Source: Desulfotignum sp.
GTDB lineage: Bacteria > Desulfobacterota > Desulfobacteria > Desulfobacterales > Desulfobacteraceae
Direction of reading: 5' to 3'
NCBI GenBank assembly: GCA_021737695.1
Contig: JAIPDL010000036.1
Coordinates: forward strand, 1-35,801
Length of the DNA: 35,801 bases
Position 1 is the stretch's first letter; every line of letters begins with the position of its first letter. Made by a program: the position numbers and the translations under genes. The notes beneath the pieces are model-generated. The model saw only the letters and a list, made by a program, of their open reading frames with translations, ran no database searches and was not told the origin of the DNA. Of the stretch, positions 1 to 35,801 are shown one piece after another.

Positions 1-712
1 GTACCAACAGACCCTGCCGTTTCTGGAAGCGTCCGAACCCGGGACTGTTTCACCCCCTTCTTTTTCTCTGATGTCCGGTCCTTTCACGGATGAAGCAAAG
101 GTGACGGCGGCCATGTCCCAGGCAGGAAAGCAGGTGGTGGCCGACGGGCTGGTGGATTCTTTTTTCGGCAATGTCTCATATTGTCTGAACCATATCCTTT
201 ACATCAGCCAGACGGGTGCGGCCTTAGATGAACTGGCCGGATGCATTGATCCCGTGCCGCTGGACGGATCGTCTTCCGCCGGCATCACCGCCTCCAGTGA
301 ATTGTCGGCTCACCTGGAGATCATCGCCCGCACCGGGTGTCGGGCCATTCTCCACGGGCATCCCCGGTTCAGCGTGATTCTGTCCATGGACTGCGACCCG
401 GACCAAAAAGCGTGCTGCCCCTTCAATACCCGGTGCCATACCCATTGCCCCGTTCCCCGGCATATCAAAACCATCCCCATTGTTCCGGGTGAAGTGGGCA
501 CTGGCCCCTTCGGCCTGTGCCATACCCTGCCAAAAGCCTTTGACGGGTCCGACACGGTGATTGTTTATGGCCATGGGGTGTTTGCCACGGGGGACGTTGA
601 TTTCATTTCGGCGTTTTCACACATGACTGCGGTTGAAACTTTGTGTAAAACTCAGTATCTTGATCAGGTGACGCAGTTGACGCAACGCACCCCAAAAAGC
701 GAGTTGTCATGA
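1..712 (+). CDS. Class II aldolase/adducin-family protein (5' end outside the window)
   Basis: The reading frame is open from the first bases of the window, and the first internal ATG (position 71) has no Shine-Dalgarno sequence, so this is the C-terminal part of a longer gene. The translated part has the class II aldolase fold signatures: an HGHPRF segment and a YGHGVFATG segment, whose histidines normally bind the catalytic zinc. Family members split or epimerise phosphorylated sugars (fuculose-, ribulose-phosphate) or have lost enzymatic function (adducin). The substrate here cannot be told. An unusual Cys/His-rich stretch (CCPFNTRCHTHCP) sits between the two motifs. The stop overlaps the start of the next gene (ATGA at 709-712), so it is translationally coupled to a sigma-54 activator. 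Confidence 0.72.
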   Translation, partial: YQQTLPFLEASEPGTVSPPSFSLMSGPFTDEAKVTAAMSQAGKQVVADGLVDSFFGNVSYCLNHILYISQTGAALDELAGCIDPVPLDGSSSAGITASSELSAHLEIIARTGCRAILHGHPRFSVILSMDCDPDQKACCPFNTRCHTHCPVPRHIKTIPIVPGEVGTGPFGLCHTLPKAFDGSDTVIVYGHGVFATGDVDFISAFSHMTAVETLCKTQYLDQVTQLTQRTPKSELS

Positions 713-2058
713 TTGATCCGAAAAAGATATCCGGCCCTCTGACACAGGAAACCACCCAGATTATTCTAGAGTGCATTTCCGACGGCGTGTTCACCATTGA
801 CTATAACTGGGAAATCACCTCGTTCAACCGGGCGGCCGAAGAAATCACGGGCATCTCCAGAAAAGAAGCCATCGGCCGGCACTGCTGGGAGGTGTTCCGG
901 TCCAATATGTGCGAAGCCCAATGCGCCTTGAAAAAAACCATGGAAGAAGGCAAGCCCTATGTGTCCACTTCCGCGTATATCATCGATTCCAGCCAGAAAA
1001 AAATCCCCATTTCCGTGTCCACGTCTCTTTTAATCGATAAACACGGGGAAGTGCTGGGCGGGGTGGAAATCTTCAGGGACCATTCTCTGGTGGAAGCGCT
1101 GCGCAAACAACTGTCCGCCAGTTTTCATGTGGAAGACATTGTCAGCAACAGCACGGCCATGAAAAAAATATTCACCATCCTGCCCCAGATATCCCAGTCC
1201 GACGCCACCGTGCTCATTGAAGGGGAAACCGGGACAGGCAAGGAACTGATGGCCCGGGCCATCCACAACATGGGGCCCAGAAAGGACCGGCCTTTTATGG
1301 CCATCAACTGCGGGGCCCTGCCCGACACGTTGCTGGAATCCGAACTGTTTGGATATAAAAAAGGGGCGTTCACCCATGCCGTCAAGGACAAACCCGGCAA
1401 ATTCGCCCTGGCCCGGGGAGGGACCGTGTTTCTGGATGAAATCGGAGACACCAGCCCGGCGTTTCAGGTGAGCCTGCTCCGGGTGCTCCAGGAACATGAG
1501 TACACCCCTTTGGGCGGTGTGGAAAAAGAAGACACCGATGTCCGGATCATTGCGGCCACCAACCGGGACCTGTCCGAGCTCATGGAAACGGATCAGTTCC
1601 GGCAGGACCTGTATTACCGGGTCAATGTGGTCAAGCTGTTTCTGCCCCCCCTGCGCCAGCGCATGGAGGATGTTCCGCTGCTGGTGGAACGGTTTATCTC
1701 CAAACTGAACCTGCGCCAGGGCAAATTCATCCAGGGCATCGACCATGCCGTGCTGGCATCGCTCATGTCTCATTCGTTTCCCGGCAACATCCGGGAACTG
1801 GAAAATATTATTGAACATGCCTTTGTGCTGTGCCAGGAAGGGATCATCTCCTGTGACCATCTGCCGGGATTTCTGGTTCAAAAAAAGCAGACACCCTGCC
1901 AGGCCCCCGTGGATGACCCTGTGAAAGCGGCCCAGATCAATTTGATTTCAGATGCCCTTGCCCGAAACAATTACAATCGAAATGCCGCTGCCAAAGACCT
2001 GGGCATCCACAAAAGCACCTTGTTCAGGCGGATCAAAAAACTGGGGATCAAGTTATAA
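709..2058 (+). CDS. Sigma-54-dependent transcriptional activator (PAS - AAA+ - Fis-type HTH)
   Basis: This is a 449-residue bacterial enhancer-binding protein that would use ATP to open sigma-54 promoters. An N-terminal PAS domain (about 14-125) carries cysteines C59, C68 and C72. The AAA+ domain follows, with Walker A GETGTGKE (172-179, K178) and Walker B VFLDE (D243, E244). A Fis-type helix-turn-helix ends the protein (about 411-445). The sigma-54-contacting loop, normally GAFTGA, reads GAFTHA (219-224), so the second glycine is histidine. Translation is coupled to the upstream aldolase-like gene by an ATGA overlap. A sigma-54-type promoter lies about 160 bp downstream, ahead of a NifX-like gene, and is its most obvious target. 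The Cys-containing PAS suggests redox, metal or gas sensing, which is inference. Confidence 0.93.
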
Positions 2059-2130
2059 TTGCAACCATCACCTGGGGAGCAGTCCTGATTTTGCGACCCC
2101 GGTTCCTGCCGTTGCCAAAATTTTTAAAAA

Positions 2131-2262
2131 AACAGCACACGCAGGATGTCAACGGCACACCCATTATCCGGAATCATGCGGTTTGGTTTCTATTTTTACA
2201 AAATTAAATAAAATGACGGCACACGCTTTGCATAATTTTTATTCAGGCATAAAACAGCACAC
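2131..2262 (+). repeat. Four copies of the 10-mer AACRGCACAC in a sigma-54 promoter region
   Basis: Copies at 2131-2140 (AACAGCACAC), 2151-2160 (AACGGCACAC), 2215-2224 (GACGGCACAC) and 2253-2262 (AACAGCACAC), all in the same orientation, lie within the 228-bp gap between the activator gene and the NifX-like gene. The first two are 20 bp apart, two helical turns. The third overlaps the -24 element of the promoter. They may be activator- or repressor-binding sites; function is inference. Confidence 0.6.
2217..2232 (+). promoter_or_regulatory. Sigma-54 (-24/-12) promoter for the NifX-like gene
   Basis: The sequence CGGCACACGCTTTGCA matches the consensus TGGCACG-N4-TTGCA at all but two positions, with the essential GG (2218-2219) and GC (2230-2231) separated by exactly 10 bp. 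The expected transcription start is near 2243, ahead of a GGAGG ribosome site (2276-2280) and a GTG start (2287). A sigma-54 activator is encoded immediately upstream. Confidence 0.72.
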
Positions 2263-2286
2263 CAACCCGGTATGTGGAGGCATTTT

Positions 2287-2643
2287 GTGAAACTGGCTGT
2301 GACCGTGTGGGGGAATCGGATTTCTCCGGTGTTTGATGCGGCCAGCACCCTGCTGGTGGCGGAAATATCAGACAAAAAAATTTCCAGACACTATTATACG
2401 GATTTTGATCCCGAAGCCCCCATGGACCTGATTCATACACTGAAAAAACACCATGTCAACATCCTGGTGTGCGGTGCCATATCCAAAACCCCTGCCAGCC
2501 TGATTCTGGATCAGCACATTCATCTTATTTCCTTTGTGACGGGCAATGCCCGGCAGTTTCTGGACAGTTTTGCCCTGGCCCGGACCGTGGAAAAAAAGAA
2601 CCGGATGCCGGGATTCAACCAATCCTGTATGAATGTGTATTGA
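2287..2643 (+). CDS. Dinitrogenase iron-molybdenum cofactor (NifX/NifB-C) family protein
   Basis: This protein of about 118 residues is the single-domain DiNase/NifX fold (KLAVTVWGNRISPVFDAA at its start, VLVCGAIS-type core strand, C-terminal helix). In nitrogen fixers the family binds FeMo-cofactor precursors, but many stand-alone members in anaerobes are of unknown, probably metal-cluster-related, function. The start is set by GGAGG at 2276-2280, six bases before a GTG at 2287. An ATG at 2272 would overlap that ribosome site and is rejected. No nif structural genes are in the window. The gene sits behind a sigma-54-type promoter and just downstream of a sigma-54 activator, and the ZIP transporter gene follows 97 bp later. 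Confidence 0.82.
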   Translation: MKLAVTVWGNRISPVFDAASTLLVAEISDKKISRHYYTDFDPEAPMDLIHTLKKHHVNILVCGAISKTPASLILDQHIHLISFVTGNARQFLDSFALARTVEKKNRMPGFNQSCMNVY

Positions 2644-2740
2644 CATTACCCTGGAAAAATTATTACAACCACCGGGTGAAACCTGAAACAAATGCGGTAA
2701 CTTAACCCGGACACCCCCCTTTTCAAGGAGATTTCCGCGC

Positions 2741-3559
2741 ATGGCCTATGATGCCGGTACGGTGCTTTTTGCGTTTTCCCTCACCCTGATGGCCGGCCTG
2801 TCCACGGGCATCGGCAGTGCGTTGGCCTTTTTCACCAAAACCACGAACACCCGGTTTTTAACTGCGTCTCTGGGGTTTTCCGCCGGGGTCATGATCTATG
2901 TCTCTTTGGTGGAAATATTTGTCAAAGCCAGAGACTCCCTTGAGGCTGCCTTAGGGCCCTTCCAGGGATATCTGATGACCACACTGGCCTTTTTCAGCGG
3001 GATTGCCCTGATTGCAGCGATCGATCTGCTGGTCCCGAGTTTTGAGAATCCCCATGAAATGAGGGATGTCGAAGATATCCCCGACCAGGACCTCAAAATA
3101 AACAAGAAAAGCCTGCATCGGATGGGCGTATTTTCCGCCCTGGCCATTGCCATCCACAATTTTCCCGAAGGCATTGCCACGTTTGTGGGGGCTCTGGCGG
3201 ACCCGGCTCTGGGGTTGAGTATTGCCGTGGCCGTTGCCATCCACAATATTCCGGAAGGCATTGCCGTGTCCGTCCCCATTTTTTACGCCACGGGCAGCCG
3301 CAAAAAAGCATTCGGCCTGTCTTTTTTATCCGGTCTGGCTGAACCGGCAGGGGCTGTGATCGGGTATTTTCTGGTATTGCGCTATGTGACGGATACCTTG
3401 TTCGGGGTGATGTTTGCCGCCGTGGCCGGGATCATGGTATTCATCTCTTTAGATGAACTGCTGCCCACAGCGGAAAAATACGGCGAACACCACATTGCCA
3501 TGTACGGGGTTGTGGCCGGCATGGCCGTGATGGCAGCCAGCCTGGTATTATTTGTATAA
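2741..3559 (+). CDS. zupT: ZIP-family divalent metal transporter ZupT
   Basis: A 272-residue inner-membrane protein with the ZIP topology of eight predicted helices. It carries the two diagnostic metal-binding motifs HNFPEG (H139, E143) and HNIPEG (H168, E172), plus a conserved glutamate in the next helix (E201). ZupT imports Zn2+ and, less selectively, Fe2+, Mn2+ and Co2+ down the proton gradient. A charged cytoplasmic loop at about 101-125 separates helices III and IV, as usual. AAGGAG at 2725-2730 supports the ATG start. A histidine kinase follows after 16 bp and is probably cotranscribed. Length and motifs are normal for the family. Confidence 0.93.
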   Translation: MAYDAGTVLFAFSLTLMAGLSTGIGSALAFFTKTTNTRFLTASLGFSAGVMIYVSLVEIFVKARDSLEAALGPFQGYLMTTLAFFSGIALIAAIDLLVPSFENPHEMRDVEDIPDQDLKINKKSLHRMGVFSALAIAIHNFPEGIATFVGALADPALGLSIAVAVAIHNIPEGIAVSVPIFYATGSRKKAFGLSFLSGLAEPAGAVIGYFLVLRYVTDTLFGVMFAAVAGIMVFISLDELLPTAEKYGEHHIAMYGVVAGMAVMAASLVLFV

Positions 3560-3575
3560 TTTTTAAGGGAGAGTT

Positions 3576-5504
3576 ATGACCGACCCAAACACCCGAGACC
3601 CGCTGCTGCAAAAAATCAACACCCTGGAAGCGCGGCTGGCGGAACAGGAAGCGCTCTGGGAAAAAGACCGGATTGCCGCCGAGTACCACCGCCGGTTTCT
3701 TCAATTCATCCCTTATCCCGTGCTGATTCGTAACGCCAAGGGCCTGATCACCTATCTGAACCCGGCGTTCACCCACACCTTCGGCTGGACCCTTGAAGAA
3801 CTCAAAGGCACCCGGGGCCGGCAATATATCCCGGCCCGCCTGCAAGGGGAGCTGGCCAAAAAAATCAAAGCCCTGCCTCCCAACAGAAACGTCGTCAAAC
3901 TGACCACCCGTCGATTGACCAAAACCGGGCAGGTTCTGGATGTGGTGGTCCGGATCGGCATCGACCGGGATGAAGACCTCCAGCCGGCCAGAATGGTGAT
4001 GGTGTTTCGGGATGTGACCATGGAAAAACGCATTGACCGGAACCAGGGGGCCATCAACCGCATCAGCCAGGCCTTGCCCCAATATCCGGAACTTTCCCGT
4101 CTTGTGGAATATATCAGCAATGAGATCAAGGAACTGCTGGGAACCCTGGGCGCCAATGTCATGCTGCTAGATGACAAAGGCGAAGAATTCTATGTTCTGG
4201 GCATGGCCCACGATGACCCCACCACCCGGGAACGGGTCATAAAAACCCGGTTTCCCGTGGATGAGCTGCTGTCGGGCCAGGTGGTCCAAAGCGGCAAACC
4301 ATTGATCATGAACTATCTTCCTGAAAACCCGGATACCTTCAAAAGCCGGGATGAAAAAATCGGATATCGTATCAAAAATGTCATGGTGGTGCCGCTGCAC
4401 TCCAATACCCGGATTATCGGGGTCATTTCAGCAGATAACAAAAAAGAAGGCACCTTTGATCAGACGGATCTCAAAACCCTGAGTACCATTGCCGCCACCG
4501 TGGCCCTGTCCATTGAAAACGCCCGGGTGTCTGAACAGCTGAAAAAAGCCAATGCCGAACTCAAAAGCCTGAACGCGGCCAAAGACAAAATGATCAGCCA
4601 TTTGTCTCACGAACTCAGAACCCCGGTGGCCGTGCTGCTCAGTTCCATTAAAGTGCTGTCCAAAAAACTGACGGACCTGCCTGAAGCCACCTGGCACCCC
4701 ACGCTGGAACGGATGCAGCGGAATCTGAAACGGCTCATCGATATTGAAGACCAGGTATATGATATTCTGGAAAAAAAATCGTTTCATCATACCCCGGTGT
4801 TCAGCCTGATATTTGATGAATGTACGGATATGATCGAGGCGCTGATCGCTGAAGAGACCGGAGAAAGCCGGGTGGTTCAGAAAGTCAGGCAAACCCTGGA
4901 AAAAATTTATGCCACCCCGCATCAAAACGCGGTTCTGGTTCAGCTTGACCAGTTTGTGGACGCCCGGGTTCAGGCACTTCACCCCTTGTTCAGCCACCGG
5001 CAGGTGAACCTGACCACGCAGCTGATGCCCGTGCCGGACATCCGGATTCCTGTGGACCCGTTACAGAAAGTGGTGGACGGCCTGATACGCAATGCCGTGG
5101 AAAACACCCCTGACGGGTGCGACATCCAGGTGCAGGTGCATGAAAAAGGCCGCAACGTGGAACTGGTGGTCCATGACCAGGGCATCGGATTGACCCAAGA
5201 AGCCCAGAAACGCATTTTTGAAGGATTTTTCACCACCCAGGAAACCCTTCAGTATTCCTCTAAAACCCCCTTTGATTTCAATGCCGGCGGCAAAGGCGCA
5301 GACCTGCTTCGCATGAAAATCTTTTCAGAACGGTTTAATTTCAAGATCTCCATGACTTCAAAGCGGTGCAGCCGTCTTCCCGATGCCACGGATCAATGCC
5401 CGGGCAGCAATGCGGTGTGTGACAAAAAACCCGGGCCTGCCTGTGACGGCAGCACCCGGGTGTCCGTGTTGTTTTCACTGCCCGGTGACACTAAAATAGC
5501 CTGA
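3576..5504 (+). CDS. PAS-GAF sensor histidine kinase with a C-terminal Cys motif
   Basis: A 642-residue soluble kinase with no evident membrane segment. In order: short N-terminal coiled coil (about 5-30), PAS (about 42-150), GAF (about 165-315), a second coiled coil, HisKA with SHELR (phospho-acceptor H345), and HATPase_c. The N-box (NAVENTPDG) and G1 box (DQGIGL) are present. The G2 region is atypical (GGKGADLLRMK rather than GGTGLGL) and is followed by four cysteines, C598, C608, C615 and C623, in an R-C-x9-C-P-G-x4-C-x7-C pattern before the last strand. No response regulator is adjacent. The ribosome site is AAGGGAG just before the ATG, 16 bp after zupT. Signal and partner are unknown; cotranscription with a metal transporter makes metal or redox input a reasonable guess. 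Confidence 0.9.
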   Translation: MTDPNTRDPLLQKINTLEARLAEQEALWEKDRIAAEYHRRFLQFIPYPVLIRNAKGLITYLNPAFTHTFGWTLEELKGTRGRQYIPARLQGELAKKIKALPPNRNVVKLTTRRLTKTGQVLDVVVRIGIDRDEDLQPARMVMVFRDVTMEKRIDRNQGAINRISQALPQYPELSRLVEYISNEIKELLGTLGANVMLLDDKGEEFYVLGMAHDDPTTRERVIKTRFPVDELLSGQVVQSGKPLIMNYLPENPDTFKSRDEKIGYRIKNVMVVPLHSNTRIIGVISADNKKEGTFDQTDLKTLSTIAATVALSIENARVSEQLKKANAELKSLNAAKDKMISHLSHELRTPVAVLLSSIKVLSKKLTDLPEATWHPTLERMQRNLKRLIDIEDQVYDILEKKSFHHTPVFSLIFDECTDMIEALIAEETGESRVVQKVRQTLEKIYATPHQNAVLVQLDQFVDARVQALHPLFSHRQVNLTTQLMPVPDIRIPVDPLQKVVDGLIRNAVENTPDGCDIQVQVHEKGRNVELVVHDQGIGLTQEAQKRIFEGFFTTQETLQYSSKTPFDFNAGGKGADLLRMKIFSERFNFKISMTSKRCSRLPDATDQCPGSNAVCDKKPGPACDGSTRVSVLFSLPGDTKIA

Positions 5505-5527
5505 TGGGTTTCACACCCGCTCACATG

Positions 5528-6082
5528 TTAAATTTTCTGCTCATGCCGGGAAAAACAGGGAATACATAAATCTTGGCCGGCAAACCGCCGGATTCGGGAT
5601 TCCATCACTTTTTCCCCGCATTCCTTACAGATGATACTCTCGAGAATCCGGGCCGGACGTACCGGAGGGACTGCCACGGGGGCCACGGAAAACAGATCCG
5701 CCAGATCCGCCTCCATGATGGCCCGGGTCCGGGCATCTCGTTCCGAATCCCCGTTGGCCGGTTCGAACGCCTGGATCGCATCATCCTGAAACAAGGCCCG
5801 GAACCCTTTTTCATTGTCCCGGTCAAAAAAGGTAAACCCGGCTTTGCCGTAATCTTTATGAATCAAATTGCCCTTGCCGAACGTACACCCGGTCAGAAAC
5901 TGGATGCCGTCCACCCCGCACATATCGGTTTCCGTCACGCACACCATGTTGGCGCCCGGCGTAAAGTCCAGGCGGCTCAACGCCAGCTCCGCCGCCCGGA
6001 TCCCAATGGCCAGGCCGGGGCAGGAATGCCCGTGAAATGCAATGGTTTCTTGTATTTTTGTTTCATCGATTTTGCAGGCCAT
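5528..6082 (-). CDS. FmdE-family protein (formylmethanofuran dehydrogenase subunit E domain)
   Basis: A 184-residue protein with an FmdE domain. The N-terminal FHGHSCPG motif (H17, H19, C21), C55 and C66 form the conserved metal/Cys-His site, and a C-terminal zinc ribbon has CKEC (C152, C155) and CIPC (C173, C176). FmdE proteins accompany tungsten/molybdenum formylmethanofuran dehydrogenase in methanogens, and related proteins are common in sulfate reducers, where their role is unsettled. No Fmd catalytic subunits are nearby, so a direct C1 role is not supported by context. The start has an AGGAGGG ribosome site. The gene is convergent with the histidine kinase (23-bp gap). Confidence 0.87.
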   Translation of the reverse strand: MACKIDETKIQETIAFHGHSCPGLAIGIRAAELALSRLDFTPGANMVCVTETDMCGVDGIQFLTGCTFGKGNLIHKDYGKAGFTFFDRDNEKGFRALFQDDAIQAFEPANGDSERDARTRAIMEADLADLFSVAPVAVPPVRPARILESIICKECGEKVMESRIRRFAGQDLCIPCFSRHEQKI

Positions 6083-6302
6083 ACAGCCCTCCTTGGTATA
6101 TGAAAGTGTTAAGTCTTAAGTTTTCGGTGTTAAGCCGATACCTGACGGGTTATCCTTATTATCCATGCAAAACGTTGCTGGTGATTTGCCAGGTCATGTG
6201 CACAACCCCTTGCTATCCACCGGCATTATAGGATAGCATAAGCACTCATTTTTAACCCCTCATAATGATTTCCTCCCGGAAAGTCAACCCAAAGGAGCTG
6301 AG
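6083..6302. other. Divergent intergenic region with a small inverted repeat
   Basis: This 220-bp gap separates the divergent FmdE-family and DUF2889 genes and must hold both promoters, although none is clear. It contains an 8-bp inverted repeat, TGCTATCC (6211-6218) and GGATAGCA (6231-6238), with a 12-bp spacer, and two copies of GTGTTAAG near 6108-6137. Either could be an operator. Confidence 0.4.
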
Positions 6303-6908
6303 ATGCTGGCTGACCTGATAAAAGACCTCTCCCGGATCCATACCCGGGATATCCGGATGTCCACGTTTCCCCATGACAACAGCCAGGTCATTGTCACAGG
6401 AGAACTCATCGACACCCGGTATATCAAGATATTCGACATCACGGGCAAAATCCTGGAACCCGGCACCATCCACCATATCCGCCTGTTCTGCCGGATCGCC
6501 CCGGATCCCTTGCGCATTGTGGAGGCGTTTGCAGACATGCCCACAATTCCCATGGAAGCATGCCGCACCACCCTGGACCGGGTCCCGCTTTTAACGGGGC
6601 TGGAGATCAAACCCGGATTCACCCGCAAGGTCACAGAGATCATGGGCGGCACCAAAGGCTGCACCCATCTGGCCACTTTGACCAAAGCCATGGCCCAGGA
6701 AATCGTCCATGGCTGGCTGACGGAAAAACGCCGGGACCCCGCCCCGCTGCCGGACCATCTCGAAGATATCAAGGAAAAAGATTTTCTGGTGGATTCCTGC
6801 CGCATGTGGAAAAAAGACGGCCCGAAAATTAAGGCCCTGGCTTTGGCCATACAACAGGCAAGGCCCAACAGCCGAAAAAATGGTACTCCTGACAGCATAC
6901 AAAATTGA
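6303..6908 (+). CDS. DUF2889 family protein
   Basis: A 201-residue soluble protein recognisable as DUF2889 from its beta-rich N-terminal half and the conserved GCTHL motif (about 118-122). The function of the family is unknown; members are widespread in Proteobacteria. A clear AAGGAG ribosome site precedes the ATG. It stands alone, divergent from the FmdE-family gene and convergent with the AAA/DUF4143 gene (26-bp gap, no obvious terminator). Confidence 0.8.
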   Translation: MLADLIKDLSRIHTRDIRMSTFPHDNSQVIVTGELIDTRYIKIFDITGKILEPGTIHHIRLFCRIAPDPLRIVEAFADMPTIPMEACRTTLDRVPLLTGLEIKPGFTRKVTEIMGGTKGCTHLATLTKAMAQEIVHGWLTEKRRDPAPLPDHLEDIKEKDFLVDSCRMWKKDGPKIKALALAIQQARPNSRKNGTPDSIQN

Positions 6909-6934
6909 CGCAAGATGTCATCTGTGCCAGGCAT

Positions 6935-8107
6935 TCAAGTCAAATCGGCGATCGCTTTATTGATCAGCGACAGCGGCATCACCTGGACACCATCCTTCAA
7001 AGGATAGGGAGAATCGACCGGTGCAACCACGTATGCGGTTTCGATCGACAGATCTGCCAGCGAATTCCAGAATCCCCGGCTGACTTTTGGGGATGTGGAT
7101 GCTTTGATTTCAATTGCCACCCGCCGACGGCCACGTTCCAGAACCAGGTCGATTTCAGCGCCGGCAACACTTCGATAAAAAAAAGCATTCCATCCCGGAA
7201 GGGTTCCAATAATATTCTCAATCACAAACCCCTCCCAGGATGCCCCATATACCGGGTGTCCCAAAAGATCATTATGGGTTTCAACGGAAAGGAGGGCATG
7301 GGCCATCCCGGAATCTCTGATGTATATTTTCGGTGATTTGATGAGCCGTTTCTTGACATTGGCATGAAACGGCTGAAGCACCCGGAGCATAAAGGTTTTT
7401 TCCAGCAAAGCCACATAGTTGTTGATCGTATGATGACTGACACCGAGAGAGTCTCCAAGGCTGCTGCGGTTCAACAATTGTCCATGCATATGGGCGCACA
7501 TCTGCCAGAACCGCTCAAGCCGCAGCGGCGGAATGCTGGCTCCCAGTTGCAGGATATCCCTTTCCAGAAAGGTCCTGATAAAATCCCGCCGCCATTCATA
7601 ACTGTCAATATCAGTATCTGCCAGATAACTGCGGGGAAATCCGCCCCTGAGCCAGATAGAACGTACCCCGTCGTTTGGTGAAACCTCTGAAACCTCACCC
7701 AGCAAAAAAGGGGTCAGTTCGACAAATGCGATTCGGCCGGCCAGGGTTTCAGATGTCTGTTTCAGCAAATCAGGTGATGCAGATCCCAGCACCAGAAACT
7801 GCCCGGTTTTCCCGTTTCGATCAATTTTTGACCGCATTTCCGGAAACAGTTCAGGCGCTCTTTGAACCTCATCCAGGCAGATCAGGCGATCGTCATTGAG
7901 TGAAAAAAACAGCTCCGGTTCCTGGAGCTTGTTAAGGTCGGAACCTCTTTCCAGATCCAGATAAACAGACTCTTTAATCTGTGACATAATCGCGTGCGCC
8001 AGAGTTGTCTTTCCACATTGCCTGGGACCGAGGATTGCCACGACCGGTGATGTTTTCAGCTTTCGTTGGATGGTCCGGGTGATGAGTCTGTGTATAAAGG
8101 CTTTCAT
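6935..8107 (-). CDS. AAA (AAA_14) ATPase with C-terminal DUF4143
   Basis: A 390-residue protein with an N-terminal P-loop domain: Walker A GPRQCGKT (27-34) and Walker B ICLDE (D79, E80), plus a LVLGSAS sensor segment. A winged-helix-like middle follows, then a C-terminal DUF4143 domain with EIDLVLE...AIEIKAS (about 320-342), which resembles the PD-(D/E)xK nuclease core. Such genes are abundant, patchily distributed and without established function; links to mobile DNA or toxin-like systems have been proposed. The ATG is only 6 bp from a -10 box and has no ribosome site, so the mRNA is probably leaderless. A pair of palindromes lies directly upstream. Confidence 0.88.
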   Translation of the reverse strand: MKAFIHRLITRTIQRKLKTSPVVAILGPRQCGKTTLAHAIMSQIKESVYLDLERGSDLNKLQEPELFFSLNDDRLICLDEVQRAPELFPEMRSKIDRNGKTGQFLVLGSASPDLLKQTSETLAGRIAFVELTPFLLGEVSEVSPNDGVRSIWLRGGFPRSYLADTDIDSYEWRRDFIRTFLERDILQLGASIPPLRLERFWQMCAHMHGQLLNRSSLGDSLGVSHHTINNYVALLEKTFMLRVLQPFHANVKKRLIKSPKIYIRDSGMAHALLSVETHNDLLGHPVYGASWEGFVIENIIGTLPGWNAFFYRSVAGAEIDLVLERGRRRVAIEIKASTSPKVSRGFWNSLADLSIETAYVVAPVDSPYPLKDGVQVMPLSLINKAIADLT

Positions 8108-8113
8108 GGTTGA

Positions 8114-8142
8114 AATATATCAGCAGCCGTGACCCGTGTCAA
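8114..8142 (-). promoter_or_regulatory. Near-consensus sigma-70 promoter giving a leaderless mRNA
   Basis: Read on the minus strand: TTGACA (8142-8137), a 17-bp spacer, TATATT (8119-8114), then six bases and the ATG of the AAA/DUF4143 gene (8107). The -35 is perfect and the -10 has five of six matches. A start site about 7 bp past the -10 falls on the first base of the start codon or within a base or two of it. Confidence 0.78.
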
Positions 8143-8195
8143 GAAATAACATTGTTATATGGAAGCACTAATTCCAAATAACAATGTTATTTCTT
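8141..8195. repeat. Perfect 18-bp inverted repeat made of two palindromes
   Basis: AAGAAATAACATTGTTAT (8141-8158) and its exact reverse complement (8178-8195) flank a 19-bp spacer. Each arm itself contains the odd-centred palindrome ATAACA-N-TGTTAT. The inner edge touches the -35 box of the AAA/DUF4143 promoter, so two repressor dimers binding here is the simplest reading. The name of the binding protein is not evident. Confidence 0.8.
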
Positions 8196-8197
8196 TC

Positions 8198-8229
8198 AAA
8201 AAAGTTGCGCACTCATCCGAGTGTCCCGC
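8198..8229 (-). terminator. Candidate terminator of the amino-acid ABC operon
   Basis: On the minus strand, CGC...CACTC-GGAT-GAGTGCGC forms a short hairpin (5-bp core plus GCG/CGC with a bulge). Three bases further is a run of six T (A6 at 8198-8203 on the plus strand), 33 bp past the stop of the permease gene. The stem is modest, so confidence is moderate. Confidence 0.45.
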
Positions 8230-8261
8230 ACATGAGATTAGAAATGGGCTCCCGAAGGCGT

Positions 8262-9170
8262 TCACTGCCGGATGGCCAGGCGCTTTTCAAAAAACGAGAT
8301 GGACCGGGACAGAGAAAAGGTCAGGATAAAATACAGCAGGGTGATGGTGATCCAGATTTCAAAGGTCAGAAAGGTAGCGGCCATCAGTTCCATGCCCTGG
8401 AAGGTGAGTTCCTGGACCGAGATGACTGAGACAATGGCGGAATCCTTGATGGTGGAGATGAACTGGCCGGCCAGGGGAAATGCAGCCCGCCGGAATGCCT
8501 GGGGCAGAACCACCAGGCGGAAGGTGTTGAAGGGGGACAACCCCAGAGACCAGGCTGCTTCCCACTGACCGCCGGACACCCCGTTGATCCCGCCCCGCAC
8601 GATTTCAGAAATATACGCCCCTTCATAAATGGCCAGGGCGGCGGCTGCAGACACAAATGCATTGATCTGCCCGGATTCAGCCAGAAACAATGCGATGGCC
8701 CGGGTCATGGGGGCGCTCTGATGCCTGACCCATTGATCCAGGCCCAGGGCATCCAGAAACTGGGAGGAAACAAAATAATAGAACAGGATCACCAGAACCA
8801 GGGACGGAATGTTTCTCACCGTCTCCACATAGAACCGGCTGATCATCTGCCCGATAAACCCGCCCCTGGCACCCATGATCCCGGACAGGGTGCCTAAAAC
8901 AAAGGCGAGCCCCATGGACCAGATGCTCAGCTTGAGGGTGGTGCCGAACCCCTGGAGCAGCATGTTGGCATGAAACCGGCCGGTCTCAGGGTCTTTGAAC
9001 AGAAAATATCCGGGAATGGCCTGCCAGTCCCAGTGATAGTCCAGCACCTGGACCATGCGCACAAAAAAAAATAAAACCCCGGCAGCCACGGCCAGTATCA
9101 CAGCCAGATCCACCAGGGTCAATGGTTTTACAGATTTATTTAACAAGATCTTCCCAGTCTCTGGATTCAA
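8262..9170 (-). CDS. Amino-acid-type ABC transporter permease (HisM/GlnP family), second of two
   Basis: A protein of about 300 residues with an N-terminal anchor helix (about 20-42) and a HisM-type permease domain with the EAA loop (SGGQWEAAWSLGLSPF...FRLVVLPQAFRR). It would form the membrane channel of a polar-amino-acid importer, together with the other permease of this operon. The longest frame starts at a TTG (9170) and overlaps the binding-protein gene by 35 bp. An alternative TTG lies near 9146, preceded by GGGAAG, so the exact start is unsure. No ATPase gene follows; instead there is a probable terminator. Confidence 0.88.
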   Translation of the reverse strand: MNPETGKILLNKSVKPLTLVDLAVILAVAAGVLFFFVRMVQVLDYHWDWQAIPGYFLFKDPETGRFHANMLLQGFGTTLKLSIWSMGLAFVLGTLSGIMGARGGFIGQMISRFYVETVRNIPSLVLVILFYYFVSSQFLDALGLDQWVRHQSAPMTRAIALFLAESGQINAFVSAAAALAIYEGAYISEIVRGGINGVSGGQWEAAWSLGLSPFNTFRLVVLPQAFRRAAFPLAGQFISTIKDSAIVSVISVQELTFQGMELMAATFLTFEIWITITLLYFILTFSLSRSISFFEKRLAIRQ

Positions 9171-9963
9171 ACCAAAAGGCTTTTTTCTCCTTTAAAAACC
9201 CGCTGGCATGCTGATTGATGATCCAGTTGTTGAAAAAATTCAGCGCATCCGGATCTCCCTTGCGGATGGCAAATCCAATGGGCTCTCTGGTAAAATTCTC
9301 TTCCAGAGGAACAAACAGCTTGTCCGGATATTTCAAGGCATGGAACACGGGCATGGGGGCCGAAGAAACCACGGCATGGACCCGGCCCAGGTTCAGCTCC
9401 TGCAGTGCCTGGCTTTCATTTTCAAACAACCGCAGGCTGGCGTTGGGTAAAAACTTTCTGGCCGCCTGTTCCGCCGTGGTTCCCATGCGCACGGCAATGT
9501 TCACATCCTTTTTGTTAAAATCGGCCAGGGAGGAAAAGCCCTGGGCCTTTTTCCGGTGGGCCACCATGGACATGCCGGAATAATCGTAGGGAGTGGTAAA
9601 ATTGACTTTCAGGTTCCGCTGAGCCGTGATGCCCATGCCCCCGATAATCACATCGAACTTGCCGGTCATCAGGGCCGGGATGATCCCGGACCAGGCCGTG
9701 GGCACAAACTCCACGGCCACCCCCATGTCTTTGGCCAGCTGCCGGGCCACATCGATCTCAAATCCGACCAGTTTGCCTTGTTTGTCTTTCATGGCCCAGG
9801 GCACAAATGTGGACATTCCCACCCGGATCACCTTGTCTTTCTGGATCTTTTCAATCACACTCTCTTTGGAAAGCCGGTCTCCAGTCTCTCCGGCCAGGCA
9901 CAGGGCAAGGGGCATAAGCAGAATCAATCCCACTGTCGTCAACACTTTTTTCATATTACACAT
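9136..9963 (-). CDS. Periplasmic substrate-binding protein of an amino-acid-type ABC importer
   Basis: A 275-residue solute-binding protein (SBP_bac_3) with an N-terminal signal peptide (MKKVLTTVGLILLMPLALCLA, in-frame after the first three residues). The two-lobe fold is recognisable from VGFEIDVARQLAKDMGV and FDVIIGGMGIT. The conserved arginine that binds a ligand carboxylate is present (VRMGTTAE). At the position where amino-acid binders usually have an Asp for the alpha-amino group (Avv-x-D) this protein reads AVVSSAP. The ligand may therefore not be a standard L-amino acid; this is inference. AAGGAG precedes the first ATG by 5 bp. The gene sits between two permease genes. Confidence 0.88.
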   Translation of the reverse strand: MCNMKKVLTTVGLILLMPLALCLAGETGDRLSKESVIEKIQKDKVIRVGMSTFVPWAMKDKQGKLVGFEIDVARQLAKDMGVAVEFVPTAWSGIIPALMTGKFDVIIGGMGITAQRNLKVNFTTPYDYSGMSMVAHRKKAQGFSSLADFNKKDVNIAVRMGTTAEQAARKFLPNASLRLFENESQALQELNLGRVHAVVSSAPMPVFHALKYPDKLFVPLEENFTREPIGFAIRKGDPDALNFFNNWIINQHASGFLKEKKAFWFESRDWEDLVK

Positions 9964-9985
9964 AGCCTCTCCTTTTCCGTTTAAA

Positions 9986-10756
9986 TTAACTCACAAATCT
10001 CATCCGGGTTTCGATTCGCCGGATGATAAAAGACAATGTCGCTGTAATGGACAGATAACATAATGCCACGGCAAACCAGATTTCAAAAGTCAAAAACGTT
10101 TCAGATACGATTTTTTGTCCCTGCATGGTCAGATCATAAATGGAAATGGTGCTCACCAGCGCGGAATCCTTGATCAGAGACACACTCTGGCCGGCCAGCA
10201 TGGGCAGGGTCTGGCGCAGCATCTGGGGGACAACCACCTTGTAGTAGGTGGCAAAAACCGGCAGGCCGATACTCTGGGCCGCCTCAAACTGACCTTTGGG
10301 GATATTGATGATACCCGATCGGATGATCTCCGAAGAATACGCCCCTTCAAACAGGCTTAAGGCAATCACTGCGGATGTAAAGGCAGACAGATCCAGCACC
10401 GGGGAGATGACAAAATAAATGACAAAAATCTGAATCAGCAGCGGGGTATTGCGGATGGTTTCCACATAACACCAGGCCAGCACCCGCAACGACACATAAG
10501 GAGACAATCTGGCAAACGCGGACACCATGCCGGTGACCAGTGCAAGCACCAGAGAAATCGCGGAAATCTTGAGTGTGACCCCCACCCCCTGGAGCAGCAC
10601 CCCTGCCACAAACCGCCCGTTTTCAAAGGAAAAAAAATACGGGGCCACCCGGTACCACTGCCAGTTATACGACAGATTCCTGTACCCGATCACCACCACC
10701 AGGATCAGCACGGCAGTAAAAATGGATACCGCAATTATATTTTTTCTGTGCTTCAT
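9986..10756 (-). CDS. Amino-acid-type ABC transporter permease (HisM/GlnP family), first of two
   Basis: A 256-residue inner-membrane protein with an N-terminal helix (about 6-26) and a HisM permease domain. The EAA loop is visible as KGQFEAAQSIGLPVF...YYKVVVPQMLRQ. It is the promoter-proximal gene of the three-gene importer operon and ends 22 bp before the binding-protein start. GGAG sits 9 bp before the ATG. It is divergent from the HTH regulator at 10952, which is a plausible regulator of this operon. Confidence 0.9.
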   Translation of the reverse strand: MKHRKNIIAVSIFTAVLILVVVIGYRNLSYNWQWYRVAPYFFSFENGRFVAGVLLQGVGVTLKISAISLVLALVTGMVSAFARLSPYVSLRVLAWCYVETIRNTPLLIQIFVIYFVISPVLDLSAFTSAVIALSLFEGAYSSEIIRSGIINIPKGQFEAAQSIGLPVFATYYKVVVPQMLRQTLPMLAGQSVSLIKDSALVSTISIYDLTMQGQKIVSETFLTFEIWFAVALCYLSITATLSFIIRRIETRMRFVS

Positions 10757-10951
10757 TTATCTTTGCTCCGCCCGTGCCAGAATAGCAGGCAAAGACAATA
10801 CCACAAAGACAAAAATCCTGCCACCCCCATATTTTTCACCCATACACTCATTGGGCAAATCCCCCGGCCCACCCTTGCCTTTTGTACAACTTTTAATTAA
10901 ACTTGTGTTCAAACTAAAATAACTCTCCATTCAGAGGATTTGTCCTTTACC
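10757..10951. promoter_or_regulatory. Divergent control region between ABC importer and HTH regulator
   Basis: This 195-bp gap has an AT-rich core with the 10-bp palindrome TTTAATTAAA (10892-10901). A possible plus-strand promoter, TTGCCT - 17 bp - TAAACT (about 10875-10904), overlaps it. This is a reasonable operator position for autoregulation, but no consensus for a known regulator was recognised. Confidence 0.35.
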
Positions 10952-11980
10952 ATGCGCCGTTTTCCAGACACCCTGATCAACATCATTGAAAAAAGTGACC
11001 AGAACATCAACCAGATCAGCAAAATATCCGGAATCTCCAACACCTATCTGACCAAACTGCTCAAACACAAAATCAATCATCCGGGCAAGGACAAGATCGC
11101 TTCCGTGCTGCTGGCCCTGAACTTCACCATCACGGATATCAACGATGTCCTGGCAGGCTATGACTACCAGCCGCTCAATCACCATGATATCCCCCAAATT
11201 CTGAAAAACAACCGGAAGCGCCGGTTTGAGGGGCGCATCGTCCCCCATTACGATTATATTTATTTTGAACTGGTCATGGCGGCCTTAGAAGCCCTGGGCG
11301 GTACCAAGATCATCATCAAGGAACGGCCCAGCGGTATCTTCATTCCCATGGACCTGTACATGATGAAAGAGTTTCCCATTGAATCCGACGACCAGGCAGC
11401 CAGATTCTTCATGACATTTACCCATGATGTGGTCGCGGAACGTAAAGCGCTGTTTCTGAAAAACTGCCGCAAAGGACACCGGTTTGAAACCTATATCTGC
11501 CAGGGATGCCTGGAGGAAAGTTTGAAAAACAACATCGGCACGGATGCCCGGAAATCCGACCCCGCCCGGGCAGACCTGTTTGCCCGGTATTTTGCCAATG
11601 CCGTATCCGCTTTTTTAAAGTTTCCCGACCAGCACCTGCACAGAGTGGTAAAGCGGTGCACCTATTTTCAATTCCAGATCCAGGATGCCGAAGGAAATAA
11701 CCCCAAAGTCAGCTTTACCTCGGACCGGCGGCACTATTTTCACAATGAATGGGAACAGCTCAGCATCGAGGGGTTTTTGTCCAATGCCCCGGGCATCACG
11801 GATCTGTTTTTCCATGAGGTGGAAAAATGCCGGATGGCGGCAAGGCATACTGATGACATAAACACCCCTGAAGGATTCCATGACTATATCCGGTCCCTGT
11901 TTGCCTCCCACGGCATGGGCCCGGCATTTGACCAGGCCCTGTCACAACTCATGGAAAAGCCGGGTTTAACTTTTTTTTAA
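10952..11980 (+). CDS. HTH (XRE-like) transcriptional regulator with a long effector domain
   Basis: About 342 residues. The first 60 residues form a XRE-like helix-turn-helix (NINQISKISGISNTYLTKLL), and a domain of about 270 residues that I do not recognise follows, with scattered Cys and His (a KNCRKG...YICQGC segment near 170-190). The ATG at 10952 is preferred; an in-frame TTG at 10940 would sit only two bases after GAGGA. The gene lies between two ABC importer operons, divergent from one and upstream of the other (about 70 bp), so it probably controls one or both. A small GGTTTAA/TTAAACC repeat with a T8 run covers its stop. Confidence 0.75.
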   Translation: MRRFPDTLINIIEKSDQNINQISKISGISNTYLTKLLKHKINHPGKDKIASVLLALNFTITDINDVLAGYDYQPLNHHDIPQILKNNRKRRFEGRIVPHYDYIYFELVMAALEALGGTKIIIKERPSGIFIPMDLYMMKEFPIESDDQAARFFMTFTHDVVAERKALFLKNCRKGHRFETYICQGCLEESLKNNIGTDARKSDPARADLFARYFANAVSAFLKFPDQHLHRVVKRCTYFQFQIQDAEGNNPKVSFTSDRRHYFHNEWEQLSIEGFLSNAPGITDLFFHEVEKCRMAARHTDDINTPEGFHDYIRSLFASHGMGPAFDQALSQLMEKPGLTFF

Positions 11981-12051
11981 ACCATGTTGTATTTTTTTAT
12001 TGACCCTTTGTCCGGATGTATGCTAACCATTTTTTAATACCAACCTTCTGC

Positions 12052-13071
12052 ATGGGAACCGCCGTGGACAAAAACAGTTCAGAACCCGTTCTTTCCATAG
12101 ACAACCTGAAAACCCATTTTTTTTCTCGAAAAGGGGTGGCACGGGCTGTGGACGGGGTATCCTTTGACCTGACCCCGGGAGAGGTCACCGGCATTGTGGG
12201 GGAATCCGGATGCGGGAAAAGCGTCACCGCCCTGTCCGTCATGGGGCTGGTGCCCAACCCGCCGGGACGGGTGGTGGACGGCCGCATTCTCTTTCATGGA
12301 AAAAACCTGCTGGACCTGGACATCACAGCGTTGCGGAAAATCCGCGGGGCCGGCATTGCCATGATTTTCCAGGAACCCATGTCCTCACTGAATCCCGTGT
12401 ACACCATCGGCAACCAGATTTCAGAAATGTTCCGGCTCCACAAGGGATATGACAAAAAACAGGCCCTGGCCGCCGCTGTTGACATGCTGGAGCGGGTCCA
12501 GATCCCCTCCCCCCACAAACGCGTCAATGAATACCCCCACCAGCTGTCCGGGGGCATGCGCCAGCGGGCCATGATCGCCATGGCCATGTCCTGTGATCCG
12601 GAAATCCTGATTGCGGACGAACCCACCACGGCCCTGGATGTGACGGTTCAGGCACAGATCCTGGACTTGATGCACCGGCTCAAGGATGATTTTTCCACGG
12701 CCATCCAGCTCATCACCCATGATCTGGGGGTGATCGCGGAAATGGCGGACCAGGTGGTGGTGATGTATGCCGGCCAGGTGGTGGAACAGGCCCGCACCCG
12801 GGAACTTTTCCAGCACACCCTTCACCCCTACACCCGGGGCCTTCTGGCCTCCATTCCCGTGCTGGGGCACCGCACCCGGGGAATGGATGAAGATCTGGTG
12901 GAAATAAAGGGCATGATCCCCAGCCTCCATGACCTGCCGGCCGGCTGCCGTTTCAGCAACCGGTGCCCGGAAGTTATGGACACATGCAAAACCCGTCTTC
13001 CTGACCTGACAGACATGGGCAGCGGGCACCAGGTCAGGTGCTGGCTGCACACAAAAGGGGGCTCCGCATGA
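12052..13071 (+). CDS. dppD: Dipeptide/oligopeptide ABC transporter ATPase (DppD/OppD type)
   Basis: About 340 residues. ABC ATPase with Walker A GESGCGKS, Q-loop IFQEPMSSLNP, signature LSGGMRQR, Walker B ILIADEP and the H-loop (ITHDLG). The C-terminal oligopeptide-transporter domain has the CRFSNRCP cysteine motif. It energises peptide uptake with its DppF-type partner. An earlier ATG (12016), a GTG (12064) and this ATG are all possible starts; none has a strong ribosome site. It is the first gene of a complete importer operon, and its stop overlaps the next start (ATGA at 13068-13071). Confidence 0.9.
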   Translation: MGTAVDKNSSEPVLSIDNLKTHFFSRKGVARAVDGVSFDLTPGEVTGIVGESGCGKSVTALSVMGLVPNPPGRVVDGRILFHGKNLLDLDITALRKIRGAGIAMIFQEPMSSLNPVYTIGNQISEMFRLHKGYDKKQALAAAVDMLERVQIPSPHKRVNEYPHQLSGGMRQRAMIAMAMSCDPEILIADEPTTALDVTVQAQILDLMHRLKDDFSTAIQLITHDLGVIAEMADQVVVMYAGQVVEQARTRELFQHTLHPYTRGLLASIPVLGHRTRGMDEDLVEIKGMIPSLHDLPAGCRFSNRCPEVMDTCKTRLPDLTDMGSGHQVRCWLHTKGGSA

Positions 13072-14105
13072 CAACGCCGCTGGCTGCCGTCACCGACCTG
13101 AAAGTGCATTTTCCCATAAAAAAGGGCATTTTGGCCAGGACCGTGGGATATGTATATGCGGTGGACGGCATCAGCTTTGAGATCATGCCCGGAGAAACCG
13201 TCGGCATCGTGGGAGAATCAGGCTGCGGCAAAACCACGGCCGGCATGGCCATGGTACGGCTCACCCCCATCACTTCCGGGTCCGTGCACTGGAAAGGCAC
13301 GGATATGGCAGCCATGAACCGGTCCGGCCTGCGGGCCCTGCGCAGAGAAATGCAGCTGATATTCCAGGACCCCTACTCCTCTTTAAACCCCAGGATGACG
13401 GTGCGGCAGATCCTGTCTGATCCCATGGATGTCCATGATAGGTTCACGGGCCGGCAGAGAAAAGCGCGCATCGATTTTCTGCTGGATACTGTCGGGCTTT
13501 CCCCGGGCCAGGCAGATCTGTATCCCCATGAATTTTCCGGGGGCCAGCGGCAGCGCATCGGCATTGCCAGGGCTTTGGCGCTGGATCCCACCCTGATCAT
13601 CGGAGATGAACCCGTATCTGCCCTGGATGTCTCCATCCAGGCCCAGATCATCAATCTGCTCAAACGCCTGAAACGCGATTTCAACCTGTCTTTGATCATC
13701 ATCTCCCATGACCTGGCAGTAGTGGAATACATCTGCGACCGCATCATTGTGATGTACCTGGGCAAAATTGTCGAAGCCGCTGATTACGCTTCATTGTACA
13801 AAGACCCGAAACACCCCTATACAAAGACCCTGATGTCCGCCATTCCCGTGCCGGACCCTGCCCGCCGTACCCGGCGGATCATTTTAAAAGGGGATGTGCC
13901 CTCCCCCATAAATCCGCCCGGCGGATGCCGGTTTCATACCCGGTGCCCGGACCGCATGGACATCTGCGACAAACAGGAACCGGCCATGCAGCGGTTCAGT
14001 GACGGTCACACCGCTGCCTGCCACCTGTATAACAACACAGATGCCGATCTTAGTCATGCAACCCCAACCCATGTGTCAACCCCAACCAAAGGAGACAACC
14101 CATGA
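13068..14105 (+). CDS. dppF: Dipeptide/oligopeptide ABC transporter ATPase (DppF/OppF type)
   Basis: 345 residues. Walker A GESGCGKT, Q-loop IFQDPYSSLNP, signature FSGGQRQR, Walker B LIIGDEP and H-loop (IISHDLA) are intact. The C-terminal oligopeptide domain carries CRFHTRCP. The DppF features (FPIKKG, LNPRMTV near the Q-loop) distinguish it from its DppD partner. The start at 13068 is fixed by the ATGA overlap and AGGGGG upstream. Its stop overlaps the binding-protein start (ATGA at 14102-14105), so three genes are translationally coupled. Confidence 0.92.
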   Translation: MTTPLAAVTDLKVHFPIKKGILARTVGYVYAVDGISFEIMPGETVGIVGESGCGKTTAGMAMVRLTPITSGSVHWKGTDMAAMNRSGLRALRREMQLIFQDPYSSLNPRMTVRQILSDPMDVHDRFTGRQRKARIDFLLDTVGLSPGQADLYPHEFSGGQRQRIGIARALALDPTLIIGDEPVSALDVSIQAQIINLLKRLKRDFNLSLIIISHDLAVVEYICDRIIVMYLGKIVEAADYASLYKDPKHPYTKTLMSAIPVPDPARRTRRIILKGDVPSPINPPGGCRFHTRCPDRMDICDKQEPAMQRFSDGHTAACHLYNNTDADLSHATPTHVSTPTKGDNP

Positions 14106-15619
14106 AACACAAACTTGTCACACTCATTATCGCCGCCATGCTGGCGATGCCCGGCCTGGCCCTGGCAAAATCAGACCTGGTGATTGCCGTGGACTCCCCG
14201 CCCAAGAGCATGAACCCCCACAGCTACAACTCCGATGCCAATTTGTCCTACATGGCCAATTTTTTTGACGGCCTGCTCCAGCGGCCGGCGCCTGAAGGCA
14301 ACCTGGCCCCGGCCCTGGCCTTGGAATGGTCCCGCAAGGATGCCTTGACCTGGGAGTTTAAACTCAGAAAAGGGGTAAAGTTTCACAACGGCAACCCGTT
14401 TACGGCTGAAGACGTCAAATTCACCTTTGAGCGCATGAAAGATCCGGAGTTCTCAAAATTTTTGAACATTGCCAATTCCATTGCATCCATTGAAACACCC
14501 GATGATTTCACCGTGATTTTCACAACCGAAAAACCCGTGCCCTGGTTTGCGGAAACCATGCACCAGAATTTTATCGTGGACAAGGAATCCTCCCTGGAAA
14601 GGGATTCAGGCGATTACAATACCAAACCCATCGGCACCGGAGCCTATCAGTTTGTGGAATGGGTCAAAGGGTCTTACATCAAGATGGAAGCCAACCCGGA
14701 CTACTGGGAAGGGGCGCCTGTGTTTAAAACCGTTGAGATCAAACCCATAACCGAAGATGCCACCCGGTTTGCCGCCATTGCCACCCGCCAGGCCCATATC
14801 TTAAGCGGCGTGCCCATTCCCATGATCGACCAGATCAAGAAAAATCCCGCCATTGAGGTGGTTTCCAGACCTGCCCGCCGGGCCATCTACATGGACATCG
14901 GCAACAAACCCGGCACCCCGTTTGCCGATGTCCGGGTGAGAAAAGCCATTGCCATGGCCATCAATGAAGATGAAATCGTGTCCACGGTGATGCGGGGCCA
15001 GGCCACTCCGGCGGCCCAGGTACCGGATACGGCCACCATCGGGTATGACCCGGAGCTGAAACGGCTGCCCTATGACCCTGAAACAGCCAAAGCCCTGCTC
15101 AAGGAAGCCGGTTATGAAAACGGATTTGAGATCACCATTGCCGGCCCCAACGACCGGTATGTCAATGACAAACAGATCTGTGAAGCCGTTGCCAGGTACC
15201 TGGCCAGAATCGGCCTTGACGTGACCCTGGATGTCAAACCCAAATCCATTTTCTTTGATGAACTGTCTTCCAACAAACACGATTTTTATCTGATCGGATG
15301 GATGGACGGGTCCTATGACTTTGGCCGTTCCGCCCAGCTTTTGCTCCACACCGTGGATCCGGACAAGGGCATGGGGGTTTACAACGGGGCCATGTATTCT
15401 GATCCCAAGCTGGATGAAATGATTGCCGCCTCCAGCGCCATCCTGGACAGGGATGAAAGACGGGCCGCCCTCCAGGCCATCAATAAAAAATCTGTTGAAG
15501 ATATCGCCTGGATACCTCTGCACTATCAGCAGGATGTGTATGCCGTGTCCAAGGCAGCCAATGTTGTCTTCACCCCCCGGCCCGACATGTGGATCGTGGC
15601 CAAGGAGATCAAGAGGTAA
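14102..15619 (+). CDS. dppA: Periplasmic peptide-binding protein of the Dpp-type importer
   Basis: 505 residues, SBP_bac_5 family, with a signal peptide cleaved after ALA (about residue 22). The family signature LRKGVKFHNGNPFTAEDVKFTFERM is visible in pieces at about 95-120. It delivers peptides, or in some members nickel, opines or haem, to the DppBC channel. An AAGGAG ribosome site and an ATGA overlap with dppF fix the start. A GC-rich hairpin follows between this gene and the permeases. Binding specificity cannot be read from sequence alone; the M20 peptidase at the end of the operon fits a peptide or N-acyl-amino-acid ligand. Confidence 0.9.
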   Translation: MKHKLVTLIIAAMLAMPGLALAKSDLVIAVDSPPKSMNPHSYNSDANLSYMANFFDGLLQRPAPEGNLAPALALEWSRKDALTWEFKLRKGVKFHNGNPFTAEDVKFTFERMKDPEFSKFLNIANSIASIETPDDFTVIFTTEKPVPWFAETMHQNFIVDKESSLERDSGDYNTKPIGTGAYQFVEWVKGSYIKMEANPDYWEGAPVFKTVEIKPITEDATRFAAIATRQAHILSGVPIPMIDQIKKNPAIEVVSRPARRAIYMDIGNKPGTPFADVRVRKAIAMAINEDEIVSTVMRGQATPAAQVPDTATIGYDPELKRLPYDPETAKALLKEAGYENGFEITIAGPNDRYVNDKQICEAVARYLARIGLDVTLDVKPKSIFFDELSSNKHDFYLIGWMDGSYDFGRSAQLLLHTVDPDKGMGVYNGAMYSDPKLDEMIAASSAILDRDERRAALQAINKKSVEDIAWIPLHYQQDVYAVSKAANVVFTPRPDMWIVAKEIKR

Positions 15620-15652
15620 CCGTCTGGACCTCATCAACCATTAACCGTAACA

Positions 15653-15688
15653 AGGGCCGGCCCCCGGGATTTTCCAGGGACCGGCCCT
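15653..15688 (+). other. Intergenic stem-loop between binding-protein and permease genes
   Basis: AGGGCCGG (15653-15660) pairs exactly with CCGGCCCT (15681-15688), and CCC/GGG pairing adds to the stem inside. There is no T-run, so it is unlikely to be a strong terminator. Such hairpins after binding-protein genes usually protect the upstream mRNA and make the binding protein more abundant than the permeases. Confidence 0.65.
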
Positions 15689-15702
15689 GAACCGGACATG
15701 CT

Positions 15703-16668
15703 GTGGGAAGATATATTTTTCAGCGCATATGCCAGGGGGTGGTGGTCCTGCTGGCCGTATCATTTATCTGCTTTCTGATTTTCAGGTTCACGGGAGACCC
15801 GGTCCTGATGCTGGCAGGCAAATACGCCACCCAGCAGGAACGCGAACAGGTGAGAATCGCCTATGGCCTGGACCGCCCCTTTTATGTGCAGTACGCCAAT
15901 TTTCTGGGCAATGCCCTGAAGGGCAATTTCGGCAAATCCTATATCTCCCAGGTGGATGCCCTGGACACCATTTTAGAACGGTTCCCGGCCACATTTGAGC
16001 TGGCACTCACCGCCATTTGCATTTCTCTTTTGGCCGGGGTCCTGCTGGGGGTGGTGGTGTCCATCAAACCCAAAAGCCTGGTTTCCCGGCTCATCATGGC
16101 GGGGTCTTTAGGCGGCATATCCATTCCCACTTTTTTGATGGGCATTTTATGGGTCATGCTGTTTGCCGTTTTTCTGGAGTGGCTGCCGCCTTTCGGCCGG
16201 GGAGAGACCGTGCAGATCGGGCCCTGGCGCACCGGTTTTCTGACCCTGGACGGCCTCAAGCACATCATCATGCCGGCACTGACCCTGTCCGGATATCAGC
16301 TGGCCGTGATTTTGCGCCTCACCCGGGCCGGCATGCGGGAGGTGTTGTCTGAAGAATACATTAAAACCGCCTGGTCCAAAGGATTGTCCCCGTTCACAGT
16401 CATTGTCAAGCATGCCCTGCGCAATGTGCTCATTCCCGTGGTCACCATTGCGGGATTGAGCTTCGGAGAACTCATCGCGTTTTCCATTGTCACGGAATCC
16501 ATTTTCCAGTGGCCGGGTATGGGCAACCTGCTGCTGGTGTCCATTTTTGAAACCGACCATCCGGTCATCGTCACCTATATCATGATGGCCGCATGTATTA
16601 TTCTTGCCATTAATATTCTGGTGGACCTGCTGTATGCATGGCTGAACCCCAAAATTCAATATAATTAG
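15703..16668 (+). CDS. dppB: Dipeptide ABC transporter permease (DppB type)
   Basis: 321 residues with an N-terminal helix (MGRYIFQRICQGVVVLLAVS) and a six-helix BPD_transp_1 domain. The EAA loop EYIKTAWSKGLSPFTVIVKH lies near residues 220-240. The start is a GTG with a weak ribosome site, which may also hold its expression below that of the binding protein. It pairs with the DppC-type protein encoded 7 bp downstream. Confidence 0.92.
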   Translation: MGRYIFQRICQGVVVLLAVSFICFLIFRFTGDPVLMLAGKYATQQEREQVRIAYGLDRPFYVQYANFLGNALKGNFGKSYISQVDALDTILERFPATFELALTAICISLLAGVLLGVVVSIKPKSLVSRLIMAGSLGGISIPTFLMGILWVMLFAVFLEWLPPFGRGETVQIGPWRTGFLTLDGLKHIIMPALTLSGYQLAVILRLTRAGMREVLSEEYIKTAWSKGLSPFTVIVKHALRNVLIPVVTIAGLSFGELIAFSIVTESIFQWPGMGNLLLVSIFETDHPVIVTYIMMAACIILAINILVDLLYAWLNPKIQYN

Positions 16669-16675
16669 GGAATCC

Positions 16676-17563
16676 ATGATCAAAAACATTCTCCAATCAA
16701 ACCTTGTTTACAGTTTTGTCAGGGATATCTCCGCCATAGCCGGGGCCATGGTGCTGGTGGTCTTTATCTTCTGCGCCCTTTTTGCCCCTGTTCTGGCCCC
16801 CATGGACCCCTATGACCTGACCACTGTCGAGCTGTCCAATTCGCTGATGGCACCGGCATGGATGGAAACCGGGAGCCTGTCCTTTCCTCTGGGCACGGAT
16901 GACCAGGGCCGGGGCATATTGTCCACCATCCTGTTCGGGCTGCGCACATCCCTGATGGTGGGATTTTCCGTGGTGGTGATATCCAGTATCCTGGGCATCA
17001 TTTTCGGCATGCTGGGCGGCTATTACGGCGGGATCCTGGATGCCTTTATCATGAGGACCGCAGACACGGTGTTTGCCTTTTCCACCACGTTGCTGGCCAT
17101 TCTGCTGCTGGGAATATTCCAGAGCCGCAATATCTGGACTGTGGTGTTTGCCATCTGCATTGCCGGGTGGGTGAAATATGCCCGCACCATCCGGGGATCC
17201 GTACTGGAAGTCAAGGAAAATGCCTATATCACGGCGGCCAAAGCATCCGGTGCAAAGGATTTCAGAATCTTGTTCCGGCATGTGCTGCCCAACGCCCTGC
17301 CCCCGGTGTTTGTGCTCATGGCCGTGGACCTGGCTGTTGTCATCATGCTGGAAGCCACGTTAAGTTTTCTGGGGGTGGGGGTACCCATCACGGAACCATC
17401 CCTGGGCATGATGATCTCCATCGGCAAAAACTATATCTATGCAGGCATGTGGTGGATGGTGCTGTTTCCCGGCTTGACCCTGATCCTGCTGGTGGTGGCC
17501 ATCAACCTGTTTTCCGACTGGCTCAGGGATGAGATGAACCCTAAGCTGGCGTTGCGGTCCTGA
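16676..17563 (+). CDS. dppC: Dipeptide ABC transporter permease (DppC type)
   Basis: 295 residues with the DppC layout: N-terminal cytoplasmic segment, first helix, a periplasmic stretch ending in LGTDDQGRGILS, then the permease domain with the EAA loop ITAAKASGAKDFRILFRH. It completes the channel with DppB. The gene begins 7 bp after dppB and is followed 61 bp later by the M20 peptidase. Confidence 0.93.
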   Translation: MIKNILQSNLVYSFVRDISAIAGAMVLVVFIFCALFAPVLAPMDPYDLTTVELSNSLMAPAWMETGSLSFPLGTDDQGRGILSTILFGLRTSLMVGFSVVVISSILGIIFGMLGGYYGGILDAFIMRTADTVFAFSTTLLAILLLGIFQSRNIWTVVFAICIAGWVKYARTIRGSVLEVKENAYITAAKASGAKDFRILFRHVLPNALPPVFVLMAVDLAVVIMLEATLSFLGVGVPITEPSLGMMISIGKNYIYAGMWWMVLFPGLTLILLVVAINLFSDWLRDEMNPKLALRS

Positions 17564-17597
17564 TCCTGGGATCTGGTTTGTATGCTGCTGATTTTTA

Positions 17598-17624
17598 TCA
17601 CGAAGAACACGAAGGTCATGAAGA
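17598..17624 (+). repeat. Three tandem 9-bp units directly before the peptidase start
   Basis: TCACGAAGA, ACACGAAGG and TCATGAAGA follow one another without gaps and end at the ATG of the M20 peptidase. GAAGG in the second unit (17611-17615) is the only ribosome-site candidate, 9 bp from the start, so changes in unit number could alter translation. Confidence 0.5.
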
Positions 17625-18758
17625 ATGGAATTTACTGATATTGAGCGGTTTCTGGATGATTTTGACTATGTTGTAAATACGGATTCGGCGTCGGGAAATA
17701 AGGCCGGTATCCTGAAAGTCGCCCATTTTTTTCAGGAACGGTTTTCCCGGATAGGGATGGACTGTGAGATCCTGCTGCCGGGAAACGGCGATGTGCCCTG
17801 CCTCAAGGCCACCATTGGGGACCCGCCCCATGATATGATGTTCCTGGGCCACATGGATACGGTTTTCCCTGAAGGCGAGGCAGCCCAAAGACCTTTTGCC
17901 CGCCATGACAACCGGGCCTGGGGCCCGGGGGTATGCGACATGAAAGGGGGGCTGCTGGTGGCGCTGCATGCCCTGGAAACCCTGAAAAAAACCGGGGACC
18001 TGGACAATCTGTCCATCTGTGTGCTGTTCAACGGGGATGAAGAAACCGGCTCCACCCAGTCCCGGCCCCTGATTCAGGAGACAGCCAACACCTGCCGCCG
18101 GGTCCTGGTGTTTGAGCCCTGCCGGCCGGATTATCACCTGGTGAACCAGCGAAAAGGCGGGGGATGGTTTCACATTGATGTCACAGGCAAGGAAGCCCAT
18201 GCCGGGGCAGACCCGCACAAAGGTGTCAATGCCGTGGTGGAGCTGGCCCACCTGGTTCCCCTGATCCAGGATCTCAATGAAGAAAATTCGGGCACATCCG
18301 CCCAGGTCACGGTGATCCGAGGCGGCGACAAAATCAATATCATTCCCTCACATGCCAGGGCATCCGTGGATGTCCGGATCCTGGACCCCAAAGAAAAGCA
18401 GCGTGTGGAGGCCTTTTTCGCCCGGCTTTCCCAAAAACGGCTGTTTGAACAATCCGCCATCCAGGTGTCGGGCAAAATTGACCGGTCTCCCATGACTGTA
18501 ACGCCACAAAGTCTGGCCATACAGGAGCTGATCATGGCCCAGGCAAAAAAAATGGGCATTGATATGGGGGCCATCACCACGGGGGGGTGCTCCGACGGCA
18601 ACCTGACCGCTTCTGCGGGCATTCCCACCATTGACGGACTGGGCCTGGTGGGAGCCAACTCTCACAGGGCTGATGAATACGTGGAGCTGGAAAGTATCCC
18701 GGTCATGGTCACCCTGATCAGCCGTGTCTGCAGGCACCTGGCCGAGCAAACCCATTAA
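17625..18758 (+). CDS. M20-family metallopeptidase (carboxypeptidase G2-like)
   Basis: 377 residues, cytoplasmic. All catalytic residues of the M20A/CPG2 group can be placed: GHMDT (zinc ligand H76, D78), bridging D105 (CDMKGG), general base E139 and ligand E140 (GDEETGS), E164 (FEP) and H347 (NSHR). The dimerisation domain lies at about 185-295. Such enzymes remove C-terminal glutamate from peptides or folates, or split dipeptides and N-acyl amino acids. At the end of a dipeptide-importer operon it would degrade what the importer brings in. Its stop codon overlaps that of the convergent gene at 18755. Confidence 0.9.
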   Translation: MEFTDIERFLDDFDYVVNTDSASGNKAGILKVAHFFQERFSRIGMDCEILLPGNGDVPCLKATIGDPPHDMMFLGHMDTVFPEGEAAQRPFARHDNRAWGPGVCDMKGGLLVALHALETLKKTGDLDNLSICVLFNGDEETGSTQSRPLIQETANTCRRVLVFEPCRPDYHLVNQRKGGGWFHIDVTGKEAHAGADPHKGVNAVVELAHLVPLIQDLNEENSGTSAQVTVIRGGDKINIIPSHARASVDVRILDPKEKQRVEAFFARLSQKRLFEQSAIQVSGKIDRSPMTVTPQSLAIQELIMAQAKKMGIDMGAITTGGCSDGNLTASAGIPTIDGLGLVGANSHRADEYVELESIPVMVTLISRVCRHLAEQTH

Positions 18759-19087
18759 AAGTGCCGGATCGAATCCACGACAAACGGGGTGCTCTGGGTG
18801 GCCACGCTCTTTTTTTTCACCCAGATCCGGGCCATGGCCACGGATTCGCCGTCAATGTTGGTCATACTGGCCAGTTCTTCGGCAAACCCGATGTCTTTGA
18901 TCTTGAACTCATAATAAAACGTACCGGCAGTAAAGGGATCGACAATCAGGATGATTTTTTCCGGGTCCCAGGGATGTTTTCGGGGAGATCCGGAAAACGG
19001 CACATGGTCTTTTCTGTTCACATTCCTGGACTTTGAATACGCCTGAATCTCAAATTTTTCTATGGTGTTCAGTGAAGTCACATTCAT
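18755..19087 (-). CDS. Small conserved protein of unknown function
   Basis: 110 residues, soluble, no recognised motif. The C-terminal half (DPFTAGTFYYEFKIKDIGFAEEL, then IDGES...ARIWVKKKS) looks like a compact beta-rich domain. I recall similar short proteins in Desulfobacterota, sometimes labelled pyrophosphatase-related, but nothing in the sequence supports an enzymatic role. AGGAG lies 7 bp before the ATG. It is 40 bp downstream of the TPR gene and probably cotranscribed. The stop codons of this gene and the M20 gene overlap tail to tail. Confidence 0.6.
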   Translation of the reverse strand: MNVTSLNTIEKFEIQAYSKSRNVNRKDHVPFSGSPRKHPWDPEKIILIVDPFTAGTFYYEFKIKDIGFAEELASMTNIDGESVAMARIWVKKKSVATQSTPFVVDSIRHF

Positions 19088-19127
19088 GAATTTTCTCCTG
19101 TTGATAAAGATAAATCAAGAATATCCA

Positions 19128-19769
19128 TTAATTCTGCTGTCGCATGCGCGAGATAATATCCGCTATTTTTTCACCCCCGGGCGTGGTGGCATCCGGATTG
19201 ATTTTCACCAGTGCTTCCCAGGCAGCCATGGCACCAGGCAGGTCATTGAGGTCTGCCATGAGCACCACGCCTTTGTTGAACAGCGCGGTTTCAAACCCCG
19301 GAGAAGCGGCGACTGCCTGATCAAACGCCTGAATCGCTTTGTCCGGTTCCCCGTTCCGGCGGTACATCACACCCATGTCCGTGAGCACGGCCGGATCCCC
19401 CGGCTTCAGGGCCAGTGATTTTTCATACGCCTGGATGGCTGAATCCGGCTGATCTGCATCAAAATACACATGACCCAGATTGGCCCAGGCCCGGGCATCT
19501 TCTGGGTGCTGTTTCACAAATGCTTCCAGTTCTGCAATCTTGTCGTCCATATCCCGTGCGGCTGTCCCGGCGGTTTTTGAATGCGCGTCCGGGCCCGGAG
19601 CCGGGCCGGAATGGGGTTGCATCGGTGCCTGGACACCTTCTTTGGCCAGTTTAAAAGAGGTGTATGCGGCCCCGAGAATAAATCCGACCGTCAAGCAAAC
19701 CAGGATCATTATATACAGCGTCTGGCGCGACACAGCGCCGCTTTTTCCCATTGTCGTGTCTGTTTTCAT
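19128..19769 (-). CDS. Membrane-anchored TPR-repeat protein
   Basis: 213 residues. One N-terminal membrane helix (about 18-38) is followed by a Pro/Ala linker and three to four TPR units (about 75-190; pattern WANLGHVYFD, AIQAYEKSLAL, AIQAFDQAVAASP). The topology resembles the TPR part of cytochrome-c biogenesis proteins (CcmI/NrfG), but no partner genes are nearby. The start at 19769 is chosen because GGGAGAG lies just upstream; a start at 19835 would have no ribosome site and an unlikely N-terminus. Confidence 0.8.
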   Translation of the reverse strand: MKTDTTMGKSGAVSRQTLYIMILVCLTVGFILGAAYTSFKLAKEGVQAPMQPHSGPAPGPDAHSKTAGTAARDMDDKIAELEAFVKQHPEDARAWANLGHVYFDADQPDSAIQAYEKSLALKPGDPAVLTDMGVMYRRNGEPDKAIQAFDQAVAASPGFETALFNKGVVLMADLNDLPGAMAAWEALVKINPDATTPGGEKIADIISRMRQQN

Positions 19770-20076
19770 GTATATCTCTCCCATAAATCCGCCCGAATGT
19801 TTAGGCAGGTAAAAATTTAACACAAATATAATCATCGCCGGTAAATGTCAAACAGCCTGTGACCTGTTTCCCCCACAATTTTTTTAAAATACGGCTTCGG
19901 TATCCATTGTGCTCTTGACATACCAAATATAAAATTGTTATCTACTTCAGGCAAACTATAATAACAAGGAGTCTGACACATGAAAAAGACTGCCGGTGTC
20001 GGGTGAGAATCATACACTGAAAGACAAACCATATAAATCATTTTGACGTGATGATAGATAAAGAAAGGAACGATTC
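19770..20076. promoter_or_regulatory. Intergenic region with promoter candidates ahead of the selenoprotein gene
   Basis: A candidate plus-strand promoter is TTGTTA (19935-19940), 16 bp, TATAAT (19957-19962). A second perfect -35, TTGACA (19915-19920), has a poor -10 (TATCTA after 18 bp). Downstream lies a nine-codon frame (including its stop) with its own ribosome site. The promoter of the divergent TPR gene must also be here but is not clear. Confidence 0.5.
19981..20007 (+). CDS. Possible 8-residue leader peptide
   Basis: AAGGAG (19966-19971) is followed 9 bp later by ATG and the frame MKKTAGVG-stop, just after the TATAAT box and 69 bp before the Fe-S selenoprotein gene. It could be a regulatory leader, or the relic of a lost gene start. 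Evidence is limited to the ribosome site and position. Confidence 0.3.
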
Positions 20077-21399
20077 ATGGCAGAAGCGGTGATAAAACTG
20101 GGCAAAAAAAAGGCCCGAAGTTTGTTTATTGACAAGGTCAAGGAAATTCTGCCGGAAGGCGGAAATCTGAACGCCTGCCTGACCTGCGGCGCCTGTTCTT
20201 CAGGGTGCCCGGCCACAGGCTTGAGAGATATGGACCCGCGCAAATTTCTGCGCATGGCTGCCCTGGGCATGGACGAGGAAATTGCCGCCTCTGACTGGCC
20301 CTGGATGTGCACCATGTGCCAGCGGTGCATCTATGTCTGCCCCATGAAAATCGACATCCCCCAGCTGGTATTCAATGCCCGGGCTTTGCGGCCCCGGGAA
20401 GAACGGCCCAAAGGGATTCTGGGTTCCTGCGACATGGCATTGAAAAACGACACCACGTCTGCCATGGGCACCACGGAAGAGGACTTTGAATTCGTGGTCG
20501 AGGACGTTTTGGAGGAATACCGGGAGGCTCAGCCGGAATTTGCCGACATGGAAGCCCCTATTGACAAGGAAGGCGCGGAATTTTTCCTGAACCAGAACTC
20601 CCGGGAACCCGTGACCGAACCCGATGAACTGGTGCCGTTGTGGAAAATCCTGCACCTGGCCGGCGTCAACTGGACTTACGGCAGCAAAGGATGGGCCGGA
20701 GAAAACTACTGCATGTTCCTGGCCGATGACGATGCATGGAAGCATGTGACCAAAACCAGTGTGGATCAGGCCAACAAGCTGGGGGTTAAGACGTACCTCA
20801 ATACCGAGTGAGGGCACGTCACTTTCTCAGTCCGGGCCGGACTGAAAAAATTCAACCTGGAACATAAATTTCAAGTCAAAAATATTTATGAGTATTATGC
20901 CAAATGGATCCGCGAAGGCAAACTCAAGGTCAACTCCGACTGGAACAAGGACCTGAAAATCAAATTCACGGTCCAGGACCCCTGCCAGATCGTTCGCAAA
21001 AGCTATGGGGATCCCATAGCTGAAGACCTGCGGTTTGTGGTTAAATCCGTGGTGGGGGAAGAAAACTTCATCGACATGCAGCCCAACCGCTCCAACAACT
21101 ACTGCTGCGGCGGCGGCGGCGGATTCCTCCAGTCCGGGTTCAAGGATGAACGCCTGCAGTACGGCAAACTCAAAGACGACCAGATCAAAGCCACGGGTGC
21201 GGACTACTGCATCGCAGGATGCCACAACTGCCATGCCCAGATCCATGAACTGAGCGAGCATTATGGGGGAAATTACCCCGTGGTTCATTTGTGGACACTG
21301 ATTTGTCTGTCTCTGGGTATCCTGGGTCCCAATGAACGGGAATATCTTGGGGATGATTTAAAAGAAGTCAACGTATTCCACCCGGAAACCGCTATGTAA
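20077..21399 (+). CDS. Selenocysteine-containing HdrD-like (CCG-domain) Fe-S oxidoreductase
   Basis: One 440-residue protein if the in-frame TGA at 20809-20811 is read as selenocysteine (U245). Residues 1-100 hold two 4Fe-4S motifs (C34, C37, C40, C44 and C78, C81, C84, C88). The rest is a double CCG region: a first, degenerate half with C212, and a full second half with C303, C343-C344 (NYCCGGGGG) and C382, C385 (GCHNC). The TGA falls in NTE-U-GHVTF, where HdrD/DsrK-like relatives have an E-C-G-H cysteine. The frame stays open for 195 codons after the TGA, with key cysteines on both sides, and a SECIS-like hairpin follows. The family passes electrons to disulfides or between Fe-S partners. 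A strong terminator follows, so it is the last gene of its unit. A sequencing or true nonsense change is the alternative. Confidence 0.85.
20809..20849 (+). promoter_or_regulatory. Bacterial SECIS element (UGA plus hairpin)
   Basis: The UGA (20809-20811) is followed by TCAGTCC (20827-20833), loop GGGCC (20834-20838) and GGACTGA (20839-20845), a perfect 7-bp stem that extends by TTT/AAA after one mismatch. The loop begins 22 bases after the UGA and starts with GG. Both fit the published general bacterial SECIS rules (loop 16-37 nt from UGA, G among its first two bases). Confidence 0.78.
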
Positions 21400-21426
21400 C
21401 ATGTGGTTTCACATTTGATTAAACTA

Positions 21427-21473
21427 AGGGGGGCCGGCAAAATTTTCAATATCTGCCGACCCCTCTTTTTTTA
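21427..21473 (+). terminator. Rho-independent terminator after the selenoprotein gene
   Basis: AGGGG...CGGCA pairs with TGCCG...CCCCT across a 14-base loop, with a small internal asymmetry, followed by CTTTTTTT. It lies 28 bp past the TAA stop and separates the selenoprotein from the dehydrogenase genes. Confidence 0.85.
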
Positions 21474-21493
21474 TAAAACCAGGAGCCGTTTGC

Positions 21494-21675
21494 ATGAAAA
21501 CGTTACATATCAACCCTGGTTTTCGCCGGACCGGCATGGTCTTTGTGGTATTTTTTGTCATGGGATTTTTTCAGCCGGCATTTGCCCAGACCGTGAAGCT
21601 CGGCCATGTGGCACCGCCATGACCCTGGTGTGGACCATTCTGATTCTGGCCCTGCCCCACTGGCTGCTGAAATAG
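21494..21675 (+). pseudogene. Deletion scar: start of a TRAP-type binding protein joined to the tail of a membrane protein
   Basis: An AGGAG site and an ATG (21494) begin a signal peptide (FFVMGFFQPAFA) followed by QTVKLGHVAPP, the typical mature start of a DctP-type TRAP solute-binding protein, but the frame stops at 21622. In another frame the sequence from about 21609 reads GTAMTLVWTILILALPHWLL-K-stop, which looks like the last membrane helix of a transporter. The simplest explanation is a deletion that fused the start of one transport gene to the end of another. Lactate- or organic-acid-uptake genes would fit the neighbouring dehydrogenase; that is inference. Confidence 0.6.
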
Positions 21676-21719
21676 ACAAAAGCCCCCATGAAACCGACAC
21701 CGACACAAAGGAGCGCCCA

Positions 21720-23093
21720 TTGATATCACCGGACCTGACAAACCAGTTTCTGGCCATTGTGGACTCAGCCCGGTGGCTGGACAAAAAAGAACAGCTCTTC
21801 TGTTATGCCTATGACGCGTTTGTGGAAGAATCCATGCCCGACGCCGTGATTTTTCCTGAAACCACGGAAGAAGTGTCACAAATTCTGGCCCTGGCATCGG
21901 CCCACCAACTCCCGGTCACGGCCAGAGGGGCCGGTACTTCGGTTTGCGGGGCCCCCGTGCCGGCCCGCCACGGCCTGGTGATCTGTTTTTCCCAAATGGA
22001 CCGGATCATTGAGATCAACACCAAAGACCGGTACATTATTGTGGAACCCGGCGTGGTAAATGCCGATGTCCAGGCAGCCCTGGCGCCTGACAAGTTTTTC
22101 TTTCCCCCGGACCCCGGGTCCATGGACATGTCCACCATCGGCGGCAACATCGCCCAGAACGCGGGCGGCCCCCGGTGCCTGAAATACGGGGTGACCCTGG
22201 ATTATATCCTGGGCCTGGAGGTGGTCCTGGCCTCGGGCAAAATCATCACCTTTGGCAGCAAAAACATCAAGGATGTCACGGGATACAAACTGGCGGCCCT
22301 GTTCTGCGGGTCTGAAGGCACCCTGGGACTGGTCACCCGGGCGATCCTCAAGGTGGTGCCCTTGCCGGAAACCGTGAAAACCATCATGGCCACCTTCAAC
22401 GATCTGGATGACACGGCAACGGCAGTCACGGACATCATCGGATCAGGCATCCTGCCCGCAGCCATGGAACTGATGGACCAGCTCACCCTGAACGCCATCG
22501 AGGACAAGGCCGGCTTAGGCCTGGACAGAGACGCGGCCGGCACCCTGCTCATCGAGGTGGATGGGGTGGCAGAGGCCTGTGACAAACAGATCCGGCAGAT
22601 CTCGCAAAAACTGCATGCCAATCATGCCGTCCATATCCAGGAAGCTGAATCCGCGGCTGACAGGGAACGGCTGTGGACGGCCCGGCGCTCGGCGTATGGC
22701 GTGTTTGCCAAGCTGGCCCCGGACATTATCTCCGAGGATGTCACCGTGCCCGTGAGCCGGGTCCCGGAAATGGTGCGGCGCATCATACAGATTACGGATA
22801 AATACAAGCTGAAGGTGGGGGTCCTGGCCCATGCCGGGGACGGCAACATGCACCCCATGATCCCGGCGGACAAAAGCAATGCCGAAGAATGGGAGCGGGT
22901 CATGGCCGCATTTGACGAGATCTTCCGGGCCGCGGCCGACCTGGACGGCACCCTGTCCGGGGAGCACGGCATCGGCCTGGCCAAGGCAAAATTCCTGCCC
23001 CTGGTCATGAACCAGGACACCATTAATTTTATGAAAACCATCAAGCAGGCCGTGGATCCGGACGGGATCCTGAACCCGGGAAAATTCGTATGA
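21720..23093 (+). CDS. FAD-linked dehydrogenase, GlcD / D-lactate dehydrogenase type
   Basis: 457 residues. An N-terminal PCMH-type FAD domain (TARGAGTSVCGAPVP and GNIAQNAGG motifs) and a C-terminal FAD-oxidase C domain (GDGNMHPMI, SGEHGIGLAK) define the glycolate oxidase GlcD/D-lactate dehydrogenase family. It oxidises a 2-hydroxy acid and passes electrons to the Fe-S subunit encoded next. The start is a TTG at 21720, six bases after GGAG (21710-21713); earlier in-frame starts run through the deletion scar. Its stop overlaps the next start (ATGA at 23090). D-lactate is the likelier substrate in a sulfate reducer, but glycolate cannot be excluded. Confidence 0.9.
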   Translation: MISPDLTNQFLAIVDSARWLDKKEQLFCYAYDAFVEESMPDAVIFPETTEEVSQILALASAHQLPVTARGAGTSVCGAPVPARHGLVICFSQMDRIIEINTKDRYIIVEPGVVNADVQAALAPDKFFFPPDPGSMDMSTIGGNIAQNAGGPRCLKYGVTLDYILGLEVVLASGKIITFGSKNIKDVTGYKLAALFCGSEGTLGLVTRAILKVVPLPETVKTIMATFNDLDDTATAVTDIIGSGILPAAMELMDQLTLNAIEDKAGLGLDRDAAGTLLIEVDGVAEACDKQIRQISQKLHANHAVHIQEAESAADRERLWTARRSAYGVFAKLAPDIISEDVTVPVSRVPEMVRRIIQITDKYKLKVGVLAHAGDGNMHPMIPADKSNAEEWERVMAAFDEIFRAAADLDGTLSGEHGIGLAKAKFLPLVMNQDTINFMKTIKQAVDPDGILNPGKFV

Positions 23094-24370
23094 CAGCCCC
23101 CCCCATCCAGAACTGCGGCAAATGCGGGCTGTGCCTGTCCGTGTGCCCGGTGTACCAGGTCCTCAAACAGGAACAGGCCTCCCCAAGGGCCCGGCTTCAA
23201 CTCATCAAGGCGTTTGAAAAAAAAGACCTGGACGCCTCGCCGCTGCTCAAAGACCTGGTATCCCAGTGCCTGATGTGCGGGGCCTGCAAGGTGGTCTGTC
23301 CTTCGGGCATCAACCATTACGGCAAATTCATGGACATGCGGGAACAGCTGGCCCGGTCTTTACCGGAACCCCCGGCCATCCGGAGCCTGGTGTATCTGCT
23401 GGCCAAAGAATACCGCCTGCGCATGGGCGCCGGCCTGGCCCGGTTCGGCCAGCGCCTGACCCCGAAATTTCTGGCAGACAAATACCGGATCGGCAACATC
23501 CCGGTTCACCGATTCCCAACAATGAATGCTGCCCCGTTCCGCCAGACTTTGCCAGACGTTATTCCAGCCAGGGGCATTCGCCGGGGCCGGGTGATATATT
23601 TTGTCGGATGCGCCACCCAGTATCTCTTCGGCGATACGGGACAGGCGACCGTGGACATCCTCTCCCACCTGGGCTATGAGGTGGTGGTCCCAAAAGGCCT
23701 GACCTGCTGCGGTATCCCCATGATGTTCCACGGGGCCAGGGACCGGGCCGCTCTGAACATGGCCGCCAACTTGACCGCCATGGCAGACGCCTTTGACAAC
23801 GGACCGTGTGATGCCGTGATCGTGGACTGCACCACCTGCGGGGCCGCACTCAAGGACGAGTACCCGGGGCTGATGGACACCCTGAACCGCCGCCCGGACC
23901 CGGCCCTGTCCGGCCGACTGGACATCCTGCCCCCGGATATCCACACCCGCATTGCCGGCAAAACCCGGGATATTCTCTCCTTTGTCCACGAACATCAGAC
24001 CCATCTTGAGATGCGGCCGGACCTCTCCCCCAACAAGGTGATCTACCATGCCCCCTGCCATACCCGGAACAGCTTCAACACCGCCGGCACAGTCACGGAC
24101 CTGCTTGCCACCCTGCCTTGTTTCGACTATATCCCGGTAAGGGACACGGCTGCCTGCTGCGGCGGCGGCGGTACGTTTTTCTATGAATACCCGGAAATCG
24201 CCGCAAAAATGATGGCCGGTAAACTCTGCCATGCCCGGGATGCAGACGCCCAATACTGGCTCACGGACTGTCCTGTGTGCCGGATCAACCTGCACGGCAG
24301 TCTGTCCGAACAGGACCGGCTGACAGTGGTACACCCTGTCACCCTGATCAGCCGGGGACTCGACGCATGA
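23090..24370 (+). CDS. Fe-S subunit of the lactate/glycolate dehydrogenase (GlcF type, two CCG domains)
   Basis: 426 residues. Two N-terminal 4Fe-4S motifs (C9, C12, C15, C19 and C60, C63, C66, C70) are followed by two complete CCG domains: FVGCATQ...TCCGIPM...DCTTCG and HAPCHTR...ACCGGGG...DCPVC. It accepts electrons from the FAD subunit and passes them towards the membrane quinone pool or an Hdr-like partner. Unlike the upstream selenoprotein, all cysteines are ordinary codons. It is translationally coupled to the FAD subunit and to a tiny downstream frame by ATGA overlaps. Confidence 0.92.
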   Translation: MTAPPIQNCGKCGLCLSVCPVYQVLKQEQASPRARLQLIKAFEKKDLDASPLLKDLVSQCLMCGACKVVCPSGINHYGKFMDMREQLARSLPEPPAIRSLVYLLAKEYRLRMGAGLARFGQRLTPKFLADKYRIGNIPVHRFPTMNAAPFRQTLPDVIPARGIRRGRVIYFVGCATQYLFGDTGQATVDILSHLGYEVVVPKGLTCCGIPMMFHGARDRAALNMAANLTAMADAFDNGPCDAVIVDCTTCGAALKDEYPGLMDTLNRRPDPALSGRLDILPPDIHTRIAGKTRDILSFVHEHQTHLEMRPDLSPNKVIYHAPCHTRNSFNTAGTVTDLLATLPCFDYIPVRDTAACCGGGGTFFYEYPEIAAKMMAGKLCHARDADAQYWLTDCPVCRINLHGSLSEQDRLTVVHPVTLISRGLDA

Positions 24371-24435
24371 AAATCGAGCTGGAAAAAGGCCGGCTTTTGG
24401 TGATCATCTACTTTTACAAACCCAACCCGGTGTAG
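24367..24435 (+). CDS. Tiny coupled ORF (22 residues)
   Basis: An ATGA overlap with the Fe-S subunit opens a short frame, MKIELEKGRLLVIIYFYKPN plus two residues, with a hydrophobic centre. It could be a small membrane peptide, the relic of a longer gene, or chance. Nothing else supports it. Confidence 0.25.
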   Translation: MKIELEKGRLLVIIYFYKPNPV

Positions 24436-24498
24436 CCGGCCTGTAATGCACTGCAACACCTAACCCATAACCCATAAACCATAAACAAAGATCTGACC

Positions 24499-25332
24499 AT
24501 GCGCCGATCTGTCATCACCCCCTTAATGGCCCTGATGCTCATTCTCCTGGCCGTTGTCTCGGGCCAGGCCTTGAAAAGGTATCTCACGGTCCGCACGGAT
24601 ATTTTTCTGAGGAAAGCAGCCGCCAGGACCACAGATGCCGTCCAATTCGCCTGGCAAAGACTCGAAATCCGGCCATGGCACCTGGATCTGATCCTGCACC
24701 AGGCAAAAATCACAGGGGCCAGGGGGCTCCGGGTGAATGTGGACCGGATCATTTTCTCCCCCCCTTTGACATTCTGGTCAATGCCTTATAAATTCACCCT
24801 GGGCATGACCGGCATCCATGCAATTGGGCTTCCCGCTGTCCCCCGGGGCCTGTCCGCTGATCCCTGCACCATGACGGCGGCCATGGATGCCGGCGTGCTT
24901 TACGACCCGGACCGGTGCCGGCTGGAGATCACCCGGCTGAACTTTACGGCCCCGCCTTTGGGCAACCTCGGACTGTCCCTTGTTCTGGATCATTTTTATC
25001 CCGGCCGGATCAAAAATCTTGATTTCGATGGGCTGCGGATCCAAACCCTGTCTCTGACATACCAGGACCAAAGTCTGGCAGCCCGGTTGATTGACCAAGA
25101 CCTGGCAGGCTTTTTGACCGGAACGGTGGACCTGGCCATGGCATCGGCACAACACGCCAGCCACCCGGATCAGGCCGGCGGGCTCAAAGGTCTGAAGGCC
25201 TATCTGGAAACCCCCGGATGCCTCGGCCTTGAAATCCAGCTGAACCGGCCAGTTGATCTTTCCCGGATCATATACGCCCGACGGTTCTCAGACTTTTTGA
25301 ACATGATTACTTACCGGTTTACCAATGCCTGA
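24499..25332 (+). CDS. Anchored periplasmic protein of unknown function
   Basis: 277 residues with one N-terminal membrane helix (about 7-24) and a periplasmic remainder rich in beta-strand patterns (LEIRPWHLDLILHQAKITG, ISRLNF-like repeats), reminiscent of AsmA/DUF748-type envelope proteins. I cannot assign a family firmly. Its 3' end overlaps the penicillin-binding-protein gene by 8 bp, so a role in envelope assembly is likely. The start has no strong ribosome site. The 35 bp upstream are a low-complexity stretch of CATAACC-like units. Confidence 0.6.
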   Translation: MRRSVITPLMALMLILLAVVSGQALKRYLTVRTDIFLRKAAARTTDAVQFAWQRLEIRPWHLDLILHQAKITGARGLRVNVDRIIFSPPLTFWSMPYKFTLGMTGIHAIGLPAVPRGLSADPCTMTAAMDAGVLYDPDRCRLEITRLNFTAPPLGNLGLSLVLDHFYPGRIKNLDFDGLRIQTLSLTYQDQSLAARLIDQDLAGFLTGTVDLAMASAQHASHPDQAGGLKGLKAYLETPGCLGLEIQLNRPVDLSRIIYARRFSDFLNMITYRFTNA

Positions 25333-27439
25333 GACCGGTTCCATAAAAAAAAGCCCGGAAACCAGGACGTTCTGTCTGACGCTGGCCCTCTGTCTGGCCC
25401 TCTGTCTGACCCAGATTGCCGTGCCCGTGGGATCCGCCTTTGGCAATGAGTCCACCCCGGCCCTGGACATCCTATCCTGCCTGAAACAGCTCAAGGAATG
25501 GCGCCCCCCTTTGACCACCACGGTTTATGCCAAAGACGGCAGTATCCTGGCCTATTTTTACCGGGAGAACAGGTATTACGCCCCTTTGGAAAGCCTGCCG
25601 AAACATCTGAAACAGGCCTTTATCGCCGTGGAAGACAGTGCCTTTTACACCCATGACGGGATCGATCCCCAGGCCGTGTTCCGGGCTTTTTCAAACAACT
25701 TGAAAGCAGGATCATGGCAACAGGGTGGCTCCACCATCACCCAGCAGGTGGTCAAACGGCTGGTTCTGTCCGGAAATAAAAACCTGGAACGTAAATTCAA
25801 GGAAGCCCTCCTGGCCTATCACCTGGAACAACACCTGACCAAGGATCAGATCCTGGCCATCTACCTGAACGAGATCTATTTCGGGGCCGGCGCCTATGGG
25901 ATCGAGGCGGCTGCCCGGACCTATTTCAACTGCCACGCCCGGGACCTGACCCTGGCCCAGGCCGCCCTCCTGGCCGGGCTGCCCAAATCCCCGTCCCGGC
26001 TCAATCCCTACCAGGCCCCTGAAATGGCCGCTGCCCGTCAGCAGTATGTCCTGGAACGAATGCTCACCGAACAATTCATCTCCAGAGACCAGTTCGAGGT
26101 GGCTGCAGCCGACCCCCTGCTTTATAAACGCATGCCTGATCCGTCCTGGAAAGAGGGGGCGTATTTTCTGTCCGAAGTCCGCCGCCGGTTGATCAAGGCA
26201 CTGGGCAAAGAAAAAATGACGGCCCGGGGTATTGTTCTTCCGGCCTATGGCGAGGATGCCCTCTACCAGGGAGGCCTGCATATCTACACCACCTATGACC
26301 GGGCCCACCAGGCAGCGGCCGTGAGCGCGCTTCGCCAGGGACTCGACCGGCTGACCCAGTACCAGGACTCCAGGCCCCAGGGCGCGGTCCTGTCCATGGA
26401 TCCTCATTCCGGCGAGGTCAAGGCCCTGGCAGGGGGATATGACTGGCAGGCCAGCCAGTTCAATCGCGCGACCCAGGCCCTTCGCCAGCCCGGCTCCCTG
26501 TTCAAGCCCGTGGTCTTTTCAGCCGCCCTGGCCAGGGGATACTCCCCTGCAAGCCTGATTATGGATGCCCCGTTTTCCGTGTTCCAGCCGACCTCCCAGA
26601 CCCTGTGGGTGCCCGGGAACTTTTCCGGGACCTATCGCGGCCCGACCCTTCTGGCTAGGGCCCTGATCCACTCCATCAACGTGGCCACGGCCCGTCTGGC
26701 CCTCGAAATCGGCATTGACAACATTATTGAACAGGCCCGTCAGATGGGATTTGAATCTGACCTGCCCCGTGTGCCGGCGGTCAGCCTGGGTGCCTGCGAA
26801 ACCACCCTGAATGACCTGGTCAGGGTCTATTCCGCCTTTCCCAGGGGCGGTACCTGGATCGAGCCGAGACTGGTCCTCGCCGTTTATGACCACGGCCACC
26901 GCCTTTTATTTGACAATCCGCCCCAAACCGCCCGTTCCATGAGTTCCCAAAACGCCTATATCATCACCCACCTTTTGAAGAAAAGCGTTGATCAGGGAAC
27001 CGGATGGCGCGCCAGCGCCCTCGGCCATCCGGCAGCCGGCAAAACCGGCACCAGCAACGACTGCCGTGACGCGTGGTTCGTGGGGTTCACCCCCTACCTG
27101 CTGACCGGGGTTTTTGTGGGATTTGACGATGCCGCACCCATGGGAGACCAGGGGACCGGGGCCAGGGCCGCCTCTCCCATCTGGCTCGATTACCACCAGG
27201 CTGTCAAACCGCAGTATGAATACGAAGATTTCCTCATTCCGCCTGGTATTTGTTTCGGCAGCGTCAACGCCCAGGGACACTTCCTGGGGGAAGGCTGGCA
27301 TGAAAACGCCATTGTTCTGCCGTTTTCCAAACAGACCGGGTTTCCGGATGTCACGGCAACGCCTCTGTATCATATCCGGCAGGAGAGCCTGACGGACCCG
27401 TCCCGGGCGGAGCTGCCGGTTATGCCACACTCAAACTGA
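25325..27439 (+). CDS. Bifunctional class A penicillin-binding protein (PBP1A type)
   Basis: 704 residues. After an N-terminal hydrophobic anchor (about 14-38) comes a GT51 glycosyltransferase domain (catalytic E103 in EDSAFYTHDG; GGSTITQQ; YLNEIYFG). The transpeptidase domain has all three motifs: S391-LF-K394, S450-I-N452 and K573-T-G. It polymerises and cross-links peptidoglycan on the outer face of the inner membrane. Tandem 12-bp copies (25382-25405) encode LALC twice inside the anchor. The ATG overlaps the upstream gene by 8 bp. Length is slightly short for PBP1A, closer to PBP1C/PbpG-like forms. Confidence 0.92.
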   Translation: MPETGSIKKSPETRTFCLTLALCLALCLTQIAVPVGSAFGNESTPALDILSCLKQLKEWRPPLTTTVYAKDGSILAYFYRENRYYAPLESLPKHLKQAFIAVEDSAFYTHDGIDPQAVFRAFSNNLKAGSWQQGGSTITQQVVKRLVLSGNKNLERKFKEALLAYHLEQHLTKDQILAIYLNEIYFGAGAYGIEAAARTYFNCHARDLTLAQAALLAGLPKSPSRLNPYQAPEMAAARQQYVLERMLTEQFISRDQFEVAAADPLLYKRMPDPSWKEGAYFLSEVRRRLIKALGKEKMTARGIVLPAYGEDALYQGGLHIYTTYDRAHQAAAVSALRQGLDRLTQYQDSRPQGAVLSMDPHSGEVKALAGGYDWQASQFNRATQALRQPGSLFKPVVFSAALARGYSPASLIMDAPFSVFQPTSQTLWVPGNFSGTYRGPTLLARALIHSINVATARLALEIGIDNIIEQARQMGFESDLPRVPAVSLGACETTLNDLVRVYSAFPRGGTWIEPRLVLAVYDHGHRLLFDNPPQTARSMSSQNAYIITHLLKKSVDQGTGWRASALGHPAAGKTGTSNDCRDAWFVGFTPYLLTGVFVGFDDAAPMGDQGTGARAASPIWLDYHQAVKPQYEYEDFLIPPGICFGSVNAQGHFLGEGWHENAIVLPFSKQTGFPDVTATPLYHIRQESLTDPSRAELPVMPHSN

Positions 27440-27471
27440 GATGACCTCAGGTGCATGTGACGATGGAGGTA

Positions 27472-28392
27472 TCATTGCGCATGATCATTGCTGTCAGAGA
27501 TCATGCGCCCATAGAGATTGCCCTGCGGCGGCGCCCCTCTGCGTTCGCTGGAAAGTGTGCAGCAGCTGTAATGCGGTTTCGAGCGACGGTTCAGGGAAAT
27601 CAGTACCCGGGCCACGGTCTGACTGATAATGCCCGCCACAGCCTGGCGGGTGATCTCTTCCAGGGCGGTACGGTTGTCGTAGGACATGGGGCGGTAGGGG
27701 CGCGGTGAAATCAGGGCATCGTATACGTCACTGACCATGATGATGTCGATCATCAGGTTATCGATGGGATTCCCTGACGGATAGCCGCTGCCGTTCTTGC
27801 GTTCATGGTGGTCTCTGGCCACCCGGGCCGCCAGGGTCTCGTGTTCCCGAAAAAAATGGGTCAGGAGTACGTATCCGGCCAGGGCGTGGTGCCGCAAATG
27901 GACTATCTCGGAGGATGTCAGGGCCGTTTTTTTCGTAAGAATGGGCAGCGGCACGCACAGCTTGCCGATATCATGAATGGGACCGGCCATGACCTCTTGC
28001 AGAAGGGCCGCCCGGTCATGGATCAGTTCCCGGCCGATGAGAATAGAGAGTGCGAAAACCAGAAGCATATGACGATAGGTGTAAAAATCCAGTTGGCGAA
28101 AATGATAGAGTGACGTCAGCAACGTCTCAGGCATGACCACATCCCCGGCGATATCAAAGAGGGTCTGCTGACGCTCGGTTTCGTGGAAAATCACATCATA
28201 GGGGGGCACTTCGAAAAAATACAGCATATCGGCGTGCACCTGTCCATAGTCCAGCAGATCGCAGGCAGGAAAATCCGTCTTGTGCTCGCCGGCAAGCGTT
28301 TGCAGGACCGGCATGGTCAAGAGGGTACCAGCGGGCAGTAACTCCCTGCCTGTGAGATCGATTACCGCATGGGTGAGACGATGTTCCGGCAT
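27472..28392 (-). CDS. HD-GYP domain protein (probable cyclic di-GMP phosphodiesterase)
   Basis: 306 residues. The HD-GYP metal and active-site residues are present: H108, HD (H140, D141) with the following K144, HH (168-169), DHHE (H195, H196, E197), GSGYP (201-205) and D222/D225. The N-terminal 95 residues are an unassigned helical or sensor region with no membrane segment. Such proteins hydrolyse c-di-GMP, often to GMP, with a di- or tri-iron centre. The C-terminal tail after the HD domain (from about residue 265) is basic and poorly conserved-looking. AAGGAG precedes the ATG. It is convergent with the PBP gene. Confidence 0.9.
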   Translation of the reverse strand: MPEHRLTHAVIDLTGRELLPAGTLLTMPVLQTLAGEHKTDFPACDLLDYGQVHADMLYFFEVPPYDVIFHETERQQTLFDIAGDVVMPETLLTSLYHFRQLDFYTYRHMLLVFALSILIGRELIHDRAALLQEVMAGPIHDIGKLCVPLPILTKKTALTSSEIVHLRHHALAGYVLLTHFFREHETLAARVARDHHERKNGSGYPSGNPIDNLMIDIIMVSDVYDALISPRPYRPMSYDNRTALEEITRQAVAGIISQTVARVLISLNRRSKPHYSCCTLSSERRGAPPQGNLYGRMISDSNDHAQ

Positions 28393-28453
28393 GGCATACT
28401 CCTTTTGTGCTGCTGCACCAGTGGAACAGGCATTTGTTTTTAGGTAAACAACC

Positions 28454-28529
28454 CTTCAAAGACGTTTGAAGCCCTTTCTATGATTCAGCCACTGATACAG
28501 GCACCTTCAGGTTAGCATGTATCAGTGGC
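28454..28529. repeat. Two inverted repeats upstream of the HD-GYP gene
   Basis: GCCACTGATACA (28488-28499) and its exact reverse complement (28518-28529) are separated by 18 bp. CTTCAAA/TTTGAAG (28454-28460, 28465-28471) with a four-base loop is nearer the gene. Neither has a T-run. On the minus strand a TTGACT box precedes the larger repeat, so an operator within a promoter is possible. Confidence 0.55.
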
Positions 28530-28588
28530 GGGCCGCTTCAGTCAAGAAAAAAATACCGCCTGAAAACTTCGGAAGGGAGCAACCCGGC

Positions 28589-30055
28589 CTACAGTGCCAG
28601 GCACGAGTGGACAAGAATCAGGAGGCAGATAATCTGCAATCCGCGTTGCGCCCGGCGTCCCAGGCGCCAGGGAGGCAGAAGAAAGGCCGTGAAAAACCCG
28701 GCCATCGCATAGAAAAAGGAAAAAAAGACCCCATTTCCAGGGTGCCATTCCGGGATCAGACACCCAAGGTAAACATAGACAGCCAGGGCCAGGGCCACAG
28801 CCTTGAGTCTTCTCGGGCCCCGGAACAGGGCAATGACGACGGCCGGTTGAACAAGAAAAAAGGCCAGGGGCCCAAACCATGACCCCCCTGCTCCCCCGTT
28901 CCGGAAAAGTTGAAAGACCGGCACTGAACTGCTTTGGGTAAAAAGGACTGAAGCTGCGGAAAACCAGATGTTTTCCAAAAACCCCAGCACCGCCGAAGAT
29001 GCTGCCGGACCCGCTTCCACCAGGTCCAGGAGAAACGGGGCATCCAGGCTGGATATCACATAGCCCAGAAAATTGGCGGCAGCTCCGGCCAGGCCTTCCC
29101 TGTTTTTTTCAACACCGCTGAACACCGCCGGGATGCCCGTCCAGAACCGGGAGAAAAACAGGGCCGGCAGTATTGAAACCACCGCTGTTCTCCAATGGTG
29201 CTTTGCCAGGGCCACCGGTGAAAACCCGTGTCTGCGAATCATTAACACACAGAACAAAACCGTCATGACCAGGGAAAAAACAAACGCCCCGTTGCCGTGG
29301 GAAAACAGAAAGCCAAGACAGCATGCAGCCAGGCAGAAATCCAGAGGGGTCGGCGTTTCAATCAGCCGGTAGACCGTCAACAAAGAGAAAAGGGCCACGG
29401 CGGCCGGCAGGATCTCACCCCCCGGGGTCACCCCGTGAAACACAAACCACGGCATGGAGGCCACCACAACGGTCACGGTAAAAGAAACGGGAACCCATGA
29501 GTATCTCCGGCTCAGGGCATAGGTGGAAAACAGCAGGGAAATGTAGGCGAAAAAACCGGGCAGCCCCGCTCCCATGGGTGAATCAGCCCCCGGAAAATGG
29601 CCGGAGATAAGCATGGCACTGGACGGAAAACCCCCGGTACCGGCAGCTCGGGAAAGGGTGTCAAAGGCCGCGAAATGGAAAAAATGCGGGACAAAGAAAA
29701 TCGCCCTGGCCCCCATGTATCCCCAGCAGAGGGCAAAAAAGAGAAGAATCACGGGGTGGCGCCTTGGCAGGAAATTCGCCAGATCACCAAGAATCCTTTT
29801 TGCTCCTTTGCGGCATTTCCACCCCAGAAAAAAGGCGCTGATACCCCCGGCTTCGGGTAAAAAACAGATGCCTGGCAGCGGCAGGACCCGAGCCGCCATC
29901 TGGAAAAGAGAGAACAGCAGCAAAGTGGTGATCAGGGCCGCTGCAGCCGCCTCGGCCATGGTGCGGTGCCGGAGCCTGAAACTCAGAAGCAGCCCGGCCG
30001 GATAAAGGAGGAACTCGACCAGGCGGATCGCGGTGAACAGGTCGTGATTACCCAT
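28589..30055 (-). CDS. Polytopic inner-membrane protein of unknown function
   Basis: About 488 residues with roughly a dozen predicted membrane helices and a short soluble loop near 315-340. The general look (long periplasmic loop with HFPGAD...GAGLPGFF, many aromatic helices) recalls GT-C-type glycosyltransferases or O-antigen polymerases, but no diagnostic motif was found. The ATG at 30055 overlaps the upstream stop (8 bp); a GTG at 30073 is the alternative. It is the last gene of the cluster with the deacetylase fusion and the Cys-rich protein. Confidence 0.65.
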   Translation of the reverse strand: MGNHDLFTAIRLVEFLLYPAGLLLSFRLRHRTMAEAAAAALITTLLLFSLFQMAARVLPLPGICFLPEAGGISAFFLGWKCRKGAKRILGDLANFLPRRHPVILLFFALCWGYMGARAIFFVPHFFHFAAFDTLSRAAGTGGFPSSAMLISGHFPGADSPMGAGLPGFFAYISLLFSTYALSRRYSWVPVSFTVTVVVASMPWFVFHGVTPGGEILPAAVALFSLLTVYRLIETPTPLDFCLAACCLGFLFSHGNGAFVFSLVMTVLFCVLMIRRHGFSPVALAKHHWRTAVVSILPALFFSRFWTGIPAVFSGVEKNREGLAGAAANFLGYVISSLDAPFLLDLVEAGPAASSAVLGFLENIWFSAASVLFTQSSSVPVFQLFRNGGAGGSWFGPLAFFLVQPAVVIALFRGPRRLKAVALALAVYVYLGCLIPEWHPGNGVFFSFFYAMAGFFTAFLLPPWRLGRRAQRGLQIICLLILVHSCLAL

Positions 30056-30413
30056 GGGGCTTGTTTTTTCCACGGGTATCGTCTTTTCCCCCGTCCTGTT
30101 CAGCTTTCAGGACGTCCCTGATTTCCACCATGAAATCGCGCATCTCTTTTGCCAGGGTCAGGCACTCATCACAATAGACTTTTTTCAGCAGCTTGTCATG
30201 GGCCTGGATCTGGTGATGATGCCAGGCGGGATAGGGAGTTCCCCGGCAGAACTTTTTGCCGGTATACCAGGCAATGGGGCAGCCGATGCAGGCCAGCATA
30301 TAGTAAATCCGGCAGGGAGGACAGTCCACCACCCCTGAATCGCTGCGCCTGCCGGCCATGATTTTCTCCCATTTCTCTATGGACGCCTCCATGATTTTAA
30401 CTTTGTTCAGCAT
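30048..30413 (-). CDS. Small Cys/His-rich protein of unknown function
   Basis: 121 residues with seven cysteines: C31 and C34 (CPPC), C42 and C45 (CIGCP), C56, and C81 and C84 (CDEC), plus an HHH run (65-67). The spacing fits one or two structural zinc sites or an Fe-S cluster, though it is not a family I can name. No signal peptide. The C-terminus is charged. The start overlaps the end of the deacetylase fusion gene (7 bp) and the end overlaps the membrane-protein gene, so the three are probably made together. Confidence 0.6.
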   Translation of the reverse strand: MLNKVKIMEASIEKWEKIMAGRRSDSGVVDCPPCRIYYMLACIGCPIAWYTGKKFCRGTPYPAWHHHQIQAHDKLLKKVYCDECLTLAKEMRDFMVEIRDVLKAEQDGGKDDTRGKNKPHG

Positions 30414-32365
30414 ACCTGTGCCACCTCCTTCCAGAATGCCCCGTGAACATAACGGCAGCGATGCATCACCGGATTCACCTTCTTTGGATCCGCCGCTGCC
30501 GCCACCTCGGGATATTCAGGTATTGTAGCCCCGCAAAGCACCCGCAGCATGGTCTCAACACTTTTTGCAAGGGCCGTGATATGGTATCCCCCCTCCAGGA
30601 CAAAGATCAGCATGGCCCGATTCTCCTTTGCAATGTCCATGATCGACGCGGTAATGGGGCCAAAGCCCCTGGAGGTGACCTTCATTTTCCCCAGTGGATC
30701 TGACTTGTGAATATCAAAACCGGCTGACACAAGGATGAGATCCGGTTTGAATTCCCTGGCCACGGGTTTCAGGATTTTCATAAAAATCGCCGTGAACTCA
30801 GCCTCTCCAAACCCCTTTGAAAGGGGAATGTTGATGGAATACCCCTCCCCGGGACCCAGGCCGGTTTCCGTGAAAAGCCCCGTGCCCGGGAAAAGGGGGT
30901 ACTGGTGGGTGGAAAAGAACATCACCGTGGGGTCTCGTTCAAAAATATGGCAGGTGCCGTTGCCGTGGTGGACATCAAAATCCACGATCAGCACCCTGGG
31001 CAGGCCCAGGACCGTTCTGGCATACATGGCGCCGACGGCCACATTATTAAAAATGCAGTACCCCATGGCCCGCCCCTGTTCCGCATGATGCCCCGGGGGC
31101 CGGACAAACACGGCCCCGTTTTCGATGGTCCCGGCAGCGGCTGCCCTGATGGCGGTTATCACAGCACCGCAGGCCAGAAGGGCTGTTTGAAATGTCTTTG
31201 GCGATGCCATGGTATCCGGGGTCAACCAGGTCTGTTCTCTGTACTGTGTCGCCGCCACCTGCTCAAAGTACCGGGGGGTGTGGACCCGGAGGATGTCCTC
31301 TTTTGCGGCCGGCACGGGCGGAATGACGGTCAGGCCCAGCCCGGTTTTCAGCCCGGTGACAAGATCATTGATCATGGCAAGCCTTTCCGGGGTTTCCGGG
31401 TGGCCGGCAGGGGTGTCATGGTCCAGAAACCGCGGGTCCATGACAACACCAGTGGGTTTTGTTTTCCTGCCGGCCCGGTTCTCTCCGGTTTTCGGAATGG
31501 CCAGCACATGACAGGGGGCCTGCCGGATCAAGGTTTCCGTGGTGGATCCCGTCAACAGCCTGCCCAGGATCGTGCGGGGCCTGACTCCGGTCACCACGAG
31601 ATCACACTGGTTTGCCCGGGCAAACCCGATGATCGTTTCACCGGGATTGCCCTCCAGCACTGTTACGAAGATCCTGCCCGGCCGCAGCTGTTTCTCATTA
31701 GACAGGGCTGCCAGTATCTGTTCCCGGATATGCTGCTCGAACTTTGCCTGCATGGATTGATAACAGTCCGGGTATTCCCTGGTTTCAGCCTCTGCCGGCG
31801 ACACAGCACAGTGTACGGCATCAAGATCCGCATCCAGGATCGCGGCAAATTCAGCGGCCTGTTGTGCCGGAAAACAGGCGGGGAAATCGCAGGCAACGGC
31901 GATTTTTCTGATGTCCGGTCCTTTGTCCGGGTGTTCCGGGTGTTCCCGGCATCGCATCACCAGAAAGGGCTTTTCACTGTGTCGTACCATTCGTTCGACC
32001 ACACTGCCCACAAAAGCCCGCTTGAATCCGGAGAATCCGAGACTGGCAGCGATGATCAGGTCTGCCCGGGTTTCCCTGACCGCTTTGACAAGGGCCGCAG
32101 CCGGCTCACCTTCGACAACCCGCCATTTCCATGGAACGTCTATGCTCTCCATGAGCCGGGCGATGGTGCCCTCTGCCCGGTGCAAAACCTGATCCCCGGA
32201 ACAGGAGGCGACCCGGTCCAGCCGCTCCCTGGATGGCGGCACCGCGTGAAAAACGACAAGAGATGCCCGGCATTGTTTTGCCAGATCCCTGCCCCAGGAG
32301 ATCACATGGGCCGAATAGTCTGACAGATCGATGGCGCAGAGTATTGTCTGGATTCTTTTGTCCAT
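30407..32365 (-). CDS. Two universal-stress domains fused to a histone-deacetylase-like hydrolase
   Basis: 652 residues from the ATG at 32365 (an earlier in-frame start at 32419 is less likely). Universal-stress domain 1 is about 1-142 and domain 2 about 151-292; the G-x2-G-x9-G-S nucleotide loop appears as A107...G110...G120-S in domain 1 and G260...P263...G273-S in domain 2. The HDAC/acetoin-utilisation domain spans about 304-625. It has an intact catalytic set: HH (426-427), zinc ligands D464, H466 and D551, and Y594 (GGYH). HDAC-like proteins of bacteria remove acyl groups from lysine or small amines. The stress domains may let ATP or stress state control this activity (inference). It heads a three-gene overlapping cluster. 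Confidence 0.88.
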   Translation of the reverse strand: MDKRIQTILCAIDLSDYSAHVISWGRDLAKQCRASLVVFHAVPPSRERLDRVASCSGDQVLHRAEGTIARLMESIDVPWKWRVVEGEPAAALVKAVRETRADLIIAASLGFSGFKRAFVGSVVERMVRHSEKPFLVMRCREHPEHPDKGPDIRKIAVACDFPACFPAQQAAEFAAILDADLDAVHCAVSPAEAETREYPDCYQSMQAKFEQHIREQILAALSNEKQLRPGRIFVTVLEGNPGETIIGFARANQCDLVVTGVRPRTILGRLLTGSTTETLIRQAPCHVLAIPKTGENRAGRKTKPTGVVMDPRFLDHDTPAGHPETPERLAMINDLVTGLKTGLGLTVIPPVPAAKEDILRVHTPRYFEQVAATQYREQTWLTPDTMASPKTFQTALLACGAVITAIRAAAAGTIENGAVFVRPPGHHAEQGRAMGYCIFNNVAVGAMYARTVLGLPRVLIVDFDVHHGNGTCHIFERDPTVMFFSTHQYPLFPGTGLFTETGLGPGEGYSINIPLSKGFGEAEFTAIFMKILKPVAREFKPDLILVSAGFDIHKSDPLGKMKVTSRGFGPITASIMDIAKENRAMLIFVLEGGYHITALAKSVETMLRVLCGATIPEYPEVAAAADPKKVNPVMHRCRYVHGAFWKEVAQVC

Positions 32366-32498
32366 AACATCCGCCTGCCTTTTTAAGGGAAAAGACCTGT
32401 AAAAGGACTGTTGGTTCAATTTACCATGATCCCGCCAAAATGCAACACCACAGGCAAAAACGGCAGTAAGAACAATTTCTTAAGGATGTGGGATATGA

Positions 32499-32960
32499 AT
32501 CCAGGCTGATCGTCCGGTACAATATGGCATCGACGTGAAGGTGCATTCCGTGTACATGTCCCAATATCAACTGGTGCCTTATAAGCGGATTGAAAAATAT
32601 TTTCAGGACCAGGTAAAGATTCTGATCAGTGCGGGGACGATTTTCAACTTTAACTATGATGTCTACCACAAACTGGAAGCCATATTTCAAACTCGACTGC
32701 CAGCATGACCTGTGTAACGCCCATCACTTAAGAGAGTTGGAAAGAGCCTGGAAACAGGATAAACAGGAATGGGCCAGAAACATGGGAGAGCTTTTGCTAC
32801 AGATCAATCAGGCGGTAGATGATGCCGGCGGACGACTGGAATCGGAAGAATCCCGGGAATTTCGACAAAAATACCGGGCTGTTTTCGTTCGATGGAAGGG
32901 GCTGCAATTTTCTGCAGGATCCGCAGCTACCTGTCTACATGCAAAAAACATAACAAGTAG
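32499..32960 (+). mobile_element. Degenerate IS66-family transposase fragment
   Basis: Three collinear pieces of an IS66 transposase lie in shifted frames. From 32499, frame 3 reads ADRPVQYGIDVKVHSVYMSQ through YHKLE, the zinc-finger-to-helix region. From about 32663 to 32906 another frame reads WKPYFKLDCQHDLCNAHHLR and onward to FRQKYR. From 32907 to 32960 the first frame resumes with IFCRIRSYLSTCKKHNK-stop, the usual C-terminus. The parts between, with most of the catalytic core, are deleted. The transposase is dead. Its downstream end abuts a truncated chemoreceptor gene. Confidence 0.85.
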
Positions 32961-32961
32961 G

Positions 32962-33040
32962 CTTGTAATTATTGAGCTGAATAGTTACGTTTTTTATACC
33001 TTCAAGTAAGGTTGTGATTTTCGAGCTGAATAGTTACGTT
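32962..33040 (+). repeat. 30-bp imperfect direct repeat at the IS66 end
   Basis: Two 30-bp units (32962-32991 and 33011-33040) match at 26 positions and share the identical 18-mer GAGCTGAATAGTTACGTT, spaced 49 bp apart. The second unit encodes the last residues of the truncated sensor on the opposite strand. It is probably a duplicated IS terminus. Confidence 0.65.
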
Positions 33041-33976
33041 GAAATTACGTATGGAGATGGCCACTGCCATCAGTTCTTCCACATTCTGGGCGACCGCGAC
33101 AGTCCATCCCTTCAGCGGAACCGGTGCAAATCCGGCTATTTTGGGAACCCCTTCAAAGGTATATGGCAGAACCCCGTTTTTCCCTGAAAGTATTTCATCG
33201 GCGATTTCCCTGACTCCTGCCGTTTTTTTAAGATTCAGGGTTGAGACATAAGCCGGGTTTGGATGGGCAAGGACAACCCCCTGACGGTCCACCATATATG
33301 CGTATCCTGTGGCACCTATTCGGGTGCCGGAAACATGCCCGGCCAGCTTTTCAAAATTGATGTCCATCCCGAAAACACCCGCAACCTTATCCCCCTTGTC
33401 CATGATTGGCGCCAGAAACCTGACAATCCGATCTTTTCCAGATACCCAGGAGATCACCGGACTGACTGCCGCGGTCCCGGTTTCAAGCATCTGATCGAAG
33501 CAGGCCATATCCGCAATGGATTCTCCCCTGTAGGGAACGGAATCATTTTGGCGGACACCGGCAAATAGACTGCCCCGGGCATCTCCCAGGAACAGTCCCT
33601 CACAGAATTCACCCAGCTGGACCGCTGTTTTTAAAAGGCTGTCGTTCACCCGTTGTTCGGTCAATTCATCAATGCCCATGCCCCCATAGAACCGGATATC
33701 CATACCGCCAAAACTCCGGTAACTGGCAGCCAGCCCCCTGGCAATGTGCCGCTGTTCATTTATGGCCATTTCCATCGTGGATGCCAGTCCGGCCGCAATA
33801 CGTTCGGACTCGGTTTTTGCCTTGGTTTCCATGGCTTTAGTGGCAATATTGGTCGAAAAATAACCAACCACCAGCAGCGGTACCATCACCATGAACATTC
33901 CCCCGGCCACCAGTTTCGTTTTGAGACTGAACCGGACCCTGCCTGTCACAGGGAAAATTGTCTTGATACATCCCAT
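33002..33976 (-). pseudogene. Chemoreceptor-type dCache sensor, truncated at its C-terminus
   Basis: 324 residues: a membrane helix (about 22-41) and a complete double-Cache ligand-binding domain (about 45-305, ending in PLKGWTVAVAQN). The reading frame then runs into IS66-end sequence and stops. The second membrane helix, HAMP and signalling (methyl-accepting, GGDEF or kinase) domain expected for this architecture are missing, and no remnant lies on the other side of the IS fragment. The product could still be inserted in the membrane but could not signal. The start has only a weak GGGG ribosome site. Confidence 0.75.
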
Positions 33977-34352
33977 ATGTCATTGCCCCATCTTATTGTA
34001 TCATCACCCTCTTGCCGATAGTCAGATCCGGCACGGACAGGAGTACCTGTTTTCCCGCATCCAGGAACCTGCCTCCCCTTGAAGCGTGCCTTCAGCCAAA
34101 CGGGGCCATCCTATCACCAGGGGTGTTAATATTGTATGAGCATTGGATAAGGCTTTCATCTTTTATCCGGTGTCAATCAGACGGATCCGCTCACGGGAGA
34201 ATTTGCGTTGCGGCTGGAATAACATACAGGCACATCCCGGCGGTCCTGACTGTCAAGCAGGAATCAGTAAGGACGCCGGAATGGATGCCGAAACCGGCAA
34301 AAGTCAGGCGATCAGCACAAAGGCATACCGGTAATAAAATTGATTTTACAGC
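33977..34352. other. Intergenic region without a recognisable gene
   Basis: About 375 bp between the truncated sensor and the TetR-type promoter. A 63-codon frame (34143-34334) has no ribosome site or recognisable product. No RNA gene or riboswitch was seen. Confidence 0.4.
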
Positions 34353-34381
34353 TTGACATATTAATACAAGTGTATTAATCA
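34353..34381 (+). promoter_or_regulatory. Promoter of the TetR-type regulator/sulfotransferase operon
   Basis: TTGACA (34353-34358) is a perfect -35. The -10 would lie at about 34376-34381 (TAATCA, 17-bp spacer), a weak match. The first palindromic operator covers the spacer. Confidence 0.55.
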
Positions 34382-34406
34382 TACCAGTCAATACACTTGT
34401 ATTAAT
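34360..34406. promoter_or_regulatory. Paired palindromic operators for the TetR-type regulator
   Basis: Site 1 (34360-34379) is ATTAATACA-AG-TGTATTAAT, a perfect palindrome around a 2-bp centre. Site 2 (34390-34406) is the exact reverse complement of its first 17 bases. Site 1 lies between -35 and -10, and site 2 lies before the GAGGAG ribosome site. This is the classic layout of TetR autorepression. Confidence 0.82.
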
Positions 34407-34422
34407 TTCTGAGGAGCCATTA

Positions 34423-35091
34423 ATGCCGGAAGAGATCAAATTAAAACACACGCAAAAGAAATTATTCGATGCAGCAATCAAGGTATTCGCGGATAGGGGA
34501 TACCGGGAGGCCACGGTTCGGGAAATCTGCAAAACAGCAGGGGCCGCCAACATTAATGCGGTAAATTATTATTTCGGGTCCAAGGAAAAGCTTTACCGGA
34601 AAATCCTGGATACCATTTTTTCTGCGTATGACCGGTTTGACCAGGAGGACTGGGACCGAAAAACACCCCGGGAGCAGCTCAAGGCCATGATCGCCAAGTT
34701 CTGCGCCATGCTCTACAAAAACAATGCCTTTGCTTCGGACATTACATCCATTTTTATCTCTGAAATGACTCAGCCCTCACCATTCATAGAAGAGCTGGTG
34801 GATACCTATAACCGGCCCCGGATCAAACGGCATTTAAAAATGTTCCGGGACCTTTTAGGGGAGGATGCGACAGATGACATGGCCCGGGACTGCCTGGTGT
34901 CCGTGGCCGGACAACTGCTTTACTACAGTTTTGCATGGCCGGTGTTTTCCCGGCTGTTTCCCGATTATTCCGCAGATGAGAGACATGAACAATGGGCCGC
35001 CCATGTGTATGCATTTTCTCTGGGCGGCATTGAAGCGGTACGAAATCAGACCCTGAAAAAAAAGGAGGATGCCCATGGGGATTACGCTTGA
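34423..35091 (+). CDS. TetR/AcrR-family transcriptional regulator
   Basis: 222 residues. The N-terminal TetR helix-turn-helix is at about 31-51 (TVREICKTAG...NYYFGSKEKLY), with the C-terminal ligand domain of the YbiH/CecR-like type (DUF1956; IKRHLKMFRDLLG, VAGQLLYYSFAWPVF). GAGGAG fixes the ATG. Palindromic operators overlap its own promoter, so autorepression is likely, relieved by an unknown hydrophobic ligand. The last 17 bp overlap the sulfotransferase gene, which is therefore under the same control. Confidence 0.9.
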   Translation: MPEEIKLKHTQKKLFDAAIKVFADRGYREATVREICKTAGAANINAVNYYFGSKEKLYRKILDTIFSAYDRFDQEDWDRKTPREQLKAMIAKFCAMLYKNNAFASDITSIFISEMTQPSPFIEELVDTYNRPRIKRHLKMFRDLLGEDATDDMARDCLVSVAGQLLYYSFAWPVFSRLFPDYSADERHEQWAAHVYAFSLGGIEAVRNQTLKKKEDAHGDYA

Positions 35092-35801
35092 ATCACAGCT
35101 GTTTATAGAGAATGCCGTTAAAATATCCGGCCTGGAGGATTTCGGGGGGGATACCTTTGAACAGGGTCTTGAAGCGCTCATCAATTCCCTGAACAATGAT
35201 CTGGACCTGACCGAAGGCACGGCCGGGTTTTTTCAGCAGTCAATCACCCAGATCCTTGTCAACCGGCTGCAGGTCACCCGGTTGATAGAAGATCATCCAG
35301 AAATTTCAGAAGAAGAAATCAAGGCCCCTGTTTTTATCGTGGGACTGCCCAGAACCGGCACCACCATTACCCAGACCCTGATGGCCCTGGACCCACTGTC
35401 CCGGTTCCTGAGAAATTTTGAATCCACAGGTGCTGTCTGTCCGCCGCCCTCCCTGATGCCCCATGTGCCCGATCCCCGGATACAGGCAGGCCATGACATC
35501 ATGGAAGGGTTGTTTTCCATGGGACCTGAGCTGCGGGGCATTAACGGCATTAATTTCATGGCCCTGGGCACGGCGGAATGCCAGAACCTCATGGCCCATG
35601 AATTTGTCCACGCAGGCTGGAGCGCCGGATCCAGCCTGTTCAGTCACGGCAACTGGGTGGGAGACTGCGACATGACCCAGGCCTATGCCTGGCACAAACG
35701 CCTGCTCCAGATGTTCCAGTGGAAACTGCCCAACGAGCGCTGGGTGCTCAAGGCGCCCATTCACCTGTTCGGCCTGGAAACCCTTTTGAAAACCTATCCA
35801 G
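35075..35801 (+). CDS. PAPS-type sulfotransferase family protein (3' end outside the window)
   Basis: At least 242 residues, running off the window. The 5'-phosphosulfate-binding loop VFIVGLPRTGTT (86-97) defines the sulfotransferase superfamily (Sulfotransfer_3 type); VLKAPIHLFGLETLL near 230 is another family block. It would transfer sulfate from PAPS to a hydroxyl or amine group, or use a related nucleotide. AAGGAGG lies six bases before the ATG, inside the end of the TetR-type gene. In a sulfate reducer, PAPS use would be distinct from the APS of respiration. Confidence 0.85.
   Translation, partial: MGITLESQLFIENAVKISGLEDFGGDTFEQGLEALINSLNNDLDLTEGTAGFFQQSITQILVNRLQVTRLIEDHPEISEEEIKAPVFIVGLPRTGTTITQTLMALDPLSRFLRNFESTGAVCPPPSLMPHVPDPRIQAGHDIMEGLFSMGPELRGINGINFMALGTAECQNLMAHEFVHAGWSAGSSLFSHGNWVGDCDMTQAYAWHKRLLQMFQWKLPNERWVLKAPIHLFGLETLLKTYP

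Follow-up and report, generated by a model that had tools for sequence, protein, structure and literature searches.

A probable selenocysteine beside the putative iron-sulfur site of a soluble HdrD-like protein of Desulfotignum sp.

The gene at positions 20,077 to 21,399 of the 35,801-nucleotide stretch of Desulfotignum sp. DNA analysed here (the window) is best explained as encoding a soluble, 440-residue HdrC-HdrB fusion with selenocysteine (Sec) at position 245, in which a cluster-adjacent selenol would act together with HdrA-MvhD-MetVF partners. Taken as a whole, we hold this explanation to be likely. The Sec HdrD-like family is already known, and the ideas on partner and active site are offered as leads. 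The features on which the argument draws are as follows.

20077..21399, + strand: full coding sequence, 440 residues with Sec at 245; HdrC-HdrB fusion, soluble HdrD-like, UGH selenoprotein family.
20176..20340, + strand: HdrC-like region with two 4Fe-4S motifs (C34, C37, C40, C44; C78, C81, C84, C88), invariant in 50/50 aligned proteins.
20809..20811, + strand: UGA codon, with strong support read as Sec (U245); TGA in 112/116 matches spanning the site, TGC in 15/15 fetched stop-free paralogues.
20815..20817, + strand: His247 of E-U-G-H, aligning with EtfD His583, a noncubane-cluster ligand in EtfD.
20827..20845, + strand: putative bacterial SECIS hairpin, stem TCAGTCC/GGACTGA, loop GGGCC (MFE, covariation, frozen synonymous sites).
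20983..21231, + strand: C-terminal CCG domain (PF02754) with five cluster cysteines (C303, C343, C344, C382, C385), invariant in 50/50.
21427..21475, + strand: inverted repeat plus T-run, likely terminator (by eye).

Read on the forward strand from 20077, the frame runs for 244 codons to an in-frame TGA (codon 245), continues for 195 codons and closes with TAA at 21397-21399. The first-pass annotation of this DNA had described the same 244-TGA-195 arrangement and the cysteines C303, CC343-344, C382 and C385 beyond it; re-reading the frame bore this out, and all of these residues are present in the translation. Its prediction that normal gene calling would split the gene was also correct, the mechanical ORF list holding only a 244-aa and a 120-aa piece. 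An opening of 195 codons after the TGA arose in 11 of 20,000 first-order Markov sequences modelled on that stretch. When 108 distinct full-length Sec copies of at least 66% identity were compared with the window copy, the rates of difference at codon positions 1, 2 and 3 were 0.089, 0.044 and 0.436 after the TGA (codons 246-430) and 0.148, 0.088 and 0.458 before it (codons 20-244). The stretch 3' of the TGA evolves as coding sequence under purifying selection. Elsewhere TGA serves as an ordinary stop that terminates 14 of the 25 window ORFs taken as genes, and genome-wide use of UGA as a sense codon was rejected on this ground.

The in-frame TGA recurs in relatives. A BLASTP search yielded a first locus set of 121 matches, five of which do not span position 245; codon 245 of the remaining 116 is TGA in 112 (window copy included), TGC in three and TGT in one. 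With loci from across the phylum added, the combined tally is 141 TGA, 23 TGC and one TGT (165 rows), and TGA recurs at this position in relatives down to about 40% identity; these are counts of matches and not of species, because the locus collections overlap in origin. Stop-free paralogues make up at least 21 rows among the matches listed for relatives, as judged by eye, and the 15 of them that were fetched all have TGC at 245; five rows with TGA were fetched alongside. That the TGA is a TGC or TGT mutated by sequencing error or pseudogene decay is extremely improbable and is refuted by its conservation and by the codon constraint downstream. The assembly is a draft in 158 contigs, but the same TGA is shared by 112 of the 116 matches, which come from many independent assemblies, named isolates included, and the sequence 3' of it is under purifying selection.

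In an alignment of 50 proteins, hand-picked from 76 rows offered and with the window standing for L001 (28 of the 50 form a smaller alignment, A4), E244-C/U245-G246-H247 is invariant, as are thirteen cysteines, eight of the 4Fe-4S motifs and five of the CCG motif. This invariance covers four DsrK/Tmc-like rows at 31-34% identity. The placement of the TGA at the cysteine of an E-C-G-H motif, made from the window sequence, holds for the DsrK/Tmc-like rows as well, and the alignment proposed at that time as a check finds Cys or Sec at 245 in relatives. On a tree of the 50 rows, whose root and some forks are weak and which contains long branches, the Sec/Cys label needs five changes, a number as low as which occurred in 0/500 shuffles; the Cys rows L169, L164 and L135 and a six-row group are placed among Sec rows. 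Repeated loss of Sec would produce such a pattern. Among the matches listed, and judged by eye, the best match is stronger than 1e-150 in 100 of 116 genomes and weaker than 1e-86 in the other 16, so the Sec-HdrD family is not present in every relative; across the phylum, 29 of 198 genomes have a match at 1e-90. Decoding of UGA245 as Sec is strongly supported by these comparisons. We consider it very improbable that the UGA is a true stop or a regulated switch that yields an HdrC-like protein of 244 residues under selenium shortage. Termination at a Sec UGA under low selenium is general behaviour, and both 4Fe-4S motifs are kept in the first half, but the second half is constrained at least as much as the first, and no such constraint would be expected on a tail that is never translated.

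The codon is followed by a hairpin. A 7-bp stem with a GGGCC loop starting 16 bases past the UGA had been proposed by the first-pass annotation, and it is found as such at 20827-20845, where it can be drawn either with this 5-nt loop or as 8 bp with a GGC loop. We applied the published bSECIS model (PMC13188914) by hand to this segment. The model, as given there, asks for a stem of 4-16 bp, an apical loop of 3-9 nt, a G in the first two loop positions, a UGA-to-loop distance of 16-37 nt and an MFE of at most -7.5 kcal/mol; the hairpin lies within every one of these limits, with 22 nt from the UGA to the 5-nt loop and an MFE of -11.0 kcal/mol. G33, the second loop position, is invariant in 63/63 Sec rows. 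Covariation was assessed in 63 of 114 distinct Sec segments, near-copies having been thinned out (A1), and in every one of the 20 distinct Cys segments with at least 38% identity (A2). Across the 63 Sec sequences, 91.3% of the cells for the eight drawn pairs are paired versus 80.8% in shuffles (0/500), double-changed cells number 54 versus 20.5 (0/500) and the covariation score is 0.311 versus 0.146 (0/500); pairing falls to 16-45% on sliding the partner strand. Of the five covariation measures, two were no better than shuffles, namely the number of pairs showing a double change (5; 74/500) and that of further pair types (10; 307/500). The 20 Cys sequences pair at 45.6% versus 46.5% when shuffled, and for L135, at 80% identity the nearest of the Cys paralogues, folding reaches only -1.7 kcal/mol; the hairpin has decayed in the Cys paralogues. 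Synonymous sites under the stem are frozen among copies carrying the commonest residue (V252 GTC 107/107, R253 CGG 72/72, G255 GGA 108/108, L256 CTG 96/96), while V248 and T249, close to the stem, use four and three codons. The SECIS check suggested at first pass is answered by the fit to the published limits and by the covarying stem, and conservation and covariation support the hairpin as the probable SECIS element directing Sec insertion at UGA245.

The genome, a 4.2-Mb draft in 158 contigs that is 88% complete, contains the corresponding machinery. SelA, SelB, SelD and tRNA-Sec all score above their cut-offs, the tRNA at 76.9 bits with anticodon tca (ARAGORN), and the four genes that had been named as worth looking for, selA, selB, selC and selD, are all found. 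The selD gene at L024 (contig C122, 12239-13165) has one in-frame TGA inside, so that selenophosphate synthetase is itself probably a selenoprotein. An in-frame TGA is also present in four of the nine MvhD/FlpD-type genes of the genome (L197, L198, L199, L200); several Hdr modules here are therefore probably selenoproteins.

In the predicted model, the fold of the protein is that of HdrC joined to an HdrB-like part with two CCG lobes, and it is closest to EtfD. The HdrB fold is recovered; the two complete CCG motifs that characterize HdrB are not. The C-terminal CCG motif is complete in 50/50 rows, and the N-terminal lobe keeps only U/C245 throughout, its other cluster ligands being absent from all 50 rows and C212 being kept in closer relatives only. 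The scores against TmcB (178.9 bits, cut-off 735), HmcF (174.6, cut-off 750) and DsrK (123.7, cut-off 400) are all far under the NCBIfam cut-offs, and membership in any of these equivalogs was rejected.

The Sec-hdrD gene stands alone in the window. The likely terminator at 21427-21475, a repeat not flagged by the mechanical scan, would make it monocistronic there. An operon with the downstream glcD/glcF-like genes was rejected, as the likely terminator lies between and glcD-like genes occur near 7 of 81 loci (window counted). By eye, the segment at 21494-21680 resembles the remnant of a TRAP-type transporter operon, in which the start of a DctP-like signal sequence merges into the apparent end of another gene; the relative L186 has longer open frames at the corresponding place (11419-14208). 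Farther on, the ORF at 32629-33009 is presumably a piece of an IS66-type transposase, judging by eye.

Our context survey covered 81 close-orthologue loci (the window and 80 relatives), 43 of them with long flanks. Genes for hdrA, mvhD, metV and metF lie on the same strand within 6 kb in 20 of the 81 (13 of the 43 with long flanks); no such cluster was found around the gene in the window. A CGGC-domain gene stands at most 150 nt upstream on the same strand in 14/81 loci (e.g. L079 4637-4978), with no match in the window's flanks, and a small ORF of about 120-180 aa lies just downstream in 22/81 (e.g. L116 6433-6801), the one copy tested giving no Pfam or NCBIfam match. All of the recurrent neighbours are missing from the same strand in seven of the 43 long-flank loci, among them the window; in two of the seven (L107, L131), the opposite strand carries hdrA, mvhD and a metF-like gene. 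MetVF is not the sole context of Sec-hdrD orthologues. In the L082 cluster, FlpD/MvhD, MTHFR and DUF5981/MetV score over the Pfam cut-offs; HdrA2 reaches 742 bits, under the NCBIfam cut-off of 1100, in a frame shortened by its own TGA, and both hdrA and mvhD there have an in-frame TGA at CxxU motifs.

The window's own genome has four metV matches. On contig C108, hdrL, a Sec mvhD, metV and metF are accompanied by a separate Sec hdrD (61% identical), and an HdrC-like gene is present on C50. The other two, C116 (L207 3789-9859) and C102 (L208 4181-10166), have hdrA-mvhD-metV-metF, with no HdrD-like match in the stretches read and none to HdrB among the matches listed there. The C116 cluster begins with a second, shorter metF-like gene. 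In L095, L096 and L114, an 85-87% identical orthologue sits just upstream of a short metF-like gene, hdrA, mvhD and metV, in the same order as on C116. A third, broken-looking family copy occurs on contig C40 of this genome (L185, 6294-6950), where an HdrC-like start abuts part of the CCG end, the middle with the Sec site is missing, and a TGA and a TAA lie inside. Because orthologues sit inside such clusters and two clusters here lack hdrD, the partners may be HdrA-MvhD modules, in the first place the ones belonging to the MetV-MetF methylene-THF reductase, an assignment that we hold with slightly less than even confidence; on the simplest reading, the orphan would supply the HdrBC part in trans to the clusters without hdrD. 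A counterpoint is that the C108 Sec paralogue already occupies a MetVF cluster of the genome. Published accounts describe Hdr-type MetVF complexes for Moorella and Sporomusa and predict them for sulfate reducers, and report a MetVF-type cluster of marine Chloroflexi with hdrC fused to hdrB.

The same neighbourhoods bear on whether the protein is instead a DsrK/TmcB-type enzyme, in which U245 and a noncubane cluster reduce or form a DsrC disulfide or trisulfide and feed sulfite reduction rather than methylene-THF. TmcB, HmcF and DsrK are its best NCBIfam neighbours, E-C-G-H is common to DsrK/Tmc-like relatives, and CCG proteins such as HdrB and TmcB figure as predicted DsrC partners (PMC10553843). 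However, the scores fall far below the cut-offs of 735, 750 and 400, the recurrent neighbours are hdrA, mvhD, metV, metF, the CGGC gene or the small ORF without assignment, and DsrK/Tmc-like copies with Cys are encoded separately in the genome (L003, L004); we regard a role with DsrC as rather doubtful.

What U245 may do is suggested by comparison with HdrB and EtfD. In HdrB, a noncubane cluster is described in each CCG lobe, with a bridging Cys that moves on substrate binding. According to the EtfD study (PMC13083937), the N-terminal lobe of that protein contributes His583 to complete the C-terminal noncubane cluster, and has a cluster of its own that uses Cys581 and Cys584 among others. Our family profile aligns C245-G-H247-x with EtfD C581-P-H583-C584 (residue numbers counted from the alignment). 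Alignment with the HdrB-, GlcF- and GlpC-like proteins of the genome sets C245 on the first Cys of their C-x-x-C; in a profile comparison with one HdrB of the genome, the N-terminal lobe did not align, and the match of U245 to an HdrB site is not firm. The first-pass description of U245 as cluster-adjacent gains support from the EtfD alignment, in which H247 falls on the cluster-ligating His583. One would expect a C-terminal noncubane cluster that probably has H247 among its ligands, with U245 alone at the vacated N-terminal site, two residues from H247. With the N-terminal ligands lost, U245 left in the invariant E-U/C-G-H and H247 at the place of the ligating His, the role most likely for U245 is that of a selenol beside the noncubane cluster, exchanging electrons with the thiol/disulfide or cluster of a partner, a proposal to which we give an even chance.

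Alternatively, U245 could bind a cluster or play a structural part, and the protein could simply relay electrons, the role proposed for EtfD. The predicted model matches EtfD best in structure; in the published description of EtfD, its CCG clusters are fully coordinated, D2 is non-catalytic, and Cys581, aligned with U245, is a cluster ligand (PMC13083937). The other EtfD D1 ligands, however, are absent here, so that U245 would be without a cluster of its own unless it reached the C-terminal one, and the retention of Sec in so many genomes suggests selenol chemistry. We judge a plain relay unlikely, although it deserves serious weight.

Among known systems, the UGH family was listed in 2006 and in later reviews as "Fe-S oxidoreductase-like (GlpC)" (GlpC/COG0247, PTHR43551), and UGH is the motif that a 2026 review gives for the Fe-S oxidoreductase-like selenoprotein (PMC13188914). 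Compared by motif and description with this family, the published reference of which is WP_174406253.1, the window protein shares U-G-H in an Fe-S oxidoreductase of Deltaproteobacteria. The published gene lies near Sec hdrA and frhD/mvhD, like the hdrA/mvhD context of our orthologues, but the operon described is glpC-hdrA-frhD-frhG-frhA, whereas the window gene is alone and its orthologues join hdrA-mvhD-metV-metF. The 2009 genome paper on Desulfobacterium autotrophicum HRM2 (PMC2702500) lists hdrD4 as a selenoprotein; by their description, HdrD4 and the other Hdr selenoproteins reported there are likened to ours as a soluble HdrCB fusion with Sec from the same bacterial family. DsrK, TmcB and HmcF are the nearest NCBIfam families, and DsrK/Tmc-like copies share E-C-G-H and a single complete CCG site; the four aligned here differ in having Cys and not Sec. 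Of EtfD (9ojn) and the FadF/DgcB-type proteins, EtfD is described as membrane-bound with a linear 3Fe-4S cluster in the N-terminal lobe, the other ligands of which are missing here. HdrB and HdrC of HdrABC-MvhAGD (5odc) and of Hdr-type MetVF complexes have the same domains and, in orthologous loci, the same partners, but 5odc-type HdrB binds two noncubane clusters and is separate from HdrC, whereas the window protein is fused and has one complete CCG site. The main text of the Desulfotignum phosphitoxidans genome paper has no occurrence of "selenocysteine", and a literature search, thin on subscription papers, returned no statement placing Sec-HdrD in methylene-THF reductase clusters and no explanation of the Sec site by the EtfD structure.

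In the mechanism that we favour, SelB and tRNA-Sec would decode UGA245 as Sec, directed by the hairpin 16 bases downstream. Electrons would pass through a pair of cubane 4Fe-4S clusters and through a single noncubane cluster bound by the C-terminal CCG lobe, as the invariant ligands and the fold suggest. The N-terminal lobe would be without cluster ligands of its own, with U245 remaining there and H247 at the place of the cluster-ligating His. The partner with whose thiol/disulfide or cluster the U245 selenol would then exchange electrons is possibly the HdrA-MvhD module of a MetV-MetF methylene-THF reductase. A bolder version, which we advance as speculation of low probability, has a catalytic U245 at the place of HdrB's N-terminal cluster, facing one noncubane cluster completed by H247; in sulfate reducers, this mixed site would be what the orphan provides in trans as the HdrBC module of HdrA-MvhD-MetVF methylene-THF reductase complexes rich in selenoproteins.

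A gene caller that takes UGA as a stop would report a truncated protein and an orphan half, and an enzyme widespread in Desulfobacterales is easily missed in this way. Sec is kept at an invariant, probably cluster-adjacent site, and several branches carry Cys forms whose hairpin has decayed; such matched Sec/Cys pairs could be used to study the part played by a selenol next to a noncubane iron-sulfur cluster. A possible route by which sulfate reducers couple HdrA-MvhD modules to methylene-THF reductase is suggested as well.
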